IMG/VR virus record: IMGVR_UViG_3300034103_002674 | Span: 1-64,000 of that record | Reading direction: 5' to 3' (one strand) | DNA from: a virus | DNA: 64,000 bases | Shown: one piece after another, positions 1 to 64,000 of the stretch | Numbering within the stretch: the first letter of the stretch is position 1 | Layout of the letters: each line of letters begins with the position of its first letter | Translations under genes and position numbers: made by a program | The notes under the pieces: model-generated | Database searches by the model: none | Seen by the model: only the letters and a program-made list of their open reading frames with translations | What the model was told of the DNA's origin: nothing

Positions 1-79
1 GCAGAGGGCCATCTAGCCAGCCACAGTTATCCATGTAGGCATTTAGAACTGCTTCTGCAGCGGGTGAAAGTTCAGACAT
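1..79 (-). CDS. Small hypothetical protein, 3' part cut off by window edge
   Basis: An open frame starts at ATG 79 and runs off the left edge. It begins MSELSPAAEAVLNAYMDNCG, which resembles a small protein family I remember from cyanobacterial phages (MSELSPAAQAVLDA-type). Only 26 residues are visible, so no function can be given. It is the furthest downstream member of the minus-strand late block seen here. Confidence 0.6.
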   Translation of the reverse strand, partial: MSELSPAAEAVLNAYMDNCGWLDGPL

Positions 80-93
80 AGAAGTGGAAGCGA

Positions 94-171
94 CTACTCA
101 GTAAAGGCGCCGTAGATAGCGATGGTGCCAATCGCAAAAACAATTACAAGGAAAAGAATGGGGTCAGTCAT
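94..171 (-). CDS. 25-residue single-TM micro-protein
   Basis: A complete 25-codon frame encodes a short acidic N-terminus (MTDP), one hydrophobic helix (about residues 5-21, ILFLVIVFAIGTIAIYG) and a short polar tail. It overlaps the stop of the upstream 120-residue gene by 8 bp (ATGACTGA), which suggests translational coupling. The topology fits a small membrane protein of the phage or a lysis accessory. The function is unknown. Confidence 0.5.
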   Translation of the reverse strand: MTDPILFLVIVFAIGTIAIYGAFTE

Positions 172-526
172 CGAGTTGCTCCAGTGCGCGGCGGATGATT
201 TCAGCTTTAGCAACACTGATTCTGTATTCGTCCTCTTGGGTCATCGAGCCGTAAGTGTTAGACGGATCAAGCAGTGCAAGCGCCTGCTCCTTTAAGCTCG
301 ACGGCTTGGGGCGGCGATCGGCGCGGAGTTCATCGACAAGTTCTGGATCGGCTTTAAGCCACTCACAGCACGCCTCCAGCTCTTGGTCTGCGCCCCATTG
401 GGCGGCGCGGGTTGTAAGAAAACGCTCTGAGTCACTCAGTTCGCCGCCAGCGGTGCAACCAAAAAACTCGCCAATCCACTGCAGGACAAGCTCCGATGGC
501 GGTGGGGTGACTGGGTGTTGTGTCAT
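164..526 (-). CDS. Hypothetical 120-residue protein
   Basis: This acidic, soluble protein has a C-terminal segment with KEQALALLD and IRRALEQLDD, a pattern I associate with small cyanophage proteins of unknown role. There is no membrane segment or catalytic motif. It follows the lectin-like fibre gene, after a 100-bp gap that contains a strong inverted repeat, and overlaps the downstream micro-protein. An accessory virion or host-takeover role is possible but unsupported. Confidence 0.7.
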   Translation of the reverse strand: MTQHPVTPPPSELVLQWIGEFFGCTAGGELSDSERFLTTRAAQWGADQELEACCEWLKADPELVDELRADRRPKPSSLKEQALALLDPSNTYGSMTQEDEYRISVAKAEIIRRALEQLDD

Positions 527-550
527 GGGTGATTAGTGGTAATGGCTACC

Positions 551-609
551 AGCGGCGCCAAGGGTCCGCTGCCAGCACAGAGTACCACGCCGGTCAACCC
601 TTGGCCGCT
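551..609. repeat. Intergenic inverted repeat
   Basis: AGCGGCGCCAAGGGT at 551-565 is the reverse complement of ACCCTTGGCCGCT at 597-609, apart from a 2-nt bulge. The repeat lies in the gap between the fibre gene (629-3025) and the 120-residue gene. It could fold into a long stem with a 31-nt loop, as an mRNA stabiliser or attenuator. No U-tract follows, so it is not a standard terminator. Confidence 0.5.
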
Positions 610-628
610 GCATAAGTCTTGTTCACTA

Positions 629-3025
629 CTAGGCCGCTCGTGAGTAATTAAATGGCGATTCCGCCCAAGCTGCGTATATGTACGTGTTTCCATTGGTGCC
701 ATTTGGCTCGACACCGCTGCCGGCTCGCACCTTGAAACCGTTAGACAGAATGTCAATACGGGCAAACGCGGATTCCTCCGCCCCCGATGTATTGGGTCGA
801 AGGTTTGCCTGTACGACGTTGTACGGAGAGCGGGCCGTATCAAATATCAACCAGTCAGCACCAGAAGCACTACTTAACTTGCATAGCACGAGTCTAGGTT
901 TAAAAGATGTGTATACGAAAGGCCCGTCGCTGTTTGCATTCGCAACAAATGAACCCATCGAAGCGTACCCGGCTACTGGGGCGAAGCAGTAGGCGACATG
1001 AGACACCCCTACTAGGTTGTTATTGCTTCCGGCAGAGGGGTATACGCCAAACGTGCTGCTGTTCCAATCTGAAGACGTTCCCCAATAGTTTGAAGCCGCT
1101 GTCCCAACAGCACTGGTGGAACTAAGCACGATGTACTTGCTTAGATCGTTAAACGCAGAGTGGTAGCAGACCCAAAAATCACTTGTAGATCTTGGCTTGA
1201 CAATAACAAAAGCAGGGGTGGCGTTTAAGCCGTGACCTACCTTTGCAGGACTAGACACTGCGCCCGTATAAGTAACAATCGAGAACCCCGCACTGGGATT
1301 AGCCCTCACACTAGAAGTGATGGAGCCTTGTGTGTTCGTGACGGTGGAGCTGCCGGCGTCCCAGGCCCAGGCGGCGTAGGTGTCGTTCAGGGCATTGACG
1401 GCTCCGTTGTCGCCTAGCGAAAAGCCCGTGCTGTCAAAAGACGAAAGGGAAGTGCTATCTGTCCCCTCTGCGTCTGTTGTATTGGAGTAAAGGTTTTTAG
1501 TCGCTCCACGTACCACGTCAAACAAACGATGCGAGGTGGCTCCATTCCTTTTCTTCAGCCACACAAAGTCCGGCGAGAACCCCAACCCCGAAATAGTCTG
1601 CGTGCTGCCATTGCCGGTGTAGAGCTTCACATCCATCACGTCACTAGGCTTCGTGATTACTGGGGCGGGCAGGTTAGCCGTGCAGAGCGCCTTGAAGCCG
1701 CTGGGGGCGGTGTAGGCGAAGGGACGTTGGCCGAAGTTGAAGACAGAGGCAATGGTTGCACTGCCATTGGTGTGCCCACCAAAGTGGATTGTCTTGCCGT
1801 TAAAGGGTATGCCTGAAATAGTGCCAATAGATGACCCGTTTTTGAATACCTGAAAAGTCCCCGCGTCCAAGTTGTAAGCAAGTCCTAGCAGATCACCAGT
1901 TGTTGCCGAAGCCGAGAATGACCCCGTACCTGAATAGCCACCGCCTCCGTCGTACTCGCCTGTGTTTACTCGGTATGTAACCAAGCCTTGCCCAAAAGAA
2001 CCGGGTAGCAGATAGCCACCAAAATAAGTGTTTTCTGGAATTGAGCCAACTAGCACCTCAAAATACCATTTGCCGGTGGAGGCTGCGATTGTTGAAGTAC
2101 GGATAAAAGATGCCGAAACATCTAGGTTACCGTTGGCTAGAGTGCCAGTACCAGAAAGCGGATTCAACGTCGCATAATTCCCCCGCACCTGCCCCCCACT
2201 TCCCGTATCAACCTCGCTGCCGTTGGTGGGTACATCGACGAGGCTGTCGTTGCCTGCACCAGCGGTGACTGAAATGTTGTTGACGGTCCACGTATTCCCA
2301 TTCCCACTAGTGTCCGTCCCTAATGCGGCGGCGGTGCTGTTGTCGGAGAACGAGAGTTTGAAACCGCTTGCACCGTAGACACCAGCAAACTTTTTAGGTT
2401 GCCAGATACCGTTGGCGTCGAACTCCCCAAATGCCGATGCGTCATATGCGGTGCCATCGCAGAAGTGGATGTCGGCGACGTATGAACTAAGTCCATACGT
2501 CTGATCCGAGATTCTCTGGCTTACCGTGTTATTAATTCTTGATTCAGTGTTAAGGCTTGGGTAGGTCGTGTAGCCACTGCGATTAAGGGTTAGCAGATTG
2601 CCGTTATGCCACCACTTGACCCGATTCGACGCTGTTGATTGAGTGGTGTCAAACGAAATAACAAAATGCTGCCATGCAGATGGGTCTCTGAAAACTGCAT
2701 CAGAGCTTAATAACCAATCAAAACTGCTTCCGTTGTAGCCATAGAAAGCAATCGTTGACGCATTATTGTCCATCTGGAGGATGTCGTAGTTGCTACCGCT
2801 TCCGGACGGGTCATTTGCAGACAAGAAGTATTGATAGCCAGTAACTTTTGCTAACTTAAACCAAAACGAATAAGTCCACGTCTTGCGGTTGCCGGCTGAT
2901 GCGGGGGTTCTGGACAAGTAGGCACTGTCACTACTGTTGAAACGGAGGCTTCTGCTGATGGAATATCCTCCGGCTGCACCAGCTTCTTCTCCTAAAAGCA
3001 AAGCATTAATTGATCCTGGAATCAT
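629..3025 (-). CDS. Virion lectin-like protein with LamG and SPRY-type domains
   Basis: This 798-residue protein has a concanavalin/LamG-like jelly roll at about residues 20-215 (WTYSFWFKL, WQHFVISFDTT, ADIHFCDG). A SPRY-like beta domain follows at about 290-420 (GKWYFEVLVGS ... FNFGQRPF), then a repetitive beta-rich C-terminal region from about 445. Such proteins are known at phage tail tips or fibres and bind carbohydrate. It is probably a receptor-binding or host-surface recognition protein. A GGGAGAA ribosome-binding site lies just before ATG 3025. It is the last large gene of the tail operon. Confidence 0.75.
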   Translation of the reverse strand: MIPGSINALLLGEEAGAAGGYSISRSLRFNSSDSAYLSRTPASAGNRKTWTYSFWFKLAKVTGYQYFLSANDPSGSGSNYDILQMDNNASTIAFYGYNGSSFDWLLSSDAVFRDPSAWQHFVISFDTTQSTASNRVKWWHNGNLLTLNRSGYTTYPSLNTESRINNTVSQRISDQTYGLSSYVADIHFCDGTAYDASAFGEFDANGIWQPKKFAGVYGASGFKLSFSDNSTAAALGTDTSGNGNTWTVNNISVTAGAGNDSLVDVPTNGSEVDTGSGGQVRGNYATLNPLSGTGTLANGNLDVSASFIRTSTIAASTGKWYFEVLVGSIPENTYFGGYLLPGSFGQGLVTYRVNTGEYDGGGGYSGTGSFSASATTGDLLGLAYNLDAGTFQVFKNGSSIGTISGIPFNGKTIHFGGHTNGSATIASVFNFGQRPFAYTAPSGFKALCTANLPAPVITKPSDVMDVKLYTGNGSTQTISGLGFSPDFVWLKKRNGATSHRLFDVVRGATKNLYSNTTDAEGTDSTSLSSFDSTGFSLGDNGAVNALNDTYAAWAWDAGSSTVTNTQGSITSSVRANPSAGFSIVTYTGAVSSPAKVGHGLNATPAFVIVKPRSTSDFWVCYHSAFNDLSKYIVLSSTSAVGTAASNYWGTSSDWNSSTFGVYPSAGSNNNLVGVSHVAYCFAPVAGYASMGSFVANANSDGPFVYTSFKPRLVLCKLSSASGADWLIFDTARSPYNVVQANLRPNTSGAEESAFARIDILSNGFKVRAGSGVEPNGTNGNTYIYAAWAESPFNYSRAA

Positions 3026-3036
3026 CTATCTTCTCC

Positions 3037-5994
3037 CTATTTAACGTCGTTAATCATGCGTGCGCTAATTCTAGACGCACTCTCCACGTAATAAACCACT
3101 AAATCAACACCAGAAGCAGTTGTCGTTGCAGTAGGAGCAGTGCCTCCTGGGAATTTCCAGCCAGAGAAGGATACAAGGCGACTGCCAGTGCCATCCTGAG
3201 CAAGAACTAAAGCACCACTCTGTCCTTCTGTCATTCCAGAAGGAAGACCGAAAGTAGTAGTGCCACTCAATGTGGTAGCAAAATTGTTGCCCAAAGCCAA
3301 ATTAATTACGACAGTTCCACTCCCTGCAACGCTGACAACGGCTCCTCTTTGTCCTGCCGTGAAACTTTGCGCCGCCGCTAGCTGAGCGTAGCCACTAATA
3401 GTTTGACCACTTGCAAAAACAACTGCTCCTGTCATAGTACCGCCAGACTTTGGCAGCGCTGCATTTGCTAAATCGTAAGCAGTTTTAACGGCATTGGGAG
3501 TGGCTGCTGTTGTTGTGCTTGTGCTACTTGTGCTGTCAGTAAGCTGGAGCTTACCTGCGGTGCTGGTGCTACCAGCAATAACAGAAGTGACGCCTGAGTT
3601 GGTAATTGAAACATCACCAGATAAAGCTACGCCAGACGCAACATTGGTTACCGTACCAATGAATATATGAGCACTATTTAGTGTCCTTGGAAGTGCTGCG
3701 GCAGCAAGATCATTAGCTGTCTTCACTGCAGTGGCAGTAGCTGCTAAAACTGAACTAGTAGTGCCAACACTATCAGTAAGTTGAACAACACCAGCCGCGC
3801 TAGTGCTTGCAGCAGTAACGCTAATCGAAGGAGTGGTTGTGCCATTCGCCACTTGGATGGGAGCGCTTCCAGTGACATTTGTTACCGTACCAACGTAATC
3901 GTTGCCCCATTCAACACCTGCGGCAGCCGAACTATTAGCTCTTAAGACCTGCCCGTTGCTCCCTACTGCGAGTTGTGTTAAAACAGTGCCGGATGAAGCA
4001 ACTAAAATGTCTCCTTTTGTATAGTTATTAGTGCCGGTTCCTCCATAGGCTTCGTCAAGAACGCCAGTATTAATATTGCTCGCGCTTCTTGATTCATTTG
4101 CCACTTCCTCAATGGCTAGCTGCACTGTTGTGCTTGAAACGCCAGAAGCAGGAGTAAATGCAACGTTCGAAGCTGATTGAGCTGTATAAGTGGAGCTTAC
4201 ATCGACTTCCACCCATGCCGTACCGTTGCAAAGCAAAATATCAGGCGGCTGCAAGATAGATTCAGGGGCAGGCGAAGTGCCAGTGCCGCCACTATCTACC
4301 ACCACATAGTACCGATTGAATACGCTTGAAGGCGAAGGCAGAGCTTCGTTAATAGTGAAACCAACGGCCGAGCCATCGGAACTAGTGCTGGAAACAATGT
4401 TGCCACTAGCGTTATAAGTGCCAGCAAAAATAATTTCACCAACACTAATGCCAACTGGGTTCCAAACGTTGCCATCCCAAAGATATAAATCCTTCTGTAA
4501 TGGATTAAAGAAGAATTGTCCAATAAAATCAGCCACTGGCGGAGCTTCGCCAAATTGGCTCACAGAATAATTAGCAAGCTTAGACGCGAGAATCGCATCA
4601 TCGGCAATTAGTCCACTACCAAATGTGCCCGTGGTGATTTTGCTTGCTGGAAGCTCAGGAATATCAGCCGCGACAAGAGAAGCTTCGCCAGCACTTACGT
4701 GGCCTTGACTATCAACAGTTACCTTGTAATAACTGCCGGAAGCAACGGCATTACTATGATTAAAAACCCCATTCACGGCAACCAAACCGGAACCCGCTTG
4801 CGCCACCCCCAGTCCAGACCCGGTTGCCACGGGAAGATCAGTGGCAGCAATGGAACGGAAAGTAGGCGTAGCGTCTGCGGTGCCACTTGCGGGGCCGGCA
4901 AAAAACTTTGAAGCTACTTGCTCGCTTAGAGATGCAACAATTTCTGCGGTGTAATCATCTGGATAAGAAGTAGCAAAACTATAAACTGCGTCTCCAGAAA
5001 CAGTAACGGCTGAAAGGGCAGACTGTCTTTGCCACACAGATCCAGTCCAGCAATATTCATACCCAGTGCCAGTATTGAACCATTGTTGGCCAATAAATTC
5101 TCCACTTCCTACGGGCGCAGATCCTGCAACAATGGAAGAAGAGTTATCAGCAAGCTTAACTCCAGTGACGGCACCATTGTCTAATTTTGCAGTGATGACA
5201 GCGCTGTCGTTAATTTTGGCAGAGGTGACAGCACCATTTGCGATGGTAGTAGAAAATCCTGCAGTGCCAGTGCCAGTGACATCTCCAGAAAGTGTAATTG
5301 TTTGATCTCCGGTATTTGTACCAGAAGACGATCCAGAAAACGTGCCACTTTGCGTCGCTAACGTGCCAAGGCCAAGTGCAGTGCGTTGCGCTGCAACATC
5401 TACGGCAGCAAGAATATCACGACCAGCCGCTGTCATTGAAATGGCTTCAACAGCCCCGCTTCCGGCAGTGCTGCGCCCTAAAAGAGTGTTAGTGGCAATA
5501 GATTGAATCTTTGCAAAGCTAACAGCACCATCTGCAATCTTCGCGGACGTAACTCCACTATCCGCAATCAATGCAGTAGTAATTGTGTTGCCAGTGGCGA
5601 CTGCACCAAGGCCCAGAGTGGTACGAGCTGCAGAAGCGTCGGCGTCATCCAGGAGGGAACGAGCAAAAGATGTACAGTCAATTTCTTCTATAGTTCCAGA
5701 GCCAACGCTTGCTCTGCCAAGGATTTTGTCTGTAGCTGAAATATTTTGAATCTTTTCATAGGAAACAACGCCAGATCCAATGGCATTGGCTCCAAGCTTT
5801 GTAGTGCTTGATTGATTGATTTTGGCAATATCAAGCGTTGATGCATCAGCTAAGTCAAACCCAGCCTGGATAAGATTTTTAACTTGTACCTTCTTTGTTT
5901 GACTTGCCGTAATATCTACGATGGGCAATACATCGTTTGAAGCAACGCCCGCCTGAGAGAGTTCGACGAGTTCAGTAATTCTCTGGTCGGCCAT
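3037..5994 (-). CDS. Long tail fibre protein with repeated beta modules
   Basis: This 985-residue protein is rich in Ser, Thr, Ala and Gly and has several internal repeats. These are VTSAKI/ISFAKI-type units at about 130-290, LGLGxxATxxG units, and two copies of a Phage_fiber_2-like unit (STSAAGVVQLTDSxxTTSSxxAATxxAVKTAxDLA) at about 730-840. The repeats predict a trimeric fibrous shaft, and the C-terminus is a probable distal domain. It sits directly upstream of the lectin-like gene and downstream of tail proteins. It is most likely a side or central tail fibre. Confidence 0.8.
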   Translation of the reverse strand: MADQRITELVELSQAGVASNDVLPIVDITASQTKKVQVKNLIQAGFDLADASTLDIAKINQSSTTKLGANAIGSGVVSYEKIQNISATDKILGRASVGSGTIEEIDCTSFARSLLDDADASAARTTLGLGAVATGNTITTALIADSGVTSAKIADGAVSFAKIQSIATNTLLGRSTAGSGAVEAISMTAAGRDILAAVDVAAQRTALGLGTLATQSGTFSGSSSGTNTGDQTITLSGDVTGTGTAGFSTTIANGAVTSAKINDSAVITAKLDNGAVTGVKLADNSSSIVAGSAPVGSGEFIGQQWFNTGTGYEYCWTGSVWQRQSALSAVTVSGDAVYSFATSYPDDYTAEIVASLSEQVASKFFAGPASGTADATPTFRSIAATDLPVATGSGLGVAQAGSGLVAVNGVFNHSNAVASGSYYKVTVDSQGHVSAGEASLVAADIPELPASKITTGTFGSGLIADDAILASKLANYSVSQFGEAPPVADFIGQFFFNPLQKDLYLWDGNVWNPVGISVGEIIFAGTYNASGNIVSSTSSDGSAVGFTINEALPSPSSVFNRYYVVVDSGGTGTSPAPESILQPPDILLCNGTAWVEVDVSSTYTAQSASNVAFTPASGVSSTTVQLAIEEVANESRSASNINTGVLDEAYGGTGTNNYTKGDILVASSGTVLTQLAVGSNGQVLRANSSAAAGVEWGNDYVGTVTNVTGSAPIQVANGTTTPSISVTAASTSAAGVVQLTDSVGTTSSVLAATATAVKTANDLAAAALPRTLNSAHIFIGTVTNVASGVALSGDVSITNSGVTSVIAGSTSTAGKLQLTDSTSSTSTTTAATPNAVKTAYDLANAALPKSGGTMTGAVVFASGQTISGYAQLAAAQSFTAGQRGAVVSVAGSGTVVINLALGNNFATTLSGTTTFGLPSGMTEGQSGALVLAQDGTGSRLVSFSGWKFPGGTAPTATTTASGVDLVVYYVESASRISARMINDVK

Positions 5995-6049
5995 TGCTTA
6001 GCAGATTCAAGTCTAGATATAGTCTAATCTTAAACCACCGCTACCATTG

Positions 6050-6898
6050 TCAGTCAGTTACTTCCTGCAGTAGATAATCGAGGCCTTGCTCAAGGTAGAT
6101 GGCGTCGTCATCCTCCTTAAGGATGTAATCAGACGGAGCGCCAACGACTAGCTTGAATTCTCCAGTGGTTACAAAGTCAATGGAGCAAGCCACAAGAGCG
6201 TCCGCTGTAACCGTTACTCCAGCTCTGGTGACAACAGCCTCAATGTCATAATAAACTTCTTCTGTAAAAGAAGCAGTTTTTTCAACAGAAGACAATGATA
6301 GTAATGCCTTAAATGCACTGCCCACATCCAGACGGTTAATAACCTGCAAAAGAAAGAGAGGTACTTCCTCTGCATTTAATGTTTCATAACTAAACAAGCA
6401 TTCAATGCTACCACCACCACTGAGAAGGCCAGCCGAATATTGCTGCCTGAAAACATCACTGAGGCTAGTGGTGTCCAGCGCAGCTCTGTCAGTATTCACT
6501 TGAAAAGAGGTGACCGAACCAAGCGTATTATGTCGAGTGTCTTGAATGGCGACAGTAATATTTAACGGCTCGCCACTGAAGCTCGATAAAGAAATCTCCG
6601 CCGCTCGATTATTGTTAATTGCATCAGCAAAGTTATGGAATAGCCTTACTCCACCTGCTTCGTTAATGTGAATAAATGCACCAATAGATTCTGGCGCGGA
6701 AGTTAAAAACTCTAGCCCACGAGCATCGTCTGTTGAAAACGAAACAAAATCTCCCGTAATTAAATTTGTATCGCCGCCATCAAAGCCAAAGCGATTTAGC
6801 GATGTATTGATATCATCTGGAGCGACAGACGAGACAAACTGATTATCTCCTCCCCTTTGGAGCCTGATTGCACCAGTGTGGCCAACAAAAAAAGTCAT
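6050..6898 (-). CDS. Tail-tube-like minor tail protein, longer paralogue
   Basis: The 282-residue product starts MTFFVGHTGAIRLQR, which parallels the next gene upstream (MPFYTGRTGKLRLGG). Alternating hydrophobic and polar strands suggest a beta sandwich like phage tail tube proteins. No catalytic motif is seen. It lies between the J-like hub and the fibre and is probably a distal tail, tube-end or fibre-attachment structural protein. Paralogy to the 135-residue gene is by eye. Confidence 0.65.
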   Translation of the reverse strand: MTFFVGHTGAIRLQRGGDNQFVSSVAPDDINTSLNRFGFDGGDTNLITGDFVSFSTDDARGLEFLTSAPESIGAFIHINEAGGVRLFHNFADAINNNRAAEISLSSFSGEPLNITVAIQDTRHNTLGSVTSFQVNTDRAALDTTSLSDVFRQQYSAGLLSGGGSIECLFSYETLNAEEVPLFLLQVINRLDVGSAFKALLSLSSVEKTASFTEEVYYDIEAVVTRAGVTVTADALVACSIDFVTTGEFKLVVGAPSDYILKEDDDAIYLEQGLDYLLQEVTD

Positions 6899-6920
6899 TG
6901 GATTATTTGACTCGCTGGTC

Positions 6921-7328
6921 TTAAATGGTTACTGTAGTCAGTGGTCCATTAATGGTAAAATTAAACGAAACCGTGGTAAGTTCGTCTGTAGACGAAGTAA
7001 TGCTTGCGCTATTAATGAATGCATTGGCAATAAAAAGCTGATCGCTTCCCACCTCAAAAGTAAGAGTCACCTCGTCGCTTTCTGTGATGGCGCCAATTTT
7101 TGCAATTTTTTCTAAAAGATTTGTCACATCCGTTGTATCGCCATTGTAATAAGACAAAGCGGCACTTCCCGTGGCGCTAAACAGGCCAGGAGTGAAGGTA
7201 TTGGCAGTGTCCCCTAGCGCTGTGGTATCCAGCATGTTCACGGACGTGTCTAGCGTCCAGTTGCGCACCTTCGATACCTCGCTTCCTCCAAGACGCAACT
7301 TGCCGGTGCGACCAGTGTAAAAAGGCAT
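6921..7328 (-). CDS. Tail-tube-fold protein, short paralogue
   Basis: This 135-residue protein has the hallmark pattern of phage tail tube proteins: a basic beta hairpin start, then VRNWTLDTSVNMLDTTALGD, then a GSAALSYYNGD strand and a C-terminal SFNFTINGPL strand. The main tube gene is probably the 192-residue protein at 19093-19671. This one lies after the J-like hub and may form a distal collar. It shares its N-terminal motif with its downstream neighbour. Confidence 0.7.
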   Translation of the reverse strand: MPFYTGRTGKLRLGGSEVSKVRNWTLDTSVNMLDTTALGDTANTFTPGLFSATGSAALSYYNGDTTDVTNLLEKIAKIGAITESDEVTLTFEVGSDQLFIANAFINSASITSSTDELTTVSFNFTINGPLTTVTI

Positions 7329-7373
7329 TGCTTCAAAAGCTTTTCTTTATGCTAACAAGATTTAGTAATAGCT

Positions 7374-10300
7374 CTAGTCGATGGCAAAAGCATCATCAAA
7401 GTTAGCGATTTTAGAAAGTGTAGAACCCCCGCTCTCATCACATGGATGCTCAATGGCGCTGATTGTAATTTCGCCTTCTTCTTCCATGGACACCTCTGTC
7501 ACGCGAAAGACGCGCTTTGTTGTCAATTGAGTGCCAAGCACAAAAAGCCACCCTTCATAACTGGTTAGTGACGAAGACTGGTTATCACTAATGGAAACAG
7601 AGGAAAGCTTGGTTGGGCTGTCTTGGCCGTTGTAAAGCAATACTGTGTAGGAACCATTTACAACGTCTTCAGCTAGTGGAATATTAAGACGACCATCTTC
7701 TTCTACTATTCCACTCCTGATGTCATCCCATTGATTTTGATCAAGCTGTACATAAATATATGAACCCGGAGAAACAGGGCTTTCAGTGGGGAAAGTCTTA
7801 AATTCAATGGCTCGACGAGAAAAGCGTCTTTGCTGGCAAAGTAATTTACCGTATTTAATAGCCTGTTCTCTGCTGCTTACAAAAGCAGACAAGTCAAACG
7901 TCTGCCGAATACTATTTGCTTCAACGAAATCCGGGTCACTCTTGTGAATTTGCACGCTAGTGTTCTGGGGGAACACATTATCGTTAACCGTATCTCTGTA
8001 AACAATTGTGGCAATCAAGTCCTGCGTATTATCTCCATAGTCAAGAAATTCTTCCTTGTAACTGTCCTCTAGTATATTGCCTTGATTAAACAAAGCTTCA
8101 ATGCGCACCTGCCTAGAAATCTGGTAAAGACTGTCATAAGGCACAGCAGGAACTAGCGCTTCTTTCCCTCCAATGCGTGCAAATTCAAGCAAACTAAATG
8201 GAGCCACTTCTGCCCAGAACTCCCGCCAAGCCCCCGGATCAGCAATCACTCCATCCATGAAAAGCTCGTTTTTTTCGCAAAAAGCCTGAGAAATACTAAG
8301 CTGTTTCGTATCAATTCCATTAATATTGGCGTAAGCCTTAATACCATTCTCTTCATCTAGCACTGTATCAAGAAAGATTTCAGGAGCATAGCTTGTTGAG
8401 CTAGAAGGAGAAGATTCATAATTGCCATTAAAATCTAAAAATTTTCTTACCTTTTTACCTCTGTTTACCCATACACTAAGTGAACGCAAATCCTTCACTC
8501 CCTGCCCACTATAAATATTAAGCCCAAACATAGACATGCCATCGTAAATATCGCTTGTCAATGGTTGCTTCTGTTGTTCCGTGACGGCCACTAATGTAAT
8601 TTCTGGGCCGCTTTCAAAAGAAAATGAAATTTGCGTATCACTACGAAGTGAAAAGAGCCCCCATTCATCAACAAATTTAGGAGTGCGGTTCAACGGTGGG
8701 CGACGACGAATTGTACTTATAGGATTTCTTCCGCGATAAACAACAGAAAATCCATTACCAAAAGATAACTGCTGTCCGCCGATGCTTCCCCCATAACCAG
8801 CGGTTCGCAAATAAATCATCTGCATATCATTGCCAGAATTGTGTGTGCGCAGCTCAGCAGCAAGGTCAACAATCGGATCAAGTTTGAATTGCCATTTTTC
8901 CTTGGAAGGTGCAACAAATCTTAAGTTCACATAGGAATCAAGCTCTTTCCCGCTTCTCACTCCAAACACGTATGGCACAAGTTTGTATTCCGTTTCTGTT
9001 GGTTTTTTGTACCAAAGCCAAAACATTGAGGTGCGATTGCGAATACCATTGTCGCTATCTTTATGTCCTTGCTGATCTTCTTCTGCATATTTATTCATGC
9101 GCCCCTGAATTCGCTGAAATATTTTGGCTTTAAAAGAGAAATTAATTACTTCGCATTTTGTAATTGCTTCATATCTAATTTCGTCCACTTTGGCAATGCA
9201 TTTTGTGTTGAAATAATCGTTCCAAGAATCTTCGTCTTTAAGCAGCTTAATTGTGTCATTTAAATCTTTATTTGCAGAATTGTATTGACTTGTCCATACA
9301 GCTTGCGCTGCTTGCTCTGCCGCGTAGTCCCGTTCAACAGTGGCCGCAATCTTTTCTCTCTGATTTTCAAGGCGACGCTTTCTTTGCTTTAAGGCACGCC
9401 GCTCTTCTTTTAAGTTGGTATTTTTATTATTATCGTACAAACCCTGCTCGATTGCACGAGTAGAAAGTCTCGCAAATTGATCCCTAAGTTCAATTCGTTT
9501 CTCCTTCTTGTTTGCAATTTTTGTATTTTTTTCAGCCCTAGCGCTATCAAGCCGCCTCTTCTGAGAATTAGTTCTTTGATTGGCTGGAGTGTCTCTTATC
9601 TGGTCGATTTCATTTTGCAACGACTCAATGTCATCGTTTAATCTTTTAATCTGCTCTTCCAACGTGTCAATATCACGCCTAATTCCACCAAATGTGCCTT
9701 CATCTTTAACAATGTTTAATAACTCAGTTCCACTTAGATCACCCTTGAGGATGGCAGTGGCATTTTCGATATTGTTATCAATCTCTTCTAATTCGCGATC
9801 GAAGGCATCAATTCGGTCAGCTCCAGGCCCCTTAAATCTTTCAGCAAAAGCAGCACCTTTTTCTGCGTTTAACGTTTCAATTGTCGCTTCAAGTTCACGC
9901 TTCTGCCTGCGCAAATCACCTTCATTTTGCTGATAACGCTGAGTAGCATAATCCTCCTCGCATAACACGCCACTTTCAAAGCATTGAAAGATAAACGTGC
10001 CTTCAATATCACTGCCGCTTTTTACATCATCAGAAACTAATTTAAACTTTGCCGCGCCTATTTTGTAAGTGCTAGCCGAATCAAAGGTTCCAATGTATGC
10101 ACTACGCAAGTCAATAGCAGCTCTCTCTACTCCATCGGTGGGTTTTTTATCGTCCTCTTCAAAAACAATAGTGAGTTGATTGCCAACAGGGAAAGAGGGG
10201 CGTACTCCCGTGGTGGGCCATGTAGAAGGCCAGTATTCTCCTCGTCCCGATGAAACATTAATACCAAGAGAATCCTGTTTTAACTGGCCTTCATCATCTC

Positions 10301-11063
10301 TATCTTCCACTTGTACTCGCAAGGGAACCACGTCATACAACCCCAACGATGAGCTGGTAGTAGGGGAAAATGCCTGACTATAGCCCTGCGTTCTATTGTA
10401 GGCATTATCAATTACACTGCAAATCAAATCACTAGCCGATGTATAAAGAGGATCAAGAGTAGAGTCGCCAGGAAGCTTTTTGTCGCTAAAGAAAAGCCTT
10501 CCTTCTCCTTCGTTAGCGTAAAGAAAGTAACGCTGCGAAGCCAAGTCTCTTAATGGTGTCTGGCCAAACGCTGTACGCCCATAGGCAAAACTTTGAATGG
10601 GGCCAGCGCCCACCACTGCAAGCATTTGCATGTATTGACTGGTGCCAAAGCTATGAACGGCAGACCAAACAAGAGACGTATTGACGCGCAAGCCTCCTGC
10701 TAATTTATTTTCGTCAATATTCGTATAGACAAGATTGACGGGCTGCCCATAGCGAGCTACTTCCTGAAAGGAATTAAAACCATAACGTGGGGCAAAAAAT
10801 TGGTTTCGGGACTGTCGTCCCATTGTTTGATCAGGAGCCTGAGGCTTGGGTGCAAGTAATGCAGCACCCACTTGCGCCAAAGTACCAACAATACTGAGAA
10901 TGAGCGCAACAGTTCCGACTTCCAGACCATTGCGTACATCAAGAATGGTGCCTTCTTTATTGTCTCGATAATTTAACCGCGCTAAATAAAATTGCCAATA
11001 TTCTTCTTCTGAAATCTGAAGAGCATCAATTAGAGCGCGTTCGTAGGGGAGGAGGCGTCTCAT
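7374..11063 (-). CDS. Central tail hub / host-specificity protein (lambda J-like) with coiled-coil insert
   Basis: This 1229-residue protein follows K-, L- and M-like tail genes, the position of lambda J. A hydrophobic helix near residues 50-75 (VGTVALILSIVGTLAQVGAALLA) recalls lambda I. Beta-rich hub domains flank a highly charged coiled coil of roughly 220 residues at about 375-600, with many heptads of E, K and R. The C-terminal half (for example YQISRQVRIEAL, FKTFPTESPVSPGSYIYV) resembles the putative tail-component domain of J. It probably forms the baseplate hub and contacts fibres. Confidence 0.75.
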   Translation of the reverse strand: MRRLLPYERALIDALQISEEEYWQFYLARLNYRDNKEGTILDVRNGLEVGTVALILSIVGTLAQVGAALLAPKPQAPDQTMGRQSRNQFFAPRYGFNSFQEVARYGQPVNLVYTNIDENKLAGGLRVNTSLVWSAVHSFGTSQYMQMLAVVGAGPIQSFAYGRTAFGQTPLRDLASQRYFLYANEGEGRLFFSDKKLPGDSTLDPLYTSASDLICSVIDNAYNRTQGYSQAFSPTTSSSLGLYDVVPLRVQVEDRDDEGQLKQDSLGINVSSGRGEYWPSTWPTTGVRPSFPVGNQLTIVFEEDDKKPTDGVERAAIDLRSAYIGTFDSASTYKIGAAKFKLVSDDVKSGSDIEGTFIFQCFESGVLCEEDYATQRYQQNEGDLRRQKRELEATIETLNAEKGAAFAERFKGPGADRIDAFDRELEEIDNNIENATAILKGDLSGTELLNIVKDEGTFGGIRRDIDTLEEQIKRLNDDIESLQNEIDQIRDTPANQRTNSQKRRLDSARAEKNTKIANKKEKRIELRDQFARLSTRAIEQGLYDNNKNTNLKEERRALKQRKRRLENQREKIAATVERDYAAEQAAQAVWTSQYNSANKDLNDTIKLLKDEDSWNDYFNTKCIAKVDEIRYEAITKCEVINFSFKAKIFQRIQGRMNKYAEEDQQGHKDSDNGIRNRTSMFWLWYKKPTETEYKLVPYVFGVRSGKELDSYVNLRFVAPSKEKWQFKLDPIVDLAAELRTHNSGNDMQMIYLRTAGYGGSIGGQQLSFGNGFSVVYRGRNPISTIRRRPPLNRTPKFVDEWGLFSLRSDTQISFSFESGPEITLVAVTEQQKQPLTSDIYDGMSMFGLNIYSGQGVKDLRSLSVWVNRGKKVRKFLDFNGNYESSPSSSTSYAPEIFLDTVLDEENGIKAYANINGIDTKQLSISQAFCEKNELFMDGVIADPGAWREFWAEVAPFSLLEFARIGGKEALVPAVPYDSLYQISRQVRIEALFNQGNILEDSYKEEFLDYGDNTQDLIATIVYRDTVNDNVFPQNTSVQIHKSDPDFVEANSIRQTFDLSAFVSSREQAIKYGKLLCQQRRFSRRAIEFKTFPTESPVSPGSYIYVQLDQNQWDDIRSGIVEEDGRLNIPLAEDVVNGSYTVLLYNGQDSPTKLSSVSISDNQSSSLTSYEGWLFVLGTQLTTKRVFRVTEVSMEEEGEITISAIEHPCDESGGSTLSKIANFDDAFAID

Positions 11064-11455
11064 TCTTTGATATCAGGCAACATTTTAAACAGCTTTAACG
11101 ATGGAAAAGATGGCGACCAGTATGATCGCCCTCCCCGCGAAACTGTAAGTATTCCACCATCATAAGCCACGCCAACTGCTATTTCACCGCCTGGTCTTGG
11201 AAGAACAATCGCTACGTTTCCATTTTCTCGCTGTTTTGTCCTTTTGCCATTTTCAAAAAGCCATCTAATGATTCGCTTCATGGGCAAATTTCCAGAATCA
11301 TATTCATCGTATGCCCATCGAAAATCATCTTCGTAATCATAAAGACCAAGGCGACGCCTTACTTCGCAAACCAACATAAAACAATCGCTCTTTCCTTCTC
11401 CTTCGCAAAAGCGAGCCCTGCGCTCGTAAGAAAGGCCAATTAAATCATTAATCAT
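11060..11455 (-). CDS. NlpC/P60-type tail assembly protein (lambda K-like), catalytic His apparently lost
   Basis: The motif GKSDCFMLVCEVRRRLG near residues 21-37 matches the catalytic Cys helix of NlpC/P60 peptidases found in tail protein K. The strand that normally carries the catalytic His (HVGIY-type) reads IAVGVAYDGG, with Ala in the His position. The 131-residue length fits a bare peptidase domain. It overlaps the hub gene by 4 bp and the L-like gene by 4 bp. It could still process or scaffold the tail tip, or be a structural relic. Confidence 0.6.
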   Translation of the reverse strand: MINDLIGLSYERRARFCEGEGKSDCFMLVCEVRRRLGLYDYEDDFRWAYDEYDSGNLPMKRIIRWLFENGKRTKQRENGNVAIVLPRPGGEIAVGVAYDGGILTVSRGGRSYWSPSFPSLKLFKMLPDIKE

Positions 11456-11973
11456 CGCAAGCTTACTTCTGCATTTAAGGGAAGAATCCCAACGTTTTTA
11501 GAAGTGAATGTACGGCGTGGAAAGTTTGCTCCTACGCTGTCCATTGCAGAGCGAAATCGGAGTTCAACAGTTGTATCGTCAAACGAAGCCCCCACACCAA
11601 CATAGAACTCTTCGTATTGCGCTGTGGCAGAAGCAAGACTATAAGATGCGTAGTCTGTAATATCGCCAGTACTTGCCATCCACACTGTCTTCAAAGAAAG
11701 CTTGCTAAGCCTATTCCCTTCTCCTTCTTCTACCATGGCGATAGTGAATTCACTATGAGGGAACAACAAGCGCAAAATACTATTGTCTCCATTTAATGCC
11801 GCCAGGGCGCCTTCGGCTCTAAAAGGAGCGAAACGATAAGTGGGGGAAGCCGTGCCAGGCACTGCCACTGCAGTGAAGTCCTTACCAAAAAAATAGTTCT
11901 GGTAGTAATGACTGCGCCCATTTGCAGTTTCGATGAAAGCAAAATTGGCGATATGGACAGTGGTATTAGACAT
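11452..11973 (-). CDS. Minor tail protein L-like (DUF1833-type)
   Basis: This 173-residue protein ends with VELRFRSAMDSVGANFPRRTFTS, which matches the C-terminal pattern of DUF1833/tail protein L-like proteins. It sits between the M-like and K-like genes, in the order M, L, K, J expected for lambdoid tails. It probably forms part of the tail tip complex. No Fe-S cysteine cluster like that of lambda L is present. Confidence 0.6.
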   Translation of the reverse strand: MSNTTVHIANFAFIETANGRSHYYQNYFFGKDFTAVAVPGTASPTYRFAPFRAEGALAALNGDNSILRLLFPHSEFTIAMVEEGEGNRLSKLSLKTVWMASTGDITDYASYSLASATAQYEEFYVGVGASFDDTTVELRFRSAMDSVGANFPRRTFTSKNVGILPLNAEVSLR

Positions 11974-11975
11974 AA

Positions 11976-12371
11976 TTAAGCGCCAGAATAGTCCAATTCG
12001 CCAATAAGCCTCACTGTAACAGTGCTTCGCCCATTGAATATGCTTTCTACTTGCGGAGGTTCAGCGTATTCCCAAAGAATATTAGTCGGCGCTTGCACAA
12101 CGCCACGAAGGCTATCGCTCATGCCAGAGAAAATTTCATTTGGCAATGCAAAACGCGTGTAGTTTCCACCCTGCGCATAGTAATGATCAAGAATGAGCTT
12201 TACATTGGCGTCAGTGATATTGGCAAACTCTAGTTCGATGGAATGACCAAATGAACGATTGCCGAAGATGCGTTTTACAGTAGCACCAGAAAGCCCCCGA
12301 TAGATTTTTGTTGGAAATTGTCCTGGCGAATAGGATCGTCCAGTTGGCCTAATAGAAGGAAAATTTGCCAT
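11976..12371 (-). CDS. Minor tail protein M-like
   Basis: This 131-residue protein lies directly after the tape measure gene (1-bp junction), the place of lambda gpM. Its sequence (IELEFANITDANVKLILDHYYAQGG, TVRLIGEL near the end) resembles tail proteins I remember from cyanophages. It probably caps the tape-measure end of the tail tip. Function is inferred mainly from position. Confidence 0.6.
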   Translation of the reverse strand: MANFPSIRPTGRSYSPGQFPTKIYRGLSGATVKRIFGNRSFGHSIELEFANITDANVKLILDHYYAQGGNYTRFALPNEIFSGMSDSLRGVVQAPTNILWEYAEPPQVESIFNGRSTVTVRLIGELDYSGA

Positions 12372-15300
12372 TAGCGCATACCAATGCGAGAGCGAGTGGA
12401 GGGGCTTTGTTGTATCTTATCTAAGGTCATGCTCATGCCTCTGGCAGCGCCGCCTGCAATGGATGCACGGCGCGTTTCTGCCATGGCCATTTCTAATTGT
12501 TCGCGGCTTACATACTCTACGCCATTGATCTTAGTGGTCTCGAATTTCATGTTCAACGTGGGAGATTGAGGCATACCAGGGGCATTTCCTCCCATTAGAT
12601 CACGGGCAGATTTGCCGCCAAGCTGCACGGGAATGCTCTTGCCATCGGGAAGAGGGACAATGGCTTCGTTGTAACGTCCTTCGCCTACAAGGCCAAGAGT
12701 GGGACCGGAAACGACGCCGCCGTTGGCAAAGGCGCGGAAACCTCCGGGAGCAATGCCACCATTTGCAAAGCCTGCAAAATTCGGAGCCATGTTCCCAGCC
12801 GCATCTGTATATTGCCGCATAGGAGCAAGAGTGCCTTCTGTAATGCCAGTTTTTGACATGTCCGCTCCGCCCCCTCCAAGACCTGCAAACATTTTTGCAA
12901 TGCCAATGGCGATATAAGTGGCAATCATTTGTGAAGCAGCTTGAGAAAGCGCTTGGCCAACGCTTTCTAGGAATCCTGCAAACACTTCCTTGGCAGTAGC
13001 AGTGCCGCTGATCATGTTTGCCACGCCTTCTGTAAGGACATTAGCGAAAGCTCCGCTCACGCCCTGAATGGCGCCTTGCAGCCCTTCAAAAACGCTACGA
13101 AGCTGCATTGCGGCTGTTTCCACATTGGCAAGTTGCGTGGCGTAATCTTCGTCGCCATACTGCTCCATCGCTCTCTCAAAGACGTTTGCAGCACCGCCAG
13201 TGAAACCAGCTTGCAATCCAGTGCCAATTGTTTCCAATCCTCTTTGAGCAGAAGTTAAAGCAGTTTGTTTTTCCAAAAGCTTCACATTTTCAAGGCGCTG
13301 AGCGATAATTTGAGTGAGTAAATCAAGCTCTCCCTTCGCAATGTCTCTTTCATCTGCAGCCAAGTCTGCATATCTTTCTTTGACTGCCAGTTCAGCTTCT
13401 TGAGCAGAAGTAAGTTCAAGGCGACCATCTTTCAGAGCCTCCATTTGCAGGGCCTGCCTCTGAATTCCTAGCGTTTCGCGATCAATCTCATCAATGATGG
13501 GCTTAATAATCTTTTGGCGAGCTGCTCCAATTGCTAAATTGCGCTTGTCTTCCGCGATGGTTAAAGCATTGTTTTTGTTGATTTCTAAATCTTTCAACTT
13601 AAGAGCTTTGTCTGCAGCGCTTAAATTGTCTTTATTTGTCTTATCAACTTCCAAGCGATAACGCTCGGCTATTTCAAGCTTTGCGGTTTCCAGCTCTAGT
13701 TCTGCTAACGAAATATCGTATTGAGTTTGCGAAATAAGCTGACCTTGCAGTTGTTTATCAAGGCGTTGTTTTTCAATGTCAAACTGATCTTGAATAAATT
13801 GTAGTTGGCTTCTGCTATATTCATCAAGCTCTTTGCCTTTTTTCTTTTTCCCTTCCCCTTCACTAGGTGGAATTGCGCCAAGCACGGCAGGAGCTTGAGC
13901 CTGCTGTTCTTCGAAGCTGATCTGCTTTTGTCTAAAAGCAGCTTCAGACTGCAACCGCTGCGCCTGGGGCGCTAAAGCCATCGCCTCGCTTCTCTTCACA
14001 TAGATTGGTCCACCTGGGGCCTGTTGCGAACGAATGGGGCCAAGCTCTTGAAGCTGCTTGAGCTCTTTTTCACTTACGGGAACAAGTCGATCTCCACCTG
14101 GCTGCTGAGCACCGCCACGTCCCGCTATTGCCCCAATTGTCTGATAAGCCGATTGTGCTTGCTGCTCTGCTGCGCGAGCCTCAGTCTGAGACATGGAGCG
14201 AATGGCTTGTGCCGCACCCATCGCCTTTGCCTTGGTATCAGCCAGCGCCTGATTCATTGTCAGGAATTTTTCAATGAGCATACTGATGCCCACAACAACC
14301 AGGCCAACGCCAGTTGTCGCGAAGAAAGTGCGCAAGGTGATGCCAGCAGTGCGGATGGAAGCTGCAGTAGTCTGCGCTGTAGCGCCTGTTGCAGCCATCA
14401 TCCCCCTGAACGCTGATAAAGTCGAAGTACCAGAAGCAACTCTTGCATTGAAAATTAATAGTTGCAATGCATTAGCAGCCCACAATCCACGCATCACGCC
14501 AAGTGCAATATTGATGGGGAGAGCAATTGCATAAAGCTTTGCAAGATAACCAACAATTGGATTGCCAGCAATTTGCAAGAATACCTTGCCAACATCAAGA
14601 GCAACCCTCGCGAGTTCTCCTAGCTGAACAACAAAAGTAGAAACATTTTGTCCAATGCCATCAAACGCTGGGCGCAACCGCTCCAGCTCTTGCGCAATGG
14701 CAAATCCTCCTGCTGTTTTGGCTGCAGTGCCAGTAAAGAATGTATTAAGCCCATCAGTAAGCTGCTTAATTCCATCCGTCATCGGAACAACAACACTATT
14801 CAAGAATCCCACTGCAATGGGCTCAAAGCTCTCGTAGAAAAGAGCCATTGAGTTTTGCATGCGGTTCATTACGCCCTGGAAGGTTCGTGCCGCTCCTTCA
14901 GCGCCAGGGCCAAACTCTTTATTCATTACGATGGTTACATTTTTCAACAATGCGACCATCGCCTCGCCTTTATAAGCGCCCTCTTCTAGGGCGGCAGAGA
15001 AATCCTGGATAGCTTTAGGCCCTTCAAATCCTGCCGCTTCAGCAAACAATGCCATCGCGCCAGGCAGTACGTCACCTAACTGCCCCTTGAGTTCTTCGCT
15101 CATCACTTGTCCTTTGCTTGCCATCTGAGCAAAGGCATAGTTCACGCGATCAACTTTATCTGCGCTCATGCCAAACGTGGCCGCAGCTTTTGTAATGCCG
15201 GTGAATAAATCACGGATTTCATCGCCACTAAAACCAGCCGGAGCCATGGAAGCATATAGCTTGGTAAAACCATCACGGGCCGATTGCAAGGGCACGTTAT

Positions 15301-16945
15301 ATCTCTCCATAAGCCCAAGCAAGAGCTCATTAGAAGCTCGCGCTTCTTCTGCTGAAGGCGTCACTGCATTCAGCGTATTTCTAAAGCTTTGTAGCTGGCC
15401 AACTGCTGCACCTACTTGTGCGGGAAGATTTTGAATGAATGCAAGCAATTTATAAGCCTGTCCAAATAAGACCACTTGCTTAGCGGCAAAGCCAAATTCT
15501 TCACCAAGCTCTCTGATTGTTCCAGTGCCTGGAAGATTAACTCCTCCAACGGCCCGACCAAAATCACCAGCACCTGGAATCATGCCGCCAAAGCCACCAA
15601 ATCGTCCGCCGCCTCCACCGGCAGGAGGCTGCGCTCCACCACCTCCAAACATGCTGCTTTGAGGAGTGATGCGACCCAGCGGCGACGAAGGATACATCAT
15701 TCCGCTCATTGGGAATTGTTCCATTGAGCCTCTGCCAATCATCCCTGACATTGGGAATTGTCCCATTGAACCAAGTGGCGATGAAGGCCCAATGGGAAGC
15801 CCAAGTAGCCTGTTTGCTTTGTTCAAAGAATATTGTGCAGCTCGGCTCAAAGGAACGTTTTCAGCCCCAATCATTGGTGCTGTAATTGGAGGAAGCCCCT
15901 TAAACATTTGCTGGGTCATTCGCGAGGCGCTAGTCTGCCCCGCTGCTGGCAATAGCTTTTGCGTCTGAGCACTATTTGCCGCTTTGGCGACCACCTGCAT
16001 AATGCCTTTGCCAATTTGACCCACCCATGGATCAGAAATATTGACTGTTCTTGTGTAGTCAGAAAAATCTTTTGCAATTGCTTTCAGCAAAGGGTCAAAT
16101 GCTCTCGGGGCATTAAAGCCAGGAAGAGTAAAACCCTCAGGAAATTGTTGCTGAAATGCCGCTTGGCGATTAGCCGCACCAACCAAATCGGTTGTAATGC
16201 GACTTTCCGGCATCATGCGCAGCATACGTTGCGCAGCACGAGGATTGCTGGTTAAATTAGCCATGCGATCCAGCATCTCATTGAGATTGGGCATGGAACG
16301 CGCAGCACTTGTTTGAGCCTGCCCACGAATGGGGCGAAGCTTCATTTGTAAGTCTTTTAATCCTTCAAAGACTGCATCTGCAATACCATCTGCTTCTTCT
16401 ACTAGTTTTTTCGCCTGCGCCGCAAGATCTTTCCTTCCTCCAGTTGGCGTGCCTCCTAAATCGCGAATGATTTTTTCTAGACCAGCAATGTTGTATCCAC
16501 CTTTGCTCAATGATCCCTTTTCAAGACGCGATAAAACCGCTTGTCTTGCAATGCGCTCTTGCGCTTGTTGCACGCCAAAAGCACGCCCAATCAGTCCCTG
16601 TTCGCGCATGAAGCGCTCAAGGCCAGCGGCTCCTTGCGGTCCCTGGGAAAAAGCTCCTCCCGCAGCGGCTTTAACCTTGCCGCTTAATTCCGTAAGTTTA
16701 CGAGCAAGCGTGTCTGCTTTCGCAATTTCAGCAGATAAATTTGTTTCGATATTTAAGCGATAATTTCTCCGCCTAATATTTGCACCAAGAGCATTAAGCT
16801 CATTCTGTACACTACGTCTATCAAATCTAATTTGCACCGGCAATGGAGTGCCAGCAGCAGCCTGCCCAAGGCCCGCTAATTGCTGCCTGAAGAAGGCTAG
16901 GTCAAGACTTACCTTAAGCTTCAATTCGGCGTCTTGAGCTGCCAT
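12371..16945 (-). CDS. Tail tape measure protein
   Basis: At 1524 residues this is the longest protein in the window. It holds the tape-measure N-terminal signature at about 575-660 (FGMSADKVDRVNYAFAQMASKGQVMSEELKGQ is within it), Gly/Pro-rich spacers at about 390-455, hydrophobic segments at about 790-860, and long helical regions rich in Gln, Glu and Lys at about 900-1220. It sets tail length and is ejected with DNA in known siphophages. It lies right after the G/GT chaperone pair, as expected. By the usual rule of about 1.5 angstrom per residue the tail would be about 0.2 micrometre long (inference). Confidence 0.9.
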   Translation of the reverse strand: MAAQDAELKLKVSLDLAFFRQQLAGLGQAAAGTPLPVQIRFDRRSVQNELNALGANIRRRNYRLNIETNLSAEIAKADTLARKLTELSGKVKAAAGGAFSQGPQGAAGLERFMREQGLIGRAFGVQQAQERIARQAVLSRLEKGSLSKGGYNIAGLEKIIRDLGGTPTGGRKDLAAQAKKLVEEADGIADAVFEGLKDLQMKLRPIRGQAQTSAARSMPNLNEMLDRMANLTSNPRAAQRMLRMMPESRITTDLVGAANRQAAFQQQFPEGFTLPGFNAPRAFDPLLKAIAKDFSDYTRTVNISDPWVGQIGKGIMQVVAKAANSAQTQKLLPAAGQTSASRMTQQMFKGLPPITAPMIGAENVPLSRAAQYSLNKANRLLGLPIGPSSPLGSMGQFPMSGMIGRGSMEQFPMSGMMYPSSPLGRITPQSSMFGGGGAQPPAGGGGGRFGGFGGMIPGAGDFGRAVGGVNLPGTGTIRELGEEFGFAAKQVVLFGQAYKLLAFIQNLPAQVGAAVGQLQSFRNTLNAVTPSAEEARASNELLLGLMERYNVPLQSARDGFTKLYASMAPAGFSGDEIRDLFTGITKAAATFGMSADKVDRVNYAFAQMASKGQVMSEELKGQLGDVLPGAMALFAEAAGFEGPKAIQDFSAALEEGAYKGEAMVALLKNVTIVMNKEFGPGAEGAARTFQGVMNRMQNSMALFYESFEPIAVGFLNSVVVPMTDGIKQLTDGLNTFFTGTAAKTAGGFAIAQELERLRPAFDGIGQNVSTFVVQLGELARVALDVGKVFLQIAGNPIVGYLAKLYAIALPINIALGVMRGLWAANALQLLIFNARVASGTSTLSAFRGMMAATGATAQTTAASIRTAGITLRTFFATTGVGLVVVGISMLIEKFLTMNQALADTKAKAMGAAQAIRSMSQTEARAAEQQAQSAYQTIGAIAGRGGAQQPGGDRLVPVSEKELKQLQELGPIRSQQAPGGPIYVKRSEAMALAPQAQRLQSEAAFRQKQISFEEQQAQAPAVLGAIPPSEGEGKKKKGKELDEYSRSQLQFIQDQFDIEKQRLDKQLQGQLISQTQYDISLAELELETAKLEIAERYRLEVDKTNKDNLSAADKALKLKDLEINKNNALTIAEDKRNLAIGAARQKIIKPIIDEIDRETLGIQRQALQMEALKDGRLELTSAQEAELAVKERYADLAADERDIAKGELDLLTQIIAQRLENVKLLEKQTALTSAQRGLETIGTGLQAGFTGGAANVFERAMEQYGDEDYATQLANVETAAMQLRSVFEGLQGAIQGVSGAFANVLTEGVANMISGTATAKEVFAGFLESVGQALSQAASQMIATYIAIGIAKMFAGLGGGGADMSKTGITEGTLAPMRQYTDAAGNMAPNFAGFANGGIAPGGFRAFANGGVVSGPTLGLVGEGRYNEAIVPLPDGKSIPVQLGGKSARDLMGGNAPGMPQSPTLNMKFETTKINGVEYVSREQLEMAMAETRRASIAGGAARGMSMTLDKIQQSPSTRSRIGMR

Positions 16946-16985
16946 CTTGCTTTCTAATCACAGTCCCTTCATTCTATAATCATTG

Positions 16986-17447
16986 CTATTGATTACGTCC
17001 AGAAAAGTTTTTTAAATCATCAGCCAGCAAAGCAATAACTCTGCCGTCCATTTTTCTGGTTTTCATTAAACGTTGAAAAACAATCAAGCTCGCGTCGGTG
17101 ACGCCTGTATCTTTTTGTAAAGATTTTGTATCAAACGGCAGGAAGTCTTCCGGCTTAATTTTAGACTTGCGTCCAGCCATCATGCCCGCAGCCATTGTGC
17201 CAAGCTTTGCAATAGCAACGCTTTGCACATTGTATTTTGCAATGTCGTGCTTATCCAAATATTTCAATGCACGCTTAATATCAGACAATTGCTGCAGGCC
17301 AAATTGATCGGCATGCCATCGCCGATCATTAAAATCCGATGCAGAAAGTCGGAAATAAATCTCGTTCCAATCCGTTAAGCCTTTGAGCTGGTTACGCGCT
17401 CGCGCTTCCAGCATTTCCGCTACTGAGGAGAATTCCTCTTCGTTGCT
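16986..17447 (-). CDS. Tail assembly chaperone T-domain, reached by -1 frameshift (GT-like)
   Basis: This frame is open from the slip site at 17447 through SNEEEFSSVAEMLEARARNQL to its stop at 16986. It has no well-placed start of its own. Lambda G/GT proteins are known to be made this way just upstream of the tape measure gene, and the order here is the same. The fused product would share residues 1-169 or so of the upstream 178-residue gene. The product would be a non-structural chaperone that recruits tube subunits to the tape measure. Confidence 0.75.
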   Translation of the reverse strand, partial: SNEEEFSSVAEMLEARARNQLKGLTDWNEIYFRLSASDFNDRRWHADQFGLQQLSDIKRALKYLDKHDIAKYNVQSVAIAKLGTMAAGMMAGRKSKIKPEDFLPFDTKSLQKDTGVTDASLIVFQRLMKTRKMDGRVIALLADDLKNFSGRNQ

Positions 17448-17956
17448 TTTTTTGCGGCCACTGCCTCCTGCGTCTCAGCATTTTGCTCTTCAGCAATAAA
17501 CTCAACCACTTTAGTAATGGCTTTGCGCGGAAGATTTTTTGTATCTTCCATGTCCCAGTCAGACAAATCTTGCCATTCACCATCAATCATTCCCTGACCA
17601 CGAGAGCGCATGAAGGCAGTCACCATGCGGGCATTGGTGCTCTCTACCGACGAGCCGCTAGTAATCATGCTTAATGTTTCTTCCGTATATTCCGAAAGAA
17701 GTTCTGCTTCAGTGATAGAACCACCACCACCTTGCAATAGGCCAAAAGCTTCATCCAGAGGAATCTCTTTGTCTTTTGCAATGCGCTTAGCAAGTTGTAC
17801 AGCGCGAATAGTAGCCTGACTTTGAAGCTTGCTAATCTCTTCTTGCTCAATGGCTTCGGCAACTAGCCAGCCGCCATATTTCTTCAGACGGATACCTGGC
17901 AGAAGCTCGCAATACTCTTCAGCCTTGGTCTGCAGAAGGAAGCTGTATTTGCTCAT
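17420..17956 (-). CDS. Tail assembly chaperone G-like
   Basis: This acidic 178-residue helical protein sits two genes before the tape measure. Its C-terminus (AVAAKKATKRNSPQ) is encoded over the slippery run, so a fraction of ribosomes should extend it into the T-like frame. Family assignment comes from position and the frameshift architecture and not from sequence motifs. It overlaps the upstream 87-residue gene by 38 bp. Confidence 0.7.
   Translation of the reverse strand: MSKYSFLLQTKAEEYCELLPGIRLKKYGGWLVAEAIEQEEISKLQSQATIRAVQLAKRIAKDKEIPLDEAFGLLQGGGGSITEAELLSEYTEETLSMITSGSSVESTNARMVTAFMRSRGQGMIDGEWQDLSDWDMEDTKNLPRKAITKVVEFIAEEQNAETQEAVAAKKATKRNSPQ
17447..17453 (-). promoter_or_regulatory. 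Programmed -1 frameshift site A AAA AAA (G/GT-like)
   Basis: On the minus strand the codons GCA AAA AAA G give the slippery heptamer A AAA AAA in the zero frame. A GGAGG stimulator lies 10 nt upstream (17464-17468). A perfect 5-bp stem GAGGA/TCCTC (17434-17438 with 17425-17429, loop of 4) begins 8 nt downstream. A -1 slip puts ribosomes exactly into the open frame that ends at 16986. Confidence 0.8.
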
Positions 17957-18182
17957 GATCGAGAACGTTTAACAATGCGTTGAATACCTTCACTCTTTCG
18001 CTGCTAGAGCGAAATTCTTTAGGCACTTCAACCAACATTGAATGAATTTCGTTGCTTATTCTAAGCGTCTCTTCCCGACAGGAAATAAGGCATAATATGC
18101 CAACGTCTAGAGCCATGCCGTTAAGCTCGCAATTAATGGCATGCACAGTATTATCCTGGCTCCATAGATAATCGATGTTCAT
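17919..18182 (-). CDS. Hypothetical 87-residue tail-region protein
   Basis: The frame starts MNIDYLWSQDNTVHAINCEL and overlaps its neighbours by 4 bp upstream (ATGA) and 38 bp downstream, typical of a packed operon. It has no recognisable motif. A role in tail assembly or head-tail joining is possible from its place between the connector genes and the G-like chaperone. Confidence 0.6.
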   Translation of the reverse strand: MNIDYLWSQDNTVHAINCELNGMALDVGILCLISCREETLRISNEIHSMLVEVPKEFRSSSERVKVFNALLNVLDHEQIQLPSADQG

Positions 18183-18631
18183 CCGCCCAATGCTTTACGT
18201 ATTCGCGATCTTAGCTCCTTGCTTACATTGCTACTTGCAAATAGATCGCGCTGCTGAAACACGTCTGTCCACTGCCTTGGCGCCAAATTAGTTGACAGTC
18301 CTTCATGAACATACCACGCATAGCCTCTTCCTGAACTATTCTTTGCATCCCAGTCCCACGATGCAGTGATATCTATGCTTCCTTGCGTAATTTTAAAGCT
18401 ATCCCTACCACTTCTATAAAGATCACCAAGATCGAAAATGTTACGTGGATCCCTGGCAAGCTCTCCGCTTTTCCTTTCTGTCTCTCCAGGATAGTTCCAC
18501 TTGTCTTCCGTGAATTGTCCACGAAAATAATCGTTCGCATCAAAACGTGCCCAAGTTTCAAAAGCTTGCGCTAATTTCTGCTCAAGAATTTTTCCATTAA
18601 TAATTGAGCCTCCATTAATGACTCCACTCAT
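18179..18631 (-). CDS. Head-tail joining or tail completion protein (HK97 gp10-like?)
   Basis: This 150-residue protein combines a helical N-terminus (ILEQKLAQAFETWA) with a middle that is Trp and Gly rich and a basic C-terminal helix (SKELRSRIRKAL). That layout and position are consistent with the HK97 gp10/minor tail Z group. The match is weak and rests on gene order. It shares a 4-bp ATGA overlap with both neighbours. Confidence 0.45.
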   Translation of the reverse strand: MSGVINGGSIINGKILEQKLAQAFETWARFDANDYFRGQFTEDKWNYPGETERKSGELARDPRNIFDLGDLYRSGRDSFKITQGSIDITASWDWDAKNSSGRGYAWYVHEGLSTNLAPRQWTDVFQQRDLFASSNVSKELRSRIRKALGG

Positions 18632-19038
18632 GGCGCAATTAAATTACGAAGAATTAAGTCTGGAATCAAAAATCGACAGCGCTCATAGGCAATATCATCT
18701 CCCTGAAAATACCTTGGCGTTGCATCAGGAAAACGTCTAACCATTCTGTCCATCGCGGTAGCGAGCGTATTGCTACTGGGTGTAAATTGTGTTAAAACCA
18801 CCTCCCATACTTGACTTACTTTTACAGTGCCTCCCAATGGAGAGCCAGGATTAAGGATTGGAAACTCTCTCATTGTCACTTCCAGCCCCTTCACTTTCCA
18901 TTCGTGCGGCACGCTTTGCCTTCCTACTACGTAAACAGCAGGAAGCGTGGATCCATTTGGTAATGTATAAAAACCAATTAAATTAGGCGATGCTGAAAGA
19001 AGCTCGCTAACTACTTCCCGAAGTTGTGCAATGTTCAC
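18628..19038 (-). CDS. Probable tail terminator-like protein; GTG start after a terminator
   Basis: The frame can be read from TTG 19080, but that would translate the terminator hairpin at 19047-19068. I therefore choose GTG 19038, giving 136 residues that begin (M)NIAQLREVVSELL. The GGGAAGG in the 3' arm of the hairpin could act as its ribosome-binding site. The helical start followed by beta strands (PAVYVVGRQ, KVSQVWEVVLTQF) recalls tail completion/terminator folds such as lambda U, by position only. Confidence 0.55.
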   Translation of the reverse strand: MNIAQLREVVSELLSASPNLIGFYTLPNGSTLPAVYVVGRQSVPHEWKVKGLEVTMREFPILNPGSPLGGTVKVSQVWEVVLTQFTPSSNTLATAMDRMVRRFPDATPRYFQGDDIAYERCRFLIPDLILRNLIAP

Positions 19039-19040
19039 AA

Positions 19041-19068
19041 TAAAAAAGCCTTCCCGTAAAGGAAGGCT
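19041..19068 (-). terminator. Rho-independent terminator after the tail tube gene
   Basis: On the minus strand AGCCTTCC, a 6-nt loop, GGAAGGCT and then TTTTTTA form a classic terminator (stem arms 19047-19054 and 19061-19068). It lies 25 bp after the tail tube stop. It probably lets the abundant tube mRNA be made in excess over the downstream tail genes, with partial read-through. Confidence 0.85.
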
Positions 19069-19092
19069 AGCAAAGAACAATGGAAAGATGAA

Positions 19093-19671
19093 TCAGCTAT
19101 TGGGAGCCGAAGGGATGATGGAACCAGTCTCAGAGGCATTCTGGTGGATGCCAATGCGACCACGGCTAATCAGATCGAAGGTGCATTCCACGAGGTTATC
19201 AGCAGGATAGCTCTCGTTGTAGTTCATCACGCAAGCAGTAAATGCCACGCGATCATAGTAATAAGTAGTGCCAGAAGCGCCAAGCTGCTTGTTGATTTCC
19301 ACGTACACTTCGTGGTTCTTGTCATAGCGCGAAGCGCTAATCACTTGAAAAGCTTCGTCAAAGCTATTGGGCAGGAACACGGTGCCATCAACATCCTTCT
19401 GGAAATAGGAAGTGATGGAAGCAGTGGCCTGGCTAGTAACGATCACGCTATCAGCGAAACCGCCGCCGCCAAGCAGGTAAAATTCTTGGTTGCCATCGTT
19501 AAAGGCAACAGAAGCCGTGGTAGCGGCTTGCAGAGTGTAGAGGGTGGGAGCGCCGCTTACAGTGAAGGTAGCGCCGCTCTGGGTGATCACAGGACGTGCA
19601 GTTCCGTTGATCGAGCCAACGCGCACAATCACGTCTTGGCTCTTCACCAGTTCTGTGGGATGGTAAAGCAT
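19093..19671 (-). CDS. Major tail tube protein
   Basis: This 192-residue beta-rich protein (VIVRVGSINGTARPVIT, YYYDRVAFTACVMNYNES, LVECTFDLISRGRIG) lies between the connectors and the tape measure module and is followed by a strong terminator. Both fit the abundant tube subunit of a siphophage. Codon choice here (many GC-ending codons, as in the capsid gene) looks more biased than in nearby genes, which is expected for high expression. Confidence 0.75.
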   Translation of the reverse strand: MLYHPTELVKSQDVIVRVGSINGTARPVITQSGATFTVSGAPTLYTLQAATTASVAFNDGNQEFYLLGGGGFADSVIVTSQATASITSYFQKDVDGTVFLPNSFDEAFQVISASRYDKNHEVYVEINKQLGASGTTYYYDRVAFTACVMNYNESYPADNLVECTFDLISRGRIGIHQNASETGSIIPSAPNS

Positions 19672-19724
19672 GAGAAGATCCTCAGCGATGGAAAGAATGA
19701 TTAAGCGGCGAAGGCTTGATTAGA

Positions 19725-20114
19725 TCAAGCATTGTCAACGCTTCCTTTGCCAATTAGTCTAAAAATTCCCCTAATTGGCGTGCCGAGGAACTGCCAATAA
19801 TGAATAGCAATCTCCTCGTTTGGCAACAGTTCAAAGCGCCCTTCTCTTCCATTGATTGTTGCTTGGGCGGAATCACCAGGCGTTACACCAGAGAGCGTAA
19901 GCGGAGAAGTGAGACGGCCTTCCATATAGACAGCCGTCTGGTCCGCACCAAGCAAATAATCGTACTGAGGATTGCGTTTTTGTCTTAACGATGCGTAATA
20001 AGTGACGCCCGTTGCAACTGCCACGTAATTCCCTGTTTCACTGTCAAGCGCATAGCCTGAAGCCACTGACCATACCAATGTGGAATTAGCAAGTGGCTCC
20101 AGGAAGTTGCTCAT
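19725..20114 (-). CDS. Head-tail connector, stopper-like
   Basis: This 129-residue beta-rich protein (VATGVTYYASLRQKRNPQYDYLLGADQ, EGRFELLPNEEIAIHYW) lies between the DUF4054-type adaptor and the tube gene, the usual place of the head-completion stopper. A hairpin GCTTGAT/ATCAAGC overlaps its stop. The assignment is from position. Confidence 0.5.
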   Translation of the reverse strand: MSNFLEPLANSTLVWSVASGYALDSETGNYVAVATGVTYYASLRQKRNPQYDYLLGADQTAVYMEGRLTSPLTLSGVTPGDSAQATINGREGRFELLPNEEIAIHYWQFLGTPIRGIFRLIGKGSVDNA

Positions 20115-20422
20115 ACAACGAAACCAACAGAAGAAGAAGGGAGCGTATTCAACATACGCTTGAACTCTTGACCATATTGAGTGGCATCTAGCCCCTCACC
20201 ATATACCTTGCCTTCAGTGGCACCAATTTGAATGCCCATTTGCGCAAGTTGAATGGCAATGATATGAGCAGCAAGAAACTTAACTGCCCTATCAGTTTGT
20301 TCCCCAAATACGTCTGCAGAAGCATCGTAAGTAGCCTCTGAGATGGCGCCATTCACAATTCCCGATGGATGGGGAGTGAATTCAGGGAACCGCTCAAGAA
20401 AACTCGCATAAGTGACGGCCAT
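20111..20422 (-). CDS. Head-tail adaptor, DUF4054-type
   Basis: The pattern FLERFPEFTPHPSGIVNGAISEA followed by DRAVKFLAAHIIAIQLAQMG and then a G-rich tail with Y and F matches DUF4054, a helical head-tail connector that sits under the portal in known phages. The length of 103 residues is a little short for the family. It has a 4-bp overlap with the stopper-like gene. Confidence 0.7.
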   Translation of the reverse strand: MAVTYASFLERFPEFTPHPSGIVNGAISEATYDASADVFGEQTDRAVKFLAAHIIAIQLAQMGIQIGATEGKVYGEGLDATQYGQEFKRMLNTLPSSSVGFVV

Positions 20423-20424
20423 AA

Positions 20425-20811
20425 TCAGGCTTTCCCAATACGAATGGCTTCTTGACGTTTGCTAATAGCATTACGCACCCTTACGCGGCCTTCAATCTTT
20501 TTCCAGCCATTCAACTGATCCGGATCATGAATGAGTTCAATCATGCGGATGGCTTCCACCATTGGCATTTGAGAAAGCGTTTGCACATCTTGAGGAATGT
20601 CTTCCACCATGATCTGCTCGCGCACTTCCTCGATGGCTCCGATGTTCATAAGGCGTTTAACTGCCTTATTTTCACGAGCCACTTTCCATTGATACTCTGG
20701 AATATCTTGATTAAGGCCAGGCGTGAGTTGAATCATGCCTGTTTGCGTAATAATGCCAAACCCGCCTTCACGGGGCGGGTTCTCAAGTTCGGGACGATAA
20801 GCAATGAGCAT
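20425..20811 (-). CDS. Hypothetical 128-residue head-region protein
   Basis: It begins MLIAYRPELENPPREGGFGI, continues with a region likely to be helical (QWKVARENKAVKRLMNIGAIEEV) and ends in a basic segment (RVRVRNAISKRQEAIRIGKA). It is found right after the capsid gene. Proteins of this shape occur next to capsid genes in cyanobacterial phages as I remember them, but no function is known to me. A head-decorating or neck role is possible. Confidence 0.6.
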   Translation of the reverse strand: MLIAYRPELENPPREGGFGIITQTGMIQLTPGLNQDIPEYQWKVARENKAVKRLMNIGAIEEVREQIMVEDIPQDVQTLSQMPMVEAIRMIELIHDPDQLNGWKKIEGRVRVRNAISKRQEAIRIGKA

Positions 20812-20866
20812 TGTTCAAAAGAAACAATTGTCCATAGCTTAACGCCCCTCCCTTGATCAACTATCC

Positions 20867-21775
20867 TCAGGCGGAAGCCTGAACGTAGATAACGCTCTTG
20901 GGATAGTACAGAGCCACGCCACCCACGCGAGCATGAGCGGGAACAATGAACTCAAGACCGCGCTGTTGAGGCGGGAAGAGTTCCAGGGGCTGAGGAATGT
21001 GCAGTTGCACCTTCTCGGGATCGCGCTTGTACACAACCATGCGGTTGGTGTTCAGCACGCTGTTGCCAGCATCCAGTTGGTTGATGGGTTCAACGTTGCG
21101 GATGTAAGGGTTGGTGCGCAGGAAGTATTCCAGCACGGTCACATCCGAAGAGTCGGAGTTGCGAGTAGTGGAAACTTTGTTGTAGTCCTCATAAGCCATG
21201 AGGATGGTGTCGGGCTGCTCCTTCATCTTGGAGGCGTTGATAATGGCGCTCACGCCATAGTTCAGCAGCTCCAGCATTTCCTGAGCAGTGGTGCCGCTAT
21301 CGGTGAACCACTTATCAGCAGCAACAACGTCCACGGTGGAGTTGTTAAAGAAACCAGACAGGCCAACAGTGCTCTCGCCGAACAGAGCCACTTCTTCAAC
21401 CTTCTCCTCATAGGCGCGACGCACAGCAGCAGCACGACGCTGCTCCAGAGCGATGTTGGCCATTTGAGCGGCACGCAGTTCCTGCACGGTGTAACCGAAG
21501 GAACCACCGAAGGAGCGGATGTTGATGCTCTTCTCAACTTGGCTGATATCGGCACGGGGCAGATCGTCAGCAGCATCAGCGATCAGCTTGAACTCACCAG
21601 TGGAGTCCATGATGCGATAGGTGAAGGTCTGAGCGCCAGGGCCAGCTTCACTAGTGACAGGCAGAATGGTCGGATACTTAATATCCGCATACTGCACTTC
21701 AAACACTTGGGGGCGGATGTACTCAAGCTGACGCTCAAGGAACAGACCCGCGTCATCCATACGGAATTCAGACAT
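20867..21775 (-). CDS. Major capsid protein, DUF2184-type HK97 fold
   Basis: This 302-residue protein follows the DUF2184 pattern: an N-arm with LERQLEYIRPQVFEVQYADIKY, then GPGAQTFTYRIMDSTG, then ADDLPRADI and FGGSFGYTVQELRAAQ, then GLSGFFN, and a C-terminal domain with VYKRDPEKVQLHIPQPLE. It builds the icosahedral shell. A GGAGG ribosome-binding site precedes ATG 21775. Codons are strongly biased to C/G-ending forms, as expected for the most abundant protein. Confidence 0.9.
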   Translation of the reverse strand: MSEFRMDDAGLFLERQLEYIRPQVFEVQYADIKYPTILPVTSEAGPGAQTFTYRIMDSTGEFKLIADAADDLPRADISQVEKSINIRSFGGSFGYTVQELRAAQMANIALEQRRAAAVRRAYEEKVEEVALFGESTVGLSGFFNNSTVDVVAADKWFTDSGTTAQEMLELLNYGVSAIINASKMKEQPDTILMAYEDYNKVSTTRNSDSSDVTVLEYFLRTNPYIRNVEPINQLDAGNSVLNTNRMVVYKRDPEKVQLHIPQPLELFPPQQRGLEFIVPAHARVGGVALYYPKSVIYVQASA

Positions 21776-21790
21776 TGTTAGGGCCTCCTA

Positions 21791-22351
21791 TCAAGAATCA
21801 GCGGAAAGAGTAAAGCTGGGGCCATTCAGCTCCAGAATTGCAATACCGCTGGAAGTGGTGGTGCTCAGGAAACGTGCGCCAGCGAGGCGAACAGTTTTGC
21901 CAGAAGCAAAAGCATGCGAGAATTGACCAGCCTTGCCAGTGCCGCTAGCGGAATACAGCACACGCACGGGCGAAGTGGGCGAAACAGCGCCGGTCACATA
22001 GACAGCCACTGCACCTTCGTTAGCCACGTTCAGCACTTGCTGATTCTTCACACCAGGACGGTTATTGGAATCCAGAGCGGTTTCGTCAACATAGGTGAGG
22101 ACGTTCACGCCTTGAACAGTGTCAGATGCGCCAGAGATGGTAGCAGCAGAGTTTGCAGCAGTACCAGCGGTGTTGTACACAACCACATTACCGAAAGGCA
22201 GCACAGCGCCAGTTTCGTTGACGTAGGTGCCGATGGTGTTGTCGCGAATGTCAGACAGTTGGCCTTCCAGCAGTGCGTCATGCTCCAGAGCGTAGCTCTG
22301 TTGCACGCCACCAGCCGAAGGAGTGCCCGAGGTAGAGAAAACAACGGCCAT
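21791..22351 (-). CDS. Capsid decoration or cement protein
   Basis: This 186-residue, Ala/Gly/Ser/Thr-rich beta protein lies between the protease/scaffold and capsid genes. The segment LEGQLSDIRDNTIGTYVNETGAVLPFGNVVVYN resembles DUF2190/structural cement proteins that sit on the capsid surface. No catalytic residues are seen. Codon bias matches that of the capsid gene. Confidence 0.7.
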   Translation of the reverse strand: MAVVFSTSGTPSAGGVQQSYALEHDALLEGQLSDIRDNTIGTYVNETGAVLPFGNVVVYNTAGTAANSAATISGASDTVQGVNVLTYVDETALDSNNRPGVKNQQVLNVANEGAVAVYVTGAVSPTSPVRVLYSASGTGKAGQFSHAFASGKTVRLAGARFLSTTTSSGIAILELNGPSFTLSADS

Positions 22352-22353
22352 GA

Positions 22354-23553
22354 TTACTTAGCCTCCTTAGAAATGGAAAGGGGCTTCTTCCAGGCATTCT
22401 GCAGCATATCCATATAAGCGGACGGCGCAGAAACAGGAGAAGCAATGGAAGCTACGGCTTTACGCAGCTCATCAGTGGTGGCAGAATCAGAACGACCTTC
22501 AGAGAGAGTGTCGAACATTGCCTGTACGTAGTCGTCGCTTTTCTCAGAAAGATCAAGCTCATCACCACGCACTGCTTTGATGGAATCAACCATCACTTCA
22601 CGGGCAGTTTTGCCAGTGAATTCATAAGCGCTATCCAGAACGGGCTTGGCTTTCTCAATGAGAGCCACGCGCTCTTCAACCATCGAATCAAGGTTGATTT
22701 CTTGGGCAGCAGTCAGTTCAGTCTTCAGTTCTTCGACCTGCTCAGCCAGAGCATCGGCCCGCCCTTCGGCAGAATCCATTTTGCCCTTCATTTCTTTTTC
22801 CATGGCGTCCATTTCAGACTTCATGGAATCAGCGGCTGCTTGCAGTTCGTCGTACTTCTTCTTCATGTCCTCGAAGGACATTTTGGCGTCTTCGCGTTCT
22901 TTAGTGATCGCAAGAGCAACGCTCTCCGTCACTTCAAACTCGGCGCCATCAAACACGACTTTTGCAGTCATTAGATGGTCTCCTCCGTTAGAGATCAAAG
23001 ATGGGTCAGCAGCATCTTGACGATCAAGATGAAGCTTCACTTGCGGGCCAGCGCGGCCCCGACGAACAATAGCGATGTGATTGCCGATGATTTCCTTTTG
23101 GACGCCATCGTAATGCTCGCCATTTTCTGTAACGCCAGGCGTGGGATCGTAATTCACCCTGTAGCCAGCGCTTACCTCACGAGCATCCCCCTTCATGATG
23201 CGCTTAATGGTGTCTTCGTCAGTGATTGTCATCACTGCTTTAACAAAACCATTGTCGTACACCACTTCGGTGCCACTAAAGCCCACTTGGTAGTCTTTGG
23301 TGTTCTCAGAATCGAGAAGTACGGGGGGATGTTCCGAAGTGATTGCCTTGCCCGCAAATGAAGCAAGACTATCGGGAGACGCCACTTCTATTTCGGGACG
23401 ATATTCACGACGAATGGAGCCATCACTATCTGTGTAGTGTTGGATGCCAGTGCGTGCGATAGAAGCCCATGCCCGAAGATAACCTTCTGGCGTGAGTTCG
23501 TATTTCTCAATAGGAGAGAAATCGTATCGACAAGAAATGGTGCTCATATTCAT
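22354..23553 (-). CDS. Prohead protease (DUF2213) fused to scaffold
   Basis: The N-terminal domain (about residues 1-185) has the DUF2213 motifs KAITSEHPP, with a likely catalytic His, and GDAREVSAGYRVNYDPTPG, with a likely Ser. After a linker at about 190 the protein becomes a coiled coil (about 215-310, Glu/Lys/Met-rich), typical of a scaffold that the protease later removes. It guides capsid assembly and maturation. It is the first gene of the capsid operon on this strand. Confidence 0.85.
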   Translation of the reverse strand: MNMSTISCRYDFSPIEKYELTPEGYLRAWASIARTGIQHYTDSDGSIRREYRPEIEVASPDSLASFAGKAITSEHPPVLLDSENTKDYQVGFSGTEVVYDNGFVKAVMTITDEDTIKRIMKGDAREVSAGYRVNYDPTPGVTENGEHYDGVQKEIIGNHIAIVRRGRAGPQVKLHLDRQDAADPSLISNGGDHLMTAKVVFDGAEFEVTESVALAITKEREDAKMSFEDMKKKYDELQAAADSMKSEMDAMEKEMKGKMDSAEGRADALAEQVEELKTELTAAQEINLDSMVEERVALIEKAKPVLDSAYEFTGKTAREVMVDSIKAVRGDELDLSEKSDDYVQAMFDTLSEGRSDSATTDELRKAVASIASPVSAPSAYMDMLQNAWKKPLSISKEAK

Positions 23554-23615
23554 ACTTTATCAAGAAGCGAATGTTATACTTTATAAGCTTATGCAAAATG
23601 GAATAAAAACTTGTG

Positions 23616-23891
23616 ATGTTCTTGGCACGCAGCACGACGGACGCTCTTAAACTTCCCCATCAAGAAGCTCGTATTCTCATTGCAAGTCGCATTAAAGAAG
23701 CCCGGCTTAATGCCGGGCTCACTCAACATGACGTGGCAAAAGAGCTTCACATCAGTCAAAGTTCTTACTGCCGCATCGAAAAAGGCACTGCCCCACCAGA
23801 TTGCGTGCAAATTCGCACTCTTAGTGGTCTCTATGGAATTAGCGTGCTGTGGTTGATGGGCTACCCATCATTCATTGCAAAAATTAATTGA
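23616..23891 (+). CDS. XRE-family HTH regulator
   Basis: The product is about 91 residues. A helix-turn-helix sits near residues 25-80: IKEARLNAGLTQHDVAKELHISQSSYCRIEKG, then a helix ending in YGISVLWLMG. GTG 23613 or ATG 23616 could start it. It runs against the late operon and shares a 60-bp AT-rich intergenic region, with TATACT-like -10 boxes, with the start of the protease gene. It may therefore repress or switch the capsid operon. It is a lone DNA-binding domain with no peptidase or toxin domain. Confidence 0.8.
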   Translation: MFLARSTTDALKLPHQEARILIASRIKEARLNAGLTQHDVAKELHISQSSYCRIEKGTAPPDCVQIRTLSGLYGISVLWLMGYPSFIAKIN

Positions 23892-23892
23892 T

Positions 23893-23921
23893 TTCTCAAT
23901 AAACGCCATTTATTGAGAAAC
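23893..23921. terminator. Perfect 12-bp inverted repeat between convergent genes
   Basis: TTTCTCAATAAA and its exact reverse complement are separated by 5 nt. The repeat lies just after the XRE stop and just after the stop of the minus-strand gene at 23929. It would act in both directions as a terminator, though it is AT-rich with only short T-runs. An operator for the XRE protein is an alternative. Confidence 0.6.
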
Positions 23922-23928
23922 TAAATAA

Positions 23929-24240
23929 TCAGTCCTCGTCGTCGTCTTCGCCACGAATGCTGGCAAGCTGATTTTCAATGTCTTCCATAATGTAAGACTT
24001 TGCCATCGCCTCAATTTCAAACGTGAGGAACTTTGTCGGCTCAAAATGCTCGTCTGGTTTTTCATAAACGCTCATCACATAGATGTGCGTTTCATCTAGT
24101 CGGCCATTCTTAAAACATTGCTTTTCGACAAGCTCCCACCGCGAAGTATTGCGATGCTCATTAGCCGACAAAATAGACAGAGCCTTCAAAAGACCAATAC
24201 CTTCATCCTCTTCTTCAATGACACGCACATATTCGCTCAT
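23929..24240 (-). CDS. Hypothetical acidic 103-residue protein
   Basis: The protein is acidic, with a poly-acid end (IRGEDDDED) and a likely beta-strand core (WELVEKQCFKNGRLDETHIYVMSVY). It overlaps the frameshifted gene upstream by 4 bp. No family was recognised. It belongs to the minus-strand head module by position. Confidence 0.6.
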   Translation of the reverse strand: MSEYVRVIEEEDEGIGLLKALSILSANEHRNTSRWELVEKQCFKNGRLDETHIYVMSVYEKPDEHFEPTKFLTFEIEAMAKSYIMEDIENQLASIRGEDDDED

Positions 24241-24590
24241 TGGTCTTTTTCGCGACTCTCTACCATCTTAATGATGCGATTTGCCCACGCCCTACCAGCA
24301 TCTCCTCCCCACAAAAGCCACGCAATGTAGCCTGCATCGTTTTCACCTCCACTTTTATTCTTTTCGTGACGAGAGAAGAACGCTGACATGCGCTTAATAG
24401 TGGCGAAGCTTACGGCCCCGCCGCCAGCTAAATCAGAAGCCCTGGCCACTCCACTGCCAATGCCTTGCTTGCCTGCCTCTTGCGTCGTCAATCCTCCTTT
24501 CCCATGCTTCTTGCGCAGCTCCAGGCCGCGACGAGCCGCAGATCGCACAGCAGCAGGAGGGGCAAAGCTTTCAGCGTCACCCCTTAGCGC
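24237..24590 (-). CDS. Second frame of a DUF6496-type protein, reached by -1 frameshift
   Basis: The frame is open from the slip at 24590 to 24237 (117 residues). The only own start would be GTG 24548, which lies inside the segment PPAAVRSAARRGLELRKKHG. I remember that segment as conserved as a whole in phage proteins, so the real protein probably begins upstream. Downstream come SFATIKRMSAFFSRHE and AWLLWGGDAGRAWANRI. Its function is unknown; in other phages similar domains lie near portal and capsid genes. Confidence 0.65.
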   Translation of the reverse strand, partial: ALRGDAESFAPPAAVRSAARRGLELRKKHGKGGLTTQEAGKQGIGSGVARASDLAGGGAVSFATIKRMSAFFSRHEKNKSGGENDAGYIAWLLWGGDAGRAWANRIIKMVESREKDQ

Positions 24591-24856
24591 TTTTTTCCGC
24601 AGGAGCCATCCTCCATTTCTTCCATCCCTTCCTCTTCTTCCTCTTCCTCTTCTTCCTCTTCGCCGATGAGAGTCATAAAATAATTATCCCAATAAGCATC
24701 GCTCTTGCCTTGACGGCTCATGCCGGCTTCCGACAGAGCAATTGCAATCGCCTGCTTACGATTCTTGACGGGCTTCTTGTCGCTGCCCTTCAAGGTGCCG
24801 GCTTTGAATTCGCGCATAACTTTAGCAACTTTTGCTTGCTTTTCTTTCGTAGTCAT
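24584..24856 (-). CDS. DUF6496-type protein with poly-Glu tail
   Basis: The 90-residue zero-frame product contains KVMREFKAGTLKGSDKKPVKNRKQAIAIALSEAG at about 11-45, the DUF6496 signature as I know it, and ends in a run of about ten Glu before GMEEMEDGSCGKKR. The domain is basic while the tail is strongly acidic. The end lies on a slippery run, so a longer fused form of about 207 residues is expected. Function is unknown. Confidence 0.7.
   Translation of the reverse strand: MTTKEKQAKVAKVMREFKAGTLKGSDKKPVKNRKQAIAIALSEAGMSRQGKSDAYWDNYFMTLIGEEEEEEEEEEEGMEEMEDGSCGKKR
24590..24596 (-). promoter_or_regulatory. Putative -1 frameshift site A AAA AAG (dnaX-type)
   Basis: In the zero frame the minus strand reads GGA AAA AAG, the exact dnaX slippery heptamer. 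GGAGG lies 13 nt upstream (24610-24614). A stem AGGGG/CCCCT (24580-24584 with 24558-24562) starts 6 nt after the heptamer and also covers the zero-frame stop. The -1 frame is open and joins the next gene. Confidence 0.7.
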
Positions 24857-24875
24857 GACTAAGCTTTGAGCGTGA

Positions 24876-25586
24876 TTAATTAATAAATCCTATCGGAGCC
24901 GTGGCAATTTTTACGCCTGGAAGAATCCTATCCCTACATAAAACCATTCCAGTAATTAAGCGTTCAGCAATAAAAGCAATTGCACGCTTGTCATATCCTT
25001 CAATGGAAAGAAAATGCTCTTTGTTTTCGCGCCAAATTGGAGCAAGTCCGACAAATAATGTTGTCATGAAGCGCAAATAAGATTGCCTTGGCCCGCGTGC
25101 CATATTGCAGCCAACAAAGGAAGACTGCGCCCAGATCTTATCAATCTCCTCGCGCGTAAAAATCCACTTGCCTTCGTCTGCTAATTTGCGCGTAATTGCT
25201 GGTGCATCAAACGCAGAATGACCGCCGTAGAACTGTTGTTCAAGCGTACAGGAGAATTGAGCCGGTTCTGGCACATACAAAGTTTCCGGGCAATACCATT
25301 CATCTTCTGGCTCTAACCAATTACGCCGATACTGTGCATTGCCAATGTTGAGCTCTTTTGCATTAAGAATCATCCAATGCACGCACGAAAGCTCTCCCCA
25401 TCGATCATTTAATGGAGACAGCATGGCATTTTCATCGTCAAAAGCATAGCCTTCAGCACGAAGACTTTCGCGCTCTTCTTGGCTCAGCGCATGACTTCCT
25501 CCCATAATGGGAACAATGCGAGATTTGGCCGTGTAACGCACCTTCTCCCCTGGGATGCACACCGCATAAATGGTGCTGTCAGCCAT
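24876..25586 (-). CDS. DUF4422-type glycosyltransferase
   Basis: The motif GELSCVHWMILNAKELNIGNAQYRRNWLEPEDEWYCPE matches the DUF4422 core (xxLSxxxWxxxN... IGxxHYRRxF), here with QYRR instead of HYRR. The family is known from capsular and LPS gene clusters. I start at ATG 25586, which overlaps the upstream stop by 8 bp and follows GGAG. This gives 236 residues. It is the last gene of the minus-strand half of the sugar cassette. Confidence 0.7.
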   Translation of the reverse strand: MADSTIYAVCIPGEKVRYTAKSRIVPIMGGSHALSQEERESLRAEGYAFDDENAMLSPLNDRWGELSCVHWMILNAKELNIGNAQYRRNWLEPEDEWYCPETLYVPEPAQFSCTLEQQFYGGHSAFDAPAITRKLADEGKWIFTREEIDKIWAQSSFVGCNMARGPRQSYLRFMTTLFVGLAPIWRENKEHFLSIEGYDKRAIAFIAERLITGMVLCRDRILPGVKIATAPIGFIN

Positions 25587-26295
25587 CTCCATACACCTTA
25601 CGGGCTTGCCACAGCTCATTGTAATTGTTGACGCCCTTAGCGCCAAGTCCAGTCAAGTCGCCACCGCCAGCAGGCTTACTCCACGCCATGATCGTGCCAT
25701 CGGGGAGCACAAAGGCCCTGTTCTTCTGGCTGTGCGTAGGCGTTAACTCGAGGTAGTCGCCATAAACGAAATCGGCTTGGCTTCCATTCGCTGCCAAAGC
25801 TTTCCCAAGCAAAGTTGGGCCAGTGGGGCACAATGGAGTGATGCCGTAATATTGCTCGATGCAATTCGCAACAATCATTTCAATGGCAGTTTGCAAAGCA
25901 GGATTACTTGGCTGGGAATAAAGCACCGTCGTGGCGCACGCCCAGCTTGTATAGCTAAAGCGCTGAATATCACGAAAAGCCAAGAACTTAATTCGCGGCC
26001 CAAGATCCACCGCATTAAAAGCCCTCGCGCCAATATCAAAATACCAGCCACCAAGCTTATTCAATAGACAGAAACGCCCAAGATCCGCCTTGTAAGAAAA
26101 AGGCCTCAGCGTATCGTACGCCCATAGCACTTCTTCTTCATAGTTATCAGCAATGAAAGCTCGAAGTGAATCGTTGTTATAAATGACATGCTTTGCTTCA
26201 GGGAAGCAAGCATCAATGGTGCCCGTAGCATGCTCGAGGAACGGACTAAGCTTTTCCGCTGGATCAGTGGAAAGAAAGATTTGTGAAATTTGCAT
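25579..26295 (-). CDS. Glycosyltransferase of the sugar-binding DXD type (PF04488-like)
   Basis: Residues around 75-105 (LRPFSYKADLGRFCLLNKLGGWYFDIGARAF) match the Gly_transf_sug core, where a donor-binding DXD follows LGGxYxD. Here the second Asp is replaced (DIG). The rest (TGPTLLGKAL, AFVLPDGTIMAW) fits the family fold. ATG 26295 lies 3 bp after the upstream stop. It would transfer a sugar from a nucleotide donor, if still active. Confidence 0.7.
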   Translation of the reverse strand: MQISQIFLSTDPAEKLSPFLEHATGTIDACFPEAKHVIYNNDSLRAFIADNYEEEVLWAYDTLRPFSYKADLGRFCLLNKLGGWYFDIGARAFNAVDLGPRIKFLAFRDIQRFSYTSWACATTVLYSQPSNPALQTAIEMIVANCIEQYYGITPLCPTGPTLLGKALAANGSQADFVYGDYLELTPTHSQKNRAFVLPDGTIMAWSKPAGGGDLTGLGAKGVNNYNELWQARKVYGDG

Positions 26296-26297
26296 GA

Positions 26298-27521
26298 TCA
26301 AACAATCTTCGCGGGAGTGCCAAAGCCTTTAAACTCAGGAGCGGCTGGCTTTGCATTAAGAGTGCGTTCTACCACGTCAAGAAGCTGCTGTTGAATATAA
26401 GGCCAGGTAAAAGGCTCTTCGTGCAAACGGTTATAGCACCATTGCCCATCTTTCTTCAACGCATCGCGATTTTCATAATAATATGACAAGATTTCCGCTG
26501 CGCTTTCAGGGTCAGGAAGCAAACGTTCAAGACCATAGTTGCGATCAGTCTCAGAAGCGTTGCATTGAATACGAGGCATCTCATCAAAGATCTCAGCAAG
26601 GCTTGTATGGTCAGGCACAACTTGCGCCACGCCAACGGAGCCATGCTCGCTATTGACTAAGCCCCAGCCCTCTCCAATGCAAGTGTTGAGCCCAATATCA
26701 GCAGCGTTATACACTTTGTTTAGCTGTTCAATAGAGAGGCAGTTGTCCACCGAGAAATGAGGACTAGTAAGAATCAGCTTGCTTGTCGCATCAAAACCTT
26801 CATCGCGGGCAATGCGCTTAAATAATGGAATGACTTGCCACCCAAGATCTTTGCTACCCATATTGAGCCACAGACGAGCATCATCCTTATCTTTTGCAAA
26901 CTTGATAAATGCCTTAAGTGTTAAATCGATGCGTTTTCGCGGTTGGTTCCTATTGCCATTAAATACGATGAATACATCCTCTGGTACGCCCAGCTCCTTG
27001 CGACACTGCTGTTTATCAAGAGGAAAAAATTTGGTAAAGTCGGTGCCGTGCCCGATAATATCAATCGGCCCGTCCCATCCCATCAAGCGCAGTTCTTTTT
27101 CAGCAAACTGCGTATAAGTGGCAAGACCATCCCACCCTTCCATTTGCCGCTTCAGTTCCGGAAACAATCCATAGGAGTCAATGGGAGTATAGACAAACCA
27201 TTTGAAGCCAAGTTTTTCCCTAAGTGAATTGGCTTGCTCCCACAAGTTGATAGCAATCCAAATATCATTTGTCACCCAAACAAGATCTGGTTTTTCTGCT
27301 TGAATGATGCTGGCAATGCGATGCGACCCAAACGGATCGGATCCATGCAGCATGGCTGGATACACCTTGTATTTCTTCGCCTCGGGATGGGGGTCGCCAT
27401 GGTAGTTTGTGCTCATTACCACCACTTCATGCTTTTGAGCAAGAGCAGGCAGTAGATATTGGGCCACTCTCCCAAATCCCGTTTCTACAAATGCATCGCC
27501 GCAATAGAGAATTTTTGCCAT
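26298..27521 (-). CDS. GT4-family glycosyltransferase
   Basis: This 407-residue GT-B fold protein has an N-terminal Rossmann part with ILYCGDAFVETGFGRVAQYLLPAL and an acceptor-side loop ending GHGTDFTKFFPLD. The C-terminal donor domain has NGNRNQPRKRIDLTLKAF and the E-x7-E motif EGWGLVNSEHG. This is a full-length GT4 enzyme. It is first in the minus-strand triplet of transferases and diverges from the plus-strand pair at 27584. Confidence 0.9.
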   Translation of the reverse strand: MAKILYCGDAFVETGFGRVAQYLLPALAQKHEVVVMSTNYHGDPHPEAKKYKVYPAMLHGSDPFGSHRIASIIQAEKPDLVWVTNDIWIAINLWEQANSLREKLGFKWFVYTPIDSYGLFPELKRQMEGWDGLATYTQFAEKELRLMGWDGPIDIIGHGTDFTKFFPLDKQQCRKELGVPEDVFIVFNGNRNQPRKRIDLTLKAFIKFAKDKDDARLWLNMGSKDLGWQVIPLFKRIARDEGFDATSKLILTSPHFSVDNCLSIEQLNKVYNAADIGLNTCIGEGWGLVNSEHGSVGVAQVVPDHTSLAEIFDEMPRIQCNASETDRNYGLERLLPDPESAAEILSYYYENRDALKKDGQWCYNRLHEEPFTWPYIQQQLLDVVERTLNAKPAAPEFKGFGTPAKIV

Positions 27522-27583
27522 GGTTCTCTCGAAATCTTCGTCATCATAAGCAGCTTCTATACTTACGGCACAAGGAGAAAACT

Positions 27584-28273
27584 ATGCTGTCGCCATCTTC
27601 TGTACGCTTTTGCATCAGCACTTGCAACAAGTTTGCCGCTCATACGCTTAAGACCATTATTCCCTCTCTCACTCGCGCTGGAATTGGCACCAATGAAATC
27701 TTAATCATCAATGGAGGCCAAGAAAACTGGCAAATTGACCATTACGGCGACGTACCAATGATTTGCACACCGCAAAACTCCTTTGAATACACGCCCCTCA
27801 TTGAAATTGTCGAACACAATCTCATGAGCCCCTTTTGGTTCCTCCTTCATGACACTTGCATTGCCGGGCCAGCATTCAAAAGCCTCGTTTACGATCCGCC
27901 AGAAGCTTTTGAGAAGGTGGCGATGAAGCACACGCCATCAATGAGTATCGGTCTTTACAGCATGGACTATCTCATGCGTCATAAAGATCGTCTCGCAGCG
28001 ATTAAAAACATGGACAGCTCGCCGCAGGCATTGCAAGCATGGAAACAATGGGGAGTGCCTAACGAAGACTACATGCTTTGGAAGCTGAGAGATTCACCAA
28101 CGGGCCTTTATCACCCTGATAAACATGGCATCGATGAATGGAATTATCAAGGGCATGCGGATGTCTATGGAACCGGCATGCCTCGCCGCATAGAATACTT
28201 TCCACAGTTGGACCTGTTCAAAGCCAAATCAAACTGGCAGGGAGTGCAGCCAACGCTTTGCATTGACATTTAA
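27584..28273 (+). CDS. Putative GT-A-like transferase in the sugar cassette
   Basis: ATG 27584 follows AAGGAG by 6 nt, so I use it and not the longer open frame that overlaps the GT4 gene. The 229-residue product has a strand-loop-strand start (VRFCISTCNKFAAHTLKTIIPSL, EILIINGGQ) and a FWFLLHDTCIAGP segment that looks like the acidic end of a GT-A nucleotide-binding domain. I do not recognise the family. A TATACT box lies about 27 bp upstream. Its stop overlaps the next start (TAATG). Confidence 0.6.
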   Translation: MLSPSSVRFCISTCNKFAAHTLKTIIPSLTRAGIGTNEILIINGGQENWQIDHYGDVPMICTPQNSFEYTPLIEIVEHNLMSPFWFLLHDTCIAGPAFKSLVYDPPEAFEKVAMKHTPSMSIGLYSMDYLMRHKDRLAAIKNMDSSPQALQAWKQWGVPNEDYMLWKLRDSPTGLYHPDKHGIDEWNYQGHADVYGTGMPRRIEYFPQLDLFKAKSNWQGVQPTLCIDI

Positions 28274-29250
28274 TGACGCTCAAAATTGCGATTGTCGGTG
28301 GCGGCTGGACTGGATGCCATTTAGCTTCACGCTTAATGAGCGAAGCTGATGTGACATTGTTTGAGCGTAATGAAATACTTATTTCTGAAGCCTCATTGAT
28401 CAATCAAAATCGTTTGCACTATGGCTATCACTACGCCAGGAATCATGCCACGCGCATGTTATGCAAAAATACGTTTGAGCGGTTCATGCTTGACTATGGT
28501 CGTCTAACAGAGAACATTCAAAACAATTTCTATGCGGTGTCAGAAGACGAAAGCTTGCTAGATGCAGAAACCATTCGACTTATTTTCAAGGACTGGCCAC
28601 ACACGGAAGCGGATGCAAGCCTACTGAATCACTCATCATTGCTTTTGCACACCATCGAAAAATATATATCACCAACTGCCACTGGTAAATATTTTGAAGA
28701 GCTATTGCTTCCCATTGTCAGAAGAGAAGAAATCAACGAAAGCTCTATTGCGCTGCTAAAGCAAGACTATGATTTTGTTTTTGATTGCACCAACAATTCT
28801 CTTTTGCCTGCTATCGAGGGAGACTATTTTGAGGCAGTAGCAATGTTTGTCTATCGCCCAATTAAAATGCCGCCATTTGGCGCCCTCACTTTTATTGACG
28901 GAGAATTGTTTTCCATCTATCCATATGGCTCTTCAATGTTTTCACTGAGCCATGTCAAGCTTGGCATTATTGAGCAAAAGGAAATGAATTGCTTTGGCAA
29001 TAACTATGGTTCAATGCATGACCGTCGATATTCAATGGAGGAGCATGTAATGCGCTATTGGCCCGAGTTTCATGATTATTTTAAATACGTATTTCCAGTG
29101 GTATCAATTAAAGCAAAAAGCAAAAATGCCAGCGCCCAGCGCACTCCTATCTTTAGGCAACAAGATAATCTGTTGTCTTTTTATACCGGCAAAATTCAAG
29201 GGATCTACGCCATCGAAGCAATGGCTAAAGAAGCGCTGTCTCAAGCGTAA
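28273..29250 (+). CDS. FAD/NAD-dependent oxidoreductase or mutase
   Basis: The N-terminus IAIVGGGWTGCHLASRLMS is a clear FAD-binding Rossmann GxGxxG loop, followed by an acidic strand end (VTLFERNE). NRLHYGYHYARNHATR and the C-terminal GIYAIEAMAKEAL also fit DAO-like flavoproteins. UDP-galactopyranose mutases share this fold, so a sugar mutase is one option. The gene is translationally coupled to the transferase-like gene before it. 325 residues. Confidence 0.75.
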   Translation: MTLKIAIVGGGWTGCHLASRLMSEADVTLFERNEILISEASLINQNRLHYGYHYARNHATRMLCKNTFERFMLDYGRLTENIQNNFYAVSEDESLLDAETIRLIFKDWPHTEADASLLNHSSLLLHTIEKYISPTATGKYFEELLLPIVRREEINESSIALLKQDYDFVFDCTNNSLLPAIEGDYFEAVAMFVYRPIKMPPFGALTFIDGELFSIYPYGSSMFSLSHVKLGIIEQKEMNCFGNNYGSMHDRRYSMEEHVMRYWPEFHDYFKYVFPVVSIKAKSKNASAQRTPIFRQQDNLLSFYTGKIQGIYAIEAMAKEALSQA

Positions 29251-29981
29251 ATGCTGCGGAACAGTGGATAGTCGCGCATGTGCTTTTTAGCTTGAAACAA
29301 CTCGCGGACAATTGCACCTTCGTAGTTGATTCCATCAAGCATTCGTTTTATTTGCTTGTGTTCGTATTTATTAAGCAGCGGACCATTGTCAGTATCGCTG
29401 ATATGCACATGAGCAATGTAAGGCCAGTAATGATTCAATAACTTCTTAGGGCTATCGCCCTGAAGCCAGGCATTATTAGTATCGAGCATTGTCTTGACAT
29501 TTTTAAGATTGCAGAAATCAATGTGATTAACAATTTCGTTCACAGTAAAGAAATAAGATCCTCCGTAGCATTTTGCTACAGGCTCGATACAGAGGATGGC
29601 TCCGTTTGCATCCAATACTGCATCCATGCGCTTCAATACGTTCATCAAGCATGATGGACTTCCTTTACGTAGATTCGGGCTTCCCAAGACAAAGCGCTTG
29701 ATTCCCATGAGAGAACCAAGTCCGATCACTTTTAGCAAATGCTCCGACACTGCTGTTGTATCTTCAAAGCTTTGCACATTGCTTTGAAAAAACAATGCTT
29801 GAGCTGAATATGCCCATAAGCCATAGCTCTCGCGGTATTCTTTCGCAATATCGGCGCAGTCTTTGTCTTGAGCGAAGATGCGTGCAGGCACGATCTCCAG
29901 CACGTTAAATGCTCCCGCGTTAGCACTTAAGATTTGCTCTTCTTCCTCATCGGTCCAGCCGATGGCACTAATTCCAAGCAT
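29241..29981 (-). CDS. Sugar phosphate isomerase/epimerase (xylose isomerase-like TIM barrel)
   Basis: Barrel-strand motifs are visible in order: LEIVPARIF, GLWAYSAQALFFQ, RFVLGSPN, AILCIEPVAK with a metal-binding Glu, NVKTMLDTNNAWLQGD with Asp, IAHVHISDTDNG with His and Asp. This is the AP-endonuclease 2/xylose isomerase-like superfamily that epimerises or isomerises sugars. The 10-bp overlap with the convergent oxidoreductase is at the 3' ends. Confidence 0.8.
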   Translation of the reverse strand: MLGISAIGWTDEEEEQILSANAGAFNVLEIVPARIFAQDKDCADIAKEYRESYGLWAYSAQALFFQSNVQSFEDTTAVSEHLLKVIGLGSLMGIKRFVLGSPNLRKGSPSCLMNVLKRMDAVLDANGAILCIEPVAKCYGGSYFFTVNEIVNHIDFCNLKNVKTMLDTNNAWLQGDSPKKLLNHYWPYIAHVHISDTDNGPLLNKYEHKQIKRMLDGINYEGAIVRELFQAKKHMRDYPLFRSIYA

Positions 29982-30690
29982 TGATAAAAGCCTCCATCTT
30001 TTTCATTATCTTTGCTTTGTCATCTTTATATGGAGGAATGTTATATTCCACACGCGGACCACTGCCTACTTTTGCATCTGGGAAAAAGCGCTCAATAATC
30101 TCCGCTGTCTCAATGGGAGCTGTATACAGTTCATTTGTAGTGCCACTGATAGCCCTCTTTGTATCTGTCCACAAATCATCCAAACAGTACCATTGATAAG
30201 CCGAATTGATATTAATCTTTTCCACGTTATTGTTCGTTAATAGGTCAAACAGGATATTCTTTTTAATGAAACGATGGAATAATGCGGGGAGGCGAATAAT
30301 TGTCACCACCGAATCGCGAAACGCGGCTTTGACAAGCATCTCGAAGATGTAGCGATTAGTACCGTAATCAATAGCAAAAATTTCCGGAGTGCCGTCTGCA
30401 TAATATGCAGTTTGCCCATGCACGTCAATCGTTGAATAAACAATGACTTCCGCTGGCCTTGGAAGATGTCGGATGTTTTGAATGATGCTGTTCATATTGT
30501 CAAAATCAGCCAGCGGCGCTGCATTGGCCTTCCATTTCTCCGCTGGCATGCAAGCCAGGTAGAGCCTTTCAATGGGCTCCTTAAATGACGAAGCTTTATG
30601 AATATTTTGGGAATGAAAACAGGCGCCAAACTCATGCGCCTCACGAAGCACTTGTCCGATGAGGCCAGTGCTGCCAACTAAAACGTCCAT
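29968..30690 (-). CDS. NAD-dependent epimerase/dehydratase (SDR), atypical active site
   Basis: The start MDVLVGSTGLIGQVL is a short GxxGxxG Rossmann loop. IVYSTIDVHG carries the catalytic Ser/Thr strand, and DYGTNRYIFEMLV is in the YxxxK place but has Arg instead of Lys. At 240 residues it is shorter than most extended SDRs (about 310). It would prepare or alter an NDP-sugar. It overlaps the isomerase gene by 14 bp. Confidence 0.7.
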   Translation of the reverse strand: MDVLVGSTGLIGQVLREAHEFGACFHSQNIHKASSFKEPIERLYLACMPAEKWKANAAPLADFDNMNSIIQNIRHLPRPAEVIVYSTIDVHGQTAYYADGTPEIFAIDYGTNRYIFEMLVKAAFRDSVVTIIRLPALFHRFIKKNILFDLLTNNNVEKININSAYQWYCLDDLWTDTKRAISGTTNELYTAPIETAEIIERFFPDAKVGSGPRVEYNIPPYKDDKAKIMKKMEAFINAWN

Positions 30691-30691
30691 C

Positions 30692-31372
30692 TCAAACTGC
30701 CACAGTTGGCGCTTGCTGTCGGAAGTATTTTACGCTGCATCGGCAGTTCGCACGGCATGCGCAGCGCTGCCCTGGAAGCGGTACGCTACCAATGGGAACC
30801 ATGCCACGAGCAGCATAATCCAGGCAATCTTGGCAATGCTTCGCCTGGGAATCAAGGATGCGCCGCATCAATGAATATCCTTGTTTTTCTTGCCGAATAC
30901 TAGCTCCTTCCCAAAAACTGCCGCGTATAGCTTGAGCGTATAGGCCGATGCGAGCAAGAGACTGGGCAACAGAAACGCGACCGCCCAGAAGGTCATTAGC
31001 AAAATTCTGTAAGTAAGCATATTCCACACGGAGACGCTGCCCGATGCGCCCCCAGTCGGTAGCCACCATTGTTTCGCGCCCGCCATTGCCGATGATTGCC
31101 GCTTGTACGTGAACAAGCTTAAGTGCTTCCCTCACGCTTCCTTGCCATTGATCCAGCGTAATATCACCAGCGCTAAGCATACGTGTAAAACGCCGTAGCT
31201 CAGCGCCAAGCTTGTTAATTCGACCATCCACCAGTGCTTCCACTGCACGAGCGCTGAGAAAGCGTCCGTTAGTGCCGCGATACCGACCACTGATAGGGTC
31301 GTAACGCCAGGATGATTCGTCAAAACGAACAATGGCTTCAGAGAATTGAGAAAGATCATTGAGGCTGGACAT
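30692..31372 (-). CDS. Minor head protein / head morphogenesis protein
   Basis: This 226-residue protein follows the portal with a 17-bp overlap, the usual place of SPP1 gp7/Mu F-like proteins. Its helical N-terminal half leads to a Cys-rich C-terminus (HCQDCLDYAARGMVP ... CACRANCRCSVKYF) like the C-terminal metal-binding motif of Mu F-type minor head proteins. It probably sits inside the head near the portal. Confidence 0.7.
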   Translation of the reverse strand: MSSLNDLSQFSEAIVRFDESSWRYDPISGRYRGTNGRFLSARAVEALVDGRINKLGAELRRFTRMLSAGDITLDQWQGSVREALKLVHVQAAIIGNGGRETMVATDWGRIGQRLRVEYAYLQNFANDLLGGRVSVAQSLARIGLYAQAIRGSFWEGASIRQEKQGYSLMRRILDSQAKHCQDCLDYAARGMVPIGSVPLPGQRCACRANCRCSVKYFRQQAPTVAV

Positions 31373-33449
31373 CCTCTGCCTCCAGGATATCCTTGAAGCG
31401 CTCAGGCGCTTCTTCTTTCCATTGATTCAATGCAGCAGAAATGTCTTCTTCATCAATGAGAGAAGCTTCGTCAATATCAGCAAGAATTAGCCCACTTGTT
31501 TTTAGCGGCTCAATTGCGTCCGTTTTGCTGCTAACCATTTTTGCTGGTCCTTTCCGCTCCGGATCGGGATCTGCTGCACGCTTGCGACGCACAATTGTCT
31601 GGCGCTCTTCCTTGCTCATAGCCTGAGCTTTTGCCTGAGGAAGGCACTTGGGCTTACCTTCTTTTTCTTCGCGAGCACCGCAAGGTCCAAGAATTTCACC
31701 ATTAGCGCCAATCCTCACCCATTTCTCTTTGAACCATTTGTCAAGATCGTCGGCATGCAGCTCGCCTTCATCGCTTTTAAAGGCGCCGCTCAAAGAACCG
31801 TGCTTTTTCTTGTACATTTGCTTGTACTGCTGGACAACATATCCACTTGCATAGGCAGAAGGCCATACTTTAAACTTAGCCTTGGCAGCACTTACTGCAC
31901 GAGAATGAAGCTCTTTGTCAGCAAACTCCACGTCACCGCGAATTTCTTCTAAATCGCGAGGCAAGAAAAGCCCTGCAGCGGAGTCCTCGACTTCCCTGCT
32001 CCCATCCATTGGAAGCGTGCCATTTTCTTCATTCATTGGATCACGACCACCAGGAGGCACTGCAAAGCCACCCCGATCAGGGGTGGCTCCACCCATTTCT
32101 TGAGTGGGCATTTCATTGGCCCGTTCCACTGAGGGATCGAGCGTAAGCTCCATGCTCCACTCAGAACCGCCGTAACGGGCGTCTGCCACTTCCTTAGGTG
32201 TAAGGACACCCAGTTGGATGTAGCGACCGTCTACAGCCGCTACGCGAGCCCTTACGTCAGCCATTTCGCGCTCGTTAAGCTCGAACAATGGGTTGAACGC
32301 AATGCGCCATGAATCGGGCATTTCTCCCTTCGTTGGACCTTCCTTACTCAGCATGATGTATTCCATCAGCTTTTTCATTGGGCGTTTGAAATGAACACTT
32401 TGATAGTCAGCAAGTGTCTTAGCAAAATCACGCTCTTCACTCCGACCAGTGGAACCAAGTCCGCTTGGACTTTCACCAAATAAAACAGTATGAGGAATTT
32501 TGCTGGCGCCAATAATATCCACGCGAAGCTTCTCTAAAATTTCTCCAATGCCACCAAAATTACGACTAATAAATTCAAGCTCTTCTTTTTCAGCGTCAAT
32601 CGCGTAGCCGCGATAAATGCTCTTGCTCATATCATTCACTTGCAAGCGATCACGAATGGAGCTTTCTTTGCCAGCAGCAAGCATCGCTGCGAGCCCCCTC
32701 ACCTTGTGAACAAAAATATCAAATTCAGTAAGAAGCGTTGCAGCAGAATTAAGGCCAGTCCAATAATGACGGAAGCTGTCATAAACAGTTTGCAAGCTGC
32801 TCATGCCCCAGCCATAATTGCGCTGCCTCACGCGATAAGGCAGCCAATCGCCATCAAAACGCAAAATCCTGTCCTTGTGAATATAGGTGAGTGTAGGTTC
32901 GTTAATTAAATCGCCAGAAATAATTTGATAGTAAGTTGCCTTGGAATAGTCATAGAGATTTTCTTCGTTGATAACTGGAGCAATTTGCCAACGATCAAGG
33001 CATTCAATCTCTTCAATGCGGCGAATATTGCGTTTATCAACAGGCATATAAGCAGGGCGTCCATCGTCAATAAACAAAAGTAGGCATGCCCCTCCATAAA
33101 GACGTGAATTCTTTGCGGCGAGATTTAAGTGCTCAAGAATATACAAATCTTCAATTGCCTGCTCAATCCCTTGCACTTCCTCGGCCCTTACACCATCGCC
33201 ACCAAACAACACCTTGAAACCCTTACGCGTGGCTTGATCTGCATAGATATCTACAATACGACGAGGCAGCCATTCGCCATAAAGATTTTCAAGCTCTTCC
33301 TGGGCAAGGAAGACAGTGGCGGTGGTCTTGGTGTACTGGGCCTTGTCACGGCCAGTTCCCATGCCAATCAGCACGTTTTGAAGACCATCCGCGCGAATAC
33401 CGCCCGCACTGGCATGGCCTAAATCAATTGCTTCGCCTTCCATAACCAA
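31356..33449 (-). CDS. Portal protein (DUF1073-type) with C-terminal DUF5872-like extension
   Basis: Residues of about 40-450 carry the portal core (LENLYGEWLPRRIVDIYADQATRKGF, SKIPHTVLFGESPSGLGSTGRSEERDF). After a Pro/Gly-rich linker come SAAKAKFKVWPSAYASGYVVQQYKQM and WVRIGANGEILGPCGAREEKEGKPKCLP (about 530-625), which I match to the DUF5872 type. A portal of 697 residues is long because of this tail. The portal forms the DNA entry ring. Start ATG 33449 or 33443. Confidence 0.85.
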   Translation of the reverse strand: MVMEGEAIDLGHASAGGIRADGLQNVLIGMGTGRDKAQYTKTTATVFLAQEELENLYGEWLPRRIVDIYADQATRKGFKVLFGGDGVRAEEVQGIEQAIEDLYILEHLNLAAKNSRLYGGACLLLFIDDGRPAYMPVDKRNIRRIEEIECLDRWQIAPVINEENLYDYSKATYYQIISGDLINEPTLTYIHKDRILRFDGDWLPYRVRQRNYGWGMSSLQTVYDSFRHYWTGLNSAATLLTEFDIFVHKVRGLAAMLAAGKESSIRDRLQVNDMSKSIYRGYAIDAEKEELEFISRNFGGIGEILEKLRVDIIGASKIPHTVLFGESPSGLGSTGRSEERDFAKTLADYQSVHFKRPMKKLMEYIMLSKEGPTKGEMPDSWRIAFNPLFELNEREMADVRARVAAVDGRYIQLGVLTPKEVADARYGGSEWSMELTLDPSVERANEMPTQEMGGATPDRGGFAVPPGGRDPMNEENGTLPMDGSREVEDSAAGLFLPRDLEEIRGDVEFADKELHSRAVSAAKAKFKVWPSAYASGYVVQQYKQMYKKKHGSLSGAFKSDEGELHADDLDKWFKEKWVRIGANGEILGPCGAREEKEGKPKCLPQAKAQAMSKEERQTIVRRKRAADPDPERKGPAKMVSSKTDAIEPLKTSGLILADIDEASLIDEEDISAALNQWKEEAPERFKDILEAEDVQPQ

Positions 33450-33470
33450 CGCTAATGGCTAAGTTGTATT

Positions 33471-33487
33471 GCTTTTAGTCTAAAAGC
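33471..33487. promoter_or_regulatory. Palindrome in the divergent portal/terminase gap
   Basis: GCTTTTA gtc TAAAAGC is a perfect 7-bp inverted repeat halfway between the divergent starts at 33449 (portal, minus) and 33518 (plus). It is the right size and place for an operator that controls both late directions. No protein can be named. Confidence 0.45.
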
Positions 33488-33517
33488 TGGATACATTGTC
33501 CGTAGAAACTAGCCATT

Positions 33518-34030
33518 ATGGACTTCTTGGCTCCGCCATTGACTTTTGCCTTTAGCGAAGACCAGCGGCAACGCGCTCGCGCCGAAGCGCTTCGCAGGCA
33601 AGCCCTTAATGAGCATCAATGCAGAAAAAGTCGGAACAATGGTGGGGAAAAAGCGGAAAAGGGAGAACTAGCGCTTCGCTATCACCTTCTAGGCGCCGCA
33701 GGCGAAATGGCAGTAGCCGTCATGCTTGGCATGGAAGATAAGCTCTATCAAGAAACTGAAGCAAAGCGCGGTTCCGCAGATCTTCCTCCCAACATCGATA
33801 TCAAAACTCGCTCCAAGCATTACTACGATTTAATCGTTCAACTAGATGAAAGTCCAGATAAGATATTGGTGCTCGTCACAATTGAAAATCGCATTACGCT
33901 CATCCATGGTTGGATAAAAGCAGTCGATGCGATGAAGGAACAATGGAAGAAAGATCCAGCAGGTGGTCGCCCTGCCTATTTCGTTCCCAAGACTGAGCTA
34001 CTTTCTTTGTCTCTATTGAAATACAAGTGA
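33518..34030 (+). CDS. PD-(D/E)XK-like protein at the small-terminase position
   Basis: This 170-residue protein has a basic N-terminal helix region and a core GAAGEMAVAVMLG ... DLPPNIDIKTRSKHYYDLIVQ. The D-x-K within IDIKTR and the upstream Glu look like a PD-(D/E)XK nuclease site. It overlaps the large terminase by 4 bp (GTGA). It could be a packaging-associated endonuclease. A small terminase role cannot be ruled out. Confidence 0.55.
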   Translation: MDFLAPPLTFAFSEDQRQRARAEALRRQALNEHQCRKSRNNGGEKAEKGELALRYHLLGAAGEMAVAVMLGMEDKLYQETEAKRGSADLPPNIDIKTRSKHYYDLIVQLDESPDKILVLVTIENRITLIHGWIKAVDAMKEQWKKDPAGGRPAYFVPKTELLSLSLLKYK

Positions 34031-35397
34031 ATTTAACTTGCAGTCAATTCGCTAAACACGCCCTCGGCCTTGAACTCTATCCAGCGCAAGCTCGCATCTT
34101 GGATGAATTCTTTCAGCCAGGCAAGTCTCATGCAGTATGGGCACTAGGACGAAGAAGCGGCAAAACATTGATGGCTGCAGTGGCATGCCTCTATATGTGC
34201 TTTGTTCTAGAAGAGGAATACCGTCGCAAGGTGAGAAAAGGGGAGCGATGGTATCTGGTGACAGTGGCAAACAGTCAAGATCAAGCCCGCATTGCTCTAA
34301 ACAATATCCGTCAATTAATCATTGAAAGCCCTTTCGCGCAAGAAATTGTTCGCGAGACAGCGGACATTATCGAACTCAGTAATAATTGCGTGTTTAAGGC
34401 CATTCCTACGTCAGGCCGAGCTGCTCGTGGTCTTGCCTGCGCCGGAGCAGTATTTGACGAGCTTGCATTTGCCACTGAAGGCGATGCAAACAGTGGAGGT
34501 CGTGGCATCTATGACGCACTCTCTCCCGCCATCGCTCAGTTTGGAGGGAAAGGACGCATTCTTGAACTATCTTCTCCATGGCTGACTGACGGTATTTTCT
34601 ACCAGCATTTCAAAGAAGCATCATCAGGACGATTCCCTTTCATGCAAGCAGTGAATCTCCCAACGTGGGAGATGAACCCAAATATTTCGCAAGAGTTTCT
34701 TGACACAGAGAGGCAGCGCGATCCCGAAAAGTTTAAGGTGGAATATGGAGCGCAATTTGCCTCCAATCTTTCGGCGCTAGTCAATAGCGATGTGATTGAT
34801 GCTTGTATTGATGACCGCCGTGCAGCACTACCACCACGTCCTGAATTCCAGGGAGCTTACGTCCTTGCCCTTGACCCCGCCCGTGGTGGCGTTGGCCGCG
34901 ACGACTACACTGCTTGTATTGTTCACTACGAAAACGGCACTCTCGTCGTGGATAAGTTCCATTCGTTCGTAGCTGATTTTGAAATTAATGGAAGAAAGGA
35001 GGTGAATATCAATGCAGTGGAAGATTGGATTAAGGAGCAACATCGCCTATATGTATTTGACACTATTGTGATGGACCAGTTCAACAGCGCTGGCACTATT
35101 CAAAGCCTGGCCAGTGATTTGCCCATCACGGAACTCACTTGGACCGTTAGTTCAAAAATGAAAGCTTTCAGCAAGATGCGAGAGCTTTTTAACGCAGGAC
35201 AAATCAATATTTATCGTCACGAGAAGGCAATTATGCAGCTCAAAAATCTAACAGTGGTCTATAAACCAAGTGGACAATGGAGTGTAACTGGTGGTAAAGC
35301 CACTGGTATTGACGACTTGGCATTCGCCATGGCTGGTGCCATTCTTGCCGCGAGCAAAGATGATGACATTGGTTGGATCGAAAGCTTAATCTCCTAG
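34027..35397 (+). CDS. Terminase large subunit
   Basis: Walker A GRRSGKT is at residues 41-47. Walker B GAVFDELAFA lies near 140-150. The nuclease domain starts with YVLALDPARGGVGRDD and later has DTIVMDQFN and GIDDLAFAMAGA. At 456 residues it is a complete two-domain packaging motor. It starts with GTG and is coupled to the gene before it. It is on the plus strand while the portal is on the minus strand. Confidence 0.92.
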   Translation: MNLTCSQFAKHALGLELYPAQARILDEFFQPGKSHAVWALGRRSGKTLMAAVACLYMCFVLEEEYRRKVRKGERWYLVTVANSQDQARIALNNIRQLIIESPFAQEIVRETADIIELSNNCVFKAIPTSGRAARGLACAGAVFDELAFATEGDANSGGRGIYDALSPAIAQFGGKGRILELSSPWLTDGIFYQHFKEASSGRFPFMQAVNLPTWEMNPNISQEFLDTERQRDPEKFKVEYGAQFASNLSALVNSDVIDACIDDRRAALPPRPEFQGAYVLALDPARGGVGRDDYTACIVHYENGTLVVDKFHSFVADFEINGRKEVNINAVEDWIKEQHRLYVFDTIVMDQFNSAGTIQSLASDLPITELTWTVSSKMKAFSKMRELFNAGQINIYRHEKAIMQLKNLTVVYKPSGQWSVTGGKATGIDDLAFAMAGAILAASKDDDIGWIESLIS

Positions 35398-35449
35398 TAT
35401 GATTTTCAAACAATAGTTCTGTCATGAAGTGACTTATTGCAAATTAACT

Positions 35450-35692
35450 ATGCAGGAAACAAAGTTTCTTGTGGCCTTGTTGGAAAATGCTCCCACTAGC
35501 AAGCAAACTTCTCTTCAGCTTCTTGCTGCCGAACACTTATATATTCCTACATTGCTTCCAAAGCTCAAAGCTCATGCCAAGCGCCTAAAAGAAGAGGAGC
35601 AATTGGAGCGCTCTTGGGAAGCGGAGGCCACCACTGACGACTATATGCCAGATCATCAAGGCGATGAAAGCTTAAGAGAATATGACGCCTGA
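35450..35692 (+). CDS. Hypothetical small helical protein after terminase
   Basis: The frame encodes about 80 residues (MQETKFLVALLENAPTSKQTS ... ESLREYDA), helical and acidic at the end. ATG 35450 is used; GTG 35429 is possible. It follows the terminase by 50 bp on the same strand. No family was recognised. Confidence 0.5.
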   Translation: MQETKFLVALLENAPTSKQTSLQLLAAEHLYIPTLLPKLKAHAKRLKEEEQLERSWEAEATTDDYMPDHQGDESLREYDA

Positions 35693-35705
35693 TCGTCGTC
35701 GTGTT

Positions 35706-35840
35706 ATGATTTCAAAGCTTTCGCGAAGCACGCTGGCCAGCGTTTTAAAGAACAGTATCGGGGGATGCTGTTCGTTGTCACAAAATGGAGTCAAGGCCAT
35801 GGGCCGACCCATGGTTAAACGCTGTGCAAAGGCGGATTGA
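35706..35840 (+). CDS. Possible 44-residue basic protein
   Basis: A frame from ATG 35706 encodes a Ser/Lys-rich peptide ending MGRPMVKRCAKAD. It lies between the small gene above and the tRNA. There is no clear ribosome-binding site, and the stretch also contains inverted repeats (CCATGGG/CCCATGG, GAACAG/CTGTTC). It may instead be non-coding. Confidence 0.25.
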   Translation: MISKLSRSTLASVLKNSIGGCCSLSQNGVKAMGRPMVKRCAKAD

Positions 35841-35870
35841 AGCCCCGCCCTCAGCACCTTTACTCCTCAC

Positions 35871-35945
35871 GCCCCTATAGCCCAATAGGCAGCAGGCAGG
35901 TCGCTTAAAACGACCACAGTGCAGGTTCGAATCCTGCTAGGGGCA
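35871..35945 (+). tRNA. tRNA with anticodon UAA (reads UUA, Leu) but a short variable loop
   Basis: All arms can be drawn. The acceptor is GCCCCTA/TAGGGGC, the D-stem GCC/GGC, the anticodon stem GGTCG/CGACC with loop CTTAAAA, the variable loop 5 nt, and the T-arm GCAGG TTCGAAT CCTGC; the discriminator is A. Bases 34-36 are UAA. Bacterial tRNA-Leu normally has a long variable arm, which is absent here. CCA is not encoded. Confidence 0.85.
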
Positions 35946-36034
35946 TCATGTTAAGCTGAAAGGACGTTCACCCCAGCGATGGGGCGCATGACTCGCACGG
36001 TACGGAACGGGACCGCGCATCATCGGGAACCATC

Positions 36035-36154
36035 ATGAACCCTCTTGCCCTGATCAAGCAGCAGCTTGAGAAAGCCGCTCGTTTGCGTGAAGCTCAAATG
36101 GCTTCCCTCGTTTATCGCGGCGTTGCCTACGTGCCCAAGCCTCATTGGTTTTGA
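36035..36154 (+). CDS. 39-residue DUF4278-like micro-protein
   Basis: ATG 36035 opens a frame encoding MNPLALIKQQLEKAARLREA and then LVYRGVAYVPKPHWF. The YRGVxY core is typical of DUF4278 peptides that are common in cyanobacteria. It is followed within 12 bp by a strong terminator, which supports that it is expressed. Function unknown. Confidence 0.6.
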   Translation: MNPLALIKQQLEKAARLREAQMASLVYRGVAYVPKPHWF

Positions 36155-36165
36155 GCATTAAGCAA

Positions 36166-36187
36166 GGGGCCTCAAGGCCCCTTTTTT
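36166..36187 (+). terminator. Rho-independent terminator ending the plus-strand terminase unit
   Basis: GGGGCC tcaa GGCCCC is followed by TTTTTTA. It lies 12 bp after the micro-protein stop and overlaps the 3' end of the converging minus-strand gene. Confidence 0.9.
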
Positions 36188-36363
36188 ATTGACTGCACTG
36201 TGCATTCACTATCGTTCCAATGGCGAATGGCATTAGCAACAATGGCAATATTAGTAATTAAATAAGAAGCAAAAATAAACGTGCGGACAATTGCAACTGT
36301 ATCTGCTTCGCGATTATGCTTTCCCGCCTTCTCTCCCAGTGCCTTCGCCCAAATTCGCCACAT
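36172..36363 (-). CDS. Small membrane protein, 63 residues
   Basis: The product starts MWRIWAKALGEKAG, continues with READTVAIVRTFIFASYLITNIAIVANAIRHW (one TM segment at about 26-45) and has a short tail. I remember a similar family (WRxWxKALGEKAxx ... ITNxxIxANxIRHW) from cyanophages. It overlaps the next gene upstream by 50 bp. Function unknown. Confidence 0.65.
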   Translation of the reverse strand: MWRIWAKALGEKAGKHNREADTVAIVRTFIFASYLITNIAIVANAIRHWNDSECTVQSIKKGP

Positions 36364-36559
36364 TTGCTTCTTGCCGATGAATGTAAGATTTTAGTTCATG
36401 AAGATAAGCCCTAAGCATGGCCGCCTTCTCTAGATGCCATGGATCGCGATATTTTAGATACAAAGCCATATGAGCATCTACGGCTTTAAGAATTTGATGA
36501 ATGGGAGCGTTCCATGGCTCCCTAATGGGCGTGTTGAATGTCCGACGACGTTCGTCCAC
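36314..36559 (-). CDS. Hypothetical 81-residue helical protein
   Basis: The sequence MDERRRTFNTPIREPWNAPI... WHLEKAAMLRAYLHELKSYIHRQE looks like two or three amphipathic helices and resembles a small cyanophage family as I recall. It overlaps the phosphoesterase by 38 bp upstream and the membrane protein by 50 bp downstream, so the three are probably one unit. Confidence 0.6.
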   Translation of the reverse strand: MDERRRTFNTPIREPWNAPIHQILKAVDAHMALYLKYRDPWHLEKAAMLRAYLHELKSYIHRQEANVANLGEGTGREGGKA

Positions 36560-37094
36560 GGCGGAAAAATTCTTTTATATCTTCAAATGCTACTGGAGCG
36601 AAGTCATTCACTTCTAAACAAGCATTAAAGAAACGCTTGTCAACTTGTCCATTGTCATCCAGAATACGATGGCAATGCAAATGGCCATGTACATTACCTG
36701 TGTAATGCCCAGATAAGCACGATGGATGTACGGGAATATGTGTGAAAATTAAGCCACCGGGAAACGTGCTATCACAAGGATGAAAGAATGCTCCCCTCAC
36801 ATCTTCAAAATATGGCAAATAGTCTTTCAATGCGCCTTGATCATGATTACCACGAATGAGAATCTTTCTTCCATTGAGACGAGAAAGAAGCTTTAACGAT
36901 GCGCGAGGAATAACTACATCACCGAGATGGTAAACAGTGTCGCGTTTGCCTACTTTCGCGTTCCATCGTTCGATAATAGTTTCGTCCATTTCTTCACACG
37001 ATGCAAATGGACGCAATGGTTCGCCATCGGGACGCGCAAAATCAATCATTTTTGCGTGACCGAAGTGAGTATCGCTTGTAACGAAAGCACTCAT
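36522..37094 (-). CDS. Calcineurin-like metallophosphoesterase
   Basis: All core motifs are present: SDTHFGH (residues 6-12), LGDVVIP, RGNHD, FTHIPVHP, and GNVHGHLH. The 190-residue length matches phage phosphatases of this family. It hydrolyses phosphoester bonds with two metal ions. Substrates may be nucleotides, RNA or protein phosphates; the sequence does not say which. The coupled small genes give no further clue. Confidence 0.85.
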   Translation of the reverse strand: MSAFVTSDTHFGHAKMIDFARPDGEPLRPFASCEEMDETIIERWNAKVGKRDTVYHLGDVVIPRASLKLLSRLNGRKILIRGNHDQGALKDYLPYFEDVRGAFFHPCDSTFPGGLIFTHIPVHPSCLSGHYTGNVHGHLHCHRILDDNGQVDKRFFNACLEVNDFAPVAFEDIKEFFRRGRTSSDIQHAH

Positions 37095-37339
37095 TTCTCT
37101 TTGCTCTGCGCATGCTCAACAGCGGCTCTTAATTTGCAGCCCGCCACTTGCCCATCTTTGGCAACGCTAATGACATAAGCGTCTTCTCCTTGCACCTTCA
37201 CTGCCTCCTCTATCGCTGCTACTCCCATTGCAATGATGGTGCCAGTACTTACATTCAGTCTTCTTGCAAGATATTTGAGAACTGTTTGCAAATCTTCGCC
37301 AACGTCATACGTGGCTGCGCGAGGCGATGGTTTGAGCAT
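37091..37339 (-). CDS. Hypothetical 82-residue protein
   Basis: The product has a helical segment with DLQTVLKYLARRLNVSTGTIIAMGVAAIEEAVK and a short beta end (YVISVAKDGQVAG). The first part could be a ribbon-helix-helix-type or ArdK-like DNA-binding helix pair, but this is uncertain. It overlaps the phosphoesterase start by 4 bp and abuts the next gene. Confidence 0.55.
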   Translation of the reverse strand: MLKPSPRAATYDVGEDLQTVLKYLARRLNVSTGTIIAMGVAAIEEAVKVQGEDAYVISVAKDGQVAGCKLRAAVEHAQSKEK

Positions 37340-37545
37340 TATTGATATTCACCTACCACGCAAGTTCCTACAAAAGGCCGGTCCATTGCCTCAAGTGTCT
37401 TGATAATCAGTTCCTCGGCTTCCTCAACGCTTGCAAAGTGCATAAAGCGATCTTCCCACCACCACAACACCTTTTGCTGCACATGATACCTTGCCACTCG
37501 TGGATCAAGAATAGATGGCTTTTGAACAATGCGAAACCGTGCCAT
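37339..37545 (-). CDS. Hypothetical 68-residue protein
   Basis: The sequence MARFRIVQKPSILDPRVARYHVQQKVLWWWED and SVEEAEELIIKTLEAM suggest a small alpha-beta protein with a WWW patch. A similar small family is common in cyanophage early regions as I recall. It is the first gene of the 37.5-36.2 kb minus-strand unit. Confidence 0.6.
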   Translation of the reverse strand: MARFRIVQKPSILDPRVARYHVQQKVLWWWEDRFMHFASVEEAEELIIKTLEAMDRPFVGTCVVGEYQ

Positions 37546-37575
37546 GGTTCAATGGAGAAGCGCATTTATCATAGG

Positions 37576-37642
37576 GCATCTCTGGGAATTGAACCCAGTA
37601 CTCTAGGCTCCATGGCCTAACGTGTTCCGTACACCAAGATGC
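37576..37642 (-). other. Degenerate tRNA-like element
   Basis: On the minus strand an acceptor GCATCT/AGATGC, a D-arm GTG/CAC, an anticodon stem TAGGC/GCCTA and a T-arm CTGGG TTCAATT CCCAG can be drawn. The element is only 67 nt, the anticodon loop has 6 nt (CATGGA) and lacks U33, and the D-loop is very short. It is probably a decayed or unusual tRNA. CAU is the only anticodon that suggests itself. Confidence 0.4.
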
Positions 37643-37938
37643 AGGGCCCCTCCTGTTTGTGCATCATCCCTAAAAACCATTTTGTTGGCGCCAACAATAT
37701 GGTCTCCGTCTGGGAGCTAAGCATGGAGGGGAGTGATGGAGCAAGCGTGACTGGCCTACCGACAATCGGGCTGTGAGTTAACCAGGCGTATCCAAACAGA
37801 GGCTTGCCCTCTATCAAAATGCAAGCCAGGAAAGGCACTCCACAACCAACGGTGGACCTCAGAACTGGCTGCACACTGCCGACAGAGCAGCAGTGGTGAT
37901 GGCCCGATGCAAAGCAGAGCGGGAACTCACTAACTATA
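37643..37938. other. Non-coding gap between tRNA-like element and RNR small subunit
   Basis: Nearly 300 bp hold no convincing gene. A minus-strand frame stays open across it (from 38015 to 37617), but it overlaps the RNR 3' end and has no start signal of its own. A perfect palindrome GTTGGCGCCAAC lies at about 37682. It may be an RNA leader or trailer of the tRNA-like element. Confidence 0.4.
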
Positions 37939-38676
37939 TCACGCCCGCCCGTATTGAGGCAGGTCGTTGTTAGCAGCCTCGAAAAAACTGGGCATTCTGC
38001 TGCGAGCCGTATCATTCAGCTCTTCTGCCTTGCCCTTCTCAAACAAGCTATCACTCTGGCGCAGCCAGAAATCCTTGTTCAACCACTTGTCATTACTTGC
38101 CTGCAGCGCATCAAAAGCCCACAATGCAGTAGCACGGCGCAGTTTGTTCAGGCTCTGCCCAGCAGTTTCGCCAAGCTCGCGAGCAACAAGGCTATGCACG
38201 CCAACGTGCGTAATTTCATCCCGGCTAATGTCGGCAGCCACAGTGCGAATGCCAATATCTCCATTGAAACGGAAAAAAGGCAATGCAACAAAGAAAATAC
38301 TCCGCTCGAGAATGGCAGCTTTCAAAATGGGATGGGCAGGATGCTCTTGCCATGCCTTAAGGATGTTCGCCACTTCCTTTTCGGCCTTCTCATTGGTGCC
38401 ATGGGCAGCCGTCACATAGTTCAGTGCCTCATCATGCCGCTGCTCATCGTCTTGGTTATGACGCAGCGCTTCAACCACGCCAGGCGTAGCAGGGAGGTCG
38501 CGCTCTAGTCCCTGCTGTAGAAAGTCCTTCACAGGCAGTTCCAGGTGGCGCAGAGCCAGCAGATTGTAAATCGTGTCCTCGCCACCTTCCTTAAGCTTGC
38601 CCTTGCTAACAGGCACCGCTTGCCAAGGACGCTTCTTGGCAATCATGGACAGATAGGGGCTCTTGACAGCGTTCAT
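37939..38676 (-). CDS. nrdB: Class I ribonucleotide reductase small subunit, no radical Tyr
   Basis: This ferritin-like 245-residue protein shows ligand motifs DDEQRHDE (ExxH), LERSIFFVALPFF (Glu) and ISRDEITHVGVHS (ExxH). The residue four after the first His, Tyr in classical class Ia (H118/Y122 in E. coli), is Leu. The C-terminus ends with Tyr (LPQYGRA), as needed for radical transfer to the large subunit. It supplies the radical or metal oxidant for dNTP synthesis. It follows nrdA with a hairpin between. Confidence 0.85.
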   Translation of the reverse strand: MNAVKSPYLSMIAKKRPWQAVPVSKGKLKEGGEDTIYNLLALRHLELPVKDFLQQGLERDLPATPGVVEALRHNQDDEQRHDEALNYVTAAHGTNEKAEKEVANILKAWQEHPAHPILKAAILERSIFFVALPFFRFNGDIGIRTVAADISRDEITHVGVHSLVARELGETAGQSLNKLRRATALWAFDALQASNDKWLNKDFWLRQSDSLFEKGKAEELNDTARSRMPSFFEAANNDLPQYGRA

Positions 38677-38707
38677 GGTCGTAGTATCGTGCAGGTGTGT
38701 GAGGAGA

Positions 38708-38735
38708 AAGGGGCCCTAAGCCCCCTTCTTTTTTA
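38708..38735. terminator. Hairpin between nrdA and nrdB
   Basis: AAGGGG and CCCCTT form a stem with an 8-nt loop, followed on the plus strand by CTTTTTTA. On the minus (nrd mRNA) strand it would be an intercistronic stem without a good U-tract, so it probably tunes stability or expression between the two subunits. Confidence 0.5.
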
Positions 38736-40184
38736 TTCGGCGCAGGCAGCGCAAAAGCCAGCCTCTAAATTGCAAGACGCAGAAGATCCATCAGCTTCAG
38801 ACTCTTCGTCTAAGCCAAACATGCTCTTAAAATCGTCGTCCAATGCAGCGTATGCATCATCCTTGCGCTGAGTATCAGGCAGGACTTGCAGGCTGTAATA
38901 GAGGCTCGTCTGAGAAGATTCTAGCCAATCGCGAAGGAATGCTTCGTCGTAAATGACCATATCGCTCCACGAATTAAACGAATAACCATGGAAGAGGCCA
39001 GTGCGTTGATAAAGCGAAACAATGCCATCAGCAACGCGCTTGTAGTTAGCCCAACCCACTTCAGCAGCAATTTCTACATCACCATAGTCAAACGTTTCCA
39101 CGCCAAAAGTGCCAGAATCCCGGTCAACAATGCGGCCAATGGGAGGAGCAATTTCAGGAGCAGTGGTAAAGCCGCGAGTGTCTAGATAACGATAGGAACA
39201 CGATGCAGTGGGAGCAATGCAAAAGGCACGTTCCATGCCATGCTCACGGGCAATTTCAGCCGCTTTTTGAATGCCTTGGTCTAATTGCCATACTGCTTCG
39301 CCAGCTACAGTCTCTTTCCACTGCTCAAACCATGCACGAGGATCCTCGGCCAGGAATGCATTCAATGCATAGCCAAAATCCTCATAGCTAATGCCATGGA
39401 TGGCAAGGAAATTAGCCAAGCCCAGCACGCCTAAGCCAATTTGTTTATCAATGGTGGGAGAAAGATATTCTCCGGTGTCGCCAACGCCAGTATTGGGATG
39501 GAGATCAACTAGCTGCTGCATGCCTTCAATAAAGGCTCCTTGCAAATTATCAAAATTACAGGCGCCGAGATTTACATGCTGCAGCAAACAAGTGCCACGA
39601 TGCGGAAGATAAACTTCGAGGCAGACATTTGCCCGAATCCGCTCTCCTTTCGCATTGAAACGAATCTTGTTCAACCAAATATCACCATTACCAATTCCCC
39701 TCAGCAATGCATCGATAAATTCTTGAGAACTATTCTCAATAAACTTCTCGTCTACATTGATGCAACGTTTCACCCAAGGCAGTTCACTTCGCGAAGCATT
39801 AATAAATTCCAATGCATCGGGGCAGTCGTAATCAAGATGAAGCACTATCGCCCCATTTTTGTAGACACCCCCCCTGCGCAAAATTTCATTAAGCGTGGAA
39901 TAAATCTTGCCAAAACTTACTGGTCCACTTGCCACCAGGCCCTTGCCATTTTCAGCATTCCTTTCACGGAGAGAAGAAAGATGAATAGCGACCCCCGCAC
40001 CATTGCGCAAGCCGTGGCTAACAAACCGCCAAGATGCTTCAATACCATCTGGTCCCTCCATTGAATCTTCTACGTTGAAAACCGTGCAGCTTACAGCGAG
40101 ACGACCTTCTGGGCTATCCATCCAATCTTGCACTCGCCCGGTACGGGCAATCGGAGTGCATTTTGCTTTTTCTTTCAGGCTCAT
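38733..40184 (-). CDS. nrdA: Ribonucleotide reductase large subunit, compact
   Basis: The 483-residue protein lacks an N-terminal ATP cone and is far shorter than E. coli NrdA (761). Catalytic motifs are SCTVFN (first redox Cys), NVCLEVYLP (N-x-C-x-E), HVNLGACN (second redox Cys), and APTASCSYRYLDTRG. The tail FCAAC is the C-terminal redox pair. Together with nrdB it reduces ribonucleoside di- or triphosphates. A compact form like this is known from cyanophages. Loss of the cone implies no dATP feedback. Confidence 0.9.
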   Translation of the reverse strand: MSLKEKAKCTPIARTGRVQDWMDSPEGRLAVSCTVFNVEDSMEGPDGIEASWRFVSHGLRNGAGVAIHLSSLRERNAENGKGLVASGPVSFGKIYSTLNEILRRGGVYKNGAIVLHLDYDCPDALEFINASRSELPWVKRCINVDEKFIENSSQEFIDALLRGIGNGDIWLNKIRFNAKGERIRANVCLEVYLPHRGTCLLQHVNLGACNFDNLQGAFIEGMQQLVDLHPNTGVGDTGEYLSPTIDKQIGLGVLGLANFLAIHGISYEDFGYALNAFLAEDPRAWFEQWKETVAGEAVWQLDQGIQKAAEIAREHGMERAFCIAPTASCSYRYLDTRGFTTAPEIAPPIGRIVDRDSGTFGVETFDYGDVEIAAEVGWANYKRVADGIVSLYQRTGLFHGYSFNSWSDMVIYDEAFLRDWLESSQTSLYYSLQVLPDTQRKDDAYAALDDDFKSMFGLDEESEADGSSASCNLEAGFCAACAE

Positions 40185-40195
40185 GAGACGACAAA

Positions 40196-40212
40196 GCCCC
40201 GCTCAGCGGGGC
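40196..40212 (-). terminator. Hairpin just upstream of nrdA
   Basis: On the minus strand GCCCCGC tga GCGGGGC is followed by TTTGTCG and, about 12 nt later, the nrdA start at 40184. It may end transcription of the two small genes upstream or attenuate entry into nrdA. Confidence 0.6.
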
Positions 40213-40261
40213 ACGATCAACTTAGGAAGGCTAGCGTAAACGCCCTTTTCCAAGGGCTTTC

Positions 40262-40402
40262 TTAAGGAAGACGACATAACCAAATGGCATGCCAAGTGCC
40301 AGCCATCAATGCAGCGCCAAGTAGGCCCGACCATAGTGCCACGCGCAGCTCATGCTCACGAATGGAACGATGGACAAAAGCTTTCATTTCTTCTTCAGTC
40401 AT
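40262..40402 (-). CDS. 46-residue single-TM protein
   Basis: The frame encodes MTEEEMKAFVHRSIREHELR, a TM helix (VALWSGLLGAALMAGTWHAIWL) and RLP. Proteins of this layout (short acidic helix, HExR, one TM) are common small cyanophage proteins as I remember. Its start overlaps the stop of the gene before it (TAATG). Function unknown. Confidence 0.65.
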   Translation of the reverse strand: MTEEEMKAFVHRSIREHELRVALWSGLLGAALMAGTWHAIWLCRLP

Positions 40403-40593
40403 TAGTCGCAAAGATTTTCAGCATCTTCCATGGAGAGACGATCTTTAATAAAAAGCTTCGCCTCGTTCAAAGTACGGAAATAATAAGGAGCACCATCTAT
40501 CGCTGCAAACCATTGAAATTCTGGCTTGCTGAAACATGGCCATAGCTTATAGGGACCATAGTTAAATGGCTGGCGTTCTGGCAAACCAAACAT
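40402..40593 (-). CDS. Hypothetical 63-residue protein
   Basis: The region MFGLPERQPFNYGPYKLWP ... YYFRTLNEAKLFIKDRL is likely the folded part, so I start at ATG 40593; the frame is open up to ATG 40647. It is coupled to the TM protein gene. Family not known to me beyond similar small cyanophage proteins. Confidence 0.55.
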   Translation of the reverse strand: MFGLPERQPFNYGPYKLWPCFSKPEFQWFAAIDGAPYYFRTLNEAKLFIKDRLSMEDAENLCD

Positions 40594-40700
40594 GGCAATA
40601 GTCCGTAGTTTTACCACGCTAGTTCTTATTGCAAACTGTGCATGCATTATTTAATACATTCTTCAGCAAACCAGCATCCACTGCTTGAATCCTTAAGAAA

Positions 40701-40737
40701 TTGTGAAGATTTTTAGGCTTTTGTATCACAGTGATAC
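40701..40737 (+). promoter_or_regulatory. Promoter overlapped by a 15-bp palindrome
   Basis: TTGTGA (40701-40706), a 17-bp spacer and TATCAC (40724-40729) form a plausible sigma70 promoter facing right. GTATCAC a GTGATAC (40723-40737) covers its -10 box, as an operator would. The palindrome is itself nested in a longer stem (GGCTTTT 40716-40722 with AAAAAGCC 40740-40747). Confidence 0.45.
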
Positions 40738-41076
40738 GGAAAAAGCCACATTTAAGCCACAGGCCGAGATACGATTACCGTAAGCGGAGCACACGCCAAG
40801 CCCGGCTCCTCCCGCTTAGTCCCTCCCGGACATCTCTCCTCCAACGGAGCGCCCTAAGCGCGAAGTGACGGACAAAAAGGCTAGACCAGCCCCGATGTCC
40901 TAGTAGCGGAGTCCCCCCAAAGGGACGGAGCCTCTCCATCGAGGGGCAAATTTCAAAAAAAGCTGTGTCAGTCTTATGTGATGACACGGCCAAGCTATGC
41001 GCAGCTTCTGAGAAAAGCTAAAAACAGGCAATTTCTATCTTTAAAAGCTTGAACGGCGGCTTTGGGCCGCCTTTTT
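40738..41076 (+). ncRNA. Candidate structured non-coding RNA
   Basis: About 340 nt between a promoter-like site and a strong plus-strand terminator have no supported gene, are GC-rich and hold several pairings: GGACATC/GATGTCC, TCCCCCC/GGGA, and TGTGTCA/TGATGACAC. The position (40.9 kb) also carries one copy of a dispersed element found at 54.8 kb. It does not match tmRNA or a cobalamin riboswitch that I could recognise. Confidence 0.5.
41055..41076 (+). terminator. Rho-independent terminator
   Basis: GGCGGC tttgg GCCGCC is followed by TTTTTGTT on the plus strand. There is no plus-strand gene directly upstream, so it most likely ends a non-coding transcript. Confidence 0.85.
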
Positions 41077-41122
41077 GTTGAGAACAATGGAAAGGAAAAT
41101 GCGCGATTTTGTGCGTCATTAC

Positions 41123-41203
41123 GACGGCTTTGGGCCGTCTCCATTGGAGAAGCTAATCGCCTGAAATGCCTCAAGCGGCGTCCTGCGGACTTGCTTTCGG
41201 CAT
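41123..41203 (+). other. Second hairpin and nested stem upstream of the HNH gene
   Basis: GACGGC tttgg GCCGTC (41123-41139) repeats the loop and core of the terminator at 41055 with a paired G-to-A/C-to-T change. It has no U-tract. A nested stem follows at 41166-41203 (ATGCC..AAGC..GTCC tgc GGAC..GCTT..GGCAT). Together they form a structured leader of about 80 nt for the HNH gene. Confidence 0.5.
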
Positions 41204-41254
41204 AGTGCCACTAGCTTTTTGCTCGTTAATATTGTCCAAGATTTTTGCGCATTC

Positions 41255-41635
41255 ATGAACTACGACCACGATTATGATCGCCAAAATCCAGTGATGCGCC
41301 AAACAAAAGATATGGTCGCTAAAGCCAGAACACGAGCAAAAGATAAAAATATCCCCTTCGATATTGACCTTCCTTATATTCGCTCAATAGTCCCTTCTCA
41401 TTGCCCAGTATTTAATATTCCCTTGGAATGGTCACGACGACGTGGCGTTGGCCCCGTTGCTCTCTCTAACAGCCCTTCCCTGGATCGCATTGATCCAGAA
41501 CGTGGTTACGTCAAAGGCAATGTATGGATTATTAGCTTTAAGGCAAATCGCATTAAAAACGATGCCTCTCACGAAGAGCTAAAACTAGTCACAGAAGCCG
41601 TAGGACGCGCTATCACTAATTCGCTTGATTGGTAG
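41255..41635 (+). CDS. HNH homing-type endonuclease
   Basis: The core SHCPVFNIPLEWS ... SPSLDRIDPERGYVKGNVWIISFKANRIKNDAS matches the phage HNH group with CPV and DRIDPxxGYxxGN motifs. ATG 41255 gives 126 residues; TTG 41219 is possible. It stands alone on the plus strand among minus-strand genes and follows the structured region, as mobile free-standing HNH genes often do. It would nick or cut DNA at a specific site. Confidence 0.85.
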   Translation: MNYDHDYDRQNPVMRQTKDMVAKARTRAKDKNIPFDIDLPYIRSIVPSHCPVFNIPLEWSRRRGVGPVALSNSPSLDRIDPERGYVKGNVWIISFKANRIKNDASHEELKLVTEAVGRAITNSLDW

Positions 41636-41954
41636 ATATAAACACTGGGGCAAAAAAGCAGGTGAAAAATGGCTCCACTTTTCGGAGCGTATACCGCAGC
41701 CCCACAATTTAAATTTGCCGTACTATCGCGCCAGGGCTCAAACGTCAAGCGTTTATCACAATATTTTACGTGGCGGATTGTTGCAAAGCTTAATTTTATT
41801 GTTGAGAATCGTTCTCAATAAGCTATTAATCCCTCCACGCCACCAAAGCAAAGCGCCCACCTAGCAGCAGGGGCCATCAGCAAAGGCCACCCTATGGGCC
41901 AGCAGCAGGGCCAAAGCGGGGGCCAGGCAGGGTAGGGGCAGGCAGGCAAAGCAA
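41636..41954. other. Gap at the left end of the GC-rich island
   Basis: About 320 bp hold no supported gene. The base composition changes abruptly here: AT-rich up to about 41840, then very GC-rich with GGGGCCAGGCAGG-type runs. The change is near the Fur-like box at 41803. Confidence 0.6.
41803..41817. promoter_or_regulatory. Fur-box-like dyad at the left island boundary
   Basis: TGAGAATCGTTCTCA fits the Fur 7-1-7 pattern (TGATAAT-N-ATTATCA) at 11 of 14 arm positions. It lies within a longer inverted repeat (TTGAGAA/TTCTCAA). A copy identical in 14 of 15 positions (opposite strand) marks the right end of the island at 44595. Confidence 0.5.
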
Positions 41955-41979
41955 AGCCCCCAGGGGCTGCCTGGGGGCT
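41955..41979 (-). terminator. Terminator of the GC-rich island operon
   Basis: AGCCCCCAGG and CCTGGGGGCT form a perfect 10-bp stem with a 5-nt loop. On the minus strand it is followed by TTTGCTTTG. It lies 17 bp after the stop of the 43-residue gene at 41997. Confidence 0.75.
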
Positions 41980-41996
41980 GGAGAGGCTAGGGGCTG

Positions 41997-42128
41997 TCAG
42001 TCAATCTCCCACCAAGGCTCTAGGTCTTCAGGGTCCGGCTGATGATCCTCTGGCAGGCCCTGAGCTTCCAACCACTCGGCCAGTTCGGCCTCGCGATCCT
42101 GCCAAAGCGGGGGCTGTAGGGGCAGCAT
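41997..42128 (-). CDS. 43-residue acidic peptide after the GP88-like gene
   Basis: ATG 42128 lies 2 bp after the upstream stop, which suggests coupling. The product begins MLPLQPPLWQDREAELAEWL and ends PDPEDLEPWWEID; it is acidic and may be mainly one helix. It could be a small partner of the GP88-like protein. No homologue known to me. Confidence 0.5.
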   Translation of the reverse strand: MLPLQPPLWQDREAELAEWLEAQGLPEDHQPDPEDLEPWWEID

Positions 42129-42130
42129 GA

Positions 42131-43711
42131 TCAGGCTCCCATCAGAGAAAAGCAAGCAAAGCCACCACCGGCCAGGGGCTGCCATCGGCCAATAACGGGG
42201 GCCAGGCTGAATGCATCGGCCTCCGGCCCTTTGCCCCTGCTGCGCTTAGTGCGCAGCAGCACAGCCACGCCATCAAAGCCATCGTGAGGGCCTGCAGGGT
42301 CGGCCCATCGATGGTCTGTAGTGTCGCCATCAATGCAACGCAGCATTGTGATGGGGCCGCCTTGGCGGGGCTGCAGCAGCAGGGCCGGGGGCAGGGTCTG
42401 GCCCTTTGCAAAGCTGGCAGGTACGGCCAGGCGGAACCCAGCGGCCACGGCCTGCAGGGCCTGATCGATGCCGCGGGGCCTGTCAGCAGCCAGGGATGCC
42501 GTCACGTCAAAGCCAGCACTGGCCTGGGCCTGCAGGCCGTGGGGGCCTGCCACGGGGGCTTTGCTGTACTCATAAAAGTGCAGAGCGCCGGCAGGGGCCA
42601 GGCTCAGGGCCTCTGGCAGCGTCATGCCCTGGCCAGGGGCTACGGGCAGGCCGTAACGGCGGGCCAGGCTTTGGGCTTCTGCTGCTGACACGTCAAAGCG
42701 CCAAAGGTGGACGGGGCTGTCGTCTGTGCCGCGCAAACGAACGGCCAGGGGCAGCCCTTTGGCCTGGGCTTGGCGGTAGGAGCGGGCGATGGCCCAAAGC
42801 ACGGCCCTGGCGTAGGTGCGCCCATCGGCGAGCATCGCAAGCGTGCGGCGGGCACGGGCAGCGGCCACATTGGTGCTCATCCCGCCATGGCCAGCCCAGG
42901 CCAGGCAACCAGCGGCACAGCCAGCAGACGCCCAAGGGCAGCCGTTATGGGCCAGGGCCAGGCTTAGGACGTTCTCACGCTCAGCCAGGGCCTGCAGGCC
43001 GTCGATCCGGGAGCGTGGGGCCGTAGGGCCGGCCTTGGGGCCAGCTACGGCCTGGGCCAAGGCTTTGGCGGGCAAGTGGTGGAGAATGACGGGCCAGGCC
43101 AGGGCTTTGCCCTTTGCCAGCTTTGCATTGGAAGCGCCAACAGTCAGCAGGCCGTCAACAGCCAGGCCAAAGCGGGCTAGGTGGGCTTTTACGTCAGCGG
43201 GCACTGCGGCGGGGGCCGTCTTACGGGCAGCAGGGCCAGCGGGCACGATGGGGGCAAAGCTTGCGGGCTCAGCCTCCCACTTGCGGCTCAGATCAGTCAA
43301 AGCGGCGAGCATCTCATCGGCCACACGTTCAGCAGGGCTGACAGGGGCAGGGCTGCAGCCCAAGGCTGCGGCCACGTGAGGAGCCATGGCTGGCTTGCCC
43401 TTTGCAGCACGGGCACGCAAGCGGGCAGCGGCGCTGGCTTTGCCTGCAGGGCTCACGCGCCAGTGAGCGTGGTGGATGCTCAACAGGCAAGCGGCCACGT
43501 CAGCCAGGTTTCGACAAAGGTCGGGGCCGGCGGCGTGGTTGACGCTATAGCCGTGGGAAGTAGTGGCGATGGAGACGGGCAGGGCAAGGGCTTTGGCGGC
43601 CTGGCTCACGCTTGCAAAGGTGGGCCGTTTGAGGCCGGCATCCTTGCAAGTGCCCTGGCTCACGTGGCCCAGGTAGTTGGCGGCGGTGGCGGGAATAGTA
43701 GTGGCGGGCAT
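42131..43711 (-). CDS. GP88-like cysteine-motif protein in GC-rich island
   Basis: The 526-residue, Ala-rich protein has the motif NGCPWASAGCAAGCLAWAGHGG near residues 258-279, with Cys spacing C-x6-C-x3-C, as in the GP88/plasmid-phage family. Such a cluster could bind an Fe-S centre, but no proof of radical SAM chemistry is visible. A likely nucleotide- or ligand-binding C-terminal half (VHLWRFDVSAAEAQSLARRYGLP, GFDVTASLAADRPRGI) follows. GC content and codon use are far higher than in the rest of the phage. Confidence 0.6.
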   Translation of the reverse strand: MPATTIPATAANYLGHVSQGTCKDAGLKRPTFASVSQAAKALALPVSIATTSHGYSVNHAAGPDLCRNLADVAACLLSIHHAHWRVSPAGKASAAARLRARAAKGKPAMAPHVAAALGCSPAPVSPAERVADEMLAALTDLSRKWEAEPASFAPIVPAGPAARKTAPAAVPADVKAHLARFGLAVDGLLTVGASNAKLAKGKALAWPVILHHLPAKALAQAVAGPKAGPTAPRSRIDGLQALAERENVLSLALAHNGCPWASAGCAAGCLAWAGHGGMSTNVAAARARRTLAMLADGRTYARAVLWAIARSYRQAQAKGLPLAVRLRGTDDSPVHLWRFDVSAAEAQSLARRYGLPVAPGQGMTLPEALSLAPAGALHFYEYSKAPVAGPHGLQAQASAGFDVTASLAADRPRGIDQALQAVAAGFRLAVPASFAKGQTLPPALLLQPRQGGPITMLRCIDGDTTDHRWADPAGPHDGFDGVAVLLRTKRSRGKGPEADAFSLAPVIGRWQPLAGGGFACFSLMGA

Positions 43712-43749
43712 GGCTTTAGAGGGTGTGGGGTTGACGGGATGAGAGGGAA

Positions 43750-43914
43750 TCAGCGGCCGCTGATCTGCAGTAGGCAGGCGTCAGCGCTTGCGCCGGTAGC
43801 GCGGCAGGCGACGAAGCGGCGCTGATCATCCACGGCAAGCGAGGCCGTGAAAAGGGCCAGGAGAGAACCACCGAACAGCGCGGCGAGCTTGGCGGTGATG
43901 GTGAGAGCGGGCAT
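43750..43914 (-). CDS. 54-residue exported or membrane peptide
   Basis: The frame encodes MPALTITAKLAALFGGSLLALFTASLAVDD (signal or TM helix at about 8-27) and a short tail with two Cys (FVACRATGASADACLL). It precedes the GP88-like gene by about 40 bp on the same strand. It is very GC-rich. Its stop lies in a perfect palindrome ATCAGCGGCCGCTGAT. Confidence 0.5.
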   Translation of the reverse strand: MPALTITAKLAALFGGSLLALFTASLAVDDQRRFVACRATGASADACLLQISGR

Positions 43915-44306
43915 GGCTTAGTCCGTTGATCGAAGGGCTGGCTCGCGCCAGGCCCCCAGATTGCCAAGCACAAGGGCCAAAGCTCAGGGCAACTAGGCCG
44001 GTGCCAAGGGTGGCCCACTAGCTAGAGGCTTTGGGCTGCTGGCGATGGTAGGGGCCGCTGCCTGCAGGCCCGTGCCAAAGCAAAGAGAGACGATCGCAGG
44101 CGCGCGTATCGCATCGCAGGCCCTTGCGTCAACCCTGGGGCGGGCCAGGCCGTCGATTGGCACAAGCAAGGGCAAAGGGCCAGGGCTGTTAGCACGGCCG
44201 GGGGCAAACGGCGCAAATATTGCGAAACCTTACAAAAGGTCAGAATGTAGCAACGGATACAGACAAAGGAGCCGCTGTGACAGCAGGCAGGATTGTCACA
44301 CGCTAA

Positions 44307-44330
44307 CGGCGCTGCTGATCAGCAGCGCCG
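44307..44330. repeat. 24-bp perfect palindrome
   Basis: The sequence from 44307 to 44330 equals its own reverse complement over 24 bp (centre TGATCA, arms CGGCGCTGC). The half site GATCAGCAGCGC occurs again at about 44398-44410. It could form a cruciform or bind a dimeric protein. Confidence 0.9.
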
Positions 44331-44334
44331 CCCG

Positions 44335-44381
44335 TCACGATCCGCACCGCATGGCCTCCGGCGTTCACGATCCGCACCGCA
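44335..44381. repeat. 17-bp direct repeat, period 30
   Basis: TCACGATCCGCACCGCA occurs at 44335-44351 and 44365-44381, each followed by (T/G)GGCC. This pair adds to the repeated structure of the origin-like segment. Confidence 0.9.
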
Positions 44382-44535
44382 GGGCCAGCGTGATCACGAT
44401 CAGCAGCGCTTGCGCCGGCTTGATCACGTTCCGTATCGGCAGGGCAGGCCATCGCGATACGTACCGCCATCGTGTGACAGTGCCGGATTGGCACAAGCAC
44501 GCCTGTACTATAGTGCGCCTGTACTATTATGCCTG

Positions 44536-44578
44536 TATGCGCATATGCGCATATCACCATATCGCTATATGATCATAT
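44536..44578. repeat. 18-bp and 12-bp palindromes in AT-rich DNA
   Basis: The interval 44536-44553 (TATGCGCATATGCGCATA) and the interval 44567-44578 (ATATGATCATAT) are perfect palindromes. They lie in the only AT-rich part of the island and may mark an unwinding element. Confidence 0.85.
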
Positions 44579-44594
44579 GCGGCAAGGCGCATAA

Positions 44595-44614
44595 TGAAAA
44601 CGATTCTCATTATC
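44595..44614. promoter_or_regulatory. Fur-box-like site at the right side of the island
   Basis: On the minus strand GATAATGAGAATCGTTTTC matches the classical 19-bp Fur box (GATAATGATAATCATTATC) at 16 of 19 positions. It overlaps a 15-bp sequence that differs at one base from the site at 41803. Confidence 0.55.
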
Positions 44615-44645
44615 ATTCCCACGCGGGAAAAATCGACCAGGGGCC

Positions 44646-44733
44646 TGATACGCCGCTAGCCGGACCCTTGATACGACCCTAGCCGGGTCTTGATACATTT
44701 CTAGCCGGGTCCAATACAAAGCCAGCGGGATCC
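44646..44733. repeat. Four tandem iterons of about 22 bp
   Basis: Units start at about 44646, 44669, 44691 and 44712 and follow TGATAC-N5-TAGCCGG-(G/A)(T/C)C; the fourth is diverged (AATACAAAGCCAGCGGGATCC). Spacing is 21-23 bp, two helical turns. Such repeats are typical binding sites for a replication initiator. They end at the stop of the 52-residue gene. Confidence 0.75.
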
Positions 44734-44891
44734 TACCAACCATGACCATCAAAAGCCGCCTTTAGGGCGGCTTCTTCGCTGGCAAACGGTCCTCCTACAA
44801 AACCTTCATCATCATCAGCATAGAAATACCAGCCTTCCACAAGTTCTGTGCCTTTGCAGCAATCTTCAGAAAAGAAATCAACGAGGATCAC
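44733..44891 (-). CDS. Hypothetical 52-residue acidic protein
   Basis: GTG 44891 overlaps the upstream stop by 4 bp. The product is MILVDFFSEDCCKGTELVEG, then WYFYADDDEGFVGG and SEEAALKAAFDGHGW, a small acidic alpha-beta peptide like other short cyanophage proteins. A terminator-like stem AAGCCGCC/GGCGGCTT lies in its 3' end. Confidence 0.6.
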   Translation of the reverse strand: MILVDFFSEDCCKGTELVEGWYFYADDDEGFVGGPFASEEAALKAAFDGHGW

Positions 44892-45298
44892 GAGAATTCT
44901 CCAATGATGTAATCAAAAGGCCCTTCACCATGACCTATGCAATGCCCTGCAAGTAAAGTATGCCTGGCGAGGCCATAAGGCCCTATTTCTGCATAATTGT
45001 CTTTTAACCATTGTTTATCAAAGAGTTTATCGGGCTTTCCGCTCCTGTCCCAGACAATGGAGAAGAATTTTCCATTGCCAACAAAGTCTCCGTATTCATC
45101 TCTTATTTCATGGTGATGATCTTGCGTTAAATAATCAATGCGGCTCCATAGTTGCTGCCAATTGTTGATGCCATCTTCTGGATAGACATGGAGACCAAAG
45201 CACCAGCCGTAAGAGCTTTTACCAAGATGCAAAGGAGGCTCTTCTTCTTTGCCGCAATGAGGGCATTTAGGAGCGTGAAGATAGTAGTTGCAGCCCAT
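44888..45298 (-). CDS. Phage protein with N-terminal CPHCG motif
   Basis: ATG 45298 (MGCNYYLHAPKCPHCGKEEEP) overlaps the previous stop by 1 bp and gives 136 residues. The pattern MGCNYYLH, CxxC, LHLGKSSYGWCFGLHVYPE is a phage protein family that I remember from many phages, of unknown role. The CPHC pair plus other Cys/His may bind zinc. Confidence 0.75.
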   Translation of the reverse strand: MGCNYYLHAPKCPHCGKEEEPPLHLGKSSYGWCFGLHVYPEDGINNWQQLWSRIDYLTQDHHHEIRDEYGDFVGNGKFFSIVWDRSGKPDKLFDKQWLKDNYAEIGPYGLARHTLLAGHCIGHGEGPFDYIIGEFS

Positions 45299-45597
45299 TA
45301 TTTCATTACCTCCTGAAGCCTGTTCCACATCCATTGTTCCTTGGTATCAGGGCGCATCAGCTCATAGCCTTCATGATCAATGATGGCATCACCAGCGCTG
45401 TCCACATGGCCCTCTAGATCCCGCCTCCAGATGCCCTTGCAGGAGCCTTCTTCGTTAAAGATGGCAATAGTATCCTCCCGGTCCTCCATGGCAAGCCTGA
45501 CGTGGAAGAGAAGGTCTCTTAAGCGGGCCGCTTGGTAGCGGCCCTTGCTGGGAGGAAAATACGGGCCGTTGTCTTGGAAAGTGGCAATGGTAAGCAT
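45298..45597 (-). CDS. Hypothetical 99-residue protein
   Basis: An alpha-beta protein with RYQAARLRDLLFHVRLAM and FNEEGSCKGIWRRDLEGH, no recognised motif. It lies in a run of coupled minus-strand genes. Confidence 0.6.
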   Translation of the reverse strand: MLTIATFQDNGPYFPPSKGRYQAARLRDLLFHVRLAMEDREDTIAIFNEEGSCKGIWRRDLEGHVDSAGDAIIDHEGYELMRPDTKEQWMWNRLQEVMK

Positions 45598-45600
45598 GGT

Positions 45601-45786
45601 TCAGTCCTCGATAATGCGAAAATCAGGATCGTTGTTGCGTTGTATCCACCTGCATTGATTTAGCTCGGGAAAAACAACGAAAAGCTTATCGTGATGATCC
45701 TGTTCAACAATGGCAGTGGTAAGCTTAGTGCCAATGCGGCTTTTGCCTTTCTTTGAAATGGCAAGGACGTTAATTGCATGCATCAT
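45601..45786 (-). CDS. Hypothetical 61-residue protein
   Basis: A basic start (MMHAINVLAISKKGKSRIGTKL) is followed by beta-like strands (LFVVFPELNQCRWIQRN). It overlaps the next gene by 4 bp. No family known to me. Confidence 0.55.
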   Translation of the reverse strand: MMHAINVLAISKKGKSRIGTKLTTAIVEQDHHDKLFVVFPELNQCRWIQRNNDPDFRIIED

Positions 45787-46013
45787 GCTGCCTCTTTGGC
45801 CCAGCGCTCGATAGTGGCAACGATTTTGTCGCTACTTGGATCGATAAGGCGAGAAGATACAAGCTCAGTGCGAGACAGAGAAAAACTACCGTCCGGGGCC
45901 TTGATCAGGAAAGAAGCAGCAGGCAAAGCCATGAGATCACCAGGCTTGCTATCCACCATGAAACGTGATACGTCCCACAGAAGGTTTTCTTTGAAAGAAG
46001 GAGAGAAAGTCAT
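45783..46013 (-). CDS. Hypothetical 76-residue protein
   Basis: The sequence MTFSPSFKENLLWDVSRFMV ... KIVATIERWAKEAA has no recognised motif. It is part of the coupled set ending at 44733. Confidence 0.55.
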   Translation of the reverse strand: MTFSPSFKENLLWDVSRFMVDSKPGDLMALPAASFLIKAPDGSFSLSRTELVSSRLIDPSSDKIVATIERWAKEAA

Positions 46014-46021
46014 TGCTGAAA

Positions 46022-46183
46022 TTAAAGAGAAAGAATGCGACGATGAAGAAGCTTCACGCGATGTGCATATGATTCGGACTCACTAAAGTCAGAATCTTTG
46101 TCAGCTTCCAGATTCTTCAAAGCATCATTAACCATGGAAGCGAGGATGGCGGCTTCTTGATTAGAGAGAGAAATGGTTTTCAT
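46022..46183 (-). CDS. Hypothetical 53-residue helical protein
   Basis: ATG 46183 gives MKTISLSNQEAAILASMVND and a helix-rich acidic to basic tail (SYAHRVKLLHRRILSL). The longer open frame is rejected because it overlaps the gene upstream almost fully. It follows that gene's stop by 2 bp. Confidence 0.6.
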   Translation of the reverse strand: MKTISLSNQEAAILASMVNDALKNLEADKDSDFSESESYAHRVKLLHRRILSL

Positions 46184-46185
46184 GA

Positions 46186-46449
46186 TCAGGCGAGTTTGGT
46201 GTAGACGAAGGTGACGTTGCGGATGGAAGGGTTGATATCTTGCCAGCTTTGGAGGTAGTAAGCAGTAGCGGGGACGACATACATGCCGAAGTTGCTTACG
46301 GGAGGCTCTTCGTGAAATTTGGAGAGCAATTGAGTGGTTTCCTTGGTGCAATGCTCAGCAACGGTGCCGTCTTGGAAATGGAGCATTTCCTTCACTTTGA
46401 AGCGGCCAGAAGGGCCGCTGTGCTGGCTGTAATCCACGGGGTAGGTCAT
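46186..46449 (-). CDS. Hypothetical 87-residue protein
   Basis: ATG 46449 (MTYPVDYSQHSGPSGRFKVK) is chosen because a strong promoter (46491-46519) lies about 42 bp upstream. The product is mainly beta (NVTFVYTKLA at the end). No family recognised. Confidence 0.6.
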   Translation of the reverse strand: MTYPVDYSQHSGPSGRFKVKEMLHFQDGTVAEHCTKETTQLLSKFHEEPPVSNFGMYVVPATAYYLQSWQDINPSIRNVTFVYTKLA

Positions 46450-46490
46450 GGTCTTGCAGAGGGTGGGACTCGCGTCCCTCAACGAAATCA

Positions 46491-46519
46491 AAATTAGTTC
46501 ATTTCCAGGCGGGTGTCAA
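46491..46519 (-). promoter_or_regulatory. Sigma70-type promoter
   Basis: On the minus strand TTGACA, 17 bp, TAATTT. The -35 is a perfect consensus. It overlaps the 3' end of the upstream gene and drives the unit starting at 46449. Confidence 0.8.
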
Positions 46520-46777
46520 GCCCTGTTGCTTTTCTTCATAATTGCTCTTGCCATGGCGCATGATCCAGCCCGTGTAGTGCTGGGCGGAGCGATCCACGAT
46601 GATCAGACCTTTGCGCTCTAGGGCCACAAGGGCATTGAGATAGTCATCGATGCGAGAGGCAGTGGTAGGGATTTTGGGAACAAAGCATGGTGCATGCTTG
46701 TTGCGTTTTTGATGAGCGAGGAAATAGTGATAGATATTGCGCTGGTTAATGGAAAGACCGAGAGGAAGAGAAGTCAT
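46499..46777 (-). CDS. Small winged-helix-like protein
   Basis: ATG 46777 gives 92 residues, MTSLPLGLSINQRNIYHYFL ... TTASRIDDYLNALVALERKGLIIVDR. The helix pattern and the strand pair at the end could be a winged helix. The longer frame with a Ser-rich start is rejected. It may be a small DNA-binding regulator, unproven. Confidence 0.5.
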   Translation of the reverse strand: MTSLPLGLSINQRNIYHYFLAHQKRNKHAPCFVPKIPTTASRIDDYLNALVALERKGLIIVDRSAQHYTGWIMRHGKSNYEEKQQGLTPAWK

Positions 46778-46817
46778 GATGAAGAAAGAAGAGAAGGAAG
46801 CTTGCGCCTCCTGGTGA

Positions 46818-47177
46818 TCAGTTAAGCAAGGAAGTGATGATGCCGAGAGATTTGCTTTTCTTCCAGAAGAAACGAGCCTTCTCAATGTCATCAATGCGAA
46901 CACACCACTTATCTTTGCCCCAGGTTTTGTAGGTGTTGCCGTCGCCTGCTTTATCAAGCTTCCAGGTGCGGCAACGAAGCCAAGCGTGCCAGAACTCTCC
47001 GCGAAGCATTTCCACGTCCAGGATCACATCGCTGTTAGGGCCGATGAAGCTTTTAATAACGATGGTGCCAGTGCCGCCACAGGCGAAGCAGTCGCCGTTA
47101 GCAATGTGGGAATAGTGGGGAAGCTTACCAGTGCCGTCGCAGTTGGGGCAGGTGCAATGGTCAATAGTGGTTTGCAT
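46818..47177 (-). CDS. DnaJ-type zinc finger protein
   Basis: CPNCDGTG (residues 10-17) and CFACGGTG (30-37) are two CxxCxGxG motifs, as in the DnaJ cysteine-rich domain. A Trp/Lys-rich alpha-beta part of about 75 residues follows. Only two of the four repeats of DnaJ are present, as in many small phage proteins. It may bind RNA or a protein partner. Confidence 0.75.
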   Translation of the reverse strand: MQTTIDHCTCPNCDGTGKLPHYSHIANGDCFACGGTGTIVIKSFIGPNSDVILDVEMLRGEFWHAWLRCRTWKLDKAGDGNTYKTWGKDKWCVRIDDIEKARFFWKKSKSLGIITSLLN

Positions 47178-47217
47178 GGTTTGGGAGGCAGGTGGGCTCT
47201 CACCCCTGACGAAATTA

Positions 47218-47246
47218 AATTTATCTCACCATGGTCCGTTTGCCAA
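47218..47246 (-). promoter_or_regulatory. Sigma70-type promoter for the zinc-finger gene
   Basis: On the minus strand TTGGCA, 17 bp, TAAATT. It lies about 40 bp before ATG 47177. Confidence 0.65.
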
Positions 47247-47290
47247 GCCCCAGTGGGGACGGTTTATATATCGTTACAAAAGGAGGGGAG

Positions 47291-47310
47291 AGGGCTGCGG
47301 GGGCAGCCCT
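47291..47310. other. GC-rich hairpin in the 47.25-47.41 kb gap
   Basis: AGGGCTGC and GCAGCCCT pair around a G-rich loop. Nearby at about 47360 is the palindrome AGTTACCGGTAACGCT core (GTTACCGGTAAC). The gap between the DUF932 gene and the promoter holds nothing coding. The hairpin may end the DUF932 message. Confidence 0.5.
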
Positions 47311-47412
47311 TGGCTAAGTTAGGACAGGCTTCACGAGGCCTGGCTTTAACGACACTTAGTTACCGGTAACGCTCCAATGAAGAAAAATTGGGCGATGCAA
47401 TTGTAAAGGAAA

Positions 47413-48417
47413 TCAGGCGAGAGCCAGGGAATGAGCGCGAGTGAGAGTGGTAGCTGCTTTGCCCCAATAGAGGCTCTCAAGGCGCTTACGAGCAGCTTCC
47501 GTGGAATCTTGCTTGCTACGACCAGCATCGTGAGAGAAATACTCCGTGATGGCCTGATAAGCGCCCCACATGGTGCCTTGCACGCCAGGAATGTCAAAAC
47601 CAATGCCTTCGCCTGCAAATTTGTTTGCAACGGCGTCCCATGCAGAGAGATCTTCTAATTGTTTAGGACGAGCAGTAGTTTTATCGCCACGGGAATCATT
47701 GGTGAAACCTTCTAGTTGGTCTGCAAACACTTGCTGACAGTATTGACGGAATTGCGTTTCTGTGCAGGGCTTTGCTGCCATTGCTTTTAGTTCTTCCAGG
47801 CCACCAGTGAACTGTTGGCGCTGCATGTTGATCATGCTGGGCAGATGTTTGATGAGAGTATTGGCGTTGGCAGTATGACGAATGGAGAATTTCTTAGCTT
47901 TATTTCCTGCAGCAGCACGACCAAGAGCAGCAGAAAGAGTATTTTGACATACCACACGAATGGGGCTAAACATAATTTGGAAAGCCACTGTTCCATCATG
48001 ACTGGTGCAACCAACTAAATATTGGTTGATTTCATCACCTTTGACCACTTCTCCTTCCGCGTTGTTGATTTTTGCAGTGAAGGCAACTTTACGACCTTCG
48101 GAGAGAACAACTACGGCATCCATTGCTGCATCTTCATGAAGGGCTTCTGCAATGCGAATGAGCTGTTCGTTTTGAACAACGGTGTAGCTGTCTTTCTGGA
48201 CGGAGAGAACAGTGCCATTGTCCATGCGAGTGATGGCTTTATGACCAGGAATTTCCAGCATGTCGCTGGTATAGATGGGAGCAGCTTGCACTTCCCAGTC
48301 TGCATTGGCAAGTTTGAACGCTTCACGAGCAGGGAGAGTGTTATCGAGAACAGTGCCTAGCTTGTGCCAGGCAGCTTTACCGTGAAAGAAAGCGCCGGAG
48401 GTGAACTGGTGGCTCAT
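47413..48417 (-). CDS. DUF932 phage/plasmid-like protein
   Basis: The 334-residue sequence starts FFHGKAAWHKLGTVLDNTLP, then VQKDSYTVVQNEQLIRIAEAL, then IRVVCQNTLSAAL, the recognised pattern of the DUF932/TIGR03299 family. The family is common on plasmids and phages but of unknown function. A strong promoter lies about 70 bp upstream. Confidence 0.85.
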   Translation of the reverse strand: MSHQFTSGAFFHGKAAWHKLGTVLDNTLPAREAFKLANADWEVQAAPIYTSDMLEIPGHKAITRMDNGTVLSVQKDSYTVVQNEQLIRIAEALHEDAAMDAVVVLSEGRKVAFTAKINNAEGEVVKGDEINQYLVGCTSHDGTVAFQIMFSPIRVVCQNTLSAALGRAAAGNKAKKFSIRHTANANTLIKHLPSMINMQRQQFTGGLEELKAMAAKPCTETQFRQYCQQVFADQLEGFTNDSRGDKTTARPKQLEDLSAWDAVANKFAGEGIGFDIPGVQGTMWGAYQAITEYFSHDAGRSKQDSTEAARKRLESLYWGKAATTLTRAHSLALA

Positions 48418-48485
48418 GGGGAGGTTGCGGAGGGCTCGGAGGGTGAGGGGGAGGGCAGTAATCAGGACTGCTCTTAACGAGATAA

Positions 48486-48514
48486 AAATTAGATAAAAAT
48501 GGAGCCAAAGTCAA
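48486..48514 (-). promoter_or_regulatory. Sigma70-type promoter for the DUF932 gene
   Basis: On the minus strand TTGACT, 17 bp, TAATTT. Confidence 0.75.
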
Positions 48515-48530
48515 GCCCCGTTACAAAGCA

Positions 48531-48788
48531 TCACATTTGATCCATAATGCCCATAAGGATCTGCTCTGCATAAGCCTTGGCATCACGAAGCTTAGTCAGG
48601 ACTTCATCCCGTTCATCACGAGCTTTATAAAAGGCGTCAGAGCCTTGAGGATAGAAGTCGCGTCCGTTACAAGTGGTGGCAGCCATGGCATCGATGGCGG
48701 CACCTATCGCCTTGTAAGCAGCATGGTATTCAGCGTAAAGCGTTTTACCGCCAGTGCCATTGAGATGGACAGTAGGGATCATGGTCAT
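48531..48788 (-). CDS. Hypothetical 85-residue helical protein
   Basis: ATG 48788 gives MTMIPTVHLNGTGGKTLYAEYHAAYKAIGAA, then NGRDFYPQGSDAFYKARDERDEVLTKLRDAK. I remember this as a common small family in cyanophages and other phages (MIPTVHLNGTSGxxLxxEYxxA). Function unknown. The start is reset from an upstream non-conserved Met. Confidence 0.75.
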   Translation of the reverse strand: MTMIPTVHLNGTGGKTLYAEYHAAYKAIGAAIDAMAATTCNGRDFYPQGSDAFYKARDERDEVLTKLRDAKAYAEQILMGIMDQM

Positions 48789-48871
48789 GAGAGGAGGCAT
48801 CGCTGCCCGAACACAAGAGAACAATACAGCAAAAAGGCCCCTTGAACGGGGTCTGTAACATTTCGTAACAA

Positions 48872-49075
48872 TTAATGGAGGCTCTCAATGCGGAATGGGC
48901 CAAGGCGGCCCATTCTTAATGCTTTTTCCTTTACAAATTGTTGACTATTAGTTTTAATGTTTTTGATTTTATATAAGCCAGACTCAGGAATTGCTTTAAC
49001 AATGATATATTCTCCTCTCCATTGTTTAAAGCCGAAATCATACAAATCGACAACAAGACCAACGGAGAATTTCAT
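48872..49075 (-). CDS. Hypothetical 67-residue protein
   Basis: An SH3-like or small beta-barrel pattern is suggested by FSVGLVVDLYDFGFKQWRGEYIIVKAI. It is coupled (4-bp overlap) to the HicA-like gene upstream. A stem CCCC gttcaa GGGG followed by TTTTTG at about 48830-48850 acts as its likely terminator. Confidence 0.6.
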   Translation of the reverse strand: MKFSVGLVVDLYDFGFKQWRGEYIIVKAIPESGLYKIKNIKTNSQQFVKEKALRMGRLGPFRIESLH

Positions 49076-49263
49076 GAGGACAATAAACGCTTAATGTCTC
49101 GCTCTACATTCTTCAATGCTCGCCAATCAGTGCAGCTTGTGCTGCAAACGAGAGTCTTGCCGGAAAAATGCTTAAACACATAATGCTTGTTCTTTCTATG
49201 AAGAACAAAGCCATGTTGTTTAACAAGCTCAAACAATGCGCGTCTATTATCCTTTAATGCCAT
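49072..49263 (-). CDS. HicA-like small protein (dsRBD-type fold)
   Basis: The 63-residue product MALKDNRRALFELVKQHGFV ... RKNKHYVFKHFSGKTLVCSTSCTDWRALKNVERDIKRLL follows the HicA plan: helix, strand with a His (KHYVF), strand, helix. HicA toxins are RNA nucleases. The gene next to it does not look like HicB, so a complete toxin-antitoxin pair is not evident. Confidence 0.55.
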   Translation of the reverse strand: MALKDNRRALFELVKQHGFVLHRKNKHYVFKHFSGKTLVCSTSCTDWRALKNVERDIKRLLSS

Positions 49264-49502
49264 TACAAGAAGCGCCAGATATCGTCTTGCATACTGTCAG
49301 CAAGCGTCAAGAAGAAGGCTTTTGTGCGCTTTGCTGGCTTACTTGCTGGGGCATGCTCAGGGGCTTTATGAACAAGGGCCAGAAGCTTAGAGCGAGCAGC
49401 AGCGCGATCATCACGAGAATAGTTTGACAAAGAATAGCCAGAGCCTTTTACCATGCGAGCAATGGCACGCTGAGAGCGAGTGAGAAAAGGAGTGCGGGTC
49501 AT
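49263..49502 (-). CDS. Hypothetical basic 79-residue protein
   Basis: A basic protein (SQRAIARMVKGSGYSLSNYSRDDRAAARSKLLALVHKAP ... DDIWRFL). It lies 3 bp after the gene upstream. No family known to me. Confidence 0.55.
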   Translation of the reverse strand: MTRTPFLTRSQRAIARMVKGSGYSLSNYSRDDRAAARSKLLALVHKAPEHAPASKPAKRTKAFFLTLADSMQDDIWRFL

Positions 49503-49505
49503 TTT

Positions 49506-49784
49506 TCAGAAGATGAGAGTTTGACCATTAGCCTTGATGCTCAACACGCGCTCACAATCAAACGAGCGCCATGCACCTTCGCCTGCAGTGCGAGCAATGG
49601 TGAAATCACGGCAGCGAATGATAGAAGGCTTCTTTACGGCAGTGCCTGTGCCTTTGATTTCCTTGGTATCGCGAGGATTAAAGCAAAGGCTACGAACAGA
49701 GCCGTCTGCTTTTACAAAGCGCACGTTCACAATGCTGCTACCAGCATTGAAGATGAAGCTTTTGATTTTATCAGTTTTAGTCAT
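49506..49784 (-). CDS. Hypothetical 92-residue beta-rich protein
   Basis: ATG 49784 gives MTKTDKIKSFIFNAGSSIVN and VRFVKADGSVRSLCFNPRDTKEIKGTG ... FDCERVLSIKANGQTLIF. The repeated strand pattern suggests a small beta fold that may bind nucleic acid. It has a strong promoter and leader hairpin. Confidence 0.6.
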   Translation of the reverse strand: MTKTDKIKSFIFNAGSSIVNVRFVKADGSVRSLCFNPRDTKEIKGTGTAVKKPSIIRCRDFTIARTAGEGAWRSFDCERVLSIKANGQTLIF

Positions 49785-49859
49785 TGGAGGAGCCATCGCT
49801 GGCAAAGGACTAGAGAAGGAAAGAAGCCCCCGAAAGGGCTTCCCCGCGTTCCCGAGGGA

Positions 49860-49888
49860 ACAATAGAGCTACTGCACGGCGTTGTCAA
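49860..49888 (-). promoter_or_regulatory. Sigma70-type promoter with leader hairpin
   Basis: On the minus strand TTGACA, 17 bp, TATTGT. A leader stem GAAGCCC/GGGGCTTC at about 49824-49845 follows before ATG 49784. The promoter lies inside the 3' end of the 75-residue gene. Confidence 0.8.
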
Positions 49889-50096
49889 GGGGGGCAGAGC
49901 CGCTTTGCGGCTCAGAGCCACGAAGTGGCGCCACTGGAAAGCCATTGGCAATGCGGCAATAGCGTTCTGGGTGGAGCTTGAGGCATTTTGTCAAGCCCTC
50001 TTGATTTGGCACTGTTTGAGGCGCGGCGACAATGGCAAAAGCACCGAGTCCAAAGGCGCAAGTGACAAGCATGAAGGAAGCAAGGTTTTTAGCCAT
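49869..50096 (-). CDS. Small exported or membrane protein, 75 residues
   Basis: ATG 50096 gives MAKNLASFMLVTCAFGLGAF, a signal or TM helix, then a short soluble part with CLKLHPERYCRIANGF. The start lies 4 bp after the RlpA-like gene's stop. A lysis or cell-envelope role is possible from the coupling. Confidence 0.6.
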   Translation of the reverse strand: MAKNLASFMLVTCAFGLGAFAIVAAPQTVPNQEGLTKCLKLHPERYCRIANGFPVAPLRGSEPQSGSAPLDNAVQ

Positions 50097-50100
50097 GATT

Positions 50101-50460
50101 TCAGAGGCGAGCGATACAGACGCGGGCAGTGCCTTGGCTGGGTGAAGCAATCTTTGAGAAGCTGCCATAGGACAAGTCAATCATGCGTCCTCCGTAGTAT
50201 GGGCCGCGATCAAGAATGGTCACTACAGTCTGCTTTCCATTGTCACGGTTCGTTACAAGGAGGCGCGTGCCAAATGGAAGCGATGGGTGGGCAGCAATGG
50301 AGCCGTAGGCGTTAAATCGAGCACCACTAGCGGTGCGTTGTCCGTCGTAGCCATCTCCAACGCCATAGTGAGAGGCTGTTCCGCATTGCCTTGCATGGGC
50401 AGGCGTTGGAAAAAGGGGAGCCAGGAGCAGGAGGGAAAGAAGAAATCGTGAAAGCATCAA
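50101..50460 (-). CDS. RlpA-like double-psi beta-barrel protein with signal peptide
   Basis: A signal peptide (MMLSRFLLSLLLLAPLFPTPAHA) is followed by the RlpA core: ASHYGVGDGYDGQRTASGARFN, HPSLPFGTRLLVTNRDNGK, ILDRGPYYGGRMIDLS. RlpA enzymes cut naked peptidoglycan strands; the Asp of DRGP and others are conserved. The 119-residue length fits a bare domain with no SPOR repeat. It is the best candidate for a lytic enzyme in the window. Confidence 0.8.
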   Translation of the reverse strand: MMLSRFLLSLLLLAPLFPTPAHARQCGTASHYGVGDGYDGQRTASGARFNAYGSIAAHPSLPFGTRLLVTNRDNGKQTVVTILDRGPYYGGRMIDLSYGSFSKIASPSQGTARVCIARL

Positions 50461-50505
50461 GCTGGTGAAAAGAACTAGAGAGGCCCATCGCCCTCGCGGA
50501 CGACA

Positions 50506-50532
50506 GTCTTACCATTGTGCCATGGTCGTCAA
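50506..50532 (-). promoter_or_regulatory. Possible promoter for the RlpA-like gene
   Basis: On the minus strand TTGACG, 15 bp, TAAGAC. The spacing is short, so this is weaker than the other promoters listed. Confidence 0.35.
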
Positions 50533-50622
50533 GGGGGTTGCCGGATGCTATGCTTTGAAAGCAGTCGGTTCTAGCGGCTTAATTGCTGCTCCTGTCCTTG
50601 GGCGGGCCGTGAGGGTGAACGC

Positions 50623-50652
50623 TTGACGGTAGTGTGGGCAATGCTGTATAGC
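50623..50652 (+). promoter_or_regulatory. Sigma70-type promoter for a small RNA
   Basis: TTGACG, 18 bp, TATAGC on the plus strand. No gene starts until 50831, behind a terminator. Confidence 0.6.
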
Positions 50653-50658
50653 TTTGCC

Positions 50659-50778
50659 AAGGAGCTAGTCATTCTCCTGAGAGGCACACCACCCTTCTAG
50701 GCGAGGAGCTTTCCCCTAGTCGTTGTCAAGCATCGGAGACTGCGCAAGGGAGGGAGGGCGAAAGCCCTCCTTTCTTTG
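50659..50778 (+). ncRNA. Candidate small RNA of about 120 nt
   Basis: A promoter (50623-50652) and a terminator (50753-50778) frame about 120 nt without a gene. Internal pairings such as CTAGGC...CCCCTAG (about 50697-50720) suggest a folded RNA. It may regulate host or phage transcripts. Confidence 0.5.
50753..50778 (+). terminator. Rho-independent terminator of the small RNA
   Basis: GGAGGGC gaaa GCCCTCC followed by TTTCTTTG. Confidence 0.85.
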
Positions 50779-50830
50779 TGCCTATACAAAGCTGGCCGGA
50801 GGTAGGCTATACAAGACCAGCCGATTTTTC

Positions 50831-51031
50831 ATGGAAAGGAAACTTCCTGCAGAACAAGAACGCGAACGTCTTGCGCGATGGCTAGGAAAAGGAGAAGTTT
50901 ACATTCCACCAAGTGAGGAGATGTATGATCCTCGTAATGAAGATGATTTTGATACGTGGTCTGTAGGCATGGAGCCTATTCCTGGCGATCATACATGGGC
51001 AAAAGAAAAGGCTCCTGATGGAGCCTTTTGA
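50831..51031 (+). CDS. Hypothetical 66-residue acidic protein
   Basis: ATG 50831 gives MERKLPAEQERERLARWLGK and then acidic sequence ending EKAPDGAF. The longer open frame would cover the small RNA terminator, so it is rejected. It is the only plus-strand gene in this block; a terminator overlaps its stop. Confidence 0.6.
   Translation: MERKLPAEQERERLARWLGKGEVYIPPSEEMYDPRNEDDFDTWSVGMEPIPGDHTWAKEKAPDGAF
51006..51029. terminator. Bidirectional terminator between convergent genes
   Basis: AAAAGGCTCC tgat GGAGCCTTTT is a perfect 10-bp stem whose arms supply T-runs for both strands. Confidence 0.85.
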
Positions 51032-51035
51032 TTAA

Positions 51036-51236
51036 TTAGAGATTGTTCTCATAGTCGCTGTGCAAATATTGCCAGCGAAGGAGCGACGGAATGGAAGCTG
51101 GTTCAATGCCCATGTCTTCCAATAAAAGTTCAAACCATTCCGCCATGGTGTCAATCACCTCTACCACCTGCTGATCATCAACTCTCTTGTTAAGAGCCTC
51201 TCCTAGCATTAGTTGAAGCTTGGTAAATTTGCTCAT
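51036..51236 (-). CDS. Hypothetical 66-residue helical protein
   Basis: The sequence KFTKLQLMLGEALNKRVDDQ and VIDTMAEWFELLLEDMGIEP suggests a helical bundle or dimer. It is last in a coupled minus-strand set. No family known to me. Confidence 0.6.
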   Translation of the reverse strand: MSKFTKLQLMLGEALNKRVDDQQVVEVIDTMAEWFELLLEDMGIEPASIPSLLRWQYLHSDYENNL

Positions 51237-51238
51237 GA

Positions 51239-51403
51239 TTAAATGCCAGTGGCAGCACGATAAAGCTTAAGACACATATCCTCATGCTTTTGTTTCCATA
51301 GTTCAAGACGACTTTCCAATTGCTGGAGAGAAAGCTGTCTGTTTAAACGCTGAGGACGCTCCCAATCAAGATCAGGATCGTTTTCATATTCTCCGTAAAT
51401 CAT
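51239..51403 (-). CDS. Hypothetical 54-residue helical protein
   Basis: The frame encodes MIYGEYENDPDLDWERPQRL and a long helix with LQQLESRLELWKQKHEDMC. It has a 4-bp overlap with the gene upstream (51400-51403). Confidence 0.6.
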   Translation of the reverse strand: MIYGEYENDPDLDWERPQRLNRQLSLQQLESRLELWKQKHEDMCLKLYRAATGI

Positions 51404-51606
51404 TCTTCATCCTCCGGAAATTCAAGGTCAATGCGTTTAATGTTTACGCAATAATCAATTCCTGCATGTTGCTCCACTTCGCCTCTTATGCGTTCTGTGA
51501 AAGCAAAGATTTCTTCTGCAGTGACGCGCCTGCCAAAATCAATGGCAAGTTCAATGTAGGAATAATCGCGAATAGCTTCTTGGTTTTTAAGTAAGCCCAT
51601 GTTCAC
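51400..51606 (-). CDS. Hypothetical 68-residue protein
   Basis: An alpha-beta sequence, YSYIELAIDFGRRVTAEEIF and VNIKRIDLEFPEDEE, with no known motif. It overlaps both neighbours by 4 bp. Confidence 0.6.
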   Translation of the reverse strand: MNMGLLKNQEAIRDYSYIELAIDFGRRVTAEEIFAFTERIRGEVEQHAGIDYCVNIKRIDLEFPEDEE

Positions 51607-51938
51607 AAAGCTCCTTCTTTGACGGCACGTGCATAAGAAAGCAGATATTCTTCCAGATCTGCGCCAGTAGGAGCTTCTTCGACAAGGGCTTCATGATCTT
51701 TCTTGTGATGCTGCAATGCGGCTTCAAATACGTAGCGAATCGAATTAAGAGCTATTTGCTGGACAACATTAGGCTCTTCATCAGCAGCCTTTTCAAGCGT
51801 ACAGATAAATTCTTGTAGCTCTTGAAGGCTGATATTGACATTCACCATGGGAGAGCCGAGGCTCATCACAAGATTGTTGCCATGAAAGGCGCTAATTCCG
51901 CCTTCTTCGCCTAACCAATGATAGAACCTTGTAGTCAT
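51603..51938 (-). CDS. Hypothetical 111-residue acidic protein
   Basis: ATG 51938 is preceded by TAAGG and a promoter/leader hairpin, so the longer frame from 52109 is rejected. The product MTTRFYHWLGEEGGISAFHGN ... LEEYLLSYARAVKEGAL is mainly helical. It is first in a four-gene coupled unit. Confidence 0.65.
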   Translation of the reverse strand: MTTRFYHWLGEEGGISAFHGNNLVMSLGSPMVNVNISLQELQEFICTLEKAADEEPNVVQQIALNSIRYVFEAALQHHKKDHEALVEEAPTGADLEEYLLSYARAVKEGAL

Positions 51939-51953
51939 TGCCTTAAAGAGAAA

Positions 51954-52013
51954 GGGCATGCAAGCTCTCGCCCGCATGCCCTGTAGTATGCCGCCTGTCG
52001 TGACCGAGGTCAA
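51954..52013 (-). promoter_or_regulatory. Sigma70-type promoter and leader hairpin
   Basis: On the minus strand TTGACC (52008-52013), 17 bp, CATACT (51985-51990). The leader then holds GGGCATGC/GCATGCCC (51974-51981 with 51954-51961) and TTTCTCTTT before ATG 51938, a possible attenuator. Confidence 0.75.
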
Positions 52014-52450
52014 GCGTTGTAACAATTCTTTACAGAGCCTGCCCTTTCCCGGAGTTCTAGCGTGGTCCGATAAGCGGCCTTGTGGCTTGGCAATGGCTTG
52101 TCCCGCCATTTAGTAGCAATGCAGTGGCAAGCGCCCATGGGCTCTAGCACGGCATGCCTGTTGGTCCTGTCAAGCAGAATTTGCAGGGCCTGACGTTTCC
52201 GCTTTGTAAGGTCAGGCTCTGGCTCTTCGATGCCAACGCGGGCGTAATCTGCTAGCTCAGACAAATCGTCTAACGAATTGGTGGTAATCACGAAATGGCG
52301 TCCGCGATGCTGAGCTTTGTTCCATGCAGGGTGGATGTTTTCTGCTGCTAGAGCTTTGGCATCTTCCTGAAGTTCAGGAGGAAGCACAATGTGAACTGTG
52401 GGCGCCAATGGCGTGCCTTCAACAATAAAGGAAGGCTGATGCGTGTCCAT
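52010..52450 (-). CDS. Hypothetical 146-residue protein
   Basis: The sequence PTVHIVLPPELQEDAKALAAE and NSLDDLSELADYARVGIEEP suggests a small alpha-beta domain, followed by a basic helix-rich end. I do not recognise the family. Its last bases overlap the -35 box of the next unit. Confidence 0.6.
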   Translation of the reverse strand: MDTHQPSFIVEGTPLAPTVHIVLPPELQEDAKALAAENIHPAWNKAQHRGRHFVITTNSLDDLSELADYARVGIEEPEPDLTKRKRQALQILLDRTNRHAVLEPMGACHCIATKWRDKPLPSHKAAYRTTLELRERAGSVKNCYNA

Positions 52451-52456
52451 GAAGAA

Positions 52457-52624
52457 TCAATGGAAAAGGAATTCACGGCTTTTGAAGATAACAAGCACAT
52501 TGCCCCACTTGCGATGTGGAGCAAAGGCATAAGAGCCCATGCTGTTTTGCCAACTGATAGAAAGAGGGCCGAACCATGCACTGCCCCAATCACTAGCGCA
52601 AACTAGGCCAATGAAATCATTCAT
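52457..52624 (-). CDS. Hypothetical 55-residue protein
   Basis: The frame encodes MNDFIGLVCASDWGSAWFGP and FAPHRKWGNVLVIFKSREF, probably beta-rich with several Trp. It overlaps the stop of the gene upstream by 4 bp. Confidence 0.55.
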   Translation of the reverse strand: MNDFIGLVCASDWGSAWFGPLSISWQNSMGSYAFAPHRKWGNVLVIFKSREFLFH

Positions 52625-52797
52625 GGCAATTGTTCTGGAACATCTTCAGGAAGAGGCTTGATTTCTTCAATTAAGGCAATCTTAATATCAGGGCGTATTG
52701 CAAGCATAAAATGTTCAGCTTGCTTAGCAGAAATAGCTCCCAATGCAATAGTTTTACCTTCGGAAGTAGTTATCTTCCAAGTACGACATGGTGTCAT
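52621..52797 (-). CDS. Hypothetical 58-residue protein
   Basis: The frame encodes MTPCRTWKITTSEGKTIALG and QAEHFMLAIRPDIKIALIEE. It resembles small alpha-beta phage peptides. It has a 4-bp overlap with the 143-residue gene upstream. Confidence 0.55.
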   Translation of the reverse strand: MTPCRTWKITTSEGKTIALGAISAKQAEHFMLAIRPDIKIALIEEIKPLPEDVPEQLP

Positions 52798-53225
52798 AAT
52801 TCTTCCTCAATGTGTTCAAGAATGGCTTGAGAGAGTTCTTTCTCCAGCATAATTTTCCAATCTTGATCACCGCCGAGACTTCCCACTTCACAGATGAGAT
52901 GGAGACTGTCTGAAATGCGTGTGGCGTCCATCATGCAAGCAACGGCCTCTGGCATTTGACCAGTGGCGAACAGATCTTCTGCTGCTTCCGTATGGGCCTC
53001 AAACCATTTGCCAAGGGCGAACAGCGCCACTTGCCGGTAGGTCTCATCGCCATAGCGCTCCAGGAGCTTTTCAATGCTCTTATGAAGCTTCGGTGGAATG
53101 CCTACAGTGCCATGGTCAGCCAAGTGGGGAGCAATGGAAGCGGAGATGGCATCACGCTTGCTTTGCTTGGCTGCAGCAGCCTCTCGCAGGAAGGCTTCAG
53201 CAGTGGAGAAGGTGAAATCAGACAA
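52794..53225 (-). CDS. Hypothetical 143-residue helical protein
   Basis: A helical protein (LREAAAAKQSKRDAISASIA ... EDLFATGQMPEAVACMMDATRISDSLHLICEV). It starts the coupled set 53225-52457 behind a good promoter. Confidence 0.65.
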   Translation of the reverse strand: MSDFTFSTAEAFLREAAAAKQSKRDAISASIAPHLADHGTVGIPPKLHKSIEKLLERYGDETYRQVALFALGKWFEAHTEAAEDLFATGQMPEAVACMMDATRISDSLHLICEVGSLGGDQDWKIMLEKELSQAILEHIEEEL

Positions 53226-53245
53226 GAGAGGAAGGCAACAATGAC

Positions 53246-53274
53246 AGTGTGCCTACGCTAGCGGCGCTTGTCAA
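53246..53274 (-). promoter_or_regulatory. Sigma70-type promoter
   Basis: On the minus strand TTGACA, 17 bp, CACACT, about 20 bp before ATG 53225. Confidence 0.65.
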
Positions 53275-54020
53275 TAGTCGTCCTTATTAATTGTTTGTAA
53301 AGGAATGGCTTCAGGCCATTCCTCTTTCTCTGGTTCTGCATCGAAGCTCACTTCCGCCGATGCAGGCAAAGAATTCTTCCTGCGTTCCTCAGTGGCATTT
53401 GCTTCTTTTTCTTTTGCAATGGTGGTAGAAAGATCCTTCAGGAATTTCCTGTAGGAATTGTCTTGTTGTGATTCTTGTTTGATTTCATTGAGACCAAGAA
53501 GCTTGGCCTGTTCAACGAGAGAGTTCTTTGCCACATTAAGAAACGATGCGTCGCCAGCACTTTCTTCAATCTTGATCATTTCTTTCCCGCCATCGTCACC
53601 GCCTTCCATCATTGTTATCACGCGCTTTCTTTTGCTCTTCTCAAAGCTATCCAGAGCTAAGTCTTTTAAGTCCATTTGCTCCTTTAAAAGACGTGCGCGA
53701 TGCACGTCTTGATTCTTGAGAATTTCTTCTGTATATAACTGCCTGTTGTGATGCCTATCTCCATTAACTGTTTCTTTGCTTAGTTTTAGAACATTTGCAA
53801 TTTGACGATTGCTCATCTTTGCTGCAAGAAGCTCTTGCACCATCCACCTCCTAAGACCAAGCATTTCTTTGGAATAGCCAGCAGAACCACGCCCGCCATT
53901 TACTTCGGTTTCTCTTACTGCTTCAAACTGCGTCAAGCTTACGCCTGCTTTTTTCAATGCATTAGCAGCATATTCAAGCTCTTCTTCTGGGGATGTAAAT
54001 TCAATCTCAGGCTTGGCCAT
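53271..54020 (-). CDS. HTH DNA-binding protein, possible small terminase or regulator
   Basis: The middle part (residues about 60-92, MVQELLAAKMSNRQIANVLKLSKETVNGDRHHNRQLY) reads as a homeodomain-like helix-turn-helix. A charged helical stretch (about 95-200) and an acidic tail (EPEKEEWPEA) follow, like small terminases or transcription factors. At 249 residues it is long for a TerS. It is far from TerL, so the packaging role is a guess. Confidence 0.6.
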   Translation of the reverse strand: MAKPEIEFTSPEEELEYAANALKKAGVSLTQFEAVRETEVNGGRGSAGYSKEMLGLRRWMVQELLAAKMSNRQIANVLKLSKETVNGDRHHNRQLYTEEILKNQDVHRARLLKEQMDLKDLALDSFEKSKRKRVITMMEGGDDGGKEMIKIEESAGDASFLNVAKNSLVEQAKLLGLNEIKQESQQDNSYRKFLKDLSTTIAKEKEANATEERRKNSLPASAEVSFDAEPEKEEWPEAIPLQTINKDDY

Positions 54021-54036
54021 TACGCAGTTCTATTCT

Positions 54037-54213
54037 CTAACGAATTGTATCTCCTTTTCCATGGAGAGAACGAACAAACAATTCAGTGAAGCGTTCCATT
54101 GTTGCAGTGGCAATGCTTGCTGGATAGCCATCAATGGCTTCTTTCAAGCTAAATAGCTCTTGCCATTCTTCTTGCGAAAGCTCTTCTTCTGACGATGCAG
54201 GGAAAATGGTCAT
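54037..54213 (-). CDS. Hypothetical 58-residue acidic protein
   Basis: The frame encodes MTIFPASSEEELSQEEWQEL and TATMERFTELFVRSLHGKGD. The terminator at 54217 lies only 3 bp before its start, so its mRNA may be read through or start inside the hairpin. Confidence 0.55.
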   Translation of the reverse strand: MTIFPASSEEELSQEEWQELFSLKEAIDGYPASIATATMERFTELFVRSLHGKGDTIR

Positions 54214-54216
54214 AGC

Positions 54217-54239
54217 AAAAGGGGCGCCTCAAGCGCCCC
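54217..54239 (-). terminator. Rho-independent terminator
   Basis: On the minus strand GGGGCGC ttgag GCGCCCC followed by TTTTGCT. It ends the two-gene unit 54761-54251. Confidence 0.85.
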
Positions 54240-54250
54240 GTTCTAGAAGA

Positions 54251-54487
54251 TCAATGATACTGCCAAAAAGCTTGATCCATCAAGGCATCTAGCTCAACCA
54301 AACGCTTAGGGCAATACTTCCTTACAAACTCCTCCATTTCTCCATGGAAGGAACTGATGATTTCTGCATAGGCAGCGTCAAGCCCAGCAGGAACTAGCTC
54401 TTCGTCTGTTTCGCGACGATAAGCAACCGCCATGCAAGATTTGGGGCTCTCGCAGTATTCGTTTTTTATGGCTCCTTCATTCTGCAT
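54251..54487 (-). CDS. Hypothetical 78-residue protein
   Basis: ATG 54487 (MQNEGAIKNEYCESPKSCMA) overlaps the upstream stop by 11 bp. It is mainly helical (AGLDAAYAEIISSFHGEMEEFVRKYC). Function unknown. Confidence 0.6.
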   Translation of the reverse strand: MQNEGAIKNEYCESPKSCMAVAYRRETDEELVPAGLDAAYAEIISSFHGEMEEFVRKYCPKRLVELDALMDQAFWQYH

Positions 54488-54761
54488 CGCCTTGCTCCTG
54501 AGCGGCAAAGCCACTATCAATCAGCTTTTCAATTTCATGCAGGCTAGAGCGCCAATGGCGCTCTCCATTATTATCCCGTGCTCCGTAAAGCGTACGGGCC
54601 GCTGGTTGCGGCCCTTTCCTAGGAGAAGAAAAGCCATAGTGAACAATTGGCAAAATTTCAGTGCCGTTATGTTCAAGCAAAGGCAAGTGGTCAACTGTTC
54701 GTGGAGCGTTAAGCATTGTTAGGAGAAATTCCTTCGCAATACTAAGGAGGGTTTTGTTCAT
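54477..54761 (-). CDS. Hypothetical 94-residue protein
   Basis: ATG 54761 gives MNKTLLSIAKEFLLTMLNAP ... SSLHEIEKLIDSGFAAQEQGDAE. The longer Arg/Pro/Ser-rich frame is a leader artefact. A leader of about 230 nt carrying two copies of a repeat precedes it. Confidence 0.6.
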   Translation of the reverse strand: MNKTLLSIAKEFLLTMLNAPRTVDHLPLLEHNGTEILPIVHYGFSSPRKGPQPAARTLYGARDNNGERHWRSSLHEIEKLIDSGFAAQEQGDAE

Positions 54762-54786
54762 TGAAGGCTTCTTTGCCTTAAGTAAT

Positions 54787-54928
54787 GAACGTTTCGCCCT
54801 TTGGGGGCTCCACTCTGGCTTGAGCGGCATTGCGGGAGTGTTTGGTCTTGTGCAGGCTTTTGTTCTTTTTAGGGAATCTTGGCCTGCTGGACTGAACGCT
54901 CCGCCCTTTGGGGGGCTCCGCTCTGGCT
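54787..54928 (-). repeat. Duplicated element in the mRNA leader
   Basis: Two copies (54787-54820 and 54894-54928) share GAACG(T/C)T(T/C)CGCCCTTTGGGGG and then CTCC(A/G)CTCTGGCT on the plus strand. A third related copy lies on the opposite strand at about 40903-40925. All are in non-coding DNA. Confidence 0.75.
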
Positions 54929-54999
54929 GGTGGCCATGCCTGAGGAGGCTAGAGAGCCGAGCACTGGATTTTTGGGTGCGCTCGGGACTTTCCGTAACC

Positions 55000-55029
55000 A
55001 TTCTATGCACGGCCACCAAATTTTCACAA
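55000..55029 (-). promoter_or_regulatory. Sigma70-type promoter with long leader
   Basis: On the minus strand TTGTGA, 18 bp, TAGAAT, about 235 bp upstream of ATG 54761. Confidence 0.55.
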
Positions 55030-55057
55030 GAGGGTCAGTCATGAAAGCGTCACAACA

Positions 55058-55080
55058 TAAAAAAGCGGCCCTCAGGCCGC
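55058..55080 (-). terminator. Rho-independent terminator
   Basis: On the minus strand GCGGCC tgag GGCCGC followed by TTTTTTA, 5 bp after the 45-residue gene. Confidence 0.9.
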
Positions 55081-55084
55081 GCGC

Positions 55085-55222
55085 TCATTCTTCATCATCG
55101 TCTTTTTCTGCTGCAATTTCCGCTTCCATCTCAGCGAAGAATCGTTCGATTTCAGCTCCCGTCGCAAGCACAAGCGGCGCTACAGGCGCCGCGCTCTCGC
55201 TATTGTCCCAAATAATTTTCAT
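55085..55222 (-). CDS. 45-residue acidic peptide
   Basis: The frame encodes MKIIWDNSESAAPVAPLVLA, then IERFFAEMEAEIAAEKDDDEE. It stands between the primase-helicase promoter side and a strong terminator. The acidic helix could be a DNA-mimic or SSB-like tip, unproven. Confidence 0.6.
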   Translation of the reverse strand: MKIIWDNSESAAPVAPLVLATGAEIERFFAEMEAEIAAEKDDDEE

Positions 55223-55264
55223 GATTCACAATATTCTTTCCTCCATCGTAATTAAAAAGCTAAA

Positions 55265-55337
55265 CTATTGAAAGCCGCTCGCTACGGTAAGCGGCAGGGA
55301 GGCTGTGAAATAGAGCCTCCCTCCTATTGCGAGAGAG
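55265..55337. other. Two intergenic hairpins after the primase-helicase gene
   Basis: GCCGCT/AGCGGC (about 55274-55295) and AGGGAGGCT/AGCCTCCCT (about 55297-55323) are stems in the 115-bp gap. They lie where the minus-strand primase-helicase message ends. Confidence 0.5.
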
Positions 55338-57374
55338 CTAGAACCAATCTTCCTGATCTTCCTTCTCGGGAAGATTTTCATTGGAAGCGATGTAAACGGG
55401 CGAGGAAATTAATTGCTCTTCCTGTTCGGAAATAATATTTTGCTCTTTATTGGGAGAAGTGAAATCGAGATCAGGCCCTTGATAGTCCCATGAATGGTAC
55501 ATGCGAGTGCGCTCGTCATGCGGGCCAACAATGAAACTGCTAGTAATTAAGCCTTGACGACGAGCCATTTCTAGCAGTTTGCCAGTGGTGACATTCTCAT
55601 TCATGCCGGTTCCCAGCGACACTTGCTGCTTGCTGAACCTCTCATGCGGACGCATGTTCACATAGTTGGCCACGCGATCCAGCTCTGCGATGGAATTACC
55701 AAGTGGACCAGCGTAGTCCCAGCCATAGTTCACAGCATTGCGCTTCAGAACGTGCTTACCAGCCAAGCCGCTCCTGCTCTTCACCCATTCCAGGACAAAC
55801 TGGTTTTGATCAAAATTGCCCTCTTGGCGATAGAGCTTCACCACTTCACTCACGTTGTCAACAAAGCTAGAGCTATCACGCAATCCACCTTGACGGTTTA
55901 AGTGGTGGAGAATGACGATAGAGCATTTGTAGACATTGGCCATGTCCCGTAATGCGTAGAGAGAATCACCGGCATTGCTCTTAATGAGATCGACGTTCAT
56001 GCCAGCGAAACAAGCCGTAAGCGAGTCGATTACGACAAACACCGGACGATGCTTTTTGATGAAACGCTCAAGCTGTTGCATATGAGCAAAGCGCCAGGTT
56101 TCCCAAAAAGAAATCATTCCAGGCTGAATGTTGGCTTCTTGATAGCCGATGATAGAAAGCTTCTCTTTAGTGTCTGACAATGGTTCGTCAGCGGAGATGA
56201 GGAGGCATTTGCCAGGAAGACAACGCCGCCCAGACCAAGAAGAACCAGTAGCCACGCCTAGAGCCCAGTTATAGACAAGAGAGGTTTTGCCAGTGCCGCC
56301 CTGCGCAGCAAGAAGAGTGACGCTGCCAAGCGGAACGATGCCAGCAATCAACCACTCACGAACGGAATCATCATCAATTAATTGCAGCACGTCAATAGTT
56401 TCTATTTCTTCCTTGCCAAACAAACGAGAACGCGCCTCGTCAATCATCTTGTCGATATTTGCTTGCGGCATCTTCACGCCATGAGCTTCTAGCCATTTAG
56501 AAGCTTCAAACGCCACGCGAGCATCATTATCGAACAGTCCGACCATGCGCTCAAAGGTGCCAATGATTTCCTCATAGGAAGGAAGACCATCTTTGCCTTC
56601 GTGGCGATCCTTTGAAACAATGGAGGAAAGGATTAGCTCCTGGTCTGCGCCATCGTCAAGCCAATCAGCTAAGTCGTAGCCTCCATTCTGAGGCAAACTG
56701 TCCCATTCAAAACTGCCAGGATCGGCGTAAAGCCATTGCGCTCCAGGATTATCTGAAGCCACTTCTCGCATAAGAGCAATGCCGGGCTCATCACGATCAG
56801 GACATAGAACAATCTTCTTGCCACGAAATAAAAGCGAATAGTCGCCGTTTGCGCGGTACTGGCCACTGCCGCCAAGAAAAGTGACCGAAGGAATGCCGAT
56901 TTCCCATAGCCTGTCACAGGTGAGTTCCCCTTCAACAATGAAGATGGGAAGTCCTGTTACTTGCGAAGCGGTGAGGGCTTCATCGAAGCGATAAGGAAGA
57001 ATAGTGCTTCTTATCTCATCGATATATGCCTTGCGTTGATGCGTACCTTGCGGTACTGACGGATAGCTTTGCTTAATTGTTTTCTTGCCACTTGCATCAT
57101 CACGATGCACATTGATAGTAGTTTCGCCTTGCCTATTTTTGTAGGGAAAAGTGTAAGACTGTGGTTCACGAAGGGGGCGCTCCCAGCGATCAAGCGGAGC
57201 AAGAATGTTACGAATTTCGGCGCGGTGTTTTGCCGAATCATCATTGAAACAGTTGTAGGCACCGTTGTTGGTGTTAATGGAGAGGTCGTTGCCTCCGCAT
57301 GCCGGACAGATGTACTTCCCTGGATGATCGCTTGTCTCAAGCTTCTCAATGTGGTCCAGGATGGAGAATGCCAT
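55338..57374 (-). CDS. DNA primase-helicase (zinc ribbon, TOPRIM, RecA-like ATPase)
   Basis: ATG 57374 gives 678 residues; the upstream extension is hydrophobic and rejected. An N-terminal zinc-ribbon (CPAC at 23-26, Cys 42) is followed by a TOPRIM domain (IVEGE at 146-150, CPDRDEPG at 191-198) and then a RecA-like ATPase with Walker A AAQGGTGKTS (about 356-365) and Walker B FVVIDSL. It primes and unwinds DNA, as in T7 gp4-like and RepA-like phage enzymes. Its C-terminal 150 residues may bind a partner. Confidence 0.85.
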   Translation of the reverse strand: MAFSILDHIEKLETSDHPGKYICPACGGNDLSINTNNGAYNCFNDDSAKHRAEIRNILAPLDRWERPLREPQSYTFPYKNRQGETTINVHRDDASGKKTIKQSYPSVPQGTHQRKAYIDEIRSTILPYRFDEALTASQVTGLPIFIVEGELTCDRLWEIGIPSVTFLGGSGQYRANGDYSLLFRGKKIVLCPDRDEPGIALMREVASDNPGAQWLYADPGSFEWDSLPQNGGYDLADWLDDGADQELILSSIVSKDRHEGKDGLPSYEEIIGTFERMVGLFDNDARVAFEASKWLEAHGVKMPQANIDKMIDEARSRLFGKEEIETIDVLQLIDDDSVREWLIAGIVPLGSVTLLAAQGGTGKTSLVYNWALGVATGSSWSGRRCLPGKCLLISADEPLSDTKEKLSIIGYQEANIQPGMISFWETWRFAHMQQLERFIKKHRPVFVVIDSLTACFAGMNVDLIKSNAGDSLYALRDMANVYKCSIVILHHLNRQGGLRDSSSFVDNVSEVVKLYRQEGNFDQNQFVLEWVKSRSGLAGKHVLKRNAVNYGWDYAGPLGNSIAELDRVANYVNMRPHERFSKQQVSLGTGMNENVTTGKLLEMARRQGLITSSFIVGPHDERTRMYHSWDYQGPDLDFTSPNKEQNIISEQEEQLISSPVYIASNENLPEKEDQEDWF

Positions 57375-57486
57375 GGAGGGGAGTGGGAATGCCTCCGTTG
57401 TAGCAAGGAATTCAAGGGGCAACAGCCCTATAAACCAAAGTGATATTAAGAGGAGCAATCAATAACTTATGGCAATGCGTGGCCTG

Positions 57487-57515
57487 GTTGGCAGCCTTGA
57501 AAACTATGGCTAGTC
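57487..57515 (+). promoter_or_regulatory. Possible promoter of the plus-strand recombination operon
   Basis: TTGGCA, 17 bp, TAGTCT on the plus strand, upstream of the run of genes beginning at 57543. The -10 is imperfect. Confidence 0.4.
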
Positions 57516-57542
57516 TGGCCATGTTCCCGATGCCTCTCGCCC

Positions 57543-57617
57543 ATGGAACTCTGGTTGGCCGCCATTATCGGCTTTTCAATCGGCTACCTGCTCGGTCCCT
57601 TGTTTTATGACAAATAG
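57543..57617 (+). CDS. 24-residue TM micro-protein
   Basis: The frame encodes MELWLAAIIGFSIGYLLGPL FYDK (24 residues), a single TM helix. It overlaps the next gene by 11 bp, which suggests it is translated. Confidence 0.5.
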   Translation: MELWLAAIIGFSIGYLLGPLFYDK

Positions 57618-57849
57618 CAACAAAGAGCTGAAGAAGGGACGCCATTTCAGCTTAACTGATACTGCGTACGCCCACCTCGGCAACATCGCCCATGAAGCTC
57701 GATTGAGCCTCAGCGAAACCTTGGAGCGGCTCGTTCGCTCCACGCCCATCTGGGAAGGCAGTGCCACCTTGGCAAATGGCGCCTTCGATCTCATCGAAGA
57801 CTATTCAACGTCCCTTGAAACTGATTTCAATGAAAGTTTCCCAGCTTAA
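57607..57849 (+). CDS. Ribbon-helix-helix-like 80-residue protein
   Basis: HFSLTDTAYAHLGNIAHEARLSLSETLERLVRSTP resembles the strand-helix-helix plan of CopG/RHH-type proteins. It is first in the coupled run to the annealing protein and may be its regulator. The assignment is by pattern only. Confidence 0.55.
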   Translation: MTNSNKELKKGRHFSLTDTAYAHLGNIAHEARLSLSETLERLVRSTPIWEGSATLANGAFDLIEDYSTSLETDFNESFPA

Positions 57850-58093
57850 ACTTGCTTGCGAAGAATTCCTTCTTGACCATGGTGATCAGGAAGTGAAGCT
57901 TCTATGGGAGCAAGGAGCCATTGATGAAGGCTTCGATCCCAAATACTATGAGCTTCCCACTGATATTCGCGCAGTTGCTGATTGGCCTCTGCCCGGCAAA
58001 AGCATCATCACCAAGAACGAAGGTTCTGAGATGAGCATTGATTTCGTCATTATGTATGGCGAATGCATGAGCTTGCCGCAGTCGAAGCAGTGA
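57830..58093 (+). CDS. Hypothetical 87-residue protein
   Basis: ATG 57830 gives MKVSQLKLACEEFLLDHGDQ ... SEMSIDFVIMYGECMSL. It overlaps the RHH-like gene by 20 bp. No family recognised. Confidence 0.6.
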   Translation: MKVSQLKLACEEFLLDHGDQEVKLLWEQGAIDEGFDPKYYELPTDIRAVADWPLPGKSIITKNEGSEMSIDFVIMYGECMSLPQSKQ

Positions 58094-58104
58094 ATCATTC
58101 CTTT

Positions 58105-59052
58105 ATGCTCTATTCCCCGTCTGATTTTTCTTCCATGGACCCTGCCCAGCAAGCCGCAATGGATCGTTATAACGGCATCTTTTCTCCCCTGGAGATTAGT
58201 GCCGAAGCCTTTAAAGCTGCTTACGATACGCCCGATATCGGGCCTCATATCGAGAAAGACTACAAAGGGCTTTCCTATTTGTCGTGGCCTTTTGCCTATC
58301 GCTATCTAAAGGAGCATTTTCCCACGTATTTTGTGGCCTTTGAAGAAAAGACCATCGGGGAAGTGGTGTTTGGCACACCAGGCGCTTACTATCTTCGCCC
58401 CTACCTTACTGATGGTTGTCGCCGTACTGTTGCCTTGATCTTCCCGATCATGGACAGGAAGCACAATTCCATTAAGGAGCTTGATGGTCGCGCCATCTCT
58501 GACAACTGCCAGCGTGCTGCAGTAAAAGCTATTGCCACCTTCACTGGCCTTGGCCTGCGTCTTTATGCAGGAGAGGACATCCCCAAAGAAGATGAAAAAG
58601 CCCCATCTAAACTCCCGCTCCAACAGGAAGCTCAGAAACAAACTACGCGGGCAAGTAAGGCGGCAACGGGAGCTAAAGCTCCTAGTGAGCCTGCTGGAGA
58701 AGGAGGGGATACTCCCGCTACCGTGGCAGGGGCCAGTGGAGAAGCGTTTGATGCCAAAACTGCCCTGACCACCATTTGCAAAGCCAATCCATTTGGCTAT
58801 GCGGATGAGAAGAACAGTATGGCGCTTGGTAAAGCTGCGCTGGAAGCCATTGGCTTATCCCGTGCCACTGAAGTGAAGACTTGGCAGCAGTTTGGCAATG
58901 TGGCAGCAGCCATGATGACTGTCTGGGCAAAAGAAGAGCAAATGGTCATTACCAAAACAGAAATGACCAAGGAAATTGATCTTGTTCGTGCTTGCGACAC
59001 TACAGAAGCAATGGTTGAAGCAATGAAAGCTTTCGTTGCAAAAAAGCCATAG
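58105..59052 (+). CDS. Sak3/DUF1071-type single-strand annealing protein
   Basis: The DUF1071 signature is visible: DIGPHIEKDYKGLSYLSWPFAYRYLKEHFP, then YYLRPYLTDGCRRTVALIFPIMDRKHNS and AISDNCQRAAVKAIATFTGLGLRLYAGED. A Gln/Ala/Ser linker and a C-terminal helix bundle follow. Such proteins anneal complementary strands in phage recombination. The start is uncertain (58063, 58105 or 58135); ATG 58105 is used. It pairs with the exonuclease at 60011. Confidence 0.85.
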   Translation: MLYSPSDFSSMDPAQQAAMDRYNGIFSPLEISAEAFKAAYDTPDIGPHIEKDYKGLSYLSWPFAYRYLKEHFPTYFVAFEEKTIGEVVFGTPGAYYLRPYLTDGCRRTVALIFPIMDRKHNSIKELDGRAISDNCQRAAVKAIATFTGLGLRLYAGEDIPKEDEKAPSKLPLQQEAQKQTTRASKAATGAKAPSEPAGEGGDTPATVAGASGEAFDAKTALTTICKANPFGYADEKNSMALGKAALEAIGLSRATEVKTWQQFGNVAAAMMTVWAKEEQMVITKTEMTKEIDLVRACDTTEAMVEAMKAFVAKKP

Positions 59053-59054
59053 AT

Positions 59055-59213
59055 CTAGCAGCGGCCCGTTTTGCGCGGGCCTTTGCTGGAACCATTTGTC
59101 TTGACAAAGATCATGCTCCAATTGACAGCCTTCCTCCCCGCCTCTTTGGCTGACGATCCACTTGGCTTGTTTCTGTTAGTTGCTTTTGCTTCTACAGCTT
59201 TAGCCTTGCTCAT
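59055..59213 (-). CDS. Possible basic 52-residue protein
   Basis: A minus-strand frame from ATG 59213 encodes MSKAKAVEAKATNRNKPSGS and KAVNWSMIFVKTNGSSKGPR. It is basic and of low complexity, overlaps the terminator of the other strand and may not be translated. Confidence 0.3.
   Translation of the reverse strand: MSKAKAVEAKATNRNKPSGSSAKEAGRKAVNWSMIFVKTNGSSKGPRKTGRC
59063..59085 (+). terminator. Rho-independent terminator after the annealing gene
   Basis: GGCCCG ttttgcg CGGGCC followed by TTTGCTGG, 10 bp after the stop. Confidence 0.65.
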
Positions 59214-59240
59214 TTTGTTTCTTGCAAGTTTAGTTCTGCC

Positions 59241-59492
59241 ATGAACGATTCTTCCCTTTCTCCATGGAAACATTCATGGAAACATTCAATCACCAATCGC
59301 TATGGCGATCCGAGTTTTGACATTGAAGTGACAAGCTATAAGGCAACTATATACGAAGTTGTCGAGGACTTTGCTTGTTATTTAATGGGCTGCGGTTATT
59401 CCCGTTCTCTCATTGTTGATGCCTTCAATGCGCAAGCAGAAGAATTTGCAGATTTGCTGAAAGATGTTAACAAACAGACGGACGCTGATTGA
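59241..59492 (+). CDS. Hypothetical 83-residue protein
   Basis: The sequence YGDPSFDIEVTSYKATIYEVVEDFACYLMGCGYSRSLIVDAF has no recognised motif. It is coupled to the next gene by a 29-bp overlap. Confidence 0.6.
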   Translation: MNDSSLSPWKHSWKHSITNRYGDPSFDIEVTSYKATIYEVVEDFACYLMGCGYSRSLIVDAFNAQAEEFADLLKDVNKQTDAD

Positions 59493-59787
59493 TGCATGCC
59501 ATGAAGCATTCTGGAGCTTTCCTGAAGATACGCTTAGCAGCGACAAACGCATTGCTGCGATGCTGCTTGCTATTGCTGAGTGCCCTACTGCTGATCGAAC
59601 TTTTCTTTTTCAAACTGCACGGACTATTCTCATGCCCGATATTGCTTGCTGCACGGGGGATGAATGCCCTGTCAAGGAAGATTGCTGGCGCTACATGGCG
59701 CCCCCTGATCGCTTCCAAAGTTATTTTGCAACGCCGCCTTATACGGAAGAAGGCTGCGAGTATTTCTGGGATATGAATGAGAAATGA
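59464..59787 (+). CDS. Hypothetical 107-residue Cys-containing protein
   Basis: The middle has IACCTGDECPVKEDCWRYM, four Cys that could bind zinc or iron. The N-terminal helices include LIDACHEAFWSFPEDTLSSDKR. It overlaps its neighbours. Function unknown. Confidence 0.6.
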   Translation: MLTNRRTLIDACHEAFWSFPEDTLSSDKRIAAMLLAIAECPTADRTFLFQTARTILMPDIACCTGDECPVKEDCWRYMAPPDRFQSYFATPPYTEEGCEYFWDMNEK

Positions 59788-60014
59788 AAACAATACTTTT
59801 CCTAGCCTTGCTTCCCATGGCAAGCCTTGCCCAGTCAATGCCAGTGCCTCGTGTGGGAAATAGTTGCCCTCTTGGTTTTTACGCCTCTAGCGGCTATTGC
59901 ATGCCTAGTTCTTCCAATAAGAATCAATGGGCAGTTATTAAAGAAAAACAACAGTCTTGCCCTCTAGGCTCCTACGCAAGCGGAAGCTATTGCGTGAAAA
60001 GCTATGCCAGATGA
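59784..60014 (+). CDS. Secreted protein with two CPLG-x-YAS repeats
   Basis: A signal peptide (MKTILFLALLPMASLAQS) precedes two copies of CPLGxYASxxYC (residues about 28-39 and 59-70), separated by a Ser/Asn/Lys linker. The repeat suggests two small disulfide-linked knobs outside the cytoplasm. It lies inside the recombination operon, where an exported protein is unexpected. Confidence 0.6.
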   Translation: MKTILFLALLPMASLAQSMPVPRVGNSCPLGFYASSGYCMPSSSNKNQWAVIKEKQQSCPLGSYASGSYCVKSYAR

Positions 60015-60814
60015 TGGCTTGTTACGATCTATGTCTCGACGCCCTTTCGATGCCCTCTCTCGCCCGCTACGAACCCAATCGGATCCAGCTCAACGGCAAG
60101 CGGAATTACGTTTTGAACGGTTTTCCAAATGCCCCAGAAGGCATTGTTTTGCCCTCTGTGACGACTATTGCGAGCGCGTGTTCGCCGCCTGGCAAGATTG
60201 CAGCGCTCATGAACTGGAGGAAGAAAGTAGGCAATGAAGAAGCCAATCGTCGTACACGTTCTGCTGTAGAACGTGGCAACTGGCTTCATGGTGTGCTGGA
60301 GGATTTCTGGAACGGCGAGGACATTAATTGTCATCTTGACTCCCATCCATTGTTCGTTCCTTATTTCGACAGCATCGCCAACTTCCTCACTGGTGTGGCT
60401 AGCCCTCTCTTAGTGGAAAGCGCCATTGCTTGGTATTGCCCCTCCACTGAAACTGGCTACTCAGGCACGTTTGACATGCTTGCCACCATGGGCAACGGCA
60501 ATATCGCCCTGCTCGATTGGAAGACAAGCTACAAGCAAAAACCTGACACGCAGCTAGGCGACTACCGCATGCAGCTCGGGGCCTATTCCCAAGCCATTGA
60601 GCAAATGTACGGCATCGAAATCAACGAGGCGCATTGCGCTATTGCCATTTACGATCCAGACACGGGCAAGGGGCAAGAAGCTCAAATTGTAAGTCTTGAC
60701 GGCACTGACCTTGCGATGCAGGCGGGTATCATGGCTCAAAAGACTCAGCAATATTTTTTTGAGCATTATCCAGGCGGGCGCCCCTTAACCATTTCTATGG
60801 ATAGGGGAGCTTGA
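60011..60814 (+). CDS. PD-(D/E)XK exonuclease (RecB/Cas4-like)
   Basis: The core is visible at SVTTIASAC, RGNWLHGVLEDFW (RxxxH-type), GYSGTFDMLATMGNGNIALLDWKTS (D ... DxK) and DYRMQLGAYSQAIEQMYG (QxxxY). The start ATG 60011 overlaps the previous stop by 4 bp. With the Sak3 protein it forms a two-part recombination system in which the nuclease makes single-stranded ends. Confidence 0.85.
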   Translation: MMACYDLCLDALSMPSLARYEPNRIQLNGKRNYVLNGFPNAPEGIVLPSVTTIASACSPPGKIAALMNWRKKVGNEEANRRTRSAVERGNWLHGVLEDFWNGEDINCHLDSHPLFVPYFDSIANFLTGVASPLLVESAIAWYCPSTETGYSGTFDMLATMGNGNIALLDWKTSYKQKPDTQLGDYRMQLGAYSQAIEQMYGIEINEAHCAIAIYDPDTGKGQEAQIVSLDGTDLAMQAGIMAQKTQQYFFEHYPGGRPLTISMDRGA

Positions 60815-60838
60815 CTCCTGGTTTAGCCCCGCTATGCT
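60811..60838 (+). promoter_or_regulatory. Sigma70-type promoter for the SSB-like gene
   Basis: TTGACT, 16 bp, TATGCT on the plus strand, overlapping the exonuclease stop, 48 bp before ATG 60886. Confidence 0.65.
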
Positions 60839-60885
60839 TCTAAAGCCCCTCCAGGGCCGACCACTCTCCTTCTGAGGAATACTAA

Positions 60886-61167
60886 ATGCCCTCTGGCAAT
60901 CTTCCCGTTTTCAGCGGCACTGTCGATCTCACCCCCGACATTCTGAATGCAGCCAAAAAGGCTGGTCCCAATGCACAAGGAAACTACAGCTTCCGCGTGG
61001 CACTGTGGAACAACGACAAGCGTGACAAGGACACTGCCCCTCATTTCAAAGGGCAGGTGACTGTCAACAAGATGGAAAACAGCCCTAAGGCTTATTCTTC
61101 CTTCTGGCAGAACGGCGAAAGCGCAGGCAGCAGCTTCGCATCGTCTTCCAGCGATGATCTTTTCTGA
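60886..61167 (+). CDS. SSB-like protein with acidic C-terminal tip
   Basis: The 93-residue product has a beta-rich core (YSFRVALWNNDK, FKGQVTVNKME) and ends SSFASSSSDDLF. The acidic end with Phe copies the protein-binding tip of SSB proteins. It follows the exonuclease and annealing genes, has its own promoter and a GAGGAATA ribosome-binding site. No OB-fold signature is certain. Confidence 0.6.
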   Translation: MPSGNLPVFSGTVDLTPDILNAAKKAGPNAQGNYSFRVALWNNDKRDKDTAPHFKGQVTVNKMENSPKAYSSFWQNGESAGSSFASSSSDDLF

Positions 61168-61206
61168 TCCTCTGTTCTGAAGCTTTTCCTCCATCGTTGT
61201 TTCTTA

Positions 61207-61230
61207 GGGGCGGCAACGCCCCTTTTCTTT
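61207..61230 (+). terminator. Rho-independent terminator before dcd
   Basis: GGGGCG gcaa CGCCCC followed by TTTTCTTTC, immediately before ATG 61232. Confidence 0.8.
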
Positions 61231-61231
61231 C

Positions 61232-61819
61232 ATGCTCCTCAACGACAAGCAAATTAGCATTCTCGCTGAAAACGACATCATCTTTCCTTTCACGGGAGAG
61301 AAGCGTCGCGAGCTGGATAATGGCACGAAAGCTTTGTCTTACGGCCTGTCTCATGCTGGCTATGACCTACGTCTTTCTCCTGAAGGCTTCATGGTCATTG
61401 ACAATTCCGCCAGTAAAGGCGCTCCTCTTGACGTGAAGAGCTTTGATACGGGGCTAATGGAAGAGCAAAAGCCTCGTCAAGAAAACGGCAGCACATTCTT
61501 CGTACTCCCGCCGTTTTCCTACGCTCTTGGCGTTAGTCTTGAACGCATCTCGATGCCTAACAATGTGATGGGCATCACGGATGGGAAGTCAACGTATGCA
61601 CGTCAAGGCACAATCATTAACGTTACGCCAATTGAGCCTGGTTGGTCTGGTTTTCTCACTATTTGCATTGTCAATCCCTTGGCTTTTCCAGCTCGCATCT
61701 ATGCCAATGAAGGGATAGTACAAATTATGTTTATGAAGCTCGATGGTGATGTTGCTAGCGCCTATGGCGACGGCAAATACCAGAATCAGCAAGCTAAAGT
61801 GGCCTTTGCTGCTGTATAG
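61232..61819 (+). CDS. dcd: dCTP deaminase
   Basis: The Dcd/DUT signature is clear: GYDLRLSPEG, ITDGKSTYARQG and TPIEPGWSGFLTICIVNP with the catalytic Glu. The 195-residue length fits the family. It makes dUTP from dCTP for ThyX downstream. It starts just after the terminator, so transcription may reach it by read-through. Confidence 0.9.
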   Translation: MLLNDKQISILAENDIIFPFTGEKRRELDNGTKALSYGLSHAGYDLRLSPEGFMVIDNSASKGAPLDVKSFDTGLMEEQKPRQENGSTFFVLPPFSYALGVSLERISMPNNVMGITDGKSTYARQGTIINVTPIEPGWSGFLTICIVNPLAFPARIYANEGIVQIMFMKLDGDVASAYGDGKYQNQQAKVAFAAV

Positions 61820-61822
61820 CTT

Positions 61823-62185
61823 GTGAGTGCTCTTGAAGATCAATTTCTTGGGCTTTGGCAAGCTCACTATCCCGATCTTTCATTGATCCGGGAATTCAGC
61901 GATGTAGAAGCTTGGGAAGCTGATTTTCAAGAGCGCTATGCAAAAAGCAAGCGTTCAAAGCGTTACAGAGCAGATTTTGCACATCTTCCTTCTCGCTCTC
62001 TCATTGAAATACAAGGCGGCACTTTTAATCGTGGCCGTCATGTTACTGGCTCTGGCTACGAGCGAGACGCCAGAAAGTTTAACCTAGCCATGTTTTGTGG
62101 CTGGAAAGTATTTTTGCTTACTTCCCAAACGGCCAAAGAAATCGCCTGGCTTGAGAAGATTGCTGCTGTTCTGAGAATGCCTTAA
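61823..62185 (+). CDS. Vsr/PD-(D/E)XK-fold nuclease
   Basis: The pattern YRADFAHLPSRSLIEIQGGTFNRGRHVTGSGYERDARKFNLAMFCGWKVFLLT is a very short-patch-repair/PDDEXK-like core (D, E-x-Q, H, D, GW). It starts with GTG, 3 bp after dcd, and is 120 residues. A Holliday-junction or end-processing role is possible. Confidence 0.65.
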   Translation: MSALEDQFLGLWQAHYPDLSLIREFSDVEAWEADFQERYAKSKRSKRYRADFAHLPSRSLIEIQGGTFNRGRHVTGSGYERDARKFNLAMFCGWKVFLLTSQTAKEIAWLEKIAAVLRMP

Positions 62186-62495
62186 TGGCTTCACCGGCTT
62201 CGCCAAGCAAAGCATCTGCTGCTTCTAAGTCCATTTGCTGAATCTGCATGGCTTGACGCAGCTCAAGATTTTCCTTCACAAGCGATGCAGTGGCATCTTG
62301 CATGTTGCTCCAACCCTGCATCATGTTCCATGCCACTTCCTTGATCTTTTCAATATCATTGCATTCATCCAATGCTTTCTTATTGGCAACAAGGGCAAAA
62401 TCCCTTTCCATGCTCCGCTCAAAAGGCCCCATTTCAGCAATGTAGTCGCGTCCGTTATAGCTTAATGCTACTGGAACACTGAAAAGCCTTGACAT
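62118..62495 (-). CDS. Hypothetical 125-residue coiled-coil protein
   Basis: An antisense gene in a plus-strand block. The C-terminal half (SLVKENLELRQAMQIQQMDLEAADALLGEAGEAIKAF) is a likely coiled coil. It overlaps the nuclease gene by 68 bp at the 3' ends. Function unknown. Confidence 0.6.
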   Translation of the reverse strand: MSRLFSVPVALSYNGRDYIAEMGPFERSMERDFALVANKKALDECNDIEKIKEVAWNMMQGWSNMQDATASLVKENLELRQAMQIQQMDLEAADALLGEAGEAIKAFSEQQQSSQARRFLWPFGK

Positions 62496-62525
62496 TGATC
62501 CCCAGTCATTTGCTTTAGCCTAGCG

Positions 62526-62861
62526 ATGCAGCGAAATGGCAGGCAGTTTGTTTACCCAGTGGACGATGGAAGGAAAGCCGAAAAGCTTGGTACGGCTTCC
62601 TTTAAAGCCCTCCCGAAAACGCCAGCGTCCCACACTTGGGAAGTTGGGCAAACCGTCGTGTATGTGCAGCCCACTGCTGCGGGGTGGATGCCCACGAGCC
62701 TCTTGGGCACCATTGCCGCCATCGTGAAAGACGGAAGACAAAGCAAAGCTCGCATCGTCTGGCACTCTGAAACGAAGCTGGCGCCTATCATTGGCTTCCA
62801 GAGGCTTCGCCCCTTCCTCTTGATTCATGACTTTATTTCCAACTCACGACGATCCCCTTGA
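62526..62861 (+). CDS. Hypothetical 111-residue protein, KOW/SH3-like
   Basis: The segment WEVGQTVVYVQPTAAGWMPT ... GTIAAIVKDGRQSKARIVWHSETK looks like a small beta barrel that could bind nucleic acid or protein. It overlaps the next gene by 35 bp. Confidence 0.6.
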   Translation: MQRNGRQFVYPVDDGRKAEKLGTASFKALPKTPASHTWEVGQTVVYVQPTAAGWMPTSLLGTIAAIVKDGRQSKARIVWHSETKLAPIIGFQRLRPFLLIHDFISNSRRSP

Positions 62862-63045
62862 GACTATTAGCAAGGGCATTGCTGAAATTCTTGTTGCCTT
62901 TGGCTTGATTTGCCTGCGGTCATGGCTGCTAAGTATTTGCGCGGGATGGATTTTCCCTGCATTTGCGCTTGGCTTTTGGCAGTGGGTGCTAATTGCCATT
63001 ACTATTCGCATGCTCATTTGGCCCACCAATAAAACTAACAAATGA
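62827..63045 (+). CDS. Small membrane protein, two TM segments
   Basis: Two hydrophobic stretches (ILVAFGLICLRSWLLSICAGWIF and FALGFWQWVLIAITIRMLIW) suggest a helical hairpin. A holin-like or transporter role cannot be decided from 72 residues. It overlaps ThyX by 4 bp. Confidence 0.65.
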   Translation: MTLFPTHDDPLETISKGIAEILVAFGLICLRSWLLSICAGWIFPAFALGFWQWVLIAITIRMLIWPTNKTNK

Positions 63046-63761
63046 CTTCTTCTCCTCTTCAAATCATTGATCCCCTCTGTGACGGTATTAGCTTTGTCAG
63101 GCTCATCGATTGGATGGGAACTTCGCTTGACATCGTTTGTGATGCGCGGCAAAGTTTCGATCAAGCCTCTTTTGAATGGACTGATAAAGATCAAAAGCTT
63201 CTTAACTATTTGGTGAAGCATCAGCACACCAGCCCATTTAGGGGAGTTGTCACAAAATGGCAAGTGAAGGCCCCGCTGTTCATTGCTCGCCAATGGTGGA
63301 AGCATGTCATTGGTGGTACATTTGCCAATGATCAACTTGGCTGGAATGAAAAGAGCTTTCGTTATTGCGAAGCAGATGATGACGTGTATTACATGCCTCG
63401 TGAGTTCAGGCAGCAAAGCGCCAGTAACAAGCAAGCCTCTGCCGGCCCTCTAGAGCCCTCCATGAATCAAATGGCAATGATTGAATATGCCAAGGCACTG
63501 GAGCAGGCAAAGCAGGCTTACAAAGCTCTCCTGACACTAGGAGTGAGCAAAGAACAAGCTCGTGGAATCATGCCCATGAGCACCTATACAAGTTTCACTT
63601 GGACCTGTAGCTTGCAAGCCCTTCTGCATTTCCTCTCGTTGCGCGACAAGCCTGATGCGCAAGGTGAAATCCAATGCTACGCTCAAGCCTTGGCCACGCT
63701 GGCCCGCCCTCTCTTTAAAGAAGCCTTCCAAGCATTCGAGGAAAATAGCAATGCCTTTTGA
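63042..63761 (+). CDS. thyX: Flavin-dependent thymidylate synthase
   Basis: The 239-residue protein has ThyX features: HQHTSPFRGVVTKWQVKAPLFIARQWWKH, then a loop, then WNEKSFRYCE and YYMPREFRQQS. Where the RHRx7S motif stands, the sequence reads KHV followed by an inserted loop before S. It methylates dUMP to dTMP with FAD and folate. It follows dCTP deaminase, completing a dCTP-to-dTTP route. Confidence 0.9.
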   Translation: MTSSPLQIIDPLCDGISFVRLIDWMGTSLDIVCDARQSFDQASFEWTDKDQKLLNYLVKHQHTSPFRGVVTKWQVKAPLFIARQWWKHVIGGTFANDQLGWNEKSFRYCEADDDVYYMPREFRQQSASNKQASAGPLEPSMNQMAMIEYAKALEQAKQAYKALLTLGVSKEQARGIMPMSTYTSFTWTCSLQALLHFLSLRDKPDAQGEIQCYAQALATLARPLFKEAFQAFEENSNAF

Positions 63762-64000
63762 ACAAGCCCCTGAAGCCTTCCATCCTGTGGAACGCCCCAT
63801 TCATTACGCCAGTGGTGGCTTGGAAGCTATTGAGGCAATGGAAGCAAGCATGACGCCCGAAGCGTTTCGGGGCTTTCTGAAAGGCAACATTCTGAAATAT
63901 GTTTGGCGTTATGAACAAAAGAATGGCCTGGAAGATTTAGAGAAAGCCAAGTGGTATCTGGGTCAGCTTATCTTTGCACTTGAAACAGATCAAGAGCGCG
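63751..64000 (+). CDS. DUF3310-type protein, 3' end outside the window
   Basis: The sequence PVERPIHYASGGLEAIEAMEASMTPEAFRGFLKGNILKYVWRYEQKNGLEDLEKAKWYLGQLI is the DUF3310 pattern (HYxxxGxExI, GNxxKYxxRxxxKxGxEDLxKAxxYL). It is often next to nucleotide genes in phages. It overlaps ThyX by 11 bp and follows GAGGAAA. Confidence 0.8.
   Translation, partial: MPFEQAPEAFHPVERPIHYASGGLEAIEAMEASMTPEAFRGFLKGNILKYVWRYEQKNGLEDLEKAKWYLGQLIFALETDQER

Follow-up and report, generated by a model that had tools for sequence, protein, structure and literature searches.

Probable programmed −1 frameshifting joins DUF6496 proteins to a conserved second domain in S-CBS4-like phages and metagenomic virus contigs

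The junction between a DUF6496 gene and the reading frame that follows it in an S-CBS4-like virus is very probably a programmed −1 ribosomal frameshift, judging from the DNA and from a comparison of homologous loci. The window analysed here, a stretch of 64,000 nucleotides, comes from a virus record of 70.3 kb, and its capsid region has 80% DNA identity to Synechococcus phage S-CBS4. The features concerned are as follows.

24584-24856, minus strand: ORF1, DUF6496 protein in the zero frame, 90 aa, with an acidic tail and a GSCGKKR end
24614-24610, minus strand: GGAGG, Shine-Dalgarno (SD)-like, 13 nt upstream of the heptamer
24596-24590, minus strand: slippery heptamer A AAA AAG, zero frame GGA AAA AAG
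24586-24584, minus strand: TAA that ends the zero frame, as the second codon past the heptamer
24583-24577 and 24565-24559, minus strand: 7-bp stem GGGGTGA/TTGCCCC with an 11-nt loop
24548-24546, minus strand: internal GTG within the −1 frame, which we do not accept as an initiation codon
24237-24590, minus strand: ORF2, domain B in the −1 frame, 117 codons and a TGA stop
23929-24240, minus strand: ORF3, 103 aa, whose own ATG overlaps the ORF2 stop (ATGA)
22354-23553, minus strand: head maturation protease (DUF2213; PF09979, E=6.8e-44; PHROG 530, E=6.5e-105)

ORF1 belongs to the DUF6496 family by its match to PF20106 (E=2.2e-9; 38 bits, above the curated cut-off of 24), and its 3' end reads GGA AAA AAG CGC TAA. 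The first-pass annotation had placed a dnaX-type heptamer at 24590-24596 on the minus strand, and A AAA AAG is present there. It had also described a −1 frame open for 117 codons, which we read directly over 24590-24240, followed by the stop at 24239-24237. The fused product would have 206 residues (89 + 117) rather than the estimated 207 or so. ORF2 matched PHROG 2859 (E=2.5e-18), covering positions 164-268 of a 740-position profile and hence only part of it, and had no match in Pfam (up to E 1) or NCBIfam (up to E 0.1). We call this ORF2/PHROG 2859 part domain B. Downstream of ORF1-ORF3, and in the same direction, lies the head maturation protease, with the capsid region beyond it.

The corresponding pair in phage S-CBS4 is gp018 and gp019, where the junction reads AGA AAA AAG GGC TAA and is followed by the same stem. 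In that record, gp019 (L001 3040-3348) is annotated from an internal GTG, so that its gene model lacks the N-terminal residues of domain B as well as its connection to gp018. A 4-nt overlap joins gp019 to gp020, as at ORF2/ORF3 of the window.

Several other elements of the window were recorded. Between ORF3 and the head protease, a small antisense ORF (23613-23891, plus strand) appears by eye to encode an XRE-type helix-turn-helix protein; S-CBS4 gp021, a 'transcriptional regulator', has the same place and orientation. Upstream, near the head genes, 24876-27521 (minus strand) holds the gene for a DUF4422 protein (E=3e-9) and another gene that is positioned like S-CBS4 gp014, annotated as a glycosyl transferase group I. 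ARAGORN placed an unusual tRNA-like element, its anticodon undefined, at 37574-37642 (minus strand) and a normal tRNA-Leu (taa) at 35871-35945.

We then compared the junction across homologous loci. Several of the locus scans, including the IMG/VR scan with ORF2 and the DUF6496 scan, returned the best 80 matches each. Of the heptamer, the ORF2 query held just the final base; the best 80 IMG/VR loci that it found, together with the window and S-CBS4, form a close set of 82. At the expected place, these carried AAAAAAG in 75 loci and GGGAAAG in seven; the stop in the heptamer frame was the second codon in 78, the first in two (L058, L073) and a later one in two (L033, L045). Further scans with other family members brought the collection to at least 239 distinct domain B loci, counting those identical over the domain plus 150 nt upstream once. 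A DUF6496 gene lies just upstream in 109 of them. The remaining 130 include L080 and L287, in which the heptamer is visible and the upstream gene is cut by the contig start. Two loci (L024, L027) are absent from the motif searches with n=98, and alignments A2 and A3 were built from representatives, 125 and 71 sequences respectively, rather than from every locus.

The homologue alignment that the first-pass annotation had proposed bore out its reading: among the matches listed, 100 of the 109 DUF6496-domain B loci carry a zero-frame X XXA AAG together with a domain B that is open at −1. The nine departing loci are seven in-frame fusions without the heptamer, L058 and L169. The heptamer of the 100 loci is AAAAAAG in 74, GGGAAAG in 19 and CCCAAAG in seven; the tandem-slip rule is kept by all three X types. 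Among 64 heptamers measured in Escherichia coli with stimulators, these three ranked highest in efficiency (PMC4066793). In 91 of the 100 loci the zero-frame stop comes as the second codon past the heptamer, in six as the first, and in three (L033, L045, L166) it follows several codons on. On the best tree (107 rows), heptamer type and in-frame state together require at least 20 changes; the well-supported inner branches of that tree (18 of 103) force fewer (4, 4, 2 and 2 for the four states).

Elsewhere in the ORF1 zero frame, XXXAAAG occurred at seven of 9641 codon positions in the 100 loci. Within the last six codons it was found in 86 of 92 DUF6496 genes with domain B (exceptions L033, L045, L058, L085, L166 and L169) and in one of 71 DUF6496 genes without domain B among the matches listed, these controls being drawn from the best 80 matches and not a random sample. 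In the same listed controls, any X XXY YYZ near the stop occurred in 15 of 71. Among the 130 domain B loci in which no DUF6496 gene was found upstream, any heptamer with open frames was present in two (L119, L399). At L171, DUF6496 is kept and domain B is absent from the locus and from the 55.7-kb record, which is possibly a fragment; the gene end there lacks the heptamer. A scan of six-frame ORFs in the collected loci (ATG start, at least 60 aa; 3267 distinct ORFs) found 85 in which X XXA AAG is separated from the stop by 0 or 3 nt. The −1 frame was open for at least 80 codons in 84 of these, all of them the DUF6496-domain B pair; the profile identified the following domain B in 83, and the last is the window's own copy, L082. 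In the genome collection, two of 214 pattern matches encode relatives, and a search of plasmid DNA with the S-CBS4 gp018-gp019 pair gave no match.

Downstream of the heptamer, the stem begins after 6 nt, directly behind the zero-frame stop. The distance given in the first-pass annotation was therefore right, whereas the overlap with the stop that it described would exist only through a possible closing pair, A24584-T24558. A stem of at least 7 bp starting 3-10 nt after the heptamer is present in 95 of the 100 loci, compared with 20.6% of 2000 synonymous-codon shuffles. Among the others, L172 and L297 have the heptamer without a comparable stem, and the stem of L299, L302 and L311 has only 6 bp. 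Across 48 aligned rows, all distinct and close, 98.8% of the cells in the 7-bp helix are paired, and in an inner 3-bp helix only 67.4% are.

Within the stem, pair 18-34 is AU in 24 of the 48 rows, CG in 13, UG in five, GU in two and unpaired in four; in the wider set, 12 of 98 lack this pairing. Column 18 falls on a silent position of a Gly codon and column 34 on an Ala/Ser position, so that the silent base follows the amino acid change. Over both helices there were 21 double-change cells, compared with 10.9 in shuffles, and none of 500 shuffles reached as high a count. No excess over the shuffles was seen in how many pairs had a double change (2, compared with 2.2) or in further pair types (10, compared with 9.0). 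A covariation sign test on well-supported branches, with only four independent pairs, gave a mean of 3.6 in the expected direction and 0 against (p 0.125). The 90 nt downstream in the window folded no better than dinucleotide shuffles (z −0.35). Since the folding energy of this segment is ordinary, the case for the stem rests on its position and on the comparison, not on energy in one sequence.

The GGAGG 13 nt before the heptamer, also claimed in the first-pass annotation, is indeed present in the window, but the comparison gives it no support as a general component: an SD-like 5-mer match 6-17 nt upstream occurs in 14 of 98 loci and a 4-mer match in 59 of 98, counts that purine-rich codons confound. 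Glu codons would produce such matches in any case.

We next considered how else the second frame might be expressed. ORF2 could be a separate gene, translated from an internal GTG or near-cognate start by reinitiation or coupling after the ORF1 stop, as the S-CBS4 annotation of gp019 from that GTG implies. The closeness of the ORF1 stop to ORF2 would suit such a reading, and a GTG or TTG precedes the AARRG core of the domain B frame in 51 of 98 loci. However, none of ATG, GTG and TTG does so in 46 of 98, and homologues with a separate, well-placed start, which the first-pass annotation had named as evidence against a frameshift, proved rare, with an ATG only in L263 (1 of 98), where it overlaps the ORF1 stop. 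The window GTG at 24548, which is the first ATG, GTG or TTG of the −1 frame after the heptamer and has no preceding SD by eye, encodes the V of VRxAARRG. This V is found in 100 of 100 loci, but its third base varies (1.58 bits): the codon is GTG in 27 of 98 loci and otherwise drifts freely among GTN. ORF2 is conserved as a protein ahead of any possible start, with FxPP, which precedes the GTG, fixed in 100 of 100 loci. The first-pass annotation had argued that this start would cut a conserved-looking segment; it would indeed remove residues 1-14, including FxPP and a predicted strand. In the ORF2 model (pLDDT 91.5, pTM 0.85), that strand comprises residues 8-9 (SF), a further one residues 60-61, and helix 1 begins at residue 13; a start at residue 15 would lose the first of these strands. 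A separate gene would also leave the heptamer swaps and the one-frame fusions unexplained, and we consider it very unlikely.

Slippage might instead occur during transcription, with RNA polymerase adding or dropping an A in the A run, so that some mRNAs carry both parts in frame. An A run is present in 74 of the 100 loci (six A in 64, including the window, seven in five and eight in five), and L058, with seven A, has DUF6496 in frame with domain B. The run is only three A long in the 26 loci with GGGAAAG or CCCAAAG, which counts against slippage on a long A run, and a stem about 6 nt downstream with a stop two codons on suits ribosomal slippage, making the transcriptional route extremely unlikely. 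L058, which retains the stem together with its seven A, could be a genuine fusion or could reflect a sequence error. It and L169, which has several frame breaks, are what could be cited for gene decay, or for errors in sequencing or assembly, as the general cause. However, the isolate S-CBS4 and contigs from many metagenomes share the layout, which is realized with three heptamers, and ORF2 is under protein-level constraint; the 100 loci refute such a cause for the group, and its chance is negligible.

Seven loci encode the joined product without a frame change. In L286, L288, L289, L310, L312, L314 and L315, a single frame runs from DUF6496 through an acidic linker or a short joint into domain B, and the heptamer, the stop and the GGGG stem arm are missing. 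The GGGG arm is replaced by AGAGACGAC, AGGGACGAC, CGTGACGAT and CGAGGAGAT in these fusions; in L310, L314 and L315, another 7-bp stem is still possible further on, in another register. The seven represent five kinds, as L286 and L289 are 99.7% alike and L314 and L315 are 99.8% alike. These one-frame fusions indicate that selection keeps the joined protein, and that the signal is lost when it is not needed.

Under the programmed frameshift that we favour, ribosomes translating the DUF6496 gene would reach A AAA AAG, which in relatives is G GGA AAG or C CCA AAG. There the tRNAs in the P and A sites would together slip back by one base, aided by the GC stem about 6 nt downstream, and a fraction of the ribosomes would pass the stop two codons on and read domain B. 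The expected products in the window are the 206-aa fusion of DUF6496, acidic linker and domain B, and the 90-aa short protein. We infer that slippage takes place in the host and that both products are made.

In L173 (1790-2725), L174 and L175, ORF1 has an extra Cys-rich N-terminal region of about 140 residues before DUF6496, and the frameshift would yield a much longer fusion there. L246, on a contig binned as a Rhodobiaceae MAG, has the same arrangement of DUF6496, AAAAAAG and domain B; the phage group may extend beyond cyanobacterial hosts, or the bin may be mixed.

To consider what domain B might do, we examined its partners in other proteins. A head protease, portal or capsid domain was present in 10 of the 17 other domain B proteins examined. 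By Pfam, domain B is joined to an XkdF/S78_2 protease in Limnohabitans phage DC31, L334, L335 and L338, to an S78 protease in L363 and L366, to a Mu-I-like protease in L349 and to a portal in L354; by PHROG, it is joined to a capsid with protease in L351 and L365. In the last two (L351 2471-5059; L365 1202-3886), domain B lies near the N terminus, and the matches are PHROG 4523, 'major head and protease protein', and Phage_capsid_4. The other seven of the 17 lack a Pfam head domain (the Vibrio phage proteins P0001 and P0003, L269 with DUF6582, L330 with DUF5872, L333 with a C39 peptidase, L345 and L380). One protein of Vibrio phage 1.112.O contains domain B along with a DUF6496-like stretch, in reverse order; our own profile detected this stretch (E=1e-5), for which Pfam gave no call.

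Searching predicted viral protein structures gave 55 matches at E 0.001 or better, and the names among the 50 listed include prohead protease, XkdF and portal, and also Dps, ParB and HAD-like proteins. PDB fold searches, run with the fusion model and then with just domain B, found nothing at E 0.001 or better (the highest VIA-align Z values were 3.3 and 4.2); rows for the lambda repressor N-terminal domain recurred in them at Z of about 2 to 2.6 and were not used. Domain B matched no PDB sequence up to E 1 and no defence family at E 0.01. The natural fusion L314 was modelled with pLDDT 90.0 and pTM 0.62, and the relation of its halves is unsure.

Domain B is thus a mobile partner, mostly of proteins in or building the prohead. 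On the strength of these partners, the frameshift product may quite possibly be a minor head-associated protein, with domain B as the part active in or alongside the prohead and its dose relative to free DUF6496 set by the frameshift. More tentatively, the frameshift could act as a dose valve that puts a head-carried domain B on a set share of otherwise free DUF6496 carriers, with a signal, made up of interchangeable heptamers and a covarying stem, that evolves as a unit and is discarded in one-frame lineages. The purpose might also be different: the frameshift could serve mainly to bring ribosomes through ORF2 to the ORF3 start (ATGA) and so tune ORF3, or the short DUF6496 protein could be what chiefly matters, the fusion arising as a by-product. 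The overlap of the ORF2 stop with the ORF3 start in the window and in S-CBS4 is consistent with this, as is L171, in which DUF6496 is kept with an ORF3-like gene (by eye) and without domain B or heptamer. Domain B is, however, strongly conserved, and the one-frame fusions retain both domains, so that we regard such a purpose as rather unlikely.

The proposed signal resembles known systems in part. In E. coli dnaX, the −1 frameshift uses the heptamer A AAA AAG with an SD-like motif upstream and a stem a few nucleotides downstream, and the shifted frame ends almost at once, which shortens the product. The window shares the heptamer, the SD-like motif and the stem a few nucleotides downstream; unlike in dnaX, the −1 frame here adds a 117-residue domain, and the SD-like element lacks support as a general feature. 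Frameshifting extends the major head protein in T7 gene 10 and reportedly also in phage A2. Our case is similar in being a head-module frameshift that adds a C-terminal part, but the zero-frame protein is not a capsid protein, and ORF1 had no match among the capsid families of Pfam and PHROGs. The tail assembly chaperone frameshift of phage lambda (gpG/gpGT) uses G GGA AAG, the heptamer of 19 of our 100 loci, and likewise gives a short and an extended product from a phage structural module. In contrast, ORF1 here is DUF6496 and ORF2 is PHROG 2859, the pair precedes the head protease and capsid genes, and none of the Pfam, PHROGs and NCBIfam matches of either ORF is a tail assembly chaperone family. 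Such frameshifts are a subject of the PRFect publication (PMC10885494).

Domain B also invites comparison with polyvalent phage proteins, whose domains are joined to portal or other head proteins and are predicted to be packaged and injected (PMC5512222). Domain B is similarly joined to a portal and to head proteases in other phages. The fusion might accordingly be packaged and ejected, or it might help in assembly. The main text of PMC5512222 nowhere uses the word frameshift.

A search of the open-licence literature agreed with the first-pass annotation that no frameshift has been described in the DUF6496 family: it found no paper on DUF6496, and nothing on this gene pair in titles or abstracts on frameshifts or polyvalent proteins. 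As far as this literature was searched, the mechanism is known and the gene family is new for programmed frameshifting. Tail chaperones and capsid extensions are the usual places of phage frameshifts. The junction described here would be a well-conserved frameshift outside them, present in many metagenomic virus contigs and in the isolate S-CBS4, whose record splits the probably frameshifted gene in two and cuts the second part. The 100 loci with three heptamers, together with their one-frame relatives, form a natural experiment and supply matched sequences with which stimulators could be tested in cyanobacterial hosts. The finding further draws attention to a mobile and mostly head-associated domain for which neither Pfam nor NCBIfam gave a matching model.

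Follow-up and report, generated by a model that had tools for sequence, protein, structure and literature searches.

Iterons of ∼20 bp, three to five in number, adjoin AT-rich DNA in the lambda ori and in iteron plasmids, of which RSF1010 is an example, and the satellite phage P4 has two distant repeat sites, ori and crr, together with its alpha protein, a primase-helicase with a winged helix. In phage SPP1, which has two origins, direct repeats and an AT-rich unwinding element are used with an origin-binding protein, a helicase and the host polymerase (PMC6316719). For S-CBS4-type cyanosiphoviruses, no description of the origin was found in the literature that we searched. A sequence-only reading of one virus genome had likened a set of tandem repeats to the binding sites of replication initiators, and our analysis supports that reading in part: the repeats are conserved and the accompanying skew switch is weak, and an iteron-type origin remains the best explanation. 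We propose, with a probability of about 0.6, that the array is the phage replication origin of an S-CBS4-type cyanophage and that it is organized like SPP1 oriL/oriR.

The DNA analyzed (the window; 64,000 bases, 48–49% GC overall as a genome) is bases 1–64000, and hence most, of a 70,300-base virus record (∼70.3 kb). Its closest named relative is Synechococcus phage S-CBS4, to which it is 77% identical in terL and 61% identical in the primase-helicase; the two genomes are syntenic, with the gene order kept in reverse. Judged by sequence, the source is a cyanobacterial virus, a phage related to S-CBS4, and this group recurs in public viral contigs. A nucleotide search of the array region against plasmids and phages gave no match. 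Elsewhere in the window, at 35871–36018, a tRNA-Leu(TAA) is directly followed by a match to the Glutamine-II riboswitch, whose 35.6 bits exceed the gathering score.

Three exact copies of TGATAC-N5-TAGCCGG, found by both pattern search and weight matrix, lie on the plus strand at 44646–44666 (TGATACGCCGCTAGCCGGACC), 44669–44689 (TGATACGACCCTAGCCGGGTC) and 44691–44711 (TGATACATTTCTAGCCGGGTC). A fourth, diverged copy at 44712–44732 on the same strand (CAATACAAAGCCAGCGGGATC) was found by weight matrix, and at its position the near relative L010 has an undiverged AGCCGG. The whole array thus occupies 44646–44732, with start-to-start spacings of 23, 22 and 21 bp. The four tandem copies with a period of 21–23 bp that had been read from the sequence were confirmed far above chance, with weight-matrix scores of 27–35 bits compared with best scores of 9–11 in five shuffled windows; no other site in the rest of the window scored above 14. 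When the plain pattern was searched with 3 mismatches allowed, 12 matches were found and 10.9 were expected, which is chance level. We conclude that the signal is the exact, tandem copies and not loose matches to the pattern. A superficial likeness of AATACGAC to T7-like promoters was set aside; no gene for a single-subunit RNA polymerase came to notice.

The same array is widespread among relatives. When viral contigs were scanned for pairs of neighboring units, with no gene used as anchor, it turned up in 64 stretches, which, like the other counts across relatives given here, are not independent because of kinship. Four copies are the rule (42 of 56 distinct arrays), with three copies in 7, five in 5 and six in 2. 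Spacings (n = 170) were 21–23 bp in 152 cases, 31–35 bp in 16, and 25 bp and 43 bp in one each, with the 21-bp class somewhat over-counted because the scan demanded one spacing of that length. The two main classes indicate that the same helical face, or phase, is kept, and ∼20 bp tandem direct repeats in fixed helical phase are the form taken by iteron-type phage origins. In a matrix built from 139 distinct copies, ATAC and YRGCCGGRYC (∼25 bits together) were near-invariant and the inner bases weakly constrained to nearly free, a pattern of constant ends and free inner bases that is expected of protein-binding sites. The best genome-wide match to the matrix fell in the array in all eight near-complete genomes, including G004, whose array is degenerate with one good copy. 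A search with the exact array pattern found none in ∼85,000 bacterial and archaeal genomes, and the array is therefore not a common host or prophage element. Lack of conservation had been named as the outcome that would count against the repeats; instead, they are conserved across the S-CBS4-like group.

The position of the array is conserved as well. Where flanking genes were present, the phages were S-CBS4-like and the array stood at one syntenic place. Relatives collected through the GP88 gene (n = 33) included many with the same array 0.7–1.4 kb upstream of that gene, and a scan through the helix-turn-helix (HTH) protein discussed below placed the array, in the majority of loci of sufficient reach, mostly 7–10 kb downstream of the HTH gene and on one strand without exception. 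The 106.7-kb record G010 (L027 and L163), in which the array is at 5.2 kb and the HTH gene at 67.5 kb, departs from this usual distance, perhaps through rearrangement or misassembly. Whatever the upstream gene, its stop codon lies at the start of the array or no more than a few bases from it in most phages; in the window the array is abutted by the stop codon of a 52-aa gene (EGWYFY...GHGW; 44733–44891, minus strand). Among relatives the array lies between a small gene, or in some cases a methyltransferase-like or HNH-type gene instead, and a cassette gene that precedes ribonucleotide reductase and encodes GP88 (PF17338), DUF7227 (PF23872) or a phrog_21544 protein.

In the window the downstream gene is GP88-like (PF17338; 42131–43711, minus strand; ∼67% GC), and the array stands at the distal end of the non-coding region before it (43712–44645), as it does in relatives, where the downstream gene is likewise 0.7–1.4 kb away. 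Short tandem repeats abound in this non-coding region, which is hypervariable from phage to phage; L017, L019, L023, L028 and L042 each have a phage-specific short tandem repeat family between array and cassette gene, and these families have no evident common sequence. The GP88 gene and its upstream region (42001–44500) form a peak of ∼67% GC that recurs in relatives. Two contigs, L044 and L094, contain two four-copy arrays each, and in L044 (600–4900) they belong to two tandem cassettes, each made of array, variable region and gene, with DUF7227 followed by GP88. The GP88-like protein had been offered as a possible binder of the repeats. Because the array is unchanged before GP88, DUF7227 or phrog_21544 genes, and because GP88 relatives also occur without an array, this protein is, on sequence grounds, probably not the reader. 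No match to it was found by tblastn among named phages and plasmids, and a sequence search found no relative with a solved structure for either the GP88 or the DUF7227 family. A union of these two into one family was rejected: their motifs are collinear, but the profile comparison was not significant.

The deposited S-CBS4 record (HQ698895) is without the array. Its end, at 69417–69420, joins to 1, and at this join the near relative L006 has 5.2 kb more than S-CBS4 (6790–11980), including the array and GP88. L006 and S-CBS4 are mostly 81–96% identical, with 96% and 91% on the two sides of the gap. Either the S-CBS4 record is incomplete at the join or the isolate is without the region; the deposited genome stops ∼0.3 kb before the expected array, which would be a reason for re-sequencing if the origin reading is right.

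An AT-rich palindromic stretch had been noted to the left of the array. The palindromes are present (44528–44561), but AT-richness here is only mild. They overlap the least stable 80 bp on the ATAC side, a candidate DNA-unwinding element at 44542–44621 with 40% GC, whose instability is equaled or exceeded in 11.5% of the genome's windows. In most relatives the flank is more extreme: in G013, G014 and G017 the genome's least stable 80 bp lies within ∼110 bp of the array, and the flank's instability rank is 0.1% in G005, 0.9% in G016 and 2.2% in G004, compared with ∼12% in G015 and the window. When 400-bp flanks were compared with random stretches of the same loci, the ATAC side stood out (p = 6e-14) and the other side less so (p = 0.001), with the relatives again not independent. 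AT-rich DNA of the kind that adjoins iteron-type origins as an unwinding element is thus found beside the array in the group, as a putative site of melting, and is weak in the window. The ATAC-side DNA itself varies between phages; it is made up of AT-rich tandem repeats and short palindromes, and Fur-like boxes are frequent in it. One such box (TGAAAACGATTCTCA, 44595–44609) lies inside the candidate unwinding region, and several relatives have comparable boxes next to the array. Palindromes of this type, such as TGAGAATCGTTCTCA, are found at 41803–41817 and 44595–44609 and also in G005, G004 and L044; in several phages they occur both beside the array and near the GP88 gene, and it is possible that they are sites for the host iron regulator.

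GC skew, suggested earlier as a check, gave a mixed answer. The minimum of the plain cumulative skew near the array was discarded, since it came partly from starting the sum there and from a net negative skew, and we replaced it with a strand-corrected fit. At 4-fold sites the best switch then fell ≤6 kb from the array in 6 of 8 genomes, failing in G005 and G016, and this switch is small, with the gene order common to the genomes and the division into early and late genes as confounders. DnaA boxes (TTWTCCACA) were not enriched near the array. A Pfam search of the eight genomes for DNA polymerases of families A, B and C found none and detected its controls. It had also been remarked that no recognized initiator gene adjoins the repeats; this holds, and it counts against the origin reading that the candidate initiator gene is 8.5 kb away.

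Among the binders offered by the sequence-only reading, the analysis favors the HTH protein at 53.3 kb over the GP88-like protein. This 249-aa protein (53271–54020, minus strand) is a core gene product, present in all eight genomes compared with the window and encoded beside the primase-helicase gene. Its helix-turn-helix is nearly invariant, and the repeat motif is constant too. In a structural model of moderate quality (mean pLDDT 70), a level at which matches can arise by chance, the first 100 residues superposed best on DnaA domain IV (Z 7.2–7.8, with the next at 5.9), a DnaA-like match that is below the tool's reliable level. The body of the same model matched the small terminases of G20c/P74-26 (Z 5.4–5.6 over 111–116 residues), and a viral structure library returned terminase small subunit annotations (E 5e-4 and 1e-3). 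We infer that a protein with a DnaA-domain-IV-like N-terminal domain and a TerS-like body is the most likely binder of the array. The primase-helicase (Toprim and RecA-like AAA_25; 55338–57374, minus strand), likewise a core protein, has a T7 gp4/Twinkle/DnaB-like fold, with a match also to the RSF1010 RepA-like helicase fold, and a predicted C-terminal winged helix (topology H-H-H-E-E, residues 562–627, pLDDT ∼80). This winged helix differs greatly among phages whose repeats are alike and so probably does not recognize the repeats; the protein is a candidate for the helicase that would be loaded at the array.

There is also a secondary site. Two copies, TATACAAAGCTGGCCGG...TATACAAGACCAGCCG, lie at 50783–50827 on the plus strand, just before an ATG at 50831. 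The pair is weak by its own sequence and syntenic with a strong copy in S-CBS4 (∼64456–64503) and others. In the scan through the HTH protein, the only clusters besides the array were such two-copy sites, 0.5–4 kb downstream of the HTH gene; many are directly upstream of small genes, and they are possibly operators. In the origin reading, the HTH protein would occupy all four iterons cooperatively along one helical face, the adjoining AT-rich region would then melt, and the phage primase-helicase would be loaded at the melted origin. The host DNA polymerase, proposed because the phage seems to be without one of its own, would be recruited for synthesis. The two-copy site ∼6 kb away would also be bound by the HTH protein, though more weakly, and would serve as an auxiliary origin or as an autoregulatory operator.

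The main rival to an origin, unlikely as we judge it, is a packaging (pac) site at which the HTH protein would act as small terminase on the phased repeats and TerL (34.0–35.4 kb) would start headful packaging. It ranks first among the rivals on account of the resemblance of the HTH protein to TerS in both structural comparisons, and it gains from the fact that no small terminase was recognized next to TerL, where the gene at 33518–34030 has no Pfam match. Contig ends are scattered and G004, through a 127-bp overlap, closes on itself, which is compatible with permuted DNA. However, pac and cos sites lie in or beside terminase genes, and SPP1 pac overlaps gene 1 (PMC6316719), whereas ∼9 kb lie between the array and terL and 8.5 kb between the array and the TerS-like HTH gene, which itself adjoins the primase-helicase gene. 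Packaging also leaves unexplained why the genome's least stable DNA should lie beside the array, and two contigs with two full arrays speak against it. Fixed virion ends at the array were rejected, as the contigs end in different places.

Next in rank, and also unlikely, is an operator or upstream control element through which a phage regulator, perhaps with host Fur, would control the GP88/DUF7227 cassette and, via the two-copy site, the small gene at 50.8 kb. The placement of many two-copy sites directly upstream of small genes, the Fur-like boxes beside the array in several phages and the recurrence of the array with each cassette gene in L044 and L094 are consistent with this. Control of the cassette is harder to reconcile with an array that lies 0.7–1.4 kb from the downstream gene, right after the upstream stop codon, and that stays unchanged when the downstream gene is exchanged; the one sigma-70-like match overlapping the Fur-like box in the window is at chance level (0.7 expected). 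That the array abuts the stop codon of the upstream gene could instead suggest a role as RNA, for example as a 3′-end or processing element of that gene's transcript. This is highly improbable, because neither strand of the window nor the relatives showed excess folding (z −1.0 to +0.9), no Rfam family matched at the array, and helical phasing with free inner bases fits DNA binding.

A broader proposal, which we regard as more doubtful than packaging or control alone, is that a single TerS/DnaA-like protein recognizes the arrays of four copies as well as the sites of two and couples the start of replication to packaging or to the control of early genes, with an exchangeable cassette (GP88, DUF7227 or other, sometimes two in tandem) at the origin of a widespread cyanophage group. 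If the origin reading is true, the array would serve as a sequence tag for S-CBS4-type origins and would come with a candidate initiator.

Set against the known systems, the locus has features of several. It resembles P4 in having a primase-helicase with a predicted C-terminal winged helix and two distant repeat sites; P4-alpha-type recognition would have the winged helix conserved along with the repeats, and here, unlike in P4 alpha, it varies strongly among phages with the same repeats. Like lambda ori and RSF1010, it has ∼20 bp iterons by AT-rich DNA, and the helicase fold is RSF1010 RepA-like, but no O, RepC or RepA-type initiator was recognized. SPP1 is the closest mechanistic precedent, and the same logic, with a phage helicase and the host polymerase, may apply to the array. 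The array phages differ from SPP1 in that the main site lies outside the gene of the candidate initiator, a single protein combines primase and helicase, and a 21–23 bp unit is usually present four times. As in SPP1 oriL and oriR, which are bound by gp38, direct repeats lie by an AT-rich element and two sites are kilobases apart.
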